Shown piece by piece: positions 1 through 64,000 of a stretch of DNA of 64,000 bases. The DNA comes from Adineta ricciae. Lineage: Eukaryota > Rotifera > Eurotatoria > Adinetida > Adinetidae. The DNA is taken from NCBI GenBank assembly GCA_905250025.1, contig CAJNOJ010000151.1, forward strand, positions 1 through 64,000. The letters are read 5' to 3'. Below the pieces are notes generated by a model. It had not been told where the DNA came from and searched no databases. It saw nothing but the letters and a program-made list of their open reading frames with translations. Position 1 is the first letter of the stretch; each line of letters begins with the position of its first letter. The position numbers were made by a program, and so were the translations under genes.

Positions 1-2984
1 AAGAACTTTATGCACGAATCTTTGATATTGGACGTGAAGAACATGATATGCTTGACTCATCTGCGATTAGTGATATTGATGGAGAAAAACGCTCAGCATC
101 CGATGAATGTCCATGTATACGATTTCCCATGGATAAGGGAATAGCTGGTTATGTCGCAACAACAGGAAAAACACTGAATATTCTTGATGCTTATAGTGAT
201 AGTCGATTTAATCGGTAAGAACTTATTCTTCATTGATTGGAATATTCATTTGTCGTTTTCTTCTGTAGAGATATTGATCAGAAAACAGGTTATAAAACAA
301 AGACACTCTTATGTATGCCAATTATGATTCAAGGAAGTGTAATTGGTGTTGTTCAGATGATCAATAAGAAAAATGGGCATTTTACTAAAAGTGATGAAGA
401 ATCATTTGAAACCTTCGCTGTTTACTGTGGGCTTGGTAAATACCTCGACTAACAATCTGCTTTTTTTTCCTAACAGTACTTTTGCTCTCCATTAAGCTCT
501 TCATCATGCATCACTTTATGACCGTATTCGTCGCTCTGAACAAAAGTGTAAAGTATCACTTGAAGTTTTATCGTATCACGCCTCATGTACTGATGAAGAA
601 TACGAACGGATGAGAGCATGTCCACTTCCAGACAACATTCCAAATCTCGAACGATTCGAATACTCACCGTGGGATGTCTCGAATGAACTCAAACCCACAT
701 ATGTTCTTTATATGTTTCTCGATCTTGCTAATCTTGATCCATTATACGCCAATCGGTAAGATTTGAAATTAACCAATAAGTCTACTCTTCATTTCTGATT
801 TAGATTCGATATGGAATGTTTAATGAGATTTATATTGACTGTACGAAAAAATTATCGAAACGTCCCGTATCATAATTGGTCCCATGCATTCAGTGTAGCA
901 CATTCAATATATACTGTGATAAAACAAACAAAAAATGGATTTTCACCAAATGATGTAGTATCAAAATTGTTGGACTTCGATCGAATGACGAAACTTTTGG
1001 TTTTTTTTAGTGTATTGCGCTGTTTGTTGCCTGTCTGTGTCATGATCTCGATCACCGTGGTAAAACGAATGCATTCATGGTGAAAAGTGCTTCAGCTCTT
1101 GCTTCAATCTATTCAACATCAACTATGGAACGACATCATTTCAATCAGACTGTTACTATCCTTCAGGTGAGAGTGAACACTTCTTCTTAATTGAAATAAA
1201 TGTAGTCTGAATTTAGAGTGAAAATTTAAACATTTTTAAACATTATTCTTCGAAAGAATATCGACAAATGTTAGATGAAATTCGTCATTGTATATTGGCA
1301 ACTGATCTAGCCTTGTTCTTTGATAATCGTCCGAAACTTGAACGTATCGTCGACACGACGGATTTCACTTGGCGGAATCGAGAGCATTTGTAAGTGAAAA
1401 AGACTGAATTTTCAGCTATTTTCTTATGTCTTGCTCTAAAAAACATCAATAACAAAAATTTATAATTTGATTTACGAAATTTGCCGCAATAATCCCTATT
1501 TTAATCATTTATTTTCATCCTTTGTTGTTGGTTGTCCTTGTGTGGTGATAGTGCCTGTTTTCTTTCTTGATATTGGCCTTTTTAATACGTGTGTGTTCGT
1601 ATGCACAAAATTGACACATAGTTAGCACAGATTGACACTGCGGAATGATAACATAAACAAACTGATCTTTTAATTATTAATTTCACACATGTTTTTCGAT
1701 TGATTTCTAATTCACAAATTCTTTTCTCTATAGGCAACGAATGATGGCGCTCAGCATGACCGCTGCGGATTTGAGTTCTGCATTTAAACAATGGGACGTG
1801 CAGCGGTCGAATGTGAGCATCATCATGGAAGAATTCTATCAGCAGGTGATTGAACATTCCTTCCCATTTTTCCGCTCCAGTCTATCCTCTGTCTCTCTCT
1901 TTCTGTATGTCCATATTTTACAAGAAAGCAGCACTTACTTGTATAGATGAACAGAGTTTGTGTTAGTTTGTCCAGCGCACTATCACTACCGAATACGATC
2001 CTAAGCAACATTGGATGGGGAAAAAAAGGGAAATGCGGTCAAATTGATTCGCGTTTGTCATGTTCGATTGTTTGTATTTATTGTGTATTTTGTACTTTTT
2101 CCAGTCGTCGATTACAATCCATAGCAATGACATCGGCCGATCTATGTGCTATGTATAAGCCGTGGCAAGTTCAACAAGAAATTGTCAGCACAATAATGGA
2201 CGAGTTTTGGGAAGAGGTGTGCCTTTGTTTTTCTCACTATCCATGTATATGTAATTGCTGCTTTCTTCTCCTTCATAGAAAGAGAGATCTTATGCATTGA
2301 TATCTTTGCTTTTTCCGTTTTCATTTTAAGCATAAATGAAATTCATTTTTCATACAGGGTGATGAAGAGAAACGACAAGGTCTGCAACCGCAATCATTAA
2401 TGGATCGATCACTTGCTCATGAGTTACCCAAAAATCAGGTAAATCTCTTGTTTCATCGAAAGTTCTCGTTACATTCCACAAGGAGAAAAAGATCAAATAT
2501 AGTCGTGTTTATCTTGGGACTAGCAGTGATAGAATAATTTGACTCTCATCAAGTTTGTGACAAGGGATTTCAAGAAAGAATGACAAACTTTAATAATCAG
2601 ATTAAGACTTTTGCTATTCCATTGAGATATTTTCGCTTTTTGTTTCCTTTCTTCATTAATATCTAATCATTTTAATCTTCTTTTAGGTGAATTTTATTAA
2701 AAGTATTTGTCTCCCATGCTATTCACTAATGGCACGTATTTTGCCCGAAACAACGCCAATGCTCAACGGAGCGAAGTAAATTCAACGTCATAACATCGTC
2801 CTTTCATTAGTTTCAATGTTATTTGTCTTTTTGTAGAAGTAATCTTCAACGATGGCAAGAATTAGCAGATGAAGCTTTACAAAAAACTCAAACGAATCGA
2901 ATTGCTACGACATCAACGGATGATATGTCCAAATCTTCTCTAATTTCTCCAGCTAATAAAAACGGTCAGCCAGCATCATCGTGA
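1..2984 (+). CDS. GAF-domain 3',5'-cyclic nucleotide phosphodiesterase, PDE5/PDE11 type (5' end outside window)
   Basis: It hydrolyses cGMP and/or cAMP in the cytosol. Exons by splice sites and phase: <1-214, 269-435, 497-755, 804-957, 1011-1166, 1217-1389, then either 1734-1845 or 2105-2216, then 2358-2438, 2687-2775, 2837-2984. The first two exons encode the end of a GAF domain with the NK..F...DE signature intact ([13 protein letters not shown]). The catalytic domain shows YHNWSHAF and HDLDHRG (metal-binding His and Asp), HHFNQTV, the late metal-ligand Asp in MT.ADL, and the invariant Gln before VNFIKSI. The spacing and the C-terminal SIC.P.Y and W.EL motifs are closest to what I know of PDE11 and PDE5; I cannot choose between them. 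The gene converges on the - strand gene ending at 3828. Its last exon lies inside a 151-bp assembly duplication, but the stop at 2982-2984 precedes the join. Confidence 0.93.
1734..1845 (+). other. Mutually exclusive PDE exon, version 1
   Basis: A 112-nt exon, entered in phase 2 and left in phase 0. It encodes the metal-ligand segment [16 protein letters not shown] and ends EEFYQQ. It lacks the KPW motif usual in PDEs at this point (KQW instead). Acceptor is tatag/gcaacg, donor cag/gtgatt. Confidence 0.8.
2105..2216 (+). other. Mutually exclusive PDE exon, version 2
   Basis: Also 112 nt with the same entry and exit phases as the exon at 1734-1845. It encodes [16 protein letters not shown] and ends DEFWEE, the more canonical version (KPW present). 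By eye 16 of 37 aligned residues are identical between the two. Splicing both in together shifts the frame and reaches TAA after 18 codons, so only one can be used per functional mRNA. Confidence 0.8.
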
Positions 2985-3258
2985 TATGCTTTTCGTTTGT
3001 TTTTCTCAATCGGCTTTTTTTTGCTACAAAAGAAATGAAATATTTTGAAAAAAAAATGATGTTTGTGTGTATTTTATTCTTTTGTTGTTTTTGTGTTTAT
3101 TTTCTTNATAAAAACGGTCACCCAGCATCATCGTGATATGCTTTTCGTTTGTTTTTCTCAATCGGCTTTTTTTTGCTACAAAAGAAATGAAATATTTTGA
3201 AAAAAAAATGATGTTTGTGTGTATTTTATTCTTTTGTTGTTTTTGTGTTTATTTTCTT
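2956..3258. repeat. 151-bp direct duplication around an N (assembly join)
   Basis: Bases 2956-3106 and 3108-3258 are the same sequence with one difference (g at 2969, c at 3121), separated only by the N at 3107. The copy includes the end of the PDE coding sequence and the start of its 3' UTR. This is what two overlapping contig ends joined without merging look like, so I do not take it as a biological repeat. Confidence 0.85.
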
Positions 3259-3827
3259 CCTTATTTTTTTTTCTTCTTCTTTTCATTTCGGTTTTTCTTT
3301 TTCTTTTTCTTTTCTTTTTTATATACACAAAACAATGATGATCTTAATATTTCTAACTGCATCATTCTCCAAAAATGAACGTTTTCTTTTATTTTTCACA
3401 TAGAGACAAATGACAATAACGATACATCTTTGTTTTTATGAAAAAACACACAAACGCAAATGACTAAATACATATTATGTATAGAGAGAGAGAGACAAGC
3501 GGACAATAAACGATGAGAAATATAAGATAGAGAAAAGGGACAATGTTTTGTTTTTCTTTTCATCCAAGAATTACTGATATGATAATAACAACAACAAAAA
3601 CAAAACAAACAATGTTGTCTAGTAGAAATTTGCTTCTTTTCTGTAAATATGTCAATATATGCGTATGTGTGTAGTAGAGAAAAAAGAGAGATATGTAATC
3701 GTGCGGAATTGGTCAGCGCGCGAAACGAGATATGATGCTTAAAACATCAAACAAACAAGAAAAAGAGAAAGTTTAGAGAAAAAGAGAAAAAAAAACAAAA
3801 CAAATAAATGAATGAATGAATGAATGT
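2985..3827. other. Intergenic/3' UTR region between convergent genes
   Basis: No coding exon seen. The stretch is T-rich then A-rich, with runs of tttttc and gaga and an aataaa at 3505-3510 that could serve the PDE transcript. It contains the N join at 3107. Short ORFs here are low-complexity and not credible. Confidence 0.6.
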
Positions 3828-6800
3828 TCAGGATGATTGAGGTTCATCATTATCATCTGTATTTCGTGCTGATGGAGGTGTTCGGAGATCTACAAGACCT
3901 TTTTCACGGATTACTTTCAAGGCAGCTTGTTCAGCAGCACGAACAACATCTTCACTATGATCAACTAAGGATATGATATTCACACCATCCCATTGAACAC
4001 CACATGAATTGAGTAATTCATGAACCTAAACAAATAAATCATATCTCAAAATAATTCATTGAACAAAACTCTACCGAGATGAATGAATGTGCGTTTTCCG
4101 AGTATCTTTCAGTTCGCAAACTCATTCAAAAAAGTATCTTTCTATCTGTCAATTCTGAGTAGGAACTTGTCATTATATAGAATGGATTACAATCCTTTTA
4201 GCAGAGGAGACGACAACGTCATACTAAGTTTTCCTTATTAGATAATTGAAAGAAAACGACGTGACATGCACATTTGCGAAATAGGTCCTAATGCAAGGGA
4301 CGAAAACTTACATCACTGTCTGTAACAGGTATTTCTTGTGTTCCACCTGCTGTTGTTTCCAATAACATTCGTACATCAAAACCAGCCGCTTGTTCATCGT
4401 AATGAATAGCTGGATGTTTGCCACGATAAAAGAGAATTCGAGCACGTTCATTTGCTTCTCGCCAACTCAAACCACGACCCACACGGTGTGATGATGTACT
4501 ACTATTCAATGTTCGATCACCATTGATAGATGTTGATAAATAGTGTCCGGAGTCATCATGACCATATTTCGATGGACCAAATGCACCAGCACGTGGTGGC
4601 AATGAGACGTACATTTCTTTAATAACTAAAGCTAAAAGGAATAACAAGAAAAAAGATTAGTTCCATTTAGAAAATTTCTTTCAAAAACTTACGTTTTCCA
4701 TCTAGTCGATCTCTCATTAATGTTTGTACTTCAGGTTTGTCAAGATCATCGAATTGGTTAGTTGCATGTGCTTGTTCGATGACGTCGACAATTTGTTCAA
4801 TTAATTTTTCATGATTATGTTTGAAATCTTTCTTCAATTTATCTTTCACATCATTATAATCCTTAAATTGACCTGTTTTTTGACCTTCCACGCAATGAAA
4901 TGCCTTATTCACATAATTTTCAATTTGATGTTCAGTGTATAAAGTCTTATTATAATCCAACAATAAACCTGTAATCGATGCGACGATCTTCTTTCGATTG
5001 TTTTTCAAATTCTGTCGAGCACGATCGGTTATCAATGATGAGACACGTCGTTTTCCATTGGCGGCGATAATATTGACTGATGTAACATCCTGTTGAACGG
5101 CATTCGGTGATTGTGGTAATAGTAATAATCCATCCTTTTGTGCTTGTTTGATTAATTCAACCGCTCGATCACATAGATCGTGTGCTTTAGAAAATTCTCG
5201 TCGTAATTGAGAGTTGAGTTCATCCCATGAATAGATTAGATTCAGGGAGAGAAGGTCTATTGCGCGCGTGAGGATTTTATTTAATTCCTTGTTTTGCTTC
5301 TTTGTGATTTTCTTTTCTTTCAATTCATTGTCGATTAGATATTGATTGAGCCATGATAATTGATTGGATTTCAATAAGTTTTGTTCTTCATTGGTTAGTA
5401 AACTCACTCGATTCATCGATGGATTGTAAAGATTAGCTGTTTGAGTTATGTTCGAATCGAGAATGTCGAGATTGGTCTTCTCATTCATTTGTGTTATATC
5501 ACAATGATCGAATGTATCACGAATGATGTCAACTGTTGGATCAACAAGATAGAATGTTTGTTTGTATTCCGATTTTAGATCATTACGAATCTGTTCGTAG
5601 GAGAGAATTTTCGGTTGAGTAACAAGTGTTAAAGTTTTTCGAATGATCTTTTCGACTTCTTTTGTATGTTCGGGAAATTGTCGAATAGGCGGTTGACTTG
5701 ATTGAATGTGATCACGAAGAATTGTACCTAGTTCATTTCGATGGGTATTCAATTGTACACGGCGACGATCATCGAGTAATCCACTGCTGACTGCTGTAGT
5801 TGTTGGTGTTGATGGCGTTTTGGATTTCGATGACTTCGAACGGCCACAAGTTAAACAAGAATGGTTTGTTGATGATTGTTCTTTTGTTATATGTGACTTT
5901 TCTCTAGAATGAACGAAGAACGAGAGGAAAAATGAGAATGTATTCTATTATTTATAACATACTCTGTTATGTCTTTGTTAAAATGCGCAACGGTGTCAAA
6001 TGTTTGTTTAGCCGGAAGACGTACCATCTATGAAAATGAATAATTCATAAAACGAATTAAAAAATCATTGATCATCACTTACATCACGAATAGCTAAGGG
6101 AAATTCAGGTTTATCGAGATTATCCAAACCTTCTTTTTCGATTGTGCAATAAAGTGATCGAACGACAGGATCAACAATGAACGCGTCATTTTTGTGTTCA
6201 ACGATTAGTTTTTGTTTCAATTCAGGATACGTTGTGACTTTCTTATCTTTGATCAAATCGATTGCGTGTGTGAGAATCTTATTGAGAGATTTCTGATCTT
6301 TCTTCGCATCAAAATCTTCGATCGATTTCGAGATTTCACCTTCTAAGCATTTCTTCAAATCGTTTTGTCGAAAGATTAGTTTCGAACGTAAATCATCGTT
6401 GATACTGATTTTACGAGTAAAGTCATGTCGAGAGAAACTGTTTTCACGCTTAGGTGATGTAGTCGTCTTTTCGACTTGAATGTCAGGTACTGTTGATGAT
6501 TTGGTTGTTATACTAGCGATAGTATCACTACCTAAACCTGAAGTAACGGACGGATGTTGGTTTAGAGTTTCGACGGTTTGGTTTGTACCGAATGTTGACG
6601 ATGGATGAAGATGAGATGAAATAATTGCTTCAAGGCCGCTATCCGAACGAGATTGAGTTGCTATTGATGCTTCATGTTTCAATGAAGACACATAGGAATC
6701 ACTTTTTGGTGGACCTGATAAATCCAGTTCAGGAATATTATATGCAGGTGCTTTGATTTCGAGTGCTGAATGTTTCTTTGATTCGCTATGAGATTCCTGG

Positions 6801-9800
6801 AAAAGAGAACAAAAGAATGTTTTTAATATTAATAGAAATCGATTGTTTCTCTTCCTTCCTTAGATTGGCAATGAATATAAATTAAACTATTCTCTCGAGC
6901 TAAACAGAAATCTTTGTTCGTTCATGTTAATATTTTGATCCAATTTTAACAAGGAAATCAGTCTTAAGCTGAATGAAACTAGTCTATTATTTTTTCTGAT
7001 CGTGATCGACATATTTCTCGAGGTATCAAGCTTCTTTGTCCTCCATTAGTAAAATGCTTTTATCGTTGAAAATCAAAAGAAGTCCTTCAGTCGAGCGGAA
7101 ATCGAAAAATTCAAGGTTACTTGTGTATTCGATGAAACCTACCATGTTTCTTTTATTTTCTCGACTCAGTATACACTTCAGAAGGTAATTACAATTCGAA
7201 CCTAATTAGAATAAAACTTCAACGTACTTTGAGTTCTTCGACAGGTTTCTTTTCCACGGTTGATTTTGCAACGGATGATTCAGTCTTGGTTTCTTCAATT
7301 GGTTCTTTTTCAATAGGTGAAGTAACCAATATTTCTTCCACGGGTTGAGCTTGAGCGATAGGTGCCGGACTAGGGGGTCGATCGACAATCGATTCTTCAA
7401 CATGCTTCTCAACAACTGTCGGTGGAGGAGTCGGTGATCGCATTGTTGATGTTGTTACTTCTTCTTGAACTTGTTCAATCGCAACCGGCACTTCAGTTGT
7501 GTGTTGTTCTTCTACTTTTGTTTCAATGACTGGAGTAATAGTAGTTTCTTGTTGTACATTTACTTCATTCACTGGTGTTGGTACAACTGCTTCAGGGCTC
7601 GTTTTGACTTCAGATGCAACTTTCTTTTCTTCTTTAACAACCGGTTTTTTAGGTGCTTTGCGTTTCTTTTCATGAGTATGAAGAGTTGGTAGATGAACGG
7701 GCTCCGTTGCAGGTAAAGTTAAATCTATCGGTGGAAGATCCGTGCTTGGTGCATGCAATGAACCTTTCGTTTTTAATGTCGAGGAAATATTTGATGATGG
7801 AACCCGCATATCAACTTCTGGAAGATCAGATTTGGGTGGTGTAAGCGGCTTGCTCTTTTCTTTTGGCGCAGGAAGCGTTTTGGTCTTTTGAGCATTCGAT
7901 TTATTGCCAAAACATGAGCAAAGTGCAAGCGTAGAAGATTTCTTTTTGGTTTCGGTTTTTGTTTCAATGACTTCTTTTTCTGCAGTCTTGATGGGTAGAG
8001 TGGAAACTTCGATAGCTGGCACGATCTTTGATGCAGCTGATGGTACATCGTCGTCAAATGACGGTGGAGAAACTGCAGCGTTTTTTGAAACAACTTCCAC
8101 GGGTTCTTCCGCAGGCAATTCGAAAGTAAAATCGGGGAGTTTCGGTGGAGTTTCGACTTGTTCAATTGTTTGTTTCTGAAGATCAAAAACATAGAATTCA
8201 GGATAAGGCTCCTCTATACGAAGGTTACTTACCTCAACGATAACGGGTAGTTCGGGAGGTGCCACAAATTGAGTATCAGTAATGGAATATTTTTGTTCCG
8301 TTGATAGTAATTCCACTTTCGACATGAGATCTGCGTCATTCGAAGCAAATTTTGGTAATTGTGGAATAGGCTGAAGAAAAGAAAGTACCATTCAAAAGGT
8401 GGGCAAATCGTTAACGATAACTTACGGAATCATTTTCATTTGAAGAAACTATCTGATCAGCTTGAATATCTAACGTCTCTTGAACAGGTGATGCTGGTAA
8501 TTGCTCCAGTTGACTTTCTTGTTTGATTTCTGTGATGACAGGAGTTTCAACCGGTTTGACTTCAGTAGCCGATACAGTTTCATTGGATGTGAATTCAAGT
8601 TCAGGTAATTGAACGCTTGGAACTTGCATCAAATTTGTAGTTGAATCAACTGGTTGATCGTCATTTCCAGGCAAGTGTAAATCTGGTATGGGCGGCAAAT
8701 TCACACTTGGAATGGCAAATTCCGATGACGAAGATTTAATCTGTCCAGTAGTCATGTTCACTTCTGGTTTATCATAAATAGGTAATTCGATATCAGGTGT
8801 GGGTAAGTCAACATTTGGTACTCGTAGAGGATCACTGTCCTGTCGATGTGCTGCACGTAGTTCATTGTTGGGTGATAGATCACGTTCTACGGATGGTAAA
8901 TCGAGTGCTGGTGCTTTTGAACTACGATCGCTATGGCGAAAGAGATTGGAAAATAAACCAGGTTTCTTTTCGCCTTTGACTTTTGGTTCTTTAACTTTCT
9001 TCTCTTTGATTTTAGGTTCCTTGACTTTCTTTGTTTTCGATGATTTCGCTGGTAATGTGTAAGAACCTTTAGTACTGGAATCTTTAACTTCAACATTGGG
9101 CATAGTTTCAATAGTTGATTCGATTTTTTGTTCTTTTGAAATCACATCTTCACTTGTTTTTTCAACTTGAACCGTTTTCTCTGTGTGCAAAATCTAAATA
9201 AAATAGGAAAAATACTTTCAAAAAACGAATCAATTTCAACATACTGTTTCTTCTACATTCACTTGAATGTTTTGTTCACTTGGCGTTTCGATTGAACGAG
9301 GTACATCATATGTATCATGTGCAGGTAGTGAATACTCATTTTCAATAATAGTTTGCGGCACCGGCTCGCTGGATGGTAATTGATAATGAGGTTCTTCAGT
9401 CGGTACGATATGTTCAATCGTAGCATCTAGACGATCGTTTAATTTCGGGAGACTCTAGAAGAAAGTCAAAGGAATAAATTCTTTTGTTCATGATTGCCAT
9501 TTAGCTTTCATATTTACTTCACTGCTCTTCTGATAAGTTCGTTCTTGATAATTGTCAATATTAACATTTGATAATTCGATAGCTTCTTGAGTGGGCACTG
9601 GTTGCGATGAGGACTCAATATTTGCTGTAGTTTCAATTGTAGTCACTGGTGGTTCATCTTTCTTAACTTCTTCTTCAACTTTCTTTTGTTCGATGGGTGC
9701 TTTAACAGTTTCGGATTTGGATTCTTTCTTCTTCTTTTCAGCTGCTTTAGCACCAAAACATGAAGCGCATAGACCAGCACTTGCTTTTTTCGTTTTGACT

Positions 9801-12800
9801 GGTTTTTCAGCGGATGTGGTTGAAACGATCGGTTCTTTTGATTTCTTGTGTTTCTCTTTTGTGATCGTTAATGTTGGCAATGGTCCTGGTTCCACGAGTT
9901 CAACTTCTGGTAAATCAACAGCTGCACCATGGAGATTCTGTAGCAATATTGGTGTAGTTATCTTCGAAACAGTTGATTCTTCATGTTTGGTGGCATGAAC
10001 AATAGCAGGTGCTAGTTCAGGTTGCACATCGACTGGTTCAATTGTGGGTGCACGTGGTTCCAAATGTGTAGTTACTTTATGTTCACTTTCTTCAGCTTGA
10101 ACATCGACTGGTTCGATAACCGGTGATCGTGGTTGCAAATGAGCACGTGGTTTCTCTTCGGTCTTCTCGGCTTGGACATCAACTGGTTCGATGGTTGGTG
10201 CCCGAGGTTCCAAGTGAACATGTGGCTTTTCTTCGAACGTTTCAATATGACTATGATGTTCGGGTTCAGCTGTTGCTGATCGTGGTTCAAGATGAACGAT
10301 TGACTTTTCTTCCATTGTTGGTGTTTGCAATTCTATATCCGTTGGTGTCATAGCTCTTTCGTACTCGCTACTTGGTTTGGTCTAAATAAGATTACCGAAG
10401 ATGATTAAGAGAATTAACATTAAAAGAAACAAGCATGCATAATAATCGCTTTCATTGACAGATCAGTCTAAACTAATTTATGGATACCCAAGGCAATAGG
10501 AGAAAAAGCAGACGATTACAAACTATTCAAGACGAACACGTTTATGTTGTGTTTGTGTGTATATGTATAAACTAGCTTGAAGGATAAATAAGCAATGGAA
10601 ATCAAAAGGAAATAACCATGCAGAAAAGGTCAACAGATGCAAATCGATTTTTAATGAATTCTTACAATAGGTAGGACAAATTGAGTATCAAAATTCTCTG
10701 GCCTATATGACATATCGAGACCTGGTCGATCTTGAAACGCATCGATATAAATGCGTTTGCCGTCGGGTAAAATCGTATAATCAATTACTGGTCTTTCTTC
10801 GATAGGCGATTTTGTTTGTACAATATTTGTTTCGGTAGTCGCGACAACAGGTGGTGCTATGATTGTCGATTGACCAGTCTGTTCGGTTGAAGCTTTTGCC
10901 TTTTTATTTCCAAAGCATGAAAATAATCCAGTTGATTTTCGTTTTTTTATATAGACCGGCGTCGCTGGTCGATCCTCTCTTTTTGCAATTTTTTCCGAGG
11001 AAAGTCGTCTGGACTCTCTTTTTGTTTCGAGATTTTCTTTCACATCTGGAGCTACGATCGACTTAATGTCACTTGAACGTGAACTTTCCAAATCTGGATC
11101 ATCTGTCAGATTACTTTGACCTGTAGTCTGTAAAAAGCGTTTGGTTTAGTCATGTTTATCTCACACATTGATCTTAATGATCACTAATCGAACGCGAAAG
11201 CAATTGAACTCACCTTATCATATTCATTGGCTTGATCAGATGTTGGTTCATTGATCGTTTCAAATTCATTTTTCACTTTTCCAGCTAAACTTTCATATGT
11301 TGCAGTTGTCATTGAATAACCCGAGTCCGATTGACTGAAATCATTCGTTGATGACTCTTTCATATCACCAGTTGGCACTAATGTTCGTCCAATATCGAAT
11401 TGGAGACTGGAATATTCAGCTTTGTTATTGAGAATGGCATCTGTTAATGAACGAAATTGTTTCTCGCTAAAATCAAGCGTTGGTTCGAATGATTGCTGTA
11501 ATTGATAGATGAAAGGTTCGGATAAATGAAATCTTTCGAAAGTGTTTGTCTCAGCAAGATTAAAATCAGCTAAATATTGACCAGCCCGATTAATGCGTAT
11601 CAAATTCAAGGTTGATTCATCATCTTTTGATAAAGGACGAAATAAATGTCTGATTCGTTCAATTGTATCGGTTGACAGACCAAGTTTAGGATTATCCAGA
11701 TCAAGATATTGATAAGCAATTGCTTCAGCTAGTGTAATTGGCTTGTGTGGTGAAATCTCGGCGAGTGCTTTGACTAATTGTTCTTCATCGTACACAGGTG
11801 TATTTTTCTCCACATCATCAGACATATCGATTTCTTTTGAATGCACTAATGGTTCTTGTTTTTTATGTCCGCTGATTACTAAAATAGAAGCAAAAGAAAT
11901 CCCAGTTTTTTTTGCATATTTTTACAAGAATTCGCTGCTCTCTCGGTCTCGTTTTTCTTTGTTAAATATACGTATGTATATACAAACGAAATCAACACAG
12001 TTGCTATTGATGTCCTATGTTCTGTCAGAGGTAAGGGAGAAAGAGAAGAAGAACAAGAACAAGAAGAAAAAAAAACTGAAAGTAGGTAAGTAACGTAAAG
12101 ACAGTGCGAATCGTCAAATAGTTTGACGTATAGACAGGTAAGAGTAAGTAATCAAACGAACGAACGTACACTCGATCGAAACAAGTGAAGTAATAAATGG
12201 CATCTGAATCAAAAACGCAACCTTCATTGCTTCCACCTTCATATTTACCAATGATGAATTCAAGTGATTCTTACGAAGAAATAACTCCAGCAGTTTCAAG
12301 TAAACCCAAAAAACGAACTCTTCTTCATCGTCTCTTCGGAAACTTACACGCTACACCATTTAATTACACTGACGAACTCAAGCCTTACTCTGTTAATGGA
12401 TGCAATGTCAACAAAACTGGAAGAACAATCTTAACAAAGAAATAAGAACAGAATATATCCATCTATGTATACGACTATTATCTAATCATGATTATATTTG
12501 TACTGTATAATGTACTCGACGTATAGTTATATATATATATATCTACATAAATACATCATATTCTCTCTTCTTTGCGCTGAATATTGACATATATGAGCAT
12601 TAGATTGGGGAATAAGGATCAAGAGGATAGTGTAGCAAAGGACGATTGTTAAGAAGCAATCGAATACCGAAAAAATAATCCTCAAAGATATTCGCATTTG
12701 AATTGAAATTCGACTGAAACTTACTAGTTGGATCAGAATAACGTCCCGGTGATGTCGAACTGCACTTAGACAAAACGTATCGTCGAAATCTCATTGTGTC

Positions 12801-15800
12801 AATGTAGTGAACTGTTCATACATACACGATCACTCCCTTTCTATTCACTCGTCCTTAAACAAACACCCTTGTTCATATACATGTGTCACCCATGTGTACG
12901 TATATGTCCCTATTGTTTGTCCAATGGTCGCGTCGAAAAAAGGCATGACCTCTCGTTCGCTTGTCAAAAATGAATACGTGCACAAAAGCGCTCTTCCTTT
13001 AGTTTCCTTGCTTGATTTTTTTACCTCGTGATGTTATTAATTTATCATCATGATCATCACCGTCAGTATTCGAGATAATTAACGATGACCGAATGCCCGC
13101 ATACGCTGCTAACCTTTTTTTCTTCTCTTCTCTTCTCTTCTCTTTCTGTTCTCTCTGTTTGCCAAAGAAAATAGTAAGACCATTAACCACAACAAGTAAT
13201 GGCAGTCAGCCAACTACATACTCAATGAGTTATAATGATGCAATGGCAAATAGTAAAGAAAGAAAGAAGGAAAGAAATCCGGCGGGTAAGGGCTTATTGT
13301 GATTATCATCTTCTTTCTCAACGATCGATCGATTTATGCATAAAGCAAGCAACACACAAAGAAATGCTTATAGGAGGATTTCCTTATTATGATTAGGGAA
13401 AGAAGTTGTTATGTTAGGAGAAAAGTCAACTAAGCAACAAGGTTAATGCACGTCATTGATCTGCCCATCAACGCTATCTGCTCATAGAAGTAAAAGAAAA
13501 AGAAATACGGAAATAGATAATAACCTTTTTCGTCCGGTTGAACATGATGTTGTAAACGTTCAAGTGTGTCTTCAATGTTTTCAACAAATGGTTTGGTAAC
13601 AACAGTAATATTCGGTTGATTATCACGTTCATTAAGATATGTTTGAACGATGGTTATATAATCGTGATTTTCGGGAAGATTTTTGATATCTTTATCATTG
13701 TGAATTGTCGCAAATGTATTGAGAATATTTGCTTGTTTATTAGTAAATAATTCTTGATAAGTTTTCACCATTGGTTGAATGAATATGTTCGGAGCTAGAT
13801 CATCTGAATATTCATCTTTGAGTTGTTCGAATAAATTTGTCCATGATGAGCAACGATCATGAGAGAGAAGTTCGTAGATTCGTGAAGAAATTTTTCTTCC
13901 TTTAGCATCCTGGTCATTTGTCGCGAATAGTTTCGATGGAACGAAGACTTTCGAATGAATATAATCGATTAAAAGAGTTTTCTTCTCGGTCATTAAATTT
14001 TTAATATCATCAGATACTAATGGTTGAACTTGAACTGGTAATTGAAGATTTGAGGAGGAAAGAAGCGCATTCGTTGTTGTAACCGATGCTTTCTTTTTCT
14101 GTTTGGATTTTTGTTCAACAATCGTTGCCGCTTTTTGTTTACGTTGTTCTTCGTCTACATCATTGGCTGTACTACGAGTACATGAACATAAATTCAGACT
14201 AGATTTCTTCTTTTTCTTCTTTGTTTCAACTGTTTTCTGTTCAACAGTTGCTGCTGGTGCAGGTGTCGTTGTCGACGATGAAACTGTTTCAGCAACTGGA
14301 CCACGGCCAACAGTTGTTGCATCGGCTAATGGTTGATCGACTTTGATATCATTTTCATTCAGTTCCATGGTGGGTGAATGTTGTTTAACTGGACTATCAG
14401 AAGGAAAATCACCTGATGTAACGATTTCATTCGATGGTTCGTAATATTTCTCTTGAACATGAGTTATACGTGGCTGATCGACCCATGACGATGATGAGTG
14501 ATATGTTGATGGGAGATTGTAGATAATTTGGGTTGATGGTAATAGTTTATTCACATCATCGATGCCTAATTCTCGTTTTGCACGTTCGAGATCGTGTTGG
14601 TCATTGATGGTTATGGTTCGTGTGATTTCAGTGACTTCAGTCTTCACAACTTTAGTTATTTTGTTATGTGTTTCGGGATCTTGTGCAACGGTTTTCTTTG
14701 TTTCGATTTTCTTCTTCACTTTACATTCGAGATCTTTGTCTTCTTCGACAGTTGTGACGATTTCTTCAATCATACCTTCATCGTCGGATTGAATGGTACC
14801 ATCTTCATCTTCCGGATCACCACGATCGATGCTTCGACCGCCAATAAAACGAGCTTTTGCTTTATCAAGCTCATCCGATGCAGCTTGTTGAACAGCTTCG
14901 ATAGTTGATTCCATCTTTTGTTTATTATGCTTCTTATTCTTCTTTTCGCTAAGTTTTAATTCTTTGCCACTTTCCATAGTTCGGTCAGTATTGGACAAAT
15001 CATAAGGTGATAATGGTGGATTCACAGTTCCTAGTCCTTCAGAGCGCGGTTTATCAACGAGAATTCTAAATAGACGAAAGAAAAAAAATCGATTACCTAT
15101 ACAGAATTCGATATTTTAACAAAAAAAAACGAAGGAAAAGAATGACTGATGATGCATAGCATGGCACCAATGTCCTTTCTTTTCATTCTCTTTCTCTCTT
15201 TGTCTTTGTCAAAGGAATTCATTTAGAACCAATGATTGAAAATGAAAGGTAACGTACAGTTGTGATTTTGATTAAATCCAAGGCTACTTTTGTTATTCTT
15301 TTTTTCTCAATCAAATATTTTGAATACATACATTTTACATAATAGAAATATGTCGATGATTATTATTAGAATGTTTATTAGCGACATCTGTTTTAATAAA
15401 AAAAAAGAATCAATCAAGGTTAAAACAACTGTACACCCTCAAGATTTGTCGAATGAAAATCAAGATATTTAAATATAGAAATCAATTAAAAAGGATTTGT
15501 TTTGGTTCTATCGTTTTTACAAAGGACGCGCGTTTCTGCTCAGAAAGGAATTAAACTAAAGCATTGACAGATCAACAATTGTTCGGTAACGCTGATTACC
15601 GGATATAGTCAATTTCAGCTTGATTCCATCTAGGAATGTCTAATTTTATATTCAAACGTTATTTATGTATAAAAGTATGATTAGAAATGCCTTAGGCTTG
15701 ATTTTACCCAGAGCGACTGTTGACCGGGTATAGTAAAAAAAAACGACCGGAAACAATGTTTCTCTTTTATTTTCCCTAGAACACTTTGGTGATTATATCC

Positions 15801-16607
15801 TAAGTCATCACTGACAATCAGTAGAACGACAGTTTCTCTTCTTGACGAAAATCAATAATAATAATGCGACATTGTCACTCGACATATGTCTTGTTCTTAA
15901 CGATTACTGAAGAAAAAAAGAAACTAATTCTATTACAGTACTCTCCAACGAGTCTACTTCACTTTCAATGATGATGATACTAACATCCAATTCATTGATC
16001 TTTAAACTTCTGTCTTCTCTCTGTAGGTTTTTCTTCGTTAAGTGAATTCATATGTATACATATACACGCCAAGTGCTTACCCTGGAATAAATGAGCTCGA
16101 AATACGGAGCAATACATACGTAGTATTCTTTCTACTTACTCTCTTGCCCTCTTGAACAACTAATTTGATTGACTAACAATAGGTTATGCATGCAAGCATG
16201 CATATAAAAGACTACAATATCGACTGCACTTATCTTTTATTCATTCATCAGATGACGAAAAAACGCAACTATGCCGATTATCATTAATTTTCTTACCGAA
16301 ATCGTTTCTTTCGTAGGACATAGGGCATTAACTGCTTATGAGTTCTCGGTGTGAGTAAAAGTGTATAGGAACCGTTTCTTTCAACAACAAGATCGACACC
16401 GGTTAGATGCATTCGAGTTGATGTTGTTGGATTTGTATCAGTAGCTGTGGCAGCGGCCGCAGCAGCAGTGCCGGGTGCATTCAATTCATTCGGTACTGCT
16501 ACTGGTGCTGAGACTGGGTTGAAAGTGTTATTGACATTCAAGTTGGTAGCGTTATTTGTGTCAGATAATGGTGTTTGCACCAATAAACGAGCATTTGAGC
16601 AACCCAT
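3828..16607 (-). CDS. Giant modular, probably lipid-anchored scaffold-like protein (about 2,823 aa), family not recognised
   Basis: Thirteen exons join in phase: 16297-16607, 13525-15065, 11214-11878, 10666-11127, 9518-10381, 9245-9454, 8426-9193, 7228-8370, 6083-6796, 5963-6027, 4693-5903, 4312-4631, 3828-4025. The start MGCSNA fits N-myristoylation of Gly2 with a palmitoylatable Cys3. Most of the chain is acidic, Pro/Glu/Lys/Ser-rich and looks disordered, with VP.VDLP-like segments (8.4-9.2 kb) vaguely like AHNAK repeats. Cys/basic clusters recur (LFSCFGNKK, LCASCFGAK, LCSCFGNK, LNLCSCTR). Helical repeats lie at about residues 450-560 and 2120-2650. The last two exons encode a well-ordered-looking domain with SWREANERARILFYRGKHP. 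I infer a membrane-tethered cytoskeletal or signalling scaffold; no enzymatic motif is visible. The donor at 13524 is gttatt, weaker than the others. Exon 12 could start 6 nt later (two in-frame AGs). Confidence 0.75.
4700..6400 (-). repeat. Tandem copies of an unnamed helical protein module
   Basis: Within the giant protein, four segments align by eye. They run from about 6290 (KSLNKILTHAIDLIKDKK), 5660 (KEVEKIIRKTLTLVTQPK), 5300 (KELNKILTRAIDLLSLNL) and 4900 (YVNKAFHCVEGQKTGQFKDY). Each continues into a Y/W-x-E/D-L/V...LK.E/DF/Y...P.V..I pattern. A fifth copy lies near 13720-13900 (RKISSRIYELLSHDRCSSW, then FEQLKDEYSDDL). The first and last of the four end in near-identical linkers, LDKPEFPLAIRD and LDKPEVQTLMRD. 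Confidence 0.65.
10016..10300 (-). repeat. 25-26-aa tandem repeats in the giant protein
   Basis: Four consecutive units begin HLEPRSATAEP, HLEPRAPTIEPVDVQ, HLQPRSPVIEPVDVQ and HLEPRAPTIEPVDVQ, spaced 26, 25 and 25 residues apart and separated by acidic linkers (AEKTEEKPRA, AEESEHKVTT). They are recent enough to be near-identical at the protein level. Confidence 0.8.
12197..12445 (+). CDS. Small unrecognised protein nested antisense in an intron of the giant gene
   Basis: An 82-aa ORF starting MASESKTQPSLLPP, with a second ATG at 12257 (MNSSDSYEEITP) and a basic motif KPKKRTLLHRLFGN. It lies wholly inside the 1.6-kb intron 11879-13524 of the opposite-strand gene. The reason to believe it is a relative at 39762-40052 (- strand), which matches in the MNSSDSY...LLHRLFGN part and in the leader DNA. 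No domain or TM segment is visible; the C-terminus is polar. Function unknown. It may be spliced further. Confidence 0.5.
   Translation: MASESKTQPSLLPPSYLPMMNSSDSYEEITPAVSSKPKKRTLLHRLFGNLHATPFNYTDELKPYSVNGCNVNKTGRTILTKK
12725..12794 (-). other. Possible alternative first coding exon of the giant gene
   Basis: ATG at 12794 opens MRFRRYVLSKCSSTSPG and runs 70 nt to a consensus donor (gtaagt) in phase 1. The next exon (11214-11878) starts with the two bases needed to complete the codon. This would give an isoform lacking the acylated N-terminus and residues 1-617. It rests on splice signal and phase only. Confidence 0.35.
15066..16296 (-). other. Large first intron of the giant gene
   Basis: It runs from a gtaaga donor (16296 downward) to a tttag acceptor (15067-15066), with matching phase (cg/a). 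It is A+T-rich, and I see no exon or nested gene in it. Confidence 0.55.
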
Positions 16608-16753
16608 TTTGTTTGTTTAGGAAGAAAATGTCTTTATAATCCAGACTATAAGATGCCTTCACATCAATTGAAAATATTGCAGAAAAAAAGGTGCAGTGTT
16701 ACTCACTACAGTAGTTATGTTGTCTGTGAGCACACCGAGAACGAGAGAGCGAG

Positions 16754-16778
16754 GAGAGAGAGAGAGAGAGAGAGAGAG
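16754..16778. repeat. (GA)n microsatellite
   Basis: Pure GA dinucleotide run just upstream of the start codon of the giant gene, probably in its promoter or 5' UTR. Confidence 0.9.
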
Positions 16779-17000
16779 CAAAAAACTCGTTTGTCAAGCG
16801 TTGATAAAGTAGAAACAGAAGAGAAGAAGAAAAAAAATGAGAAGAATAGTGAGCACAAGAGAGAACGCGCAGACACAGTGAGAAAGAGGAAAACAATTTT
16901 CAAATGTCAAAGTTGGCAGCGACTATTGTAGTTGGAGAATCTTCTCTTTTTTCTGTCGTTGTTAAAAAAAAAGGAGAAGAAGACGACACTCGAACGACCC

Positions 17001-17024
17001 ACCGACCGACCGACCGACCGACCG
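17001..17024. repeat. (ACCG)6 microsatellite
   Basis: Six perfect ACCG units, the only clearly GC-rich simple repeat in the window. Confidence 0.95.
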
Positions 17025-19457
17025 CTGGCGACGAAAAAGAGAAAGAAGCCAGGCGACAACACACGGGTAGCATAGGAAAAGAATTCCTTCTCTTCTCTCT
17101 GCTTTTTTTAACACATCACCACTTTTTTCTCGAGCATTCGTTTGCACTCGGCTTTTTTTAGTTCCTGTAGAAAGCATTCTATCACCACAAAGCGGCTTGC
17201 ATCCGTGTAAAAATAGCGAAAGAGAAGAAAGGACATGACGTCGTCACCACTTCTATGTTCACAGATACGATAGATTTTCTGTTGACGATAAAAAAAGAAC
17301 TGACATAGGCAAGAAAAGAAAGACATTCATCTTTCAGCAACAACCAAGGAAAATTAGTTCTAAAGACAGATACACCTTTTTTTGCCATATTCTCCTAACG
17401 TACTCGTTTCCTTTTTTATTCTCTTTAATAATGCCACTATTTTTACTATAGCTACTACGACGACTGCTAACGGCGATGATCATGTAGCACAAACAATTGC
17501 GCCGATTAAGTTACGTTGCTTTGTGCGAATAGTGATGAACGGCACTTTTACATATTACATCGAGAGTAATTCGAGACCATTGCAAGCGTGTTGAAAAATC
17601 AAAAGGAAAAAAAACCTAATTGTTATTTTTCTTGTTGTTATTCTTGTTATGTAAAACAAAAGACAACATCTCTAGTTTCAAGTCTATTCTTTTTTCGATA
17701 GTCATGATCAATGAGATCGATTTTATCTATTAATGTGTATATAATGAACATCTGCATACGCAAAAAAGCACGTAAAAAGCAAGACAAACGACAAGTGCTT
17801 GTGTGTTGACAAATGTGTACAGACACGTCCTTCCCACTGATATAAACAGCACTGTTGATAACAGCAAATGAGGTACCGTGTCATCCTAGATGGTCATAAT
17901 TCAATAGAGCAAGGTTCTTCATATCTTCTGCCTTTCATTCGTGAGAAACATGATGAAGAACGACGATCAGAAACTAGTTGAGTTTCTTTTTTCTGATATT
18001 TATAGACACGCGCGGACGTATTAGATCAAGATAGATAACTAGATAAAACTTTTGTTGACAAATGAGTTTCTTCGGTGCGTTAGAAAAGACTTTTTCGATC
18101 GGAGATCAAATAGTGTCCATGATGATGATAGAATCGATGATGTAAAAGCTATGAAACATATAAAACAATTGACATTTCTCGTTTCTCTCTTCCTCCTCTA
18201 TTCATTATTCTGGTGAGTTAAAGATAGGATTGTATATGCGAGCATTAGTGCATGAGGTGTTGGCATCAATTGTCTGAGAACATATCTATCGTCGGATCAA
18301 TAAGAGCACAAGGGAAAAAATAAGTTCGACATAGGAGATATTTCTTTGCCTCCCTACTGTGCAAGATGAAACGTAAAGAGGCGACTTCTCTCTCTCTCTC
18401 GTTCTTAATATCCAGCAGTCTCATTGAATTTCGATTAGTTTCTCGAGCTGTTCGCTCAAGCGATAGCTCGTTGTGTGTATAAGATTAATCTTTTCTCCCG
18501 GTATTTTTTTTCTTTCCCTATCTGTTTCTCTGCTCACCCTCCTATGTGGGTACACATGCGCACGCCCGTTGCGGAAGTCAATTAGATCGTACGCGAAAAC
18601 ACATACAAGAAGGAATAAAAGGCATGTGGTGATGGTCGGTAGCAAAGGTCAACCGTTGGTCACCTGGCCGACACCCCCTGTGTCGCATTTTTTTGTTCTT
18701 GCAACTTACAATACAATACTACAAGAAGATATAGTCAAGTCAATAAGTGTGTATGTGTTGTTAACAATATAAGAATGGGCTTTTTTCAGCCAGTAGGCTA
18801 TCTTCATAAAGGGCGATTTCATTTGCTGTCATCAAACAAAGAACGAAGTCAAGTATAAACATATCCTAACTAATTTTTCTACAGACTTCACATTTGGCCC
18901 ACTTTATTTCTTTTCCTTGTTGTGTATTACACTGAAGAATGAACAGTATGTCCATTATTTGTACACGTTATTCAATTAGACGTCGCTAAATACTGCCTAT
19001 AGAACCTTGACAACAAATGGTCTGATGAGACACAGGCCGATTCGATTAACTATTAAAATTTCTTTCCTATTGCTAACAAATGTCACATTAATTTCATCTC
19101 GACAGTTGGCCTCTGAATCACTAGTTAGATTCTATTCTTCGTACATACACATATATGTATATATGATTAGACACAAGAAAAAAACCAACGCGCAGATGGT
19201 ACCCCGTCGGACATTTTCTTCATCAAAAACAAAAAAGAGAATGCAACAAGAATATTGTTCGTCTAATGTTTGCCATTTCAAAAGACACAAGCGACAATTC
19301 AAAGAAATCGAAAGAAATAGAACAAACATATTATAACTTACCAATTCCTCCTTTGAGAATAAAAAGTCAAACGAAATCTATGCCGGCTGCCTTTTTCTAT
19401 TTCCTTGTGTCAAATGATTGTTTTTTTCGAATACATACAGTGATCGCAGATGGTACA

Positions 19458-19460
<3 letters not shown>

Positions 19461-19490
<30 letters not shown>
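19461..19490. repeat. (AT)15 microsatellite
   Basis: Thirty bases of perfect AT alternation. Confidence 0.95.
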
Positions 19491-19494
<4 letters not shown>

Positions 19495-22400
19495 ATACGT
19501 GGACGTCGGATTACTCACGACGGATGACTAATTCTCAAAGCGTATAGAAACAGGCAAAAGAACGATCTGAAGAGTATACACAGGAGAATTTCGAAATAAA
19601 AAAAGCGACGTATGCTGAAGGAGGATCATATTATTCCCCAGTAGGATAAAATGTATCCTAAGCACGAAACAATAGATGACACTGTTGATCTGACTGAAAA
19701 ACAAAACAAAACATCACAATATGATGATGATGATCTTATACAATCTTGTATTTAATCCTTATTGTATATCTTGACTATAATCATCTTTCTCTCTACGCCT
19801 CTCTCCAGTTACATTAACATTACTCCCGTACGTTTTTACTTGATTGATCAAACAAATAAACATTCTACTCTCTCGAAGATAAGATTCAATTGAACACAAA
19901 ATAATCTATACTATACGATGAGTATATATAGACAAAAAATCATCACGATGAAATCTTATCTTACCTCTAATATATATGGATGGACGAATATCGAAGTATT
20001 AGATATCTAATAGGAGAAAATTAATGAATCAAAAGACTTGTGCAAGGTTGGTGAAGTTGGATATGAACGCGACAACAATGCGCGGATAATATATGAATGA
20101 ATGAGTGAATGAATGAATAAGAAGGGTGGAAAGAAGGATACAAATCGTGCGTATATATGTATGCACACGAGAAAAGAAGCAAGAGAGAGGAAGAAAGGAA
20201 GAGAAAGCATCAAACAATAGATGGATGGATGTCACATTAGCAGTGGCAAACGTTGTACAGTGCCCATAGAGAGCGCGCGAGTCAAACGATCAACGGTAAA
20301 GAATGAACGAATACACAAGGTACTATTCATATTCTATGTCATTGGAATAATTATCGAAAGTACGTAGATAATTATAAGAATAAAAAGAAAATGGAATAAA
20401 AGGAAATTTGATCGAAATTACAAGTTTGTCTTGAACAATTTAATGACAGAAAATGCTTCGATTCAATGTTCATTCAATCGTACGTACATTCTTTGATCAT
20501 GTCAAAGGTGTTGCTTTAGTTTGTCTTGTTGTTTCTAATTATCATTCAATATCAAAGTCAAACCTACAGCGATATTTTCATTTGCATGAACACAATTGTA
20601 AGTTGAATTTTAGAAGAAAACAAACTTAGCGACGATCTAAATTTTTTTCTCACTAATGAAATGACTTTCACTTCAAAAGCGCTGTCGCTTTCCATTCTTC
20701 TCATTAGCATTTCATTTACTTGTCAGAATCGATTTAAATATTAATAACAATGATCATACTCGTCGGTGTTAAGCGAGTGTCTATATCTCTGCAAGTGAAA
20801 TCATTTTGTGAACATCTGTTCAGTTTAGTAGACGACGCATGATTGAAATCCCACGAGAGCTTATCGATTTCTCCTTCTTTGCCTGTCAGATAAAATCAAT
20901 GACATCGCTCATCCATACGTTCCGTACATATTTAGATTTCAATCCCGATTGTCAGGTTAGAAAAAGAATTCTATATAATAAATGAACATCACTGAAGACA
21001 TGAACATTATCACAATGTGATTATACTTTCTCTTTCTTCTCTCTGCGTCTATCTAACAATCAGTGAAGGAGATATACTAGTACAAGCTGTCGATAGATTC
21101 TCAGCCATCAATCCAATATGAATATCGATTGAAATTATCTGAACAACGATCGATCGAAAGAATTAATTGCAATATAAATCAATGCACTTGAACGAACATG
21201 CACACATCTGGTGTTGTTCATTGATTGAGTAGAATTCCTTGATTACATAACTAAATAATGTATCATCTTTAACAATACATATATAAATAAAAGTATAGAC
21301 TAAGCGCAGAAGATAATGGCGATTGATGACATTCCGTTTACTATATTTTTCAAAAGAACAATTTCGCTTGACGAACTGCGATTCGATTAAACTCATTCAG
21401 CTTAATTTTTTTTCAAATGAACTTTCGAGTTAGGACAAACACAAATACATTTCTATCTCTTTGATCTTCTATTGCACTTATATCTTAATCCATCGACGCG
21501 TGCTTCGATGGATTTTAAAACAAAGAGAAATTTAACAATACACACGAGTATAACTTACGGGTATTCTTCTCGTATAAAGACTTTCGTTGCCTTCTTTTTT
21601 TGTTAATATCCGTCAATTATAAAATTGATATTAGATAGAATGATACGTTCGTCTTGTTCTAAAATAGATGAGAAAAAAATGACACGTAAATATGTGTGTG
21701 ATTGATGAGATATACAACAGAGGTCTCTGATAGACATTTGACAAATACCTTCTGATATTCGCTTCTCAATGACATATATGTAATGTCTCTTTTCTAACTA
21801 AGATTTTAACGCATACACTATTGCTTCCTTACTTACTTACTTTTCCTCCTCCTAATCTTTTCACGTAATGTACCCTGAACACCAAAGATAAAAATCAAGT
21901 TTAATCAATGATTGATGACTTAGAAATGAATCTATGACCTAGATCTTCTCAATCTTAAGTATATCTATCATTATTAGGGTAACTAATTCCTTTCTCTTAC
22001 CTTATGTATGTATTCAAATAATGAATAATCTGGTCGAGAGATTGTAAAATAGAACTTTACTAGAACACGCTTTTCCAATGTGTGCAATGTCCTAATAGTT
22101 GTTATTATTGTTTTGATTTGGATTGGAAAGATAATCAAGGTTGTTTTGTTATACTCCTTGAAATCGAATCGAATGGTTGGATTCGATGTAAATCGAGATG
22201 AAATATGTTGTAAAAGTTAATAGAATAGAAAGAACAAGACAAAAAACGATCGAAGGAATTTTTTGTCGATATAAAAGTTGTTGTTCAATGAAAGAACAGA
22301 TAAAGAGCCAAGAATATGATTCGTTGAAGTGAAAAATTGATGCGTCAATTCGAGGCTAGAATGAAGATAAAGTACAAGTAATCGAACAAGAACGAAAAAA

Positions 22401-22938
22401 TGAAGAAGAAATGAAAGTATTTTATGATCATTAACATATGTCGAAAAGGTGAGAAGCAAGCTAGAATTGTTCTTCACGGTTCATAGCTTGATTTTAAATG
22501 TATACATATGTACAGAAATAAAGAAGACCACAGAGAAATTGATTTTCGACGAGCAATGTCAATTGTGTTTTTTTTACATTAAACAGAAAATAGTGGAGAA
22601 TACCTGATCGAAACGTCTTCGTTCGCTTATTTGATGATTAACTCACCGTAAAAAAGGAAAAACGCAGTTATTTCCTTATCTTTACGCTTTTTTTTTGTAC
22701 TCAATCACAACGGAAGCACACTGATCTCAGCCGATTATCTTCTTATTGTGTCTTCCGTGTGTGTATCTGAATAGTTGTACGTCAAAGCTTCTTTGTGTGT
22801 GTCAAACGATAATACAAAAAAAACGAAGAGAAGAAAAGAGAGTGCGAGAGAAAACATTAATATCTAAATGACGTCGCCCGCTGTAGCCAATTTGCGTCAA
22901 CCGATCTCACCCATACGACGATCGAGAAAGCGAGATAA

Positions 22939-22958
22939 AGAGAGAGAGAGAGAGAGAG
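22939..22958. repeat. (GA)n microsatellite
   Basis: About ten GA units in the gene-poor region. Confidence 0.9.
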
Positions 22959-25900
22959 GAAAAAGACATCATACAGAGATAGGGAATCTATACATACAAA
23001 TACACAGGAATAACATGGGTGCGTACGTGTGTAAAATGAATGAGAAGAAAAGAAGACAAATGAAGATGTAGTACAACATTATATCGATCGGTTTTGACAT
23101 GTTTTTTTCCATGCGGGGAAAAAGGAAGTCTTAATAAGTCGACAATTCGTACATGTACTTCTACCCGCGCCATCCTATTAATTGAATATAATAAGCTCTT
23201 TAACAAGAACACAAGTGGATCTGTTCGAATAGAGAAAATATGTGACGATAGGCTATCAGTGATTCAAGGGAGAGATTGTCTTGATAGGATAGACATACAA
23301 TTGACTTCCGATTCTTATATTTCTTTGAGAATATGAAGAGAACGGAGGCCATTCGTATAATATCCAACCTTCACACTCACTCGAACCAACCAGTCTCATT
23401 GTCATCTGTTATCATCGTCATATCACCACATTGAACACCAACGTACGCATGCGAATAACTTATTGATGAGAAAGTATACAAACTGAAAGATTACACAATA
23501 TAATTTACTATTCACCTTGACTTGACGTTACTCCAAGACAGGAAGTCAAGAAAAAATCTTCGCCTTTCTATTCTCGATGCCTATCGAACTTTACCATCTT
23601 GACCCTTTCCCTTCTACAGATGTATCACCGTTTCTGACTTACTGACGATGATTATATACATATAGATATATGTGTATATGTATATAGAAGCGTTTTCTTG
23701 ATAATCACAGAAAATCGTCGTCGTAAATTAGCTCAACTCTCAGACGCTTACATATATGCAGACAGAAACAGGCAGGGCGAACACAGTATTGTAAATACAA
23801 TTACTATCACCAGACCTTTTCTAATCGATCGTGAGTGGATCAATCAGCAACGGTATACAGACAAATGTCTAATACCATTACGATTGACCATCTCGAGTGA
23901 CCAATAACGAAAGATTTATTCATTGTGTTGTTATTATTATTATTATTCGTAACAACAACCGACACTTCTCACGACGTCACGCTCACCTACATCATAGTTA
24001 TTTGCCTACTAACCTCTTTCACTATTATTCATAAAGTTTCCTTTCCATCTCCTGTCACTGACAAAATCAATTAATCTGACTATGTAAGAAAAAAGAATAC
24101 GTGTCTGCATATGCATATGTATAGAAGTGTAGTAAAAGTTTTTTTTCCTGTTTTACATAGTCTGTCTGTGATATTTGTATCCTTCTTCTCTCTTCCATAT
24201 TTCAATCCTCTTTACTATTCAATTGCTTACAACAGACCTTCCAGTATAGAAACAAGCAAACAGGCAAATACTCAAGGTTATAATTTAGCAATTGATGAGA
24301 TGAAATGCGACACGACTTTCACTCTGCTGTTCCTACGTCGTCGTTAAACGATAACAGTAATATTTATATAAATATATCTTTCGGTTTCTTCTTCCCCAAT
24401 CTCGTTTTTTTTTCCTACTCTGATGATCAACAAAGTAATCCAAGAACTGTTTTCTCTTTTATTCTCAATTTTCGTCAAAAAAAAAGCGAATCTTTCTGCA
24501 TATTTACCAGATTAATAACATATGCTTATACATGTGTCACAATTACATTCATTCATGTTCTTTTCACGGCAAATTCTCGAATCTTGCTCAATTAATCGAG
24601 ACATTTAACAATAGTTGCGTGTTCTACAACCAAAAACCTTACGGCGTTCTACTCAATTGCTCAGATGACTGTCACGCATCGTATCTTCTTCAACGATTCC
24701 ATTTTCTATGAAATCTCGAATACAATTCAATGACATACCTGATTATATCTCTTGATAAGAATCTTTGAAATTCAAATTTGCGAATCGTCTGAGAAGTTGT
24801 TTAGATACAGTCTATCCCCAAACTTCTGCTCGCACGTACAGACGATAAAAAAGTCGAATGAAGAAAAGATTATTTCACACATTTTGCCGAAGCAAAATAG
24901 AGAGAATGAAGAGGCGGAGGTTTATACTTGTTGAAGAAAAAAAAAAACGCAACAAAGATTATAGTTTTCCGTTCTTTTCCTTCCCCCCTCTATTTCTCTA
25001 TCTCTTTCTCTCGATGTCTAGTATTTATTATACATAATCATAATAAATATTCGACGCGTCTAATTCCACTCTCCTGTAACTGTTATCATGCACGTTTCTT
25101 TTTCTTCCTAATTGTACATTTTCTCTCATTTGTCGAGTCGTTTTTCATCCGCGTCATCATCTTCTACATGCTCCTTTCCGGCAGTCAGACTGACTAGACC
25201 TTATTTCTACATCAGTGGACTTAATCCTTCACGTTGCGCATTAATTCCGAACACCATGATCGTTGATCGCGAATCAGAAAGCAAAAAAACGAAGAAACTC
25301 GATCATGAATTGACTTCCTGACACATACTCCGACGCAAGTATATCGAAGAAAAAACACATTCTCTTGTTAATGTTTGTATCAGTGATACGCGAATGCCTA
25401 GAAACTTCAAAAGAAAAGAAATGAAAGTTTCTTCTCATCATCCACATATCTATCTTCGTGAGATGAGAAGCAAGAAATCGTTCGACTGAAGAAGAGATGG
25501 AAAAAGTCAAGAAAAAAAAATGTATGTTATTGATTGTGTAAAAGGTGACAGCTGCTGTATTGATTCAACAGAATAATTGCCTCGTCGAACGGCATCAGAA
25601 TGATCGAGGTTTGATGAAAATTATCGATAACTAGCTTGACTCCTGCTACGTTCTATTGCATAATGTGGAAGATGAGATATCGTTCAAGAATATGTTTGTT
25701 TATTTCTCAGCTCAATCGATGTCTATTGGCAACATTTAAGAGAATAGCTGCAAGAAGGAAATAAGACACGAAGAAAAATAATCAAGCACTTTATATTAAA
25801 AAGAAACTAATAATTTTTCTTTCTTATGCCATTAGTACGCTGATGAACATTTACTTAATACTGTTGACCGGTTAGTTGATCTCTTCTTTCTCTCTTTTTT

Positions 25901-26341
25901 GATAGTCATATCGAAGACGAAGGAAAGAAGAGAAAAGAACCAGAAATTTCATGTATGAATAAATGTCTAAAGATATGATAAAACAGAAGAGTGCATGATT
26001 CAGTGAAGGAAAAAAAAGGTCTAAAAACGAGAAGAAGAAGAAAAAAGAGAAAAAATGATGATAGTTTTCAAATAATTTATCCCAGTGCGAAGAAAAGAAA
26101 AAGGAAAAAAAACGGAAGTAAAGTGCTGAATAGAACCGACTACTACTCATCAGAACTTTTCTTTGCCTATTCTGCTCAGTATAGATTCTCTTATCATTAT
26201 GTAAGAGAGAAATTGTTACAAATGTCCGTTTGATTACACGTGAGTGTAATTCCAGTTGACATGTCCAGCCGAGTTACTATTAAATTAACACGAAAGATAA
26301 TCGTGCAGAAGCAATGCACGGGATTTTATTTGTTAAGAAGT

Positions 26342-27205
26342 TCACCACCATTTCTCATAGAAAATTCTTTTGACATCAAGTTCTTTCAAAGTCTTTTCTG
26401 TCCAATCAATGAATGATGATGGTCCACATAGATATGTGGTAACAGGTTTCTTTAACCATTGTATTGCTTGCTGCAAATCTGTTGCATTAATACGTCGATT
26501 ATTAATCTTAATATCATCATTAATATTCCTTGTTACAAAATAATTAGTTCGTAAAATCTTATCTTTGATCATCTGTTGACATGATAAATCGATACTTTGA
26601 CGAAACACCAGATCCTGTTGTGTTGGTGCTGTGTACAAAAACTCGATTCGATATGGGACTTGCTCCGAATTCTTCGTTTCATATAAATCACGAATATGTC
26701 GAAGTATTGACACAATCGGATTTGCTCCGATACCAGCACAGATCAATAGAATCGAATCACGGTCTGTTATCGATGAATCATAATGAAAATCTCCTCCTGG
26801 TTTTATCGAAACTTGTTCATTTACTTGACAGTGATTAAACATATACTGTGTTGGAGGATAATCGGTTTCTCTAATCGCTAATTCAATCAATCCTGTTGTC
26901 GTATAATCTAATGGTGAATTACAAATAGAAAATCCTGTGATAATCGATGTTATTGAAGAAGGAAAATAGAAATCTAAAAACATTCCCGGTTGAAAACGAA
27001 ATGTTTGCGATGGATCATTAACTTTCAAATGAAATTGTTTTATTGTAGGAGATAAACTTCGAATTGATTGAACACTTGCTTCATAGATCGGATCGTTCTC
27101 ACTAGTACCGAATGAATCCGCACGATTTGATTGATTAGAAGCTGACATATGTAATGTTTCTTTAATGACAAATAGATTTCTTTTTTGACGTATGAAACGA
27201 TTCAT
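26342..27205 (-). CDS. OXNAD1: OXNAD1-like NAD/FAD oxidoreductase
   Basis: A single-exon 287-aa protein of the ferredoxin-reductase fold. An FAD-binding barrel carries GFSICNSP where related reductases have R-x-Y-S, as OXNAD1 itself does. An NAD-binding half follows with CAGIGANPIVSILRH and TYLCGPSSF. The chain ends FYEKWW, matching the FEKWW terminus I know from animal OXNAD1. The first 20 residues (MNRFIRQKRNLFVIKE) are basic and free of acidic residues until E16, fitting a mitochondrial presequence. The start was chosen as the first in-frame ATG. A reverse-strand AATAAA (26325-26330 on +) lies only about 12 nt past the stop. Physiological substrate unknown. Confidence 0.9.
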   Translation of the reverse strand: MNRFIRQKRNLFVIKETLHMSASNQSNRADSFGTSENDPIYEASVQSIRSLSPTIKQFHLKVNDPSQTFRFQPGMFLDFYFPSSITSIITGFSICNSPLDYTTTGLIELAIRETDYPPTQYMFNHCQVNEQVSIKPGGDFHYDSSITDRDSILLICAGIGANPIVSILRHIRDLYETKNSEQVPYRIEFLYTAPTQQDLVFRQSIDLSCQQMIKDKILRTNYFVTRNINDDIKINNRRINATDLQQAIQWLKKPVTTYLCGPSSFIDWTEKTLKELDVKRIFYEKWW

Positions 27206-28373
27206 AAAAACCTTTCTAGAACAAACAAATAACGTCTCATTTACTTTTTATTATGTTAACTCAAGTAGAAAATTTTCAATTAGATTGAACTCCGTATGAA
27301 CTTCATTAGTTTTTAATCAGAACAATGAAACTGTCAGAGATCTGTCAGCATGATGAATCAAATTTGATTCTTATGTTACGTGTCAATATCTACTGATTGA
27401 TTGTGTTGAGAGGTTAAATCTATGAAGAAAAAAAAATTTTCTCATGGCCAAAAAAAGTATCCTGTGATTATTTAATGAATGTTTTAGAAGAGAAATTGTG
27501 TTTGAAGATCAAGAGAATAATCTTCGTCTTAGTTTGATATTTCAATAGAAATTACATAACTTCAATTCTCCTACTCGTTTTTCTTTTCTCATATGGTGAT
27601 TCTTAACTAAATTGAAAATTAAATCCTCATTCACACTCAAATTTCACCTTGAATACCAGTAATTTTTTTTCTTTCTTTTGCATCTGTATAAGTCCTCAAG
27701 GTTTCATCCACCAACTAAATAGATACAAGATGCGTCATTCAACTGGGAAGGCCAAAAACATCTTAAGATTGAATAAAACACAAGACTGTGAATAAACATT
27801 ATTAATATAATCTTTTCAACAAGGTTGTTCAACAAATTCGGTAAATATGCTTTTCATCGATGTTAGTTTTTTTTCTCGAATAAGATAAATGGCAAATAAC
27901 TAGACGACATGAATTATTAATAAAGCAAGAAAATATGCCGATAGGAAAGCATTCTTGTCAGCCTGAAGACATTTGTCTAGAAAGAAAATTGGCTAAGTTG
28001 GATTAATTACCGATATCCTATTGTTTATTTGAATAGAATTTCAATTGCAATAGAAAAAGAAAACGCAACATGTAAAATGATGACATTCTTTTAAAATTAA
28101 CCGAAAAATGAAAAACAAACGAAAAAGAAAACACATTTCGTCCTAATGATTTCTAATTTCACCTAAATACTGAATATTCTTGTCGAAATATTTTGCTTTT
28201 TTTCTTCAAAATCAATTTCTTTGTTTGGTGAGTTTTCTTTCTATTCTACGAAACAAAGCATACACAAGAAGAAGAGAAACTGAACGAATGAGAGAAGAAA
28301 CAAAAAAAGAAAAGAAAAGATACAGAGAGAAAATAGAATAATTAAATCAAATGACAAAATACATCGAAGAGAT
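27206..28373. other. Intergenic region
   Basis: AT-rich, with no coding exon, RNA gene or repeat that I can support. It holds the OXNAD1 promoter side and the 3' end of the next - strand gene. Confidence 0.6.
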
Positions 28374-28620
28374 TTATTTAACATCCATTGAACTTATGGC
28401 TCGTATGGCTGATCCATTGGTTGATGTTGAAGGAAGTAATGGCTTATTATTTTCCACATTTGTCATTGACATACTTGAGGTGAACTTTTTCAATTTCTCG
28501 ATTTCAGTCGGCGATAAACTTGTTGGAGAGGAATTGGCATGATGAAGAATATTATTAACATCGGTTAAAGATAACGATAATGTCGAGTAACGTTTAATAT
28601 GTTTAACAATATCTTTAACA
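28374..28620 (-). CDS. C-terminal fragment of an unidentified gene, cut at an N
   Basis: Open to a TAA at 28374-28376. It encodes about 81 residues including VKDIVKHIKRYSTLSL, LTDVNNILHHAN and LSPTEIEKLKKF, and ends SSMDVK. The fragment is directly abutted by EMC1 coding sequence across the N at 28621 and stays open across it. It does not resemble the EMC1 C-terminus (a membrane-anchored domain), so I read it as the tail of another gene brought next to EMC1 by a contig join. I do not recognise the family. Confidence 0.45.
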
Positions 28621-28621
28621 N
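28621..28621. other. Assembly join (single N)
   Basis: EMC1 coding sequence ends here with roughly 300 C-terminal residues missing, and an unrelated C-terminus begins, so the N likely hides missing sequence. Confidence 0.7.
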
Positions 28622-31600
28622 CTTCTTTCAAACCTGTTGACTAAATAGAAAACAAAAATGTTCTCAGGCGGTTTTACGTGCAAATATAAAGGTTTATCTT
28701 CAAGAAGTTTCTGAATCGTCAAACTTTATGTGTACATCATCGAACATTTTCTTTCAACTAGATTCGATCCAAACAATTTTGCGTTTGTTGTCACTCAACT
28801 AAATTCGATCACTTACACTTTCTTGCTCATTTTCATTAATTGTTAAGTAGTACCCAATAAATGCTTGTTCGGCTTTATCAAATAGATAAATATATGTGGG
28901 AGTTGTTGTGCTCAACGCTCGTGATAAGGGCACAGTTGGATATGTGTGGATCTAAAGATAACGTTGAATCTCTCATCGGAAGAGTATTTTTGGCGAAAAC
29001 AAACTTTGTTATTTGCATCAACGAATAATAAGACTTTGCAGAAATCATTAACAATTTGCGTTGATAGAAAAACACGTTTAATACGATGTGGGAGTGATGA
29101 CGTACTGAGACTCTCTTCGAAATCGCCTGTGTATGGATTAAATGTTCGCACATGAGTTTCATACAAAGAATTCTAAACGAAAATCAAGATAAAAATCTTT
29201 GTCGTGCTTATTTTTTAGAGTGACTGTTCATACTCGATCACGATAGACAATCGATGCTAATGGCGGGTGAGTATAGTGAGCGGCCGAACGGATATGAAAT
29301 AAAGGTACTTGTAGTGTGTTAAAATGCTCGAATGGTGCGAAATCTGTAAAATAATGTTTCCAAAGAATACCGCCACTTTGTGTTAAAATGCCGAAAACCT
29401 ATTTAAACAAACGAAGTTTATTTTCTTTTCATATAAGTAAAAAAGAAAGTTTGAATTTACCTTGCCGACAGACGTAACAACAATAAGAATCTTATTTAAA
29501 TTAAATTCATCTCGAACAAGTGCTGCTTGTTTATCCATATATTCACGATTTGCATGTGCATTTGTGAACATATTCATCAAACGCATAACAAAACTCTAAA
29601 ACAAATCCGATCGAAGGTCTCCATCATCAATATTCGGGTTTTCCCTTACCGTTAATTGTGATATTTGTGAAGATATTCTTCGAACAAACATGCTGAACAT
29701 TTCTGTGCCACCGAATTCGTCTTCGATACGCATTTGTCCGCTCGATAGAGATAAATCGAATGCTTCGACTGATATAATCGAAGATAAGGCTTCATCACGA
29801 TGTAAAATCAATTCAGCTAAAGAGAAAACACGCGATATAATTCAATCATGAGTCACGACTAAAATGTGTTCGTAAATCTCAATTAACTATGAATGCGATT
29901 TTTCTCTCAGAAAGAAACCTTTCTTTGTCAGGATTACATTGATCTGCTTGATTAGGAAAGAACTTCAGTGTCACGACATTCTCTTTTCTAACTGAAGGAA
30001 AATAACAACATTGAGTATTATCTTCGTATCCTTAATCCATACCTCCATTATCTGCTAATTTAATCACGAGTAAAGAAGCATCTTGCATTCTTAATGTTAC
30101 AAATTGAGTATGTTTCACATTGGAATATGAAAGATATTCGATATCACCCATGTTTTCGGGAAGTTCGATCGAATATGAACGTGTATTAGTCAATGTTTGT
30201 TCACTAATAGTTGAAAGATAGAAATTAAGCTTTTGTTGACTGGCAGATCCTTCTAGAATTTGTTGGCCACCAGAATTTTTATCAGATACGACACTATAGA
30301 ATGCATTGGATTTGATTTGAATGTTTAATTCATGGTAACTCCATTCATTGGTTGAATCTTTCTTATTGAATTGGTAAACTTTAGTTTCAGCATTGTCAGT
30401 TTTGATTGAGACGATACTTCGTGTGTTGCTTTCGTATAAAACTCGAATTTGTTCGATTGGATTGGAGAATTGGATTTGACGAGTGTTGATATTTGTGTCA
30501 TCAATTGTCGTTGGAATTGTAATCATTGAAAGTTCAGCATTATTGGCACATAAAATGATATTATTCATTGTTGAACATTTACTAGACGAACAAGAAGAAA
30601 ATTGCGGTAAAAGAATAAATGATCAAAGTATAAACATACCTTTGACTATCCTTGGCATTGAATGACCATGGGATCGATGAAGAGAATGCTTGAGCACCAT
30701 TTTGTTTTGAGTAATAAGTTACTTGGAGTTTATTCGAATTTGAATCCAAACTGGTGACGATCACATATTGAGATGTTGAAAAAAGAAATAGACTTTTCAG
30801 CGTTGGTCTTCAAGAAAAATTCGATTTCATTGTAAAAAAGAAGACAAAACAACTATCATTTACTTTGTAGGTAGTTCGATCGACCAGAGCATCTCTCCAT
30901 AGGATGAGACACTCCATAGGAGATCATCGTTGAGAATATGAATAGTACCTGAACATAGAAATAAGCTCAGATTGGCATGACATGTGTCATATGATGATAC
31001 ATTAATGATGGTTGAAAAGATTTTCCGAGTAAAGGAGACAAAAAAAAAACAAAATTGAGATTGTCATCTTTTCATATTTAATTAATTTGAAATATTTCAT
31101 TAGACATGTTCTCATTTCGTTTTGTATTAATTGATAATTTATTCGAATTAGATTTTCATTTCACGCCTAATTACTGTGACATCATTAAAACGTTCTCAAT
31201 CTGTTTTTATTATGCCATAGTTACAAAAGAATATTATGCACTCAGGGGCGTTCACTAGTTGACCTTCATCCAACAAGGATGACAAGTATTATCTCGAAAG
31301 AAATCATGATTCATCAACAAAAACTCACCTGGATCGAATCGATTTTTGATCACTTGACAAGATTTGGAAATTGTCTCTTCATTGGAATTCGTTCCTGACG
31401 TTGCTGCTAATTGCCATACTTCCAACCCGTCGGCGTATCTTAACGCACGAACTCTCCTACCATTTCCAGTGACGATGACGCCTTCTTGGTCGTACCAGAT
31501 AATTCTATCAATTTTACCGTAGTCATTTGCTTCGAAAACTTTTCGCCATCCTAAAAAATAATATCCATTGACATCATTGGAAAATGAGTAATGCGAATCA

Positions 31601-33593
31601 GTTGGTCACGCATCAATGTCTGTCTCTTCTATTCAGGCCTACGCTCTTCTCATTCATTTATCGGTTATTCACTCGCTTCGATATAATATAAATAACTTGG
31701 TATTGCCGTCATTGATAACAAACAAGCACAAATCAAAAGTTACGAGACGCATTAATGGACAAATTCGTAAACAAAACAGCCGATGCGTTAGCACGATTCG
31801 GTGAACGTATCGAGCGACATTTAACAACTGATGCCGAAGAAGATTTCGTTGCTTATGAACGACGCGACAGTAAATCAGGTTTCGGTGGTTCTGGATCTGC
31901 ATTTCATCGACCATTAGACAAGAAATCAAGTAAAAACAACTACGTATCGAAAAAACGCGATCTCTTGTACGGTGGCGCAAGAAATCATTCAGGAGACCAT
32001 TTAGCAGCAAGTCCTTCCGGACAGAGTAGTTTCAGTAATTATCGACAAAATCCAGTCGATCGTTATAATAGACCTCCCTATGGAACTGGTATTGGCGCTC
32101 CTCTAAATTACGGCTATCAAGCAGGTTATGGTAACGCAGCAGCTGCTGGTGGATTCGGCAATCAAGCTGGTAATGTCGGTTATGCTCCCGATTATTACAT
32201 TGCCGAACGACGACAACTTGAATTAGTTCCTGCTCCACCACCAAGAATTATTCGAGAACAAGTTCCTGTTCCTGTTCCAGTAGATCGTCCTGTTCCTCAA
32301 CCTTACCCTGTTGCCGTACCTCAACCAATCTGTGTTGATCGACCGGTTCCGGTACCTGTTCCTGTTCCTCAACCGGTCCATGTCGATAGACCAGTACCTG
32401 TTCCCTATCCTGTCGATCGACCAGTGCCTGTCCCTGTACCAGTTGCTTCTCCCCCACCTCAACCCATGCAAAATCCTTGTGTCAATCCCTGCTACGCTCC
32501 TGTCGGTATTCCTGTTCCTTCACCACCACCAAGTCCTCCTCCTGTCATGGTAGAAAACTCTGTTACTTATACTCAACGTTGGGTTACTGGTTCGCCAGTA
32601 ATGATGCAACAACAACGTCAACTCGCTGGTTCACCGGTCATGATGCAACAACAACGTCAACTGGCTGGCTCACCAGTGATGATGATGCAGCCACAACAAC
32701 CGTACGGTTCACAATACGGAGGAATGAATCCATATGGTGCATTTGGTAACGGTTCCTATGTTGGCTAAAAAACACTTCTCCTATTTTTCTTGTAAACTAC
32801 TGTTTCTTAATCGTTGATTCATTTTTCAGCTTTGCTTCAAATAATAAAATGAGAGAACAGTGATTAGATAATTACCCATTTGTCTTGATGATAAATCGAG
32901 TGATGCGAGAACATTATCACGACTAGCAACAATAATACGATTAGTACTACCGGACGGTTGATGAGAATCATCGATGAAACCAATATGCTGACGTTGCCTA
33001 GAAAACAGAAAGAAATGATATGCCATAGAAAAAAAAAACTAACAAACAATCAATCCGTGCTGCATCCAGGAGAATTTTTCTCGTATGGAATTCATCAGCG
33101 TCATCGAAAAGATTAAAGAAAACATAGCATTCCCTACAGAGTTTTGTATTGTTTTTAATCAGTACAGTTAGTAATATTAAGATTAAAAATTAATATGAAT
33201 AATTCTCTTGCTATTAACAAAAGAAAAAGAGGAAAAGAAGACGAAGTCTGCTCGATCGGATATCGAAAAATACTGCAGTAAATCCATCGTAATTGACATT
33301 GTATTCTCTTTGCTTTGCTTCGTTGAACTTTTCTTATTCTTCGTCAACTTCGATTCTGTTCGAAGACATCAAATATCTGTAAGCCTCGAATTGTCTTCTA
33401 ATCTACTTCCGATTCTTTTTCTTTTCTTCTTCCATTCCATTGTTATGAAAACAACGAAGCAGATCGATTCATGAACAATCCTTCTTTATATATATTAAAA
33501 GAAGATTTAATCCCTTTCCTCTTCTAAAGATCTCTTCTCGGCTTGCAAAAAAAAGATATTATCTAGACGTTTTCCTCCTAGAGGGACGAAAGC

Positions 33594-33635
<42 letters not shown>

Positions 33636-33743
33636 GAAACGGCATCTACTTACCAATCAAATTTGCCTACTTGATCTTCGAATAAACTGTTGACTTTTCC
33701 CGGTGCTAATGTTATTGCACACAGACATATGACTAGGAAATCG
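28622..33743 (-). CDS. EMC1: ER membrane protein complex subunit 1 (both ends missing at assembly joins)
   Basis: EMC1 is the large lumenal subunit of the EMC insertase, which inserts and folds multi-pass and tail-anchored proteins in the ER. Exons: 33654-33743 (5' cut), 32876-32997, 31329-31550, 30864-30948, 30640-30807, 30043-30581, 29650-29816, 29461-29595, 29234-29398, 29005-29172, 28817-28951, 28622-28640 (3' cut). A hydrophobic signal segment (FLVICLCAITLAPG) is followed by the family hallmark EDQVGKFDW. PQQ/WD-like beta-propeller segments follow, then the conserved ALVRDEFNLNKILIVVTSVG and GILWKHYF. The model gives about 670 aa, while animal EMC1 is near 990, so the C-terminal part with the TM helix is absent. 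The 53-bp intron at 28952-29004 uses a gtttgt donor; without it the frame hits a stop. Confidence 0.92.
31755..32768 (+). CDS. Pro/Val-repeat protein nested antisense in an EMC1 intron
   Basis: A single-exon 337-aa ORF wholly inside EMC1 intron 31551-32875. The N-terminal ~35 residues look helical and charged (MDKFVNKTADALARFGERI). A Gly/Tyr/Asn-rich stretch follows (GYQAGYGNAAAAGGFG), then about residues 180-235 of VPVPV units broken by DRP (VDRPVPVPVPVPQPVHVDRP). Next is a Cys-containing PCVNPCYAPVG, and three copies of a Q-rich unit ending QLAGSPVMM. No signal peptide or TM is seen. The VPV repeats recall membrane-skeleton proteins of protists (articulins/alveolins), but with DRP rather than charged EK repeats, so I treat that only as an analogy. 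A structural role is inferred. The regular composition across 1 kb of open frame argues for a real gene. Confidence 0.75.
   Translation: MDKFVNKTADALARFGERIERHLTTDAEEDFVAYERRDSKSGFGGSGSAFHRPLDKKSSKNNYVSKKRDLLYGGARNHSGDHLAASPSGQSSFSNYRQNPVDRYNRPPYGTGIGAPLNYGYQAGYGNAAAAGGFGNQAGNVGYAPDYYIAERRQLELVPAPPPRIIREQVPVPVPVDRPVPQPYPVAVPQPICVDRPVPVPVPVPQPVHVDRPVPVPYPVDRPVPVPVPVASPPPQPMQNPCVNPCYAPVGIPVPSPPPSPPPVMVENSVTYTQRWVTGSPVMMQQQRQLAGSPVMMQQQRQLAGSPVMMMQPQQPYGSQYGGMNPYGAFGNGSYVG
33597..33632. repeat. (AG)n microsatellite in an EMC1 intron
   Basis: About 18 AG units between EMC1 exons 1 and 2, close to the donor of exon 1. Confidence 0.95.
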
Positions 33744-33744
33744 N
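33744..33744. other. Assembly join (single N) between head-to-head EMC1 and DCAF13
   Basis: Both divergent genes lose their expected N-termini exactly here: EMC1 has no in-frame ATG for its signal peptide and DCAF13 lacks about 20 residues. The shared promoter is probably missing. Confidence 0.7.
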
Positions 33745-35361
33745 ATCCTGATCTTCATCCATTCGAAGTTGCACGTGAATATACTCGGGCAATGAATGCT
33801 GTCAAAATGGAAAGAATCTTCGCTCGACCATTCATTTGCGGTTTAGATGGACATCGCGATAGTGTACAATGTATAACTAAGCATTCCACTCAACTCTCCT
33901 TACTTCTATCCGGTTCATGCGATGGAGAAGTACGAAAAAAATAGTCATTCGAGTCTTGTTTTGAGGTGATGAATGTCGTGTTTAGATTAAGATTTGGAAT
34001 GTTGCTCAACGAGTTTGTCAAGGAACAATACCAGCACACAATGGGTTTGTTCGTGGTATATGTGTGATACCAGATGGTGAAGCGTTTTATTCAGTTGGAA
34101 ATGATAAATTAATCAAACGATGGACTATGAATAACTATGAAACTCCAGCGATGACAATTGTTGGAAAAGTACGATGTGCGAGTCAGTGTGTATGAAGAGA
34201 ATGATTTCATTTTTCCTTTTAGCATGTCTTCACATCGATTGATCATCATTACAAGAATCCTCAGTATGCCACTAGTGGTGAAACAGTGTCATTATGGGAC
34301 GAGCAACGTGCTCAACCGCTTCAAACATTTAAATGGGGTGCTGACAGTCATGTAAGAGTTAAATTCAATCCAATTGAAGTAAGTTAGAAAGAAGACATCC
34401 GTACTGATCGAACATTTCTTTTTCTAGACAACCGTTCTTGCTAGTTGTGCAGCCGATCGAAGTATAATTCTCTACGATACGAGACAATCTGTACCATTAC
34501 GAAAAGTAACGAGAAATGAATGCTGGAAAACGAATTTGAAATTGACACATGAATTTAGATCACACTTCGAATGAATTCCAGCACACTTGCTTGGAATCCA
34601 CTCGAAGCATTTGTATTCACTACCGCAAATGAAGATTACAAGTAAATTAGAGTTGATCTCTTCGTAGAGATATACTTCATTCTTTTTCTTTTTCAGTTTG
34701 TACAGTTTTGATATTCGTTATCTGCAAAGACCATTCAATATTCATAAAGATCACGTTGCAGCTGTCACGGACGTTGATTACTCTCCAACAGGAAAAGAAT
34801 TTGTTAGTGGTAGCTACGATAAAACTATTCGAATATTTCCCTCGGATAAAGGTCATAGCCGGTTTGTATTGATTAAAGTTCGAAATTTCACATGGAAAAA
34901 CATTTCTTTTCCAGAGATATTTACCACACGAAACGCATGCAACATATTACTTGTGTTCAATGGACATCGGATAATAAATATGTCATATCAGGTTCGGATG
35001 AAATGTGTCTACGGTTGTGGAAAGCGAAAGCAAGTGAAAAACTCGGTGTGGTAAGTTAATTTGATGTGTTTATGTTCCAACAAGTTGGTAAATTAATACT
35101 TTTGTTTAGACACGCAATCGTGAAGCTGAAACACTTGAATACAATGAAGCATTAAAAGAGAAATTCTCACATTTCCCGAAAATCAAACGTATCGCACGAC
35201 AACGTCATGTACCTAAACATGTTTATCATGCCAAACGTGAACACAAGACCATCCAGGATAGTCAAAAACGTCATGAAGCCAACGCACGTGCTAATAGCAA
35301 ACCTGGTTCAGTACCATTTGTATCCGAACGATCGAAACTTGTTTTGGAAGAAGAAGAATAA
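33745..35361 (+). CDS. DCAF13: DCAF13/Sof1 WD-repeat protein (N-terminus lost at N)
   Basis: This is a nucleolar WD40 protein of the small-subunit processome (18S rRNA maturation), in animals also described as a CUL4 substrate receptor. Exons in phase: 33745-33929, 33986-34168, 34223-34378, 34428-34505, 34559-34641, 34697-34861, 34915-35050, 35110-35361. Diagnostic stretches are DLHPFEVAREYTRAMNA at the start, WD repeats with SGSCDGEIKIWNV (across a splice) and DYSPTGKEFVSGSYDKTI, and TKRMQHITCVQWTSDNKY. The Sof1-like C-terminal domain contains IKRIARQRHVPKHVY and SKPGSVPFVSER. Introns are 49-57 bp. An AATAAA at 35403-35408 is 42 nt past the stop. An ATG at 33729 is in frame across the N, but it would overlap EMC1 coding sequence and I do not accept it as the natural start. 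Confidence 0.93.
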
Positions 35362-35402
35362 CAACATTCAATCATTTGTTTGTTTGTTTGTTTATTAATT
35401 CA

Positions 35403-35408
35403 AATAAA
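35403..35408 (+). terminator. Polyadenylation signal of DCAF13
   Basis: AATAAA 42 nt after the DCAF13 stop, in the short interval before the convergent glycosyltransferase gene. Confidence 0.5.
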
Positions 35409-35715
35409 CATTCGTTTTACCGATGAACAGTTTCGGTATTCTTCAAAGTCCTCCCATCCGCATGAAGGAAACGAATATCAGCGAAAATATGTTTTTGGAA
35501 AAGCTGATGAAATTACAAACGAGTATGAAGAAAGATTATCGGCATGTTTATCTGATCGAAAAAGTTTACATATCAATTTTCTAGTAATACTAACATCTCG
35601 CACTTAGGAAAATATTATGATGAACGTAGAAATGTTTGTTTTGTAGTAAACATAATAATACAATGGGAATATTTTTTGAACTAGATGATTTACTATGGAC
35701 AAAACAGTTTTCTAT

Positions 35716-36891
35716 TTATTCTTGATCATCTAATGCGTTATTATCATCTTTGAATATGATATTCCAAACATGAACATATTCATCAGCCACATCACTCGAA
35801 CCGGAATGTACACTTGACATACAAATTAATAGTTTGGGATCATATGTGAAATATTCCTGACAGCGAGCTCCATTGAGTGTGTAAGAATAGATATAATGAA
35901 CATCACCAAAACGTGCATAGTTAACTTCGGCGTGATCACGAAGGATGCCCGTTATGTAAGCGTCACCTACACGTGTTACCGGATGTGGTCGTTGTGCACT
36001 TACACATAGATTATCACGTCCAGATTTAGTTAGTAGATATCCAATACCGAATGTATATGGTGGATAATAAAATCCTGGGTATTCTTCTTGGGTAACTATA
36101 TATCGTCCAGAACGATCGACGCGAGACTTGTGTCTAAACCAACCGAAGATCAATGGAGTATCTGCTATAGTTTCATTTTTCATATAATTCGAAACAAGAC
36201 TTGTTAACAAGGGAATATTTAAATGAATATCTTCATCTGCTTTGAATATATATTGAATATTTGAACAAAAATATCGACTCCAGCATAAGGCAGCCAATTC
36301 TTTATAAGATACAATAGGATAATTTTCAGGTAAATTCACTTGAATGACATCGTGATAGATCGATTGTTCCATCGCAATTTGTTTGAGCATTCCATCATCC
36401 ACACCGACAATAAACGAAACACGTATTTCGATATTATTGTAAACTTTCATTGCACCCCATGTCTGTCGAATTGCTTCGCGTATATGTACATTGCTAGCAC
36501 GTGATAAAATAGCTAATAGTAACGTTCTACTTGGGTCAATATTACGGCATGGATTATATGTTGGAGGATTTTGAAACTGTATACGTTTATGAGCTTGATA
36601 GAATGGATGAAATCCGTACGGATTATCATCGTCAAGTTTATTTTGCATAGTCGATGCTTTTGATGTATCATTTAGAATAAACGTAGTTTTCGATATTGTT
36701 GGTTTTTGTTTCAAAATTGATAGGACAATACTGCTAGCCAGTAGTAGAATAATGGCCATGATTTTAAAACAATCAATAATAGATATTGCTGGAATGAAAC
36801 TAATTGATTCATGGTGATGATGATCTTTTTTTGTCTTCACATAATTGCTTTGAGTAGAAGGAAGAATAAAGAAAGAGTCTATATTTCCCAT
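35716..36891 (-). CDS. GT31-family beta-1,3-glycosyltransferase, type II Golgi membrane protein
   Basis: It should transfer Gal or GlcNAc/GalNAc from a UDP-sugar in the Golgi lumen. From the ATG at 36891 it is 391 aa. A short cytosolic part and a TM helix at about residues 43-60 (IMAIILLLASSIVLSIL) come first, then a stem. The catalytic domain has REAIRQTWG (138-146), SFIVG, and an acidic DxD-type triad in FKADEDIHLN (about 219-221). The usual EDVYVG motif is changed to GDAYITG. The frame stays open 80 codons further upstream to 37131, but that part looks like 5' UTR, so I start at the MGNIDSF methionine. A start at the TM-proximal MAIILL is also possible. Donor and acceptor sugars cannot be told. 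Intronless. Confidence 0.85.
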   Translation of the reverse strand: MGNIDSFFILPSTQSNYVKTKKDHHHHESISFIPAISIIDCFKIMAIILLLASSIVLSILKQKPTISKTTFILNDTSKASTMQNKLDDDNPYGFHPFYQAHKRIQFQNPPTYNPCRNIDPSRTLLLAILSRASNVHIREAIRQTWGAMKVYNNIEIRVSFIVGVDDGMLKQIAMEQSIYHDVIQVNLPENYPIVSYKELAALCWSRYFCSNIQYIFKADEDIHLNIPLLTSLVSNYMKNETIADTPLIFGWFRHKSRVDRSGRYIVTQEEYPGFYYPPYTFGIGYLLTKSGRDNLCVSAQRPHPVTRVGDAYITGILRDHAEVNYARFGDVHYIYSYTLNGARCQEYFTYDPKLLICMSSVHSGSSDVADEYVHVWNIIFKDDNNALDDQE

Positions 36892-37439
36892 TAAGAATTG
36901 TATGATTGTTTTTCCTAAGAACTCGCTCAAAGTAAACCTACCGATCGAAACGTAAGAAATCAAACAAACAAACAAACGTAATGATTCAAGGTAATTTATC
37001 ACGCAATCGTACGCGTACATATATATGTAATGATAGAAAAGCAACGCATCAATGCATTGCCCACACAGAAAAAAAGGTACGATCATGTTTTCATTGAGTC
37101 TACTTCCGATAAATAGAAAAGTCATGTGCAACGCTCTTTTCTATTCATTAGAGAATATTTCAACAATAAATTCATTTTGTCAACCTCGTGATAAATATGC
37201 TCGTTATGGATAAAATGATAATGATATTCAATCAAAGTTAGTCGAGTACATATCGTTTGGTTTGGTTGTTAAGTAATGGAAAGGAAGAATCAAATTAAAG
37301 AACATCTCGAATATCCATACTTTAAAACGCTCACGCAGAAATTTGAGATATTGATTTTAAAGTCAAATACAAAAGAGAATTTTTCATTGAAGTTTGATAT
37401 CGTGAAATCATACTTTATTTGACAATTCAATCAACGAGA

Positions 37440-38201
37440 ATGCAACCGACATATCTCTATCCATCTGAATTTGATCAAGAAATCCAATGGCGTTCAAAAT
37501 TCTCGATGGTCATACCGATTATTATCGGCTTCTTACAAATGATCTTAACAGTCGCTATTGTTGGTCTCGAGATCGCATCTGTCGTCATTTCACCGAGTCG
37601 AGGTACACTTTATGCTGGCTTTTGGTTATCAATTTTCTTCACCATATCATGGGTGTCGATGTTTATCTTAGGTATTTCAAAGAATAAAAAACTAAAACAA
37701 CATTTAAATGTTCTCGTTCTAGTTTGTTGTCATCGTTCACGTAAATGGTCAACCTATGTTTTCTTCATATCTATTCTTTGTGCTGCAGCTGCAATCACAT
37801 TGATTGTTCTGGATGCTTTGTTCATTGCTAATATCACACGATGCTTCTTTTCGAATGTTATCTGTACCGATATTGAATCGTCAGGGTATCGACGATCAGG
37901 TATACCATTAGGAAGAAAAGTTCAAATTCTCAAAGCACAATTAGCAATGGCAGCAGCTTTGTTAGCAACAGCTATTTTGTACATGCTTCTATTCATTTTA
38001 GCAAGTATGAGTAGTCGACCAGGCAAAAATCGTGTTCTTATGCAAGAGTCTCAATCACGACCACAAGTTGTTCGTCGAACTGAAACGATTCAACCAACAC
38101 AAGGATGGAAAGCAACATCGGTACCTGTTACATACGAACCAAGTCAACTTGAATGTCCTCATTGTGGTACATTAATCAAATTAGCTCAGAAGAAACGATG
38201 A
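37440..38201 (+). CDS. Four-TM membrane protein, unrecognised family
   Basis: From the ATG at 37440 (MQPTYLYPSEF) the product is 253 aa in one exon. Hydrophobic helices lie near residues 24-46 (VIPIIIGFLQMILTVAIVGL), 60-78, 105-126 and 168-192 (AAALLATAILYMLLFILASM). The loop between TM3 and TM4 has Cys residues (RCFFSNVICTD) that could form an extracellular disulfide. The cytosolic tail ends with a lone CPHC knuckle (ECPHCGTLIKLAQKKR). Overall topology resembles MARVEL/claudin-like tetraspan proteins, but no signature motif allows a family call. A polyA signal lies at 38276-38281. Confidence 0.75.
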   Translation: MQPTYLYPSEFDQEIQWRSKFSMVIPIIIGFLQMILTVAIVGLEIASVVISPSRGTLYAGFWLSIFFTISWVSMFILGISKNKKLKQHLNVLVLVCCHRSRKWSTYVFFISILCAAAAITLIVLDALFIANITRCFFSNVICTDIESSGYRRSGIPLGRKVQILKAQLAMAAALLATAILYMLLFILASMSSRPGKNRVLMQESQSRPQVVRRTETIQPTQGWKATSVPVTYEPSQLECPHCGTLIKLAQKKR

Positions 38202-38275
38202 ACTTCCTTCAAAACAGAACATAGAAAACTTTGATCTGCATTGTTTTATATTTCGCTTTTCTTGGGGGATTGCCT

Positions 38276-38281
38276 AATAAA
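38276..38281 (+). terminator. Polyadenylation signal of the four-TM gene
   Basis: AATAAA 75 nt past the stop codon. Confidence 0.5.
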
Positions 38282-38352
38282 AACTGATTGATAAGTAATT
38301 ATACAAACATAGGTTTATTCAAAATAATTCAGTTACAACTGATAGAAAAAGT

Positions 38353-39499
38353 TTACTGTTGATCATTTCGAACGGGTTCATACCGATACGTGGATCGATA
38401 TTTTTGTTCACATGGTCGAATCATAATCGGAGGAGATTGAACTTGTTTGAAAACTATTTAGAAAACGATATTTAATCGTGAGATAGAAGTTCGAAGTATA
38501 CCACTATCATCTGACATATTCGATTGTGTTGTTGAACTTTCTGAAACTGGAAAGACGAAATGAGTTTCAACGTGTACAATGGTTATCAAAAAAGAAACCT
38601 TGATGTTTGTGTATTGAACTGTTATTTAATCGTTTTGATAAAACATATTTAGGATATGACATCGAATTTTGACTTTGTTGGTCTTCTTCACACGTATGAC
38701 ATTCATTTTCATTAGTTAAACGTTGACTTATATGATCATATTTCTTTTTCATTGTCGTATATTCTGTTCAGAAATAAACTGATGGATTTCTGTTTAGTAA
38801 CAAGATAAAGATCGTACTCATCTGAAGGATCAGATAATCCCTTTCAGTATTTCTCAATTGAGCTTTACATTTCGCCAATTCTTCAATGGTTTTTTGTAAT
38901 AAGTCTTGGTAGTTTTCCTTCTGTGGTTTCTTTTCTTTGTCATCGAATTTCGGTTGTTGTTCTTTCGGACGACATGTGCCGTGGTACCGTATTTGATTTT
39001 GTAAACGTGGTGAAAGGTTTTTATGTACTTCAACGAACTGTGGTAATTGGCTTTTATTTAAAAAGATTCGATCGACCGAGTCATAATCTTTGAATTCAAT
39101 GATCAATCGATTTTGTTTTGAATCACGTTCAAATCTTAATATTTCGCCAAATGTTTGAAAGTATTTCTTCAAATTTCCTTCTTCAAGTTCTTTTGTAATC
39201 CGATTTTGAACAAACAAACTTGTCACAGGTAAAAGACGTTCGGAAAATGAACAAATAGTCAATGGAAGTAATCGTTTAACAAACAACGGGTACGAATTGA
39301 TCGAATGCGGTCGTTTACGAAGTATGGCATTAACTGTATGATGCGACGCGAACGTTATCACTGCAAAACAACAAGCGTTGGTTGGACGTTGACGTTGACA
39401 TTCATAATGTACTATGCGAGAACCAAACTGTGAGAAATATGACTGAATTGACTTATCATCAAATTCACAAATACCATCGACAAAGATTTCAGTAGACAT
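38353..39499 (-). CDS. Two-RRM RNA-binding protein with C-terminal coiled coil
   Basis: Four exons in phase: 38818-39499, 38599-38763, 38502-38546, 38353-38453, giving 330 aa. RRM1 begins at residue 3 (RNP2-like IFVDGI; RNP1-like CCFAVITF). RRM2 begins near residue 92 (RNP2-like SLFVQN; RNP1-like NRLIIEF). The RNP1 motifs lack some of the usual aromatics, so RNA affinity may be atypical. Residues 185-235 form a charged, probably coiled-coil helix (LLQKTIEELAKCKAQLRN). The tail is Ser/Gln-rich and carries a CHTC pair. No orthologue is recognised. The small 3' exons (45 nt and 101 nt) would be missed by ORF calling. The two terminal introns are each 48 bp. Confidence 0.8.
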
Positions 39500-39761
39500 T
39501 ATTATAATGATTAATTGGATAACTTTTATATTTGGGTAGATGAGAAGAAAATGATACGACCAATGAATGGTTTTTCCTTTCTTTTGATTTCATAGAGGCA
39601 AAATTTGCAGATGGAAGAAATATACCCGTTTTCGTCTCGAAACAAAAACATATTTAATCAGCTAATCTTTTTTATTCACATACACAAACAAAATAACTTT
39701 TATTCCAATCCACAACTATGGTTCTAACAGACCAACAGAGTTACAATTCAAGTCAAGCAAC

Positions 39762-40052
39762 TTAGTAGCTAAATTCTATGTGCACAAAGTATAGGAGAAA
39801 GTCGACAAGTACTAGAATAGACATTGAAAACCTTTGTCCGTTAACATCACGATAAAATAAGACTGTGGATATGAGTACTGGAAGAATGCAAACAAAATCA
39901 AAAAATACAGATGTATGCATTTTGTCAGCGAATAGATTCTTTTTTTCGAAGGTAACGTGTGAGTTTCCGAAGAGACGATGAAGAAGAGATCGTTTTTCGG
40001 ATTTACCCGAAACTCCGGGAGTTATTTCTTTGTAAGAATCACTTGAATTCAT
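39762..40052 (-). pseudogene. Degenerate or divergent copy of the small gene at 12197-12445
   Basis: From an ATG at 40052 it reads MNSSDSYKEITPGVSG and LLHRLFGN, clearly related to the internal part of the 12197 gene. The DNA 5' of it also matches the leader of that gene (agagtaagtaatcaaa; gaagtaRtaaatRgcatct), but the upstream ATG is ATA here and about 25 bp between the two ATGs is gone. After LLHRLFGNSHVT the sequences diverge, and this copy continues into a hydrophobic stretch (ILPVLISTVLFY). It may be a decayed duplicate, or a shortened gene starting at the internal ATG with an acquired TM-like tail. I lean to pseudogene. Confidence 0.5.
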
Positions 40053-40998
40053 GATTGGGAAATACGAAAGTAAAAGATGCTATTTACTACTTCATTTGTT
40101 TCATTTGATTACTTACTCTAACATAGAGGAAACCGCTGATTTCGTACTCCCAAAGATCCTGGGAATCTGTCGTTTGCCTCTTGTGTACAGTGCTTCTGAA
40201 ATATTCTTCATGATTTTCATCTATGGTTAATGATTATAATTAAAATATAGGTACATAAAATGCGATGTCTCTTTCTTTTATTGAATGTGTTTGTTTAATA
40301 GAAAACAGTTTCATGGCTTCTTAACTACTTTTAACATTCAAAACACTTCTTAATTAGCTTATCCGAACAAGAAGACTGTTTTCAAGCAATCTATTTGTAT
40401 ACACTGAAACTGACATAATAATTGTTCAATTAATCCACAATTTGTTTAATTTCTAGATCAGTATTTTACGGCTCTGTGAAGTATTGTGAAGATAGTATTT
40501 ACGTAAACAATATGATCAATTTCATAAACACCGTTTTTCAAAATGAAACATTACTTGTCAGTTTTCTATCACCAACTACTCCAGAAAAAAAACAGTTAAA
40601 ATCAAGTAGATGAAAAAATAAGCACATATTCATCTTTGTATTCGTCAAATGATTTCTTCATCAATAAATTTTTGAAAAAGATGAATCAGATGTTGTCTAC
40701 ACCCTCAGTCTTTACAACAATATATACAACTCGGTTACATAAAAGCAGATAAGATGTGGATTCAAGATTGTGCTTATCTCTATATGATACTAACAATACC
40801 ACGCATATTTTCTTTCCAAGTATACATCTCATGACTCAAACTAAAGATGACTAAAGCATAGTCTACTTCGTTTTTCTCAGAAAATCATGTTTTACACTAT
40901 GACTATATATAATACGAAATGTAAATTTTCAAGATTGAAGAGACTTCATTGACTAAATCGTCTAGCAGAAACAATTGCCCTTTGTACGTTTATAGAAA
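40053..40998. other. Intergenic region
   Basis: The left ~100 bp is the degenerate leader of the copy at 39762-40052. The rest is AT-rich, presumably holding the promoter of the phospholipase-like gene. No other feature seen. Confidence 0.5.
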
Positions 40999-42675
40999 AT
41001 GGGACGATCATTAACTATATGTATTGCTGTTTTTGTTGTGGTTTTAATTAGTGTGGCAATCACAGTGGGTCTCGTTATCGGACTACGAAAACGTAATTCT
41101 GCAATTCCAGATTTATCGACAAGTACTATTTATTCTGATGTAAAAGACATGGAACTGGTAGATATCGACAATTTACGTGTGTTTGGAGTCAAAGATTTCA
41201 ATGGTAATATACAAGCCGTACATGCTATCCAGACAAACGCCTCCATATATATGCTTGACAACGATTTAATCGCTCAGATACAAACTGAAGGATATACTCT
41301 CTTATTTAACTATAACTATACTATTAATGAGTATTACGTTATGTTTGTTTCCGAGAATAATTCGTATCAGATACCATCTACGTACAAAATTCCGACTGTA
41401 AAATTTCCAAACATCGAGTTTAAATATCCTATGGACGCTAATATGTCCAATCCTTTTACTGGTCTCATCATCGAATTAAAGGATAGTGTATCAGATATTT
41501 TGATCAATGATGCTATTTTACAATTCAATTATCATGATAGTCAATACGGCAATAGAAGTGTAACCATGATTAATACAGGCGCTGGACGATATTATGCTCT
41601 ATTACCTACTGTTAACAAAGAAAAAGATCCATATTTCGAAACGAAAAATGTATATGAAACCGTTTCTCAGCAAAGTGATTCTCTCATTGAATTATTACAA
41701 GTATATCCTATAGATGATATATTATCCAAAATACCAAAAACGACTAGATCATCTCTCTATGATATCGCCAATGAGATGAAGAATACAATTCCAGATGCTT
41801 TACGTACAGCATCCAAATATGCTAGTCACATTCCAACACAATCGGAATCATCTAGTGGTAATATGAGTCGTTTTGAGATCATAGTTCGTATACCAGGAGA
41901 ACTTCCAACAGTCATATCACTTGGTAATATCCCTATAGATCTGAATGATTTAACAGAAATTTCTCGCAAAGTTACGACCTCCAAGGGAAAGTGTAACGAA
42001 ATGACAGTAGCCGGTGGTAACAAACCTGACAAACAAACAATTCGTATCGGCAAAGGACACGTAGCTCTTCAGTTTCACTACGAAACTTTTATTATTAGGG
42101 ATAAAATCGATGTTTACTATACAGGAAAACTATTATTTACAAGCGATTGCGTCGGTACGAACGGCGAGAGAATCGCGATGTTAAGATTAGATGATGATGA
42201 CGCTAACTTAGTAGTTGATGTAACACCAAATTGTGCGGGTAATACAAGTACAGCATGGAATTACGCAATAGAGTGTCCAAACACTGAGTTAGTGTGTAAA
42301 TCCAATCTTTGCGGTTGTGGTATGAAACAAAAACCATCTAAGCAAGTTCTTCCACCAACAATGGATGGATGCGGAACAAATCACACAAAATGGAATTATT
42401 GGGCAATTCATTGGATTGGAGAGCATTACAAATTCACATCAATATGCGATGAACATGATCGATGTTATGGAACATGCAATACAAATCGATTAAATTGTGA
42501 TCAAACATTTTGTTCTGGTTTATTGGCATCCTGCAAAACTAACTGGAGCACAGATCAGATAAGATTCAAGTTCTGCAAAATGTGGGCAGGAACATACTGT
42601 AATGCTGTCAAACATTACGCTTCTGGAGCCTTCGAAAATGCACAAAATGAAGACTGTTGGTGTGAGGATACATAA
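40999..42675 (+). CDS. Membrane-anchored phospholipase A2-like protein
   Basis: A single exon of 558 aa. Residues 5-29 are one TM helix (LTICIAVFVVVLISVAITVG) followed by RKR, so it is a type II protein or has an uncleaved signal. Residues ~45-440 form an N-glycosylated ectodomain I do not recognise. The C-terminal ~105 residues look like a secreted PLA2 fold: a calcium-loop-like DGCGTNH near 456, then CDEHDRCYGTC near 483-493 with the His-Asp catalytic pair, and many Cys. It would hydrolyse the sn-2 ester of phospholipids outside the cell or in the secretory lumen. The canonical CC before the HD is C-D-E here, as in some non-classical PLA2 groups, so activity is inferred, not certain. PolyA signal at 42753-42758. 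Confidence 0.7.
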   Translation: MGRSLTICIAVFVVVLISVAITVGLVIGLRKRNSAIPDLSTSTIYSDVKDMELVDIDNLRVFGVKDFNGNIQAVHAIQTNASIYMLDNDLIAQIQTEGYTLLFNYNYTINEYYVMFVSENNSYQIPSTYKIPTVKFPNIEFKYPMDANMSNPFTGLIIELKDSVSDILINDAILQFNYHDSQYGNRSVTMINTGAGRYYALLPTVNKEKDPYFETKNVYETVSQQSDSLIELLQVYPIDDILSKIPKTTRSSLYDIANEMKNTIPDALRTASKYASHIPTQSESSSGNMSRFEIIVRIPGELPTVISLGNIPIDLNDLTEISRKVTTSKGKCNEMTVAGGNKPDKQTIRIGKGHVALQFHYETFIIRDKIDVYYTGKLLFTSDCVGTNGERIAMLRLDDDDANLVVDVTPNCAGNTSTAWNYAIECPNTELVCKSNLCGCGMKQKPSKQVLPPTMDGCGTNHTKWNYWAIHWIGEHYKFTSICDEHDRCYGTCNTNRLNCDQTFCSGLLASCKTNWSTDQIRFKFCKMWAGTYCNAVKHYASGAFENAQNEDCWCEDT

Positions 42676-42752
42676 ATATTGATACAAATCCTTTTTGAAA
42701 TACTTGTGAACATGCATAACATTTTTTTTTCAATATTTTTAAGCATTTCTTT

Positions 42753-42758
42753 AATAAA
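42753..42758 (+). terminator. Polyadenylation signal of the PLA2-like gene
   Basis: AATAAA 78 nt past the stop, in an overlapping aataaataaat run. Confidence 0.5.
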
Positions 42759-42969
42759 TAAATCCGATATCTTTATTTTATTATCCTCTATTCTAAACAA
42801 CATAGACTATCGTAAAAATCAATAAAAGTATGATGTAAAAGATGTGTAACAATTTTACAGATGTTGATTCCTTAATGTTTGGGTGTGGGTGGGTGTGAGG
42901 GTGTTGATATTCATTTGTGTTTCTATATAGTTTCGATTGTTTGCACAATACTGGTCGATACCGCAAGAG

Positions 42970-43404
42970 ATGTCAATCTGCCTCGACATATTTCGCTACC
43001 TTTTCTATTTCAATCTCGACATTGAAGATGAAATAGGTTCAATGAAGAGTTATGCAGTTTCAGATGGTGGTGACTTCGTCACATACAATTTATTTCTTCT
43101 ATGGATATTTCCACGAGCATCATCAATGATCATGAAGCTATGTGTATTTTTTGGTCTCGTTGTTACTATTCAACTTGACCTTTGGCTCACATATTGGTTT
43201 AGAAAGCGTTGGGACGAGTCCATAGTACCTGGTTTACCGTGTCCTGTAGTGTTTCTGTCAACATATGCTTTAGTTCTTGACTTTATTCAACAAAATGTCG
43301 ATGTAGACTGTGTGGAGATGTCACACACGGGCAAAACATGCAAAAAACAAACTTCTAAAAAGGAGTTAATCAGCGCAATAAAGTCTTCATCACTTTATTT
43401 CTAA
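42970..43404 (+). CDS. Hypothetical membrane protein
   Basis: An ORF of 144 codons from the first ATG (MSICLDIFRYLFYF). Two to three hydrophobic stretches are present (MKLCVFFGLVVTIQLDLWL; PVVFLSTYALVLDFI), with a Cys/Lys-rich end (GKTCKKQTSKKEL). The frame is open 33 nt further up to a possible acceptor (ctatatag at about 42930), so it may be the 3' exon of a spliced gene. No family recognised. It is believed mainly for length and composition. Confidence 0.4.
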   Translation: MSICLDIFRYLFYFNLDIEDEIGSMKSYAVSDGGDFVTYNLFLLWIFPRASSMIMKLCVFFGLVVTIQLDLWLTYWFRKRWDESIVPGLPCPVVFLSTYALVLDFIQQNVDVDCVEMSHTGKTCKKQTSKKELISAIKSSSLYF

Positions 43405-43601
43405 AGCAGTAACTGTAGAAAAAGTGATGCTCATCTATCATATGATAAAGAATGATGTCTAGTGAAATATGGCACTGACCGATGATAATCAATAAGAGAC
43501 AAAGAAACTTTCAATCACGTCTTATGCGATAAAGTTTTCTCTGTAACTTATATAAAGCATAGGCGATTCTTTTTTCTTCGTATACATCTTCACGCAACAC
43601 G

Positions 43602-44151
43602 ATGCATGTTACTTTTCGTTTGACTGCTTTCATATGGGTTGTCAGTTATCTTTCGATATCTCGTGCAGATGATTTCAATAGTAGTGAGAATCAAACATCG
43701 GTACCATATAGAGGCTATTTATTCTTCGAGATCCACACGGCAAATGAACGATATGCTGGTACAGATTCAAATATCTATGTGAGTGTTGTTGGAACAAAAA
43801 GAAATCTAACTCGTCATGCACTGAAAAGCCTTGGACCAACAATGAATGCATTCGAACGAAATCAAATCGACGTATGTATGATCTATACAAATGTGAAGTT
43901 TGATGAAACAGAGAATGTTATTCGTGGTATTGAACTTATTAATGATGGAAAGTGGAGTGGTTCTTGTGAGTTTGATAATATTCTTTGTTGTCAGCACTAG
44001 TAACTTTTGGGTGTATTTTCTTGTAGCTTGGAAACCAAGTTGTATCTATCTTAGTACGATAGATCGTGCACAAACTAACGATCGATGGATTAGTTCTGAC
44101 AATCCTGTTTTTATTTCCTTTTCTGGATCTAATAAAACAGTGTGTTATTAA
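43602..44151 (+). CDS. Small secreted PLAT-domain protein
   Basis: Two exons, 43602-43965 and 44027-44151, join in phase to 162 aa. The unspliced frame ends early at 44000. A signal peptide (about 1-23, FRLTAFIWVVSYLSISRADD) precedes a single PLAT/LH2-type beta sandwich. Its marks are ANERYAGTDSNIYVSVVG, FERNQIDV, GIELINDGKWSG, then SWKPSCIYLSTID across the splice, and a closing RWISSD. PLAT domains bind membranes or other proteins and are often calcium-linked; with no partner domain the role is unknown. A polyA signal is at 44186-44191. Confidence 0.8.
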
Positions 44152-44813
44152 TGATCTGTTTGCGATGAAATAATCAGAGAAATTGAATAAACAAGAAAAT
44201 AACAAATATTCTCGGATATTGTTATACCCATGCGAAATGAATGTTTGTAAAAAAACTGATGATATTTGATTGTGATCGTCATCTCAAGTCGAACTCTCGT
44301 AGAACAATATAATACCCATTACCATACGATGTTATTTGATTGAGTCTGTTTTCAATGGTAACTCCTCCTTCCTTATCACAGTATTTATATCCTGTCGATT
44401 TATGTTAATATAACATAGGGGTGATTACTTCAATGTTCTCTTGCCAAACATTCAATACAGTCGTTGTTAAGTAAGATTTTTTTTATATATATTTATTCAC
44501 AATGACAGCAAACAAATTGAGAGGCGTGTGTAGAACAAAAAAGTTGCTAGTGAGCTACACGTTCTGTTCTGTCTGGCGTTTTTCTTTTCTTTTAAGCGTG
44601 CGTATCGAATATATCTTCAACCGTGAAAAAACATACTCACCTATATTACTAACCCGTTAAGTGAGCGAGAAAAGCACGTCGCAGAACGATCAAATATTTG
44701 CAATTTTGTAGAGAAAAAAAGAAAATTCAAGACGACGTCAGGTTAGCTAAATGTTTATTTTTTTCTATTACCTTTAAAATTCTCCTCAAAAAGTAAAATA
44801 TTATTGTCAAGCA
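44152..44813. other. Intergenic region
   Basis: AT-rich, with poly-T/TA tracts near 44480. Apart from the PLAT gene polyA site no feature seen. It contains the presumed promoter of the 63-aa gene. Confidence 0.5.
44186..44191 (+). terminator. Polyadenylation signal of the PLAT gene
   Basis: AATAAA 35 nt past the stop. Confidence 0.5.
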
Positions 44814-45059
44814 ATGACCATTCCCGTTGTTATCACTGGTATCGTTGTTCTCTCGGTTGTCATTACTGTTTGCACACTTATTTTATTAGTAAGCGTCTAT
44901 ACAATGAAAAGACATTTTGAGAAATTTTTATAACTTCTGTAGGGGTTTTGTTTATGGCCGGTCATACAAGATATACGAAAGGAAAAACGTCTGAATAGCA
45001 AACAAAACACCCGAGAAACTTCAGCAACTTCAAACAATATTAAACATGAACGTCTTTGA
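44814..45059 (+). CDS. 63-aa single-pass membrane protein
   Basis: Two short exons, 44814-44888 and 44943-45059, with a consensus gtaagc donor and tgtag acceptor in phase 0. The first encodes MTIPVVITGIVVLSVVITV and the rest of a strongly hydrophobic helix. The second encodes GFCLWPVIQDIRKEKR and a polar tail ending HERL. With the TM at residues 3-30 and basic residues after it, a type III topology (N-out) is likely. A polyA signal AATAAA lies at 45122-45127, 63 nt after the stop. I do not recognise the family. Confidence 0.6.
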
Positions 45060-45121
45060 CCTTGTTGCTATATGAACATATTATTTTCGTGTACATTCAT
45101 CTGTTCTCATGTTATGATCAT

Positions 45122-45127
45122 AATAAA
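45122..45127 (+). terminator. Polyadenylation signal of the 63-aa gene
   Basis: AATAAA 63 nt past the stop, just before the convergent DSL/EGF gene. Confidence 0.5.
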
Positions 45128-45248
45128 TCAATTCTTACTTTTCACAAGTAGGAGAACATTTATTCGAAGAGATTTGCAATTTCATTTCTGATGTTCAACA
45201 GTAATCAAAGAAAACAAAAACAAAATACTGTTCTGTTTAATAAAATAG

Positions 45249-45579
45249 TTAAAAGTAATCTTCACTATACATTGGACTCTTCGTTACAGTTATGGGCACA
45301 TCTTGTCGATTTCCCAACGAAGTTGGTTCGTAGTTACGTTGTTTTTGTTCTCGATGAGAGTTGAAAGGTAGAATGTATCGAAAACTATTAGAAGGTGAGA
45401 CTGATCTTGTTGCACGTCGTGGTCGACGAAATTCTATTGTGGATGGTTGATCGTTCAAATCAATAACTGATATGGAGCGTTTGGATAATGTATACGGAGC
45501 GGCGCTCATGGCGTACATAGGTTCAGATTTTCCTAGTTGATGAATATCTTGAACAACTACGGACGAAGAATTTTGCGCA
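45249..45579 (-). other. Alternative last exon B of the DSL/EGF gene
   Basis: An acceptor (ttcttag) at 45580-45581 is followed by T/GCG/CAA, matching the phase-2 donor of the TM exon at 45945. It encodes a 109-aa Ser/Arg-rich tail ending MYSEDYF. Confidence 0.6.
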
Positions 45580-48500
45580 CTAAGAATAGAAGCAAATGAA
45601 AATCTTATTCTCATAATTCATAAGGATTCGATTCAAGCGAAGAAGTTAATGAAGTCACAACAGGTAAAGCTGAATGTGCAGAAGAAGCATTTAAATATCT
45701 CCATTCTTGCTGTGATAGACGGCGAACTTGTAATTCGGGTGGAGGAACTATTTGGTGGTCATTTAAAGTTGATGTTGATGGAAAATAATTTTGTTCACGA
45801 CTAAGAATATCAATACGACGCATTGTTCGTCGACGATTTGGTCGATAAGATATCTCTCTAAATCTATTGTTAGATATAAGCATAAGCAGAAGCGTTAATT
45901 CGAAAGCAATTCGATTACAAGAGAGAGAGAGAAATGAAACTTACCGTCTTCGGCAACAAGCATAACATATCAGACAGATAATTAACCAAACTGTCAAGAT
46001 GCTCACAACAAGAATTAAGATAATCCACCAATCAAGCTAGAAAATAAAAAATATAAATTCGATGTAAAGAAATTCTTTTTCATTACTCCAAAAAATAGAC
46101 CAGTACGACGATAAAATGGAACGTTTGTTGATTCGTTATTTGTGAAAATCAGTTGACTATTATCTTTTGTTGGTATATAACGTGTGTAAACTAGTGTTTG
46201 TAAGCCCGTTTGATTAAATATTTGTGTATAGAGTCTTTCAGATGGTTGAGAATAATCACCAATATCACCTGAACGCAAGCCAATCATATAATCTACTTTA
46301 GTTTGTCCATTACTAAATACAAATGTAAAGGAAACTTCACAAGACTTCAATCTCATATTTACTTCAACATATTCGAAGTTATTGATGGAATGGAAACATC
46401 GTTTGATGAAAAAAGATAACTATTAGCTAATGACCAACTTGTTCTTAGTGCTTGATTGATCATTGCCAGTGTTGTTGAACTGGTTAAATTCACTTTATTA
46501 CCATCGATATAAATCGAAAACTGCTTGTAAGGAATATTTGTATATAAATTCGATAAACTAAATAAATTCATTGCTGGTTGCGTAACAGTTAATGATGATA
46601 CATCGGAACCATTGAGATTGATCGTGTAAGTAACACGTGTTAATGATTGATTATTATTAGTTAAATAAGTCGAATCGAAATACATTTGTGGTGGAACATT
46701 AATAAAGAAGTTATCTAAATAATTGAAATAAATTACAAAATTTCAATCGAAAAAGTTCGATTTACTATTCGATTGCCGCCATGCGTTCTCTAAAGCAGTA
46801 CGTATAACATCATTTGATGGTCGTGGTTCCATTAAATATATCCAATACGCTCGATTCGATACACAGTGACTTGTCTAAATTGAATATATTCCTTAAGTGT
46901 TTTTTTCTCGAAAGAACGAAGAACATTGAACTTACGTTTACAAACTTGCCGTAAAGTTGGTCAAACGCTGAATTCGGTGGCGGAATTAAATTATTCACAT
47001 TAACATTCGTAGAAAGACTTTGAACAATATAATCAATTCGAAATGATTTCTTTCTAGAAAAAGACAAGTGACATAGACAAAAGCATTTATCTCGAAGAAT
47101 CATACCCTCCCGAACAAACATATTCATATTGATTTTGTAATTGAATCATTAATGTTCCTGGCTGTATACCGATGTTTTGGTTCATCCAAATTTGTACAAG
47201 ACCATCAGCTAAGGCGATCGGTTGTGCAACAAAAACATTTCGTTCGAGATAAATACTATAAAGACCACCAGTTCCATTATTTAGATTTGTTACTCCTGGA
47301 TAATACAAAGTAAAATCACATCGAGTGAGTATTTGTGTATTATTGAGAAACTAAAACAAAGTTCATGAGAATTCCAACAATAAAACTCCTTTTCTCAGTA
47401 CCACAAGATAAAATCGAGTTTGATTCGCAATGATCGTTTCTGCATAGACTATTTTTGCCACACCATACTCTACAAATATCATAAAAGTTAATATTGAAAT
47501 GATTGACAGTATTTTCTTACGTCGATTGAATGATGTGAGATAATTTTCAACATCTTGACGAATAGCAGCTGACAGTGGTAAAGTGACATTTGTTATATAT
47601 TGAAAAGCATCACTACGAGCAATTGACGACTGTTCACTTGGATATAGATCATATTTGATTGGTTGCATGGTTGAAAAGATTGACTAGAAGAAATAAAAAA
47701 AAATGAAAATAAAACTCAATTTAGGAAACAATATACTTTTAATTGAACTTGGATTTGGTCTTGTGCAACAACTTGACTTGGTACAACCATATAATAAACT
47801 CGTGTGACCAGTGACATATCGAAACCGAATCGTAGTTCGACTAAGATTGACGAAACTGTACTACTAATTCCTGTTCTCTGCAATGCTGAAGTGATTAATG
47901 ATGCAAAATTATCTTGAGTTAGATCAGCTTGAAGATAGTTTCCTCGGAGATCAATAAATGATGCGGTGTAACTAAAAGGAATTTGTGAAACGTAATTATT
48001 CGGCGAATCGCATAAACCATTTAATGGTTGAATGAAATTCGGATTGAAACATGCACTTGGAACTGTATAGCCATCGGATGTGACAACGACATACGTTATT
48101 GTTGTATAAAATTGACTAAAGACAAAATAGTACATGAAGATAAACCGAAAGTTCATTGAGTTTTACTTTGCTGAATAGACGAAGTTTTGTTGTAGTTGAA
48201 GAATATAAACGTTGGAATTGACTAAACCTTGTCGAATTGGATTTTGCCAATAATCTGCCAAACTTGTTTGCGCTAATGTTCGACTAATTTTTCCCGTGAA
48301 AGTTATTTGTTGCACATCACGTTGTTTAACAACATTAATCGGAAGGGCATTTGAGATAAATGTCAATGGAGTTTGAGAATAAAATGTACTCGTGAATTGT
48401 CCAGGAGATAAACTTAAACTTGATAAATATCTTCCGTCAAGTTCTTGATCGTTAAAGAACACAAATGTATAAACTCGTTGAATGGTTTTAAGTGAACTGG

Positions 48501-51500
48501 CGTTTAAATACGGATCCTCAAGTAGAACTTTAGCAGTATTACCAACGATTGTACCTTTTTATTAGAAGAAAGTGAGAAGATAAGAATTGACGAGTAAAAT
48601 TTGAATTACTTTGTTGATTATATGTTGCTAAAATTAATCGTTGTAGATAATCTCGTTCGTTTATCGTTAAAGAGTTGGAAAAGAAATATGAATAAGCTTT
48701 GGATAGACGATAGACTCGAGTTAACAGACGTTGTAATTGCACAGAGATCAAAATTTGATATAGTTGACTATTCAATTGTAATGGAGCATCAAACCATGTG
48801 CCATTCTGATGTTGAATATAGATATTTGGTAGACGATAGATACGACTAGAAGAAAATAGATATGAAAATCATGGAAAATATTCTTCATACTTCGTAGTAT
48901 CGACTGCTTCTTCAACACCGAAGATCGTCATGTTAATTGTGTAAATTCCAGCTTGTTGTAAGGCATTGTTTAGTTGTCGTTGAAGTCTAATGAAATCGTG
49001 CTTTTCACACACTAAAATAAGATTCTGTTTTTCACTTACATTTGTGGTATTGGACATGAAACATAAAAATCTTGGATACTGTTTTGAAATGGAAGTATTT
49101 GTGTCTGATTTGAGCACAATAGTTGACTATTTGCTTGTGCAATTGTGGAAAGTAATATTGGATTCAATGTTAAATTAGTAGTTGAAGTTTGATTGTAGGT
49201 CATTCCATTGATCGTGATCAGAAAATATGCAGTATTTGCAGGTTGTCTATCAATGTTAAAAAAAATAGAAATTGTTTTAGAATGAGATTTAACTCAACAT
49301 TACCCTGTTGATGTTACACCAGGTTGAACACCTTTTAACATAACAGTAACACTCGATTGTCCTAAAAAAATGTTTCGTTTTTCGTTTATTTAGAAAAACC
49401 AAGTTCCTACCAGTCGCTGCTGAAACTGCATTAGCAACGACGTTTGTCCATAGTGAAATTTCATTCAATGGAATACATAGTTTCAGTGGTAAAAGAATAT
49501 TTAACGATATAAATGGTGTACATTGTTGATAGATTCGATAACTGACAGTACTAAGTATATCAGTAATCGATGCTAACGGTTCAACATTTGAACCCAGAAC
49601 AATTGATGAGCCACTTGTAATGATGAATCGTATTCGAGTCATCAAATCACCGGATATTGTCGTATAATGTTCAACTTTCAATGGAACTGCCACGTAACTC
49701 TCTACCAGAAGGACAACAATAAGAAATATAGAAATTTTACAAGTAGACTTACGTGTCGAGAGAATTGTCATTCGATGTGATGTGTAGTACGAAGAAATTG
49801 TTTGCATTAATAATTGAACATTTCCATCGGTTATCGATGGAAAATAGCCACATATATCGATAACATATGGATCAACTGATGCTGTTGGATTACCGATTGC
49901 ACCACACATTGCTGCATATTGTGCTGCAGTTGGCTGTTGAATAACAACATTCGATGGAATTGTTGAAAAAATTGTATAGTTGAAATTAAAGATAATCACT
50001 TGAGTTCTAAAGAACAGAAACGAATGATGAAACGTAGAAGAGAAAAATCCATACTGATTAATGTATCCATATTGTTGAGATGCAAGGAGAAGAGCTCGAG
50101 TTTGATTATCAAGTGGAATGCGTGTTGCGGATATTTTACAAAGTGTCGAGTATGTTTGGGAGGATGAACCTGTCGTTAATCGTCGATTTGTTAATTGTGC
50201 AAATGTATAATATATTGATTGACCCACTACATGAAAAACGAAGAAATAAATGAAATTGTTCACTGTATCTAAACGTGTGTACTTGATGAAGTTATTCCGA
50301 ATTGTGTGAGAATTGATGAATCGATATCGATACGAGTATTATTATTTGCTAATAACCATTGCCATCGATTCAATGTTGGATTAAAAATTCCGCTTGTCCA
50401 AAAATCTAAATGGCAACTATGCATTCGTGAGTAGAACTAAAAAGAAAACATACCTCGAGCTAAACCACGAGCAAATAGTGCTGGAATTAGTTGTTGTTGA
50501 AGTTCATCATTTGATTGGAACCAAACGAGTTGAGAAGATTTATCACTACAATCTTGAATAGCATTCATTTGACTCACAAGTGATGCTTGTTGATTAATTT
50601 GATAACAGTATGGATAGAATGTTGTCGGACTGAGCAATGTAAACGGAGTATTACATGCTAGAAAACCAAGTAGTCTATCAGTAGATGAATAGAATTTATG
50701 ATCTACATACCGAGTATGACATTTAAACTGTTCCAAACTTGATCGACACATTGTGCAATAATTTCCCATGTTGAGCCTAAATATAGATTCGTGATGATCC
50801 GCTTATCAGAAGTCTATAAATGAAATACCTCCTGGTCGATCAATTGGAATAATAATTTGACCTGGATAGGTTGTGTTCACTGGTGTAGTTGGTGTTTGAC
50901 AAACACTTCCTGTGAATGTTACTGGACATAAACATGTACATTGGCATCCAGTGGCATTGAGAATACGTGTGCCATTGTTTTGACACGATGTTAATGTGCA
51001 TATATCAAATGGTGTTTCACATCGAGATCCTATTGATATTTTTTCGAATAAATAAACTTTGGTGTTAGATAAGAGAAAAAGAGTTTACTTACCGGTGAAT
51101 CCACATGGACATTGACAACGTAACAACGTACTATTTTGAACCATACATGTGCCCCCGTTAAAACAACTATCACTCATGCAAACTGGAATATTGCAATTCG
51201 TACCTACAAAATATTTCCCTTTTAAGGAGATTCTTTTTTTATAAATTAGTTCATTACCAGTAAATGCAACTGGACATGTACACCTATACAATCCACTGCC
51301 TAAGTTGAGACAAGTGCCACCATTTTGACCTAGATGTATTTTCTTCGATACATAAGACTAAATTCATTCGATTGACTTACATGGACCCGACGTACAAACG
51401 TCGTAGGGTATTTCGCACGATACGCCTAATTAAACGAACAATGCATGATTGATCGAATCAAGGAACTATTATTTACCTGTATAACCAAGTTCACAGACAC

Positions 51501-54500
51501 ACTGATATGTCGTTGAATTTAGATTACGACATGTTCCTCGGATGCATGGACTGGAACCACATGGTGAAATGATTTCGCAACTAAAAATGAAATAGTTCTT
51601 GAAGATATCTAGAGTATCACGTCAAACATACTAAACGCCGTATCTTCCGGGTGCACATTGACAAATTTGTTGACCTGTGATTGCATTCATAATGCAAGTG
51701 GAGTTTCCTTGACAAGGATTCGTGGGACAAATAAGTATTTGTTGCGAACATGTTAAACCAGTGTACATTGGTGGACATATGCAAGTATAATTGACTAAAG
51801 ATAATGTTAAACAAGTGGCATTATTCAAACATGGATTTGAAGCACAAGGTAATGTTGGGATGTCGCAATTCGTTCCAGTTAATAGTGATGGACATATGCA
51901 TTGATAGCCACCATTAGCAAGACTTACACAAGTACCAGTTCGACAAGGATTGGACGAACATCCAAGTGATATGCTTTCACAACGAGAACCTAAATAGTTA
52001 ATAATAAATTGAAAATATTTGTATAAATTGCTTCATTCATACCAGTGTATAATGTTGGACAGATGCATTGCCAAAATGGATAGCTTCCAATAGATACACA
52101 AGTACCATTATTGATACAAGGAAAGGATCGGCACGGATCATATGTTTCACAATTGTTTCCGTAGAAACCCGAATTGCAAAAACACAGATATGATCCATAT
52201 GAGTTTATACATCGTCCACCGTTAGCACAAATGCCTGGTATCGTTGTACATTCATTAATATCCGCACATCTAAATACAAAATTATCCTGATACTATAGTT
52301 CAATATATTCTTCAAATACATACACTCCCATGATGTATTGAAATCCAGCTGGACACGTACATGTATAGGAATAATTTCCACTCGCAATACAAGTACCAAT
52401 TAGACATGGATTATTTTGACAGACATTTATTTGACATAGAGCACCTGTATATGGATACGGACATTGACATTGGCATGTGATTGGTGATGTTACTAATGAT
52501 GTACCAATAGCACATGGATAGCAAGAACACGGATTGAGTTGTGTTTCACAATAGCTGCCATTGTATCCTGCAGGACAAGCACATGTGTATGTTGTTGGAC
52601 CTGTTCGCACACAAGATCCACCATTCCGACATGGACACGATTGACAAGGATCATAGACTGTAGCGCACGTTGTACCATTGTAACCAGCGGCACAAACACA
52701 CGTATAGTTGAAATAGATCGGTGATGATATGCATTGTGATAATGGTCCACGACATGGATAACTCACACAAGGATCGCACGCTAGCTGACAATTAACGCCA
52801 TAGAATGGCCATGGGCATTGGCAGATATAATAGTTTGACGTTGGTTCGAGACATGTTCCTCCGTTCAGACAGGGTTTACTTAAACATACACTAACGCCAG
52901 TTTCGCAGTTAGTGCCATTAAATCCAGTTGGACATACACATATATATGATGAATTACCTTGTGCGACACATGTGCCAAGATTTTTACATGGTTGAGATGA
53001 ACATACATTATTGATCAAAGTACAATTCGGACCAGTGGCACCAGTAAGACATATACAACGGTACCCAGTAGTACCATCTAATATACACTGACCATAAATG
53101 CAAGGCGACGGGGAGCATGGATTAATTGGCGTGTCACAACGTATGCCAGTATAGCCTTGATAACAATCACATGTATAACTATTGGTTGTATCATTTGTTC
53201 GACACTGTCCGTATAGACAAGGGCATGATCCGCAAGCACCATTAGATATACGTGTATCACAACGAAGCCCACTGTAGCCGTTCGGACATGTACAATTAGC
53301 TAAGCCAGCACCAAGATAGTTACATGTACCACGAACACAATATGAACTATTTCCTATCGTTGTCGAACACAGATTGATAGGTGTTTGACAAAGATATCCT
53401 GTGTAACCGCTGGAACATTGACATGTACAATTCGTTGGACTCGATACAATAGGTACACCGTTGCCACAAGTTAATGATGAGCAATTACTAATCAGTGTTT
53501 GACAAATAATGCCTGTGTAGATTGATAGACAGTTGCAAGTAAATGATGTTGTTTGTGAAATACAAGTTCCTTGATTCAAACATGGATTCGACGAACACCA
53601 GTTGGTATTTGATTCACAACGAAGACCACCGTAGCCAAGCGGACATGAACATTGATAACTAAGACCATTCAGTATTGCTGCACACGTGCCATTATTTAAA
53701 CATGGACTTGATAAACACGGTTGAATAATAGTCGAACAATTGACACCTGTGTAACCTTGTTGACAAACACATTGATAACCATTTAAGGCTTCAATACAAA
53801 CACCATTGTTTTGACAAGGTGTTTGTGAGCAGAATTGATCTCTCAATTGACAAAATACGCCCCGATAAGACGATAGACACGAACAATTTAATAAGCCAGG
53901 ACCAATATCATTGCATGTTCCACCATTTAAACAAGGAGATGATTGACATGCTTGCACACGTACGGCACATGTTGTTCCTTGAAATCCGTAAGGACATTGA
54001 CATGCGTATGAACTAATTTGATTGATACATGTAGCGTTATTCAAACAAGGACTTGATGTACATGGATTGATAGGTGAATCGCAACGTTGACCAGTATAAC
54101 CGGGAAAACAATAACATTGATAGGAATTGCTTGATGAGATACATGTGCCATTCACACACGGCGAAGTCGAACAGAAGCTGATGGTATTTTGACATGCAGT
54201 ACCTGTGTAGCCGGATGAGCATACACAGATACCTGTTGATGAACTTGTTCGAGTACATGTGCCGTTATTGAAACAAGTGACGGACAAGCACGGATCGAGC
54301 ATTGACTCACAGTTGGTACCGGAATATCCTTCGAATAAATGGATATAAAACGAAAACAAGCTTGTACATGCACCTACCAGTGGGACAAAGACATTGATAG
54401 CGATTTAATGTCGGCTGTAGACAAATACCAGCATTCTGACATGGTGCTGATGCACATTCATTAATATCAATTTCACAACGATTGCCTGTGAGACCGGCTA

Positions 54501-57500
54501 TACATGTGCATCGATAACCAGTACTCGTAATAGCACACGTGCCATTATTAAGACACGGACCTGAACTGCACTGATAACCGCCATCTTGACATTGAATTCC
54601 TGTATATCCATTGGGACAAGTACAAGTAAATGCATTGATCATATCCATACATGTACCATTGTTTAAGCAAGGCGAACTTGCACATTCATTGATATCTGTT
54701 TGACAATTGAAGCCTGTGTAGCCAGGAGTGCAAAAACAATAATAATAGCCCGGAGCAACTTGTCGACATGTACCAAATCGACATGGATTTGATGCACAAG
54801 CATTGATAGTCAATTCACAGCGAGGACCTGTATAACCATATGGACAGGAACATTGAAAACCAGCACTGGTCACAATAGTGCATGTACCATTGTTTCTAAT
54901 CGAAAGCAAGGAAAAATCAGGCCTAGCTCGATTCTATCCGAACGAAACTTACAAGCAAGGACTACTTGAACAAGGCTGAGCAATATTTTGTTCGCAATTC
55001 GTTCCTTGAAAGCCACTTGTACATATACATTGGTAAGCATTGGTTAACGACAAACATGAACCGTTATTTTGACATGGTAAGCTTAGACAAAAGTTGACAT
55101 CATTCTATCAAAAAAGAAATATGCTTTTCATTGAAACCAAAACAATTCAACTTACATCACACAATACTCCTTCACTTCCTGAATAACAAGTACAAATAAA
55201 TCCATTGACTCGATCAACACATCGTCCACGTCTACACGGTTGTGTCACACAATCATCGATATCAATTTCACACATGGAACCTGTATAACCTGGTAAACAT
55301 CCACATGTATAACCTTGAGGTTTAACGTCATAATTAACTAAACAAGTGGCATTATTGGCACATGCTGTTGAACTTGAACATGGATTGATTTGTTCAGAGC
55401 AAGTCACTCCTGAAAACCATGGCGGACATAAACAAATATAACGCTCCAGTCCATCAATACAAGTAGCATTCGAATGACAAGGATTGGAAGCACATTTATT
55501 AATTTGAATTTCGCAATGAACACCTGTATAAGACGATGATGAACATATGCAATCATAACCATTCAATCGATTTTGACAAAAACCATTGATACATGGCGAA
55601 CTCGAGCAATAGTCCATCAATAAATGACAATTCGATCCGGTATAACCAGGTATACACTGGCATTTATAATTCCAAATTCCATCAATACATGTTCCATTAT
55701 TTAGACACGGATTCGATGAACATTCATTGGATTTATTTTCACATCGTAAACCAATGTAATCGTCAAGACAAGCGCAACGATAGCCATTAACAAGTGATAT
55801 GCATAAACCATTGTTTGAACATGGATTACTTAGACAATAATTGATCGCTGTTGAACATGTTGTTCCCTGTCAAATTCATTGCAAGATCAGAAAGTTTCTA
55901 GAAAATATCGTGTTCACTCTTACGTTGTAACCCTGTGGACAATCGCATTTGTATCCATTGATTAGAGTTCGACATAAACCACCGTTGAAGCAAGGATTTG
56001 ATTGACAATAATCAATTTGAGTTTCACAATAGTAACCAGTAAAACCTAGAGAATTATTATTGTCTCTTTTTGTCCAGAAAGGAATGATAAAGATATTGAA
56101 TTGAATCTTACCCGGAGCGCAAACGCAGGAGAAATTATTGAAATGATCGATACATCGTCCAGAGTTGAGACATGGATTGACTGGTTCACATTCATTACGT
56201 TCCGTTTCGCATTGAGTACCTAGACGAGATAGAGTGAGACAAGAATATAATAAAATTTCACAATAAGCAACAAAGGAAGAAGTTATCTTTACCCATCAAA
56301 CCACTTGGACACTGGCAAACATATTGATTAACTAGTGATTTACATGTTCCATTATTTCGACATGGTTGTGATTGACATTGATTGATGATTGTTTCACAGA
56401 ATTGACCAGTAATACCAGTCAAGCAGGAACACTGAAAACCAAGATTAGTATTCGAACAGAAACCTCCGTTTTGACACTAAAGAAAAACAATTGAGTATGT
56501 TTTCAACGTAAATATTCAACCTTCTACCGGTTGTGATTGACAATAGTCAACAATCAATTCACAATTAACTCCTTGATATCCTTGTGCACATAGACACGTT
56601 AATGTTGTTCCATTTCGTATACATTTACCACCATTTAAACACTCGAAGCCTGTACATTGATCCATTACACGTCCACAGTTATTTCCACTGTAAACAGCTG
56701 GACATACACACTGATATCCATTGACTAAGTCCACACATGTTCCACCATTGATGCACTAAATGTAGATTCGATTCTCTTAGTTATTCGGCTTACAAAGAAT
56801 AACTTACTGGTTGCGACGCACATTCATTGATATTAACTTCGCAATAACGACCTGTATAACCTGATTTACACAAGCATGTAAATAATCCAGCTGTTGTTTG
56901 CACACACTGTTGAGCGCCGGTAGTTGAACATGGATTCGTGGAGCATAAGTCCATCATTTGCATACACTGAGTACCTGTATAACCTGTGCCACAGCAACAT
57001 GTATAATTCGATCCTAAACTGATACAAGTGCTATTCGGACCACATGGTGACGGCGAGCATTGATTCATTGGGGTGTCGCATCTTAGCCCTGTATAACCAT
57101 TCATACATACACACAAATAAGTTGAACCTGTGGCAACACTCGTAGTACAAGTTCCATAAACACAGGGATAACTTGAACATGGACTGAGAGTTTGTTCACA
57201 ACGTAAACCCGTATACAATGATGGACAAATACAAAGATAACCTACGCCACTTGTTGTGTATGAATCGCGACACGTGCCACCGTTTAAACAGGGTAAACTA
57301 AGGCATTGACTAATGACGGATTCACATCGCATACCAGTATAACCTGATGGACAGATACAGATGAAACTATTGATTTGATCCACACATGTTCCATTATTCA
57401 GACAGGGGGCCGACTGACAATCATCGATGTTGATCTATGAAAATATTTAAAGATTTCGTACTTTTTCTTTTCTGTTATGTTCTACGAATTCGTATTTACC

Positions 57501-60500
57501 TCACAGAATATACCGGTAAAGCCAACTTGACAACGGCATACCAGACTTCCACCATAGTTATAAACACAAACACCATTATTTCGACATGGATTACTCGAAC
57601 ACAAATCAATCTGTGTATAACAATTAGCGCCAGTTAACCACGTTGGACAAATACATCTGTATGAACCAATGGTATTTATACACGTTGCATTTGGGCCGCA
57701 AATAGAAGCGGTAAGACATTCATTTATATCTATGTCACAGTATGTTCCCGTCCAACCGGGAGGACATATACATCCCAAAGAGACCACGTTATTCACGCAT
57801 GTACCTTTTCGAAAAACAAACTATGTATAACTAATATGACACTTTCAAATTGATATTTACCATTATTTTGGCAGGGCACGCTTGAACATCCGTTCAAGGA
57901 CACTTCACAATTTGTACCCGTATAACCAGTTAAACAGATACAACGATACTGGTTAATACCGTCAATGCATACACCCGCATTTAAACATGGATTTGATGCA
58001 CACTCATTGATACCGTCTTTACATTGCAAACCAGTCCAACCCGGTTCACATGCACATGTCCACATATTCACTGATGCCACACATGTACCAAATGAGCATG
58101 GTCCACTATCACACGGACTTAGGACAGTTTCACAACGTGATCCTTGATGAAACAAAGGAAGTATTTTCGAAGAACCGGCAACATTATGGAAATTTACCTG
58201 TATGGCCTGGTTGGCATGTACAACTGTAAGCGTAACTCGTACCATTGTATACTAATTGACATGATACTGAACCAGATGCGACACATGGACTGCTTAAACA
58301 CGGGTCAATAGGAATACTACAGTCACTTCCTTGATATCTTCCATCACATTGGCAAACGTAACCATTTACTGTGTTTATACACGTGCCACCATTTCGGCAT
58401 GGCGTTGTCACGGACAGGCAAGAAGTGGCGGTTTGTGCACAAGTGGAACCTTCGAATAGAAATCTAGTCTATCATTCATTCTCCCTATCTTCTATGTTCA
58501 AACCTGAAAAGCCAGTTCGACAACTGCACGTATACGTTAAATTGTTATTATTGACACAACTCAATGTATTATTTGCGACGCATGGTTGGGAAAGACACGG
58601 ATTAAGTGCAATTGCACACGTGAGACCCGTATAAGTAGATGGACAGATGCATGAAAAACCAGTTGATGTGCTGATACAGACTCCATTGTTTGCACACGGT
58701 TGTGATCGACAGTAATCATTTTGAGTGTCGCATAGCTGGCCCGTAAAACCTACACAATGAATGAATAGAAAGGATGCATATTCTTTCTTTTTGTTTCAAA
58801 ATCAGACCTGTTGGACATACACAGTAGAATGAGTTGTTTGCTAATGCATAACATTGACCTCCATTTCGACATGGTGAATAATTACACGGATTTAGTGTGG
58901 TTTCACAGTAGACACCTGTGTAAGAATTGGAACATTGACATTGGAATCCTGTGGTTAACGCTACGCAAAAACCATTATTTCGACAAGGATTGCTTGAACA
59001 TGCACTGATTGATGTTTCACACAAACGACCTGAATAATAGAGAGAGTTCTGACGTTATTAGTTCTATCATTGCTATGGATATTTTCACTTACCAGTATAC
59101 GCTGATGGACAACAACATGACCCGTTGAAACATGAACCACCGTTACGACATCCCAATACATCAGGACATTCCGGATCAATATAAGATGAAAGATTTTTCG
59201 ACAGACAGCTATTTTCTGGATACCAATTCGACAAACATGTCGGAACGCCATTCGAATTACATGTGAAATGACCAGCGCTACAAGAATTAGGTGCATAACA
59301 TTGAACAGTACAGTTTGGCCCATATAACCCAGTAGGACATTGTTGACTTTGTTGACAATATAATCCTGAATATCTAAATTCCCACATATAAAAACGTTAT
59401 TTTCTATTCACAAGAATCGATTATCATTTGTGACATACCCAGTTGCACAGGTGCATACATAATAAGATGTACGCAAAACTGGATCATACGCAGCAGTACA
59501 TACGCCACCATTAAAACAGTTTATGTTGGGTGTACATGTTGATAAATATTGACAATTAAAACCAGTAAAACCTATCGAAAGACACAACGTTTTCCCATTC
59601 AAACAGGTAAAACAATTGAACTATACCATTCGCACAACAGCATGTTGCTTGATTCGTACTGTTAAACACTCGACAAAAACCACCATTATTACACGTTAAT
59701 GCTTAAAACAAAAAGAATAGAAAATATTTCAAATTTATTCTTCCTCTCATGTAAAAAATATTTACCAGCTGATGTACAACCCGACTGAACATACGATGAA
59801 TCTCGTACTGCACACTCTGTTCCAATCCAGCCCGGTGAACAAACTTTCATCCCTGTACTTGCATTACATGAATAAGAACTGGTACAATCATCATTTGGAA
59901 TACATCTAATTGAACATGAAGGGCCATAGTATGTCGCTTGACAATAACTTTTCATTCCAATAGCCAAGCTAAATATCGAAATAGGATTTATTTTCGGTAC
60001 AGAGACAAAAGAAAGATAACTACTGAAATAAATTTACCTATTCAATTGTGTTCCATTCTGTGCAACATCGTAGAGAACTGTAGTAAGAAATGTACCTGAA
60101 GTTGACGATGGAGATGACGCATCTGTTCGGAATGTGGTATAGAAACGACTTAATAATGTATTTTGATTGATTAATGAAAGATTTCCAATGCGTATATAAT
60201 CATAAAAGACAAAGAATTTGATAACCATAGTATTCTAATCGACAAATAAATGTATTTTTCCTTATCAAAGTTCGATTGCTCCTTACATCAGGTATAGATA
60301 TTAAAGGAAATTGAAATGGTAGAAATGGTGCCACATCAGTGAGCGAATGAAAATTTACAAGACCGGTATTATTTATCATAGTTCGAAATGATCGTGATCC
60401 TAATGGACAATACGTCCAATTAGTTTGTAAACCGCTAAAATAATAATAAAATCATATTTTTCATTGCTGAATAGCATCCATTAACAAGGAAAACTTGTTT

Positions 60501-61170
60501 TTTTTAGTGCAGAAAAACAACGTACAGATGAAATATTATTTTCTCATTATGTCTTGCGAAATGACTTTTAATTTTCAATGATTTAACAAACTCATCTATG
60601 ATTACGTCAGTTCTACTCGAAGACCTTTGAGCCAAAAGAATTCATAATCAATAACCTATTGTATATCAAATTCTTGTCTCGATTCTCAAAGCACATTTTC
60701 CACAATAAGTATATCCGAATTCAACGTACCTGTAGACAAAATCTAAACAAATAATCATATATAGATTACATGTAGATGTGGAACAAGTTCCCATGTAAAT
60801 TGTTCCATCACAACATTGTCCCGCGACAGTTATACGAGATAAAATATTCAATTGTGTTAAATCAATTTGTAGTGAAGAAGGTGCGTCTTGACAATTGATC
60901 TGTGTATAGAAAAGAAGGAGAAAAAAAAACATTTTGTTCTTTTCATTGAATCTGTGCACATTTAGTTCTCATCAAAGAATTATTGATGCGTGTACAGTGA
61001 ACAACTATCACTTAAATTTCAAGTGTTCTGTCTCTTGCTTTGAGTCACGATTGAATCGAAAAGAAAAATGTTTTACAAAGATTTTCACTTACATGATGAT
61101 GATTTTGGAATAATAATAATAAAAAAAAGACGAATAAAATGTTCGAAGGAGAACAATATGTGTTGAACAT
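45249..61170 (-). CDS. Giant Notch-ligand-like cell-surface protein (MNNL, DSL, ~60 EGF, lectin-like domain, TM)
   Basis: Exons checked in phase: 61093-61170 (signal peptide), 60730-60899, 60287-60434, 60038-60234, 59766-59968, 59627-59701, 59439-59571, 59093-59373, 58808-59029. Many EGF exons follow, mostly phase 1 (G/GT), then TM exon 45945-46036 and a last exon at 45611-45857 or 45249-45579. After the signal comes an MNNL-type domain (GQCCDG...CNLYMIICLDF). Next is a DSL domain with Jagged-like Cys spacing 8-3-11-8-8 (CQATYYGPSC...CSPGWIGTEC), EGF-like units and a second DSL-like unit (CPTGLYGPNCTVQC). Roughly 60 EGF repeats follow (51-59 kb), several of the DINEC calcium-binding type. Then come a C-type-lectin-like domain, beta-rich modules, and the TM helix (WWIILILVVSILTVWLIICL) followed by CRRR. 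By domain order it is Delta/Serrate-like, but far longer than Jagged (16 EGFs). Notch binding is inferred. Confidence 0.85.
45611..45857 (-). other. Alternative last exon A of the DSL/EGF gene
   Basis: Acceptor tttag at 45858-45859 and the same phase as exon B. It encodes an ~81-aa tail beginning REISYRPNRRRTMRR and ending SNPYEL with its own stop. No phase-compatible donor lies within it, so it cannot be joined to exon B. Confidence 0.6.
46037..50130 (-). other. Juxtamembrane beta-rich modules of the giant surface protein
   Basis: About a dozen short exons encode Ser/Thr/Asn-rich, low-Cys sequence. Alternating strands (VIIFNFNYTIF, FSYTASFIDLRG, VTRVYYMVVPS) are followed by a helix-like L..AL...GI or A.RTSW segment. 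The pattern recurs, suggesting several copies of one fold, SEA-like at best. I could not assign a family or exact boundaries. Confidence 0.4.
50130..50660 (-). other. C-type-lectin-like domain of the giant surface protein
   Basis: Follows the last EGF. Shows PYCYQI, a helix with SSQLVWFQSNDELQQQL, the WTSG core, W.W (NRWQWLL) and a closing STLCKI. Calcium-sugar motifs (EPN/QPD, WND) are not evident, so sugar binding is uncertain. Confidence 0.65.
59800..59950 (-). other. DSL domain of the giant surface protein
   Basis: Six cysteines with spacing C-x8-C-x3-C-x11-C-x8-C-x8-C, and the GPSC and GWIGTEC features of Delta/Serrate/LAG-2 domains. An additional Cys sits inside the x11 loop (IPNDDC). 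Confidence 0.8.
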
Positions 61171-62773
61171 TGTTAATCTGAAAGAAGAAATGAATAGATT
61201 TAATTGAAAATCATTTAAGGGATGAGACGGCAAGAATGAAATCTGTTTGTCATCTCGTGCTGAAATTCATTCGAACAGTATTATAATCAACGACGGAATA
61301 ACACCCACTCATTTCTTTCGTTATCCGATGCGATTGTATTTATGAGCTAGTAGGTAATGGCAAAAGTATATATTCATTCAATGAATAAACGATAAAAAAA
61401 AGCGAAAGAAAGAGATGTCATCATGTGTATCAGATCATTAGTATGGCAATAAGTTGGTTTTTGATTGTATATAAATGGTTTTCTCTTTCACCTACCTACA
61501 AGATTTCTCTTTCTCCTCCTTTTCTTTCAATAAAAACGACAACTTTGTTTGTGCTCTCTCTCTACTCTATTGAACTTTTATTCCTTCTCTCTCTCTCTCT
61601 TTCTTTAACTTCTGGAATCACATATATATGCATTATTTTGTTCTGTTCTGTGACTTCTCTTGTACGATGACATCTCGTCCTCACACCTACCTTCTCTCTA
61701 CATATACATTTAGAACAATTCGAAGGTGTCGATATCATTTATCACACATTCCAATTAGCTCTCATGTTTAGCTAATTATGTACAATCGTTCATTGTTCTT
61801 GATCATGAGTGATACTCTCAGCCGTCAACAAAAATCACTGTGGAGAAATTCAAAAACAAAATTAACTTCGAATTAGTCATCCATTCACCAGAAGGCATGA
61901 CATAAATGGACTAATCGAGGAATAAGTAGATGATCGATGTACATTAGTAGATGCTCTTTGTTTATCGATGTAGGTGTTAATAAACGTATAATTATTTATA
62001 TAGTACATGACTTTTTTTTTTGTTAATATTTCATTTGAAACGATTGGTATTCAAATATATGACTGTAAAGTAGTACTTCGAAGGTGTTCGAAGAAAATAC
62101 GATTATTCGTTGACAATAACATGTTGTCATGTTGCTTCTCTTTTGCAGAAGATCATTGAAAAGACAATGCAAGGTGTTTTAAATAATGTTCATACGAACG
62201 CATCATCTTGTAGTACAATTCTTTTCGATTGGTCAGTTTTATGTACTGTTTAGCAAGAGCATTTGTCGATAGGGTACTGCAGATCATCGTCACACATCCA
62301 TATAAATGCTACGCTATTTATAGTGGCCTGTCGTACTTATGAATGAAAAGAAGAAGTGTCTGAGTTAGGTAGCAATTGTATTTCCTATTACTTAACTTGA
62401 ACATGAAAAATTTTCTTTCAATTGCTTATCGGAAGTACTATGTAAAGCTCTCGGTTAGTAGCTTCTCACTTTAGTATATCATTCTTTGAGAAAGACAGAT
62501 GTTCTTCATATCGATCTACTTGAAAAAAAAAAGATTCTAACGCCCTCTCTCTTCGACTGTGTTATACAATTTCCTCTTGTATGGTCTATTACCTGAACCA
62601 ATATATAAATTCTGTATTGATTTTCGCGAAAAAATTCAGAACAATCTGATTAGAGATTAGTTTTACTCAACGCACTCCCCGTTATCATTTAGATAGTAAC
62701 TGTTGCTGTCTCTTCATTTCCATTGATGTTTAACATGTCGATCGTAAGATAAGACAATCTAGTTGACTTGACA
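61171..62773. other. Divergent intergenic region
   Basis: This 1.6-kb stretch separates the starts of the DSL/EGF gene (-) and the glycosidase gene (+), so it should hold both promoters. It is T-rich with CTCT tracts near 61560-61610. No RNA gene or ORF is supported. Confidence 0.55.
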
Positions 62774-64000
62774 ATGAGTTTTTCTTCTATTCAAATATTA
62801 ACACTAATTTTATTTGTGATCACGTCCGTTGCCTATGATTGTCCATCCTCGTATCATGTTCAGGCAAATTCAACAGATATATCCTTCCAAACATCGTCAA
62901 CCATTCAAATTGTTTTGTCAAAACTTTCCTATAAATTGACCGTTATTGATTTAATGACACGAAATGTTCTGTTGCAGAGCAGTCGAGATATTTTCGCTGG
63001 AATATGGGAAGGTACTTATGAAACTCTCTATTTCGGATATATGTTTCGTGCTGGATTCGAAAAAGAACATCGAATAATTGGCAATTTCGAATCGTACTCG
63101 TGTTCTCCTGCGCCAAATTCAATCACATTTTCGTTTCAGGACTTTTCTTTGATATTCGTTGTGGAAGATAACGAACGTAATGTTCATCTACAAGTGACAT
63201 ATACGGGATTCAAAGAACATTTCGATCCTAAATCGACACATTATGTTTTTCCATTTTTGACTTTAGCATTTCGAACACGAGATAGTCAAGAAGATTATTA
63301 CGGTTTTGGTTCCTATTGGGGTTTCACGAGATTTCGTGGAGAGAAATTCTATAGTTGGAGTGAAGATGGTAGTTGGTCATTTCTAAATTTCTCCAGACGA
63401 ATACCTCAATCCAATGCGAGTTACATTCCAATGCCACTTTTTATATCGAATCGTCAATATTCGGTATGGGTAAATGAAAGTCGCCGTGTCAATTTCGATC
63501 TCACTTCTCCGAATGAATGGATCGTTACTACCGAATGGAATAGTACAAATATTCAATTCTATTTTCCCATTACAAATACGACTTTACCAATAAAATCGAT
63601 TATGTCAAAACCGTTTGAGAGATTTTACAATCTCTATCGAGAACAAAATAGGAGAATCAATCCAGCATTTACCGCATTGGTACAAGCACGAGGTGAAACG
63701 ACTCGAATTCCACCGATATTTGCGTTTGGTCCATGGAAACAAACGTCGAATGTTTTGAGAAATGAAACGGAAATCGACGTTGTACGACGTATGATCGAAC
63801 GAGATATCCCAATAACAATTCGAATTGGTTATTTGCATTTTTTTCCAAAAGGAGATCAACAAGGTAAAGCGGTCTGATAAAAATTCATTTCTTATCTCTA
63901 CTTATGTCGAATTTAAGGCCATGAAAATGAAATTCTCGCAGAAAATCGTATTTACAACGCACTTGGCGTCACATCGTTATGTTATTTCAATCCGTACGTA
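62774..64000 (+). CDS. Secreted GH31-type glycosidase, 5' part (continues beyond window)
   Basis: Exon 1 is 62774-63863. A 54-bp intron follows and exon 2 runs from 63918 off the window. The ATG at 62774 (MSFSSIQILTLILFV) opens a signal peptide cleaved near SVAYDCPSS. The N-terminal galactose-mutarotase-like beta domain of GH31 is suggested by YYGFGSYWGFTRFRGEKF, the D..W loop after it, and MPLFISNRQYSVWVNES. Then comes the start of the (beta/alpha)8 barrel, PPIFAFGPWKQ, which resembles the sulfoquinovosidase/alpha-xylosidase branch. The catalytic Asp residues lie beyond the window, so substrate and activity are undetermined. It probably acts in the lysosome, gut lumen or outside the cell. 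Confidence 0.72.

Follow-up and report, generated by a model that had tools for sequence, protein, structure and literature searches.

Ligands of the Delta kind are defined in one published scheme by a signal peptide, an MNNL domain, a DSL domain, at least nine EGF repeats and a transmembrane (TM) segment with an intracellular domain, with no extra conserved domain; DSL proteins that carry additional domains are termed "DSL-like" (PMC5356439). The presence of MNNL together with DSL is considered strong evidence for Delta (PMC6040629). The DSL family is described with six cysteines, and the number of EGF repeats varies from 0 to 75 in Delta and from 12 to 18 in Jagged (PMC2770060). Genes with several DSL domains are known in Nematostella and in bivalves (PMC2770060, PMC8166818): the Nematostella genes carry 1–11 DSLs, and one of them combines one MNNL with three DSLs (PMC2770060). 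DSL expansions are reported in lophotrochozoans in a publication whose main text contains neither "rotifer" nor "lectin" (PMC8166818). Two DSLs and tandem EGFs also form the ectodomain of the "Delta-like" receptor tyrosine kinase of Capsaspora, a unicellular relative of animals (PMC4810162). Uninflatable of Drosophila, a large protein that spans the membrane, combines EGF repeats with a C-type-lectin-like domain and can antagonise Notch in cis when over-expressed (PMC3340373). The survey of rotifer lectins deals with the secreted ones and leaves TM proteins out (PMC8878817).

The locus described here lies in a window of 64,000 nucleotides (the whole stretch of DNA analysed, contig C151) of a genome of 130.5 Mb and 1,033 contigs, which was also searched as a whole. 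Judged from its sequence, it is a real, conserved gene for one giant predicted protein, which represents an uncommon form of an already known type of protein. A small gene finder of our own, trained on long ORFs, was run on the window copy and on two further copies (contigs C106 and C213), and for each it returned one gene of ~4,200 residues, the exons being predictions. The first window model was then corrected at both ends: its start was placed at the ATG at 61170, which is common to the C106 copy, and its stop at the TGA at 45611. The resulting main model consists of 50 predicted exons encoding 4,152 aa and ends with the stop codon at 45613–45611. All 49 of its introns are GT-AG; 47 of them measure 45–87 nt and the first two 193 and 295 nt, and therefore no gap resembles a gene boundary. 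The preliminary description placed the gene at 45249..61170. Its upper limit is indeed where the start codon of the N-terminal exon begins, but its lower limit is not the stop of the main model and marks only the end of a further ORF (45579–45249), which may be an alternative last exon. This ORF is reached in the model solely via a GC-AG intron, and no counterpart of it was found in the C213 copy. The features of the locus are collected in Table 1.

Table 1. Predicted features of the giant gene, with positions in the window and the basis of each assignment
Feature	Positions	Strand	Basis
Whole coding span, main model	45611..61170	-	own gene finder, two further copies, 5' correction, final model
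N-terminal leader (presumed signal peptide), aa 1-29; 193-nt intron inside	60891..61170	-	hydrophobic run by eye
MNNL / C2-like domain, aa 30-206	59944..60890	-	profile scores, shared mid-domain phase-0 intron
DSL1, aa 207-250, seven cysteines	59812..59943	-	Pfam 49.3 bits; pattern in three copies
EGF 1 and 2, aa 262-341	59355..59778	-	one strict match, one by eye
DSL2, aa 347-391, seven cysteines	59205..59339	-	Pfam 27.1 bits; pattern in three copies
EGF 3 to ~63, aa 404-2765	50899..59168	-	53 of 54 strict matches and 8 by eye; Pfam EGF in four exons scanned
Likely C-type-lectin-like domain, aa 2822-2950	50135..50625	-	near-cut-off Pfam score in C213; PDB sequence matches
Orphan stalk, aa 2979-4040, perhaps eleven ~100-aa modules	46087..50002	-	no Pfam over cut-off; within this genome, three copies only
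Transmembrane helix, ~aa 4043-4063	45968..46030	-	hydropathy
Cytoplasmic tail, main model, aa 4068-4152	45614..45955	-	homologous tails in C106 and C213
Possible alternative last exon	45249..45579	-	conservation in C106 (109 codons, Ka/Ks 0.127)

The DSL profile search of the genome gave 11 matches on eight contigs, of which C151, C106 and C213 have two each and C26, C34, C47, C5 and C2 one each. The window and C106 copies share 94.0% nucleotide identity across 18.5 kb, and the C213 copy aligns in collinear pieces of 63–84% identity, the longest at 66%. For the first models, protein identity is 95.7% with C106 (3959/4136 columns) and 57.2% with C213 (2313/4041), and of the 49 junctions of the window model, the C106 model (48 junctions) shares 47 and the C213 model (43 junctions) shares 38. 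Both copies retain the architecture end to end, and the three collinear copies bear out the earlier proposal of one continuous gene. Parts of the C106 and C213 models resemble unspliced introns. TGTGGG, the repeat of bdelloid telomeres, forms arrays on six contigs; the reversed-pattern control was the same repeat and hence uninformative. These arrays, the short introns and the presence of one near-identical and one diverged copy of the gene are consistent with a bdelloid rotifer.

Ka/Ks ratios (Nei–Gojobori method, own script) against C106 and C213 are 0.10 and 0.18 for the whole protein, 0.14 and 0.18 for MNNL, 0.05 and 0.24 for DSL1, and 0.13 and 0.23 for the orphan stalk, those against C213 being rough because most Ks values exceed 1 there, with saturation in DSL2 and EGF 21–40. 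These values indicate that the gene is under purifying selection in both further copies; the DSL2 ratio against C106 (0.84, from four differences only) runs against this. Between the diverged window and C213 copies, DSL1 is among the better-conserved parts, with a Ka of 0.235 versus 0.327 for the whole protein.

The head of the protein (C2-like MNNL plus DSL) probably descends from a Notch ligand, since the DSL scores over its cut-off, the MNNL of the C213 copy does so too, and intron positions are shared with the ordinary ligands of this genome. When its region is scanned alone, the MNNL of the window copy reaches 20.1 bits (E 4.8e-4) against a Pfam cut-off of 22.5, which is also missed by C106 (20.7 bits) and exceeded by C213 (27.7 bits). 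No MNNL was listed by Pfam for the N-terminal 501 aa of the window copy; this miss is weak evidence because the C47 ligand, whose exon scores 31.7 bits, likewise went without an MNNL in a scan of that type. A six-frame MNNL search of the genome, which reads exon by exon, found five places, all of them ordinary ligands, and missed the giant copies, which counts against a ligand-lineage head. When the profile of the giant's C2 was compared with the ordinary-ligand C2 domains, E was 9.6e-5, at a probability of only 58% and over 60 columns. Independent support for MNNL comes from intron positions, compared in three alignments built without intron information. The mid-C2 phase-0 intron is a feature common to the giant and the ordinary ligands, with an offset of 2 columns relative to C26/C34 and of 3 relative to the C47 type. 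For the phase-0 intron preceding the domain, the offset is 2 columns relative to C26/C34 in each of the three alignments, and relative to the C47 type in two of them. The remaining head introns differ: two are phase-2 in the giant, and the C47 type has a phase-0 intron before DSL.

A search of PDB sequences with the head gave 14 matches, six of which are Notch ligands, the others being Notch, Tie2 and EGF proteins; the top match is DLL1 (E 2.9e-9 as a whole, only 0.003 for the best single stretch). Within the N-terminal 501 aa, none of the Pfam models for the ligand-type EGF1–2 reaches its cut-off. In human JAG1, the last part of EGF1 and the complete EGF2 share one exon, flanked by a phase-2 and a phase-1 intron (PMC2725086), and no exon of this type was found in the giant. 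The hydropathy of the leader stays under the Kyte–Doolittle threshold of 1.6, its hydrophobic run being recognised by eye in the final model.

The N-terminal 501 aa contain a DSL of 53 bits (cut-off 24.2), and both DSL1 and DSL2, scored from single exons, also exceed this cut-off. The single-DSL head of the preliminary description thus overlooked DSL2. Each DSL has seven cysteines in all three copies. By eye, the additional one sits at an equivalent position in DSL1 and DSL2, after the third cysteine and before the next canonical one, which suggests that the DSL was duplicated inside the gene. Residues of this loop contact Notch in known ligands. One of them is Arg203 of Jagged1, which has been located in the interface (PMC5538765). 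The DSL loops of the ordinary ligands of this genome are shorter and also divergent, and therefore the loss of loop residues says little.

The strict six-cysteine EGF pattern is matched 54 times in the protein, against a mean of 2.6 and a maximum of 6 in shuffles of the whole protein (n = 100) and a maximum of 7 in shuffles of the EGF region alone; C-x-C...G...C endings number 62. With nine more repeats recognised by eye in the gaps, the total comes to ~63, of which two precede DSL2 and 61 follow it. By motifs that we take to be the O-fucose, O-glucose and calcium-binding consensuses, 25, 37 and 7 of the 54 strict repeats of the window copy qualify, compared with 22, 27 and 8 of the 56 in C213. 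The enzyme families adding O-fucose and O-glucose sugars are present in the genome. At the usual length of an EGF repeat, 63 EGFs would, if extended, reach well over 100 nm, beyond the usual cell–cell gap. The number of EGFs alone is not new, as Deltas with up to 75 EGFs are reported (PMC2770060).

A C-type-lectin-like fold is likely, not certain, for the domain following the EGF array, on the combined basis of a near-cut-off score in C213 and the top PDB matches. Against a Pfam cut-off of 22.6 bits, the C213 domain scores 22.1 (E 2.7e-4), and that of the window copy, scanned as part of a query of 1,388 aa, scores 12.4. Among the 18 PDB sequences matched by the C213 domain at E up to 10, ten are Ly49-type NK receptors, two are convulxin chains and six are unrelated; C-type-lectin-like proteins take all of the top nine ranks, the lowest E being 0.016. 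Sugar-binding C-type lectins carry EPN or QPD, and WND, as calcium-site motifs. None of these was seen by eye in the lectin domains of the three copies.

Between this domain and the membrane extends a stalk of 1,062 residues, in which no Pfam family is over cut-off and for which PDB sequences gave no match except a TM-like one at the TM helix. Within the genome, its 30 matches all lie on C151, C106 and C213, the tool scoring the best candidates only. The KIAA1549 juxtamembrane domain was rejected as its identity, with only 7.7 bits at the TM helix; the genome search with it gave a single match under cut-off, in another gene on C13. A SEA domain was rejected too, none being found in the Pfam scans of pieces; the SEA search of the genome returned nothing, but its controls were also silent and it is uninformative. 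By eye, the stalk resolves into eleven beta-rich units of ~100 aa, whose anchors are spaced by 91–108 aa, a regularity that is partly selection because the anchors were picked by eye for a shared motif. Comparison of module profiles gave 24.3 for the best real pair versus 18.2 for reversed controls, and means of 11.9 versus 11.0 (45 pairs each). Against random phase, the score of the flank from -35 to -3 was reached in 3 of 200 trials, compared with 65 of 200 for -50 to -1 and 64 of 200 for +11 to +45. Leave-one-out profiles in the window copy beat all 200 shuffles for five of the eleven modules and failed for six. Tandem modules are thus suggested, not proved. The predicted structure of one stalk exon (window 47737–48114) has a mean pLDDT of 38.4 and is unusable.

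A single segment (aa 4034–4070) exceeds the Kyte–Doolittle TM threshold, and it is followed in the main model by a predicted intracellular tail of 85 aa, for which Pfam listed no kinase. Type I membrane topology can be inferred from this sequence layout.

The giant resembles Delta in the order of the head domains, in the EGFs after DSL and in the type I TM layout: its DSL is over cut-off, it has at least nine EGFs (54 strict), and a TM helix with a tail is predicted. It differs from Delta by the seventh cysteine in both DSLs, where the definition has six, and by additional domains, namely the second DSL, the borderline lectin-like domain and the orphan stalk, as well as by the ~63 EGFs. Because of the domains beyond the Delta set, the published scheme would class it as "DSL-like" and not as Delta (PMC5356439). 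A VWC domain, the mark of Jagged, is not listed in the scanned pieces, which cover part of the EGF array. For the "DSL-like" and multi-DSL proteins, the accessible descriptions hold neither a lectin-like domain nor such a stalk (PMC5356439, PMC2770060, PMC8166818). The Capsaspora protein differs as a receptor tyrosine kinase (PMC4810162). Uninflatable, with 18 EGFs, CUB, CCP, FA58C and HYR, and with DSL absent from the domain list seen, is an analogue at most (PMC3340373). The ordinary DSL genes of the same genome (456 aa in C26/C34, 755–774 aa in C47/C5/C2) have MNNL plus DSL heads as well, but they are short, with one DSL each, few EGFs, and neither lectin-like domain nor stalk. For the whole combination of double DSL, ~63 EGFs, lectin-like domain and stalk, no precedent was found in a limited literature search covering few subscription journals.

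With respect to the preliminary description, the Notch-ligand lineage of the head is supported by the DSL, the C213 MNNL and the common intron positions, and the ~60 EGF repeats and the single (predicted) TM helix were also recovered. Its premise that ligands have 2–16 EGFs was too strong, given the range in Delta (PMC2770060). The proposed test of profile thresholds came out positively for both DSLs and, as to MNNL, for C213 and not for the window copy, whose score under the threshold is an outcome that the preliminary description had named as refuting. The lectin-like domain is borderline, with C-type-lectin-like proteins as its best PDB matches and a score short of the Pfam cut-off.

We suggest that one gene would encode a very long type I membrane protein with a Notch-ligand-derived head, in which the DSL was probably duplicated and the EGF array grew to ~63 repeats, the lectin-like domain and the orphan stalk being placed between the array and the membrane. 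It would serve as a long-reach surface receptor for adhesion or recognition, or as a cis-acting Notch modulator, rather than as a canonical trans-activating ligand, and we give this best explanation a probability of about one half. One conserved gene, its domain order, the ligand-lineage head and purifying selection are supported by the sequence data; the reach, the partner and the adhesive or cis-modulatory role are what we infer. The non-canonical reading is favoured by the extra cysteine in the Notch-contact loop of both DSLs in all three copies, by the ligand-type EGF1–2 models remaining under cut-off, and by the ordinary DSL genes that exist in the genome beside one Notch-type locus (a Notch-repeat, LNR, locus on C7). 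Moreover, DSL ligands are able to act as adhesion molecules (PMC4810162), and Uninflatable is an example of a large EGF and lectin protein that, if over-expressed, can inhibit Notch in cis (PMC3340373). The conservation of DSL1 between the diverged copies also fits a retained Notch-binding role, and it may be claimed, together with the MNNL–DSL order, the ligand-lineage introns and the many-EGF Deltas in print (PMC2770060), for a merely elongated canonical ligand, whose head would bind the Notch of a neighbouring cell and activate it by endocytic pulling. We consider this unlikely in view of the altered contact loops, the second DSL inserted after two EGFs and the lack of a ligand-type EGF1–2 over cut-off, each of which still leaves binding possible.

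The great length, the dense O-glycosylation consensus (25 and 37 of the 54 strict EGFs), the lectin-like domain and the orphan stalk would also suit a surface-coat glycoprotein that is mainly structural or matrix-facing and whose ligand-type head serves no function specific to Notch. This is rather doubtful, since purifying selection extends to the head, in MNNL as in DSL1, and the predicted TM helix is followed by a conserved tail. A wrong fusion of at least two neighbouring genes, one with DSL and another with EGF and TM, might be suspected as all exons are predictions, but it is very improbable: all gaps beyond the second intron measure 87 nt or less, all introns are GT-AG, and most junctions of the first model recur in both further copies. 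Tentatively, the long-reach receptor or cis-modulator might be extended to a lineage-specific class of giant DSL receptors, in which a duplicated seven-cysteine DSL head, a ~63-EGF arm and a previously undescribed tandem-module stalk would have given up Notch activation in favour of long-range adhesion, self-recognition or cis-inhibition, with at least three copies kept in a rotifer-like polyploid genome.

The giant gene illustrates the extent to which a Notch ligand may be remodelled, and it represents a natural test case for a possible shift of DSL proteins away from canonical signalling and towards adhesion. The EGF array, dense in O-glucose and O-fucose consensus, offers a substrate for asking about the roles of these glycans outside Notch itself, and the stalk modules, if they hold up, would constitute a new family of extracellular domains.

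The giant double-DSL gene may possess an alternative last exon, as suggested by the conservation of a minus-strand segment in its 94%-identical copy on contig C106 (Ka/Ks = 0.127). A counterpart of this segment was not found in the diverged copy on contig C213, and a GC-AG intron is the sole route to it in the gene model.

Features discussed, with their positions
Feature	Location	Strand	Remark
Candidate alternative last exon, giant gene	window 45249-45579	-	conservation in C106
ORF, 559 aa	window 40996-42675	+	N-terminal hydrophobic segment
ORF, 374 aa	window 62753-63877	+	
Weak KIAA1549-like juxtamembrane and TM segment	L025, C13:154497-154709		20.2 bits (below the cut-off of 24)
Ordinary DSL genes, 456 aa	L013 (C26), L014 (C34)		
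Ordinary DSL genes, 755-774 aa	L015 (C47), L016 (C5), L017 (C2)		

Elsewhere in the window, the 559-aa ORF carries a CDEHDRCYGTC motif near its C-terminal end, which we take to be reminiscent of secreted phospholipase A2. The 374-aa ORF seems to resemble the opening part of a GH31 alpha-glucosidase.

The ordinary, one-DSL genes of this genome fall into two types, of 456 aa and of 755-774 aa, and the DSL domains of both have a shorter loop from cysteine 3 to cysteine 4 than DLL1 does.
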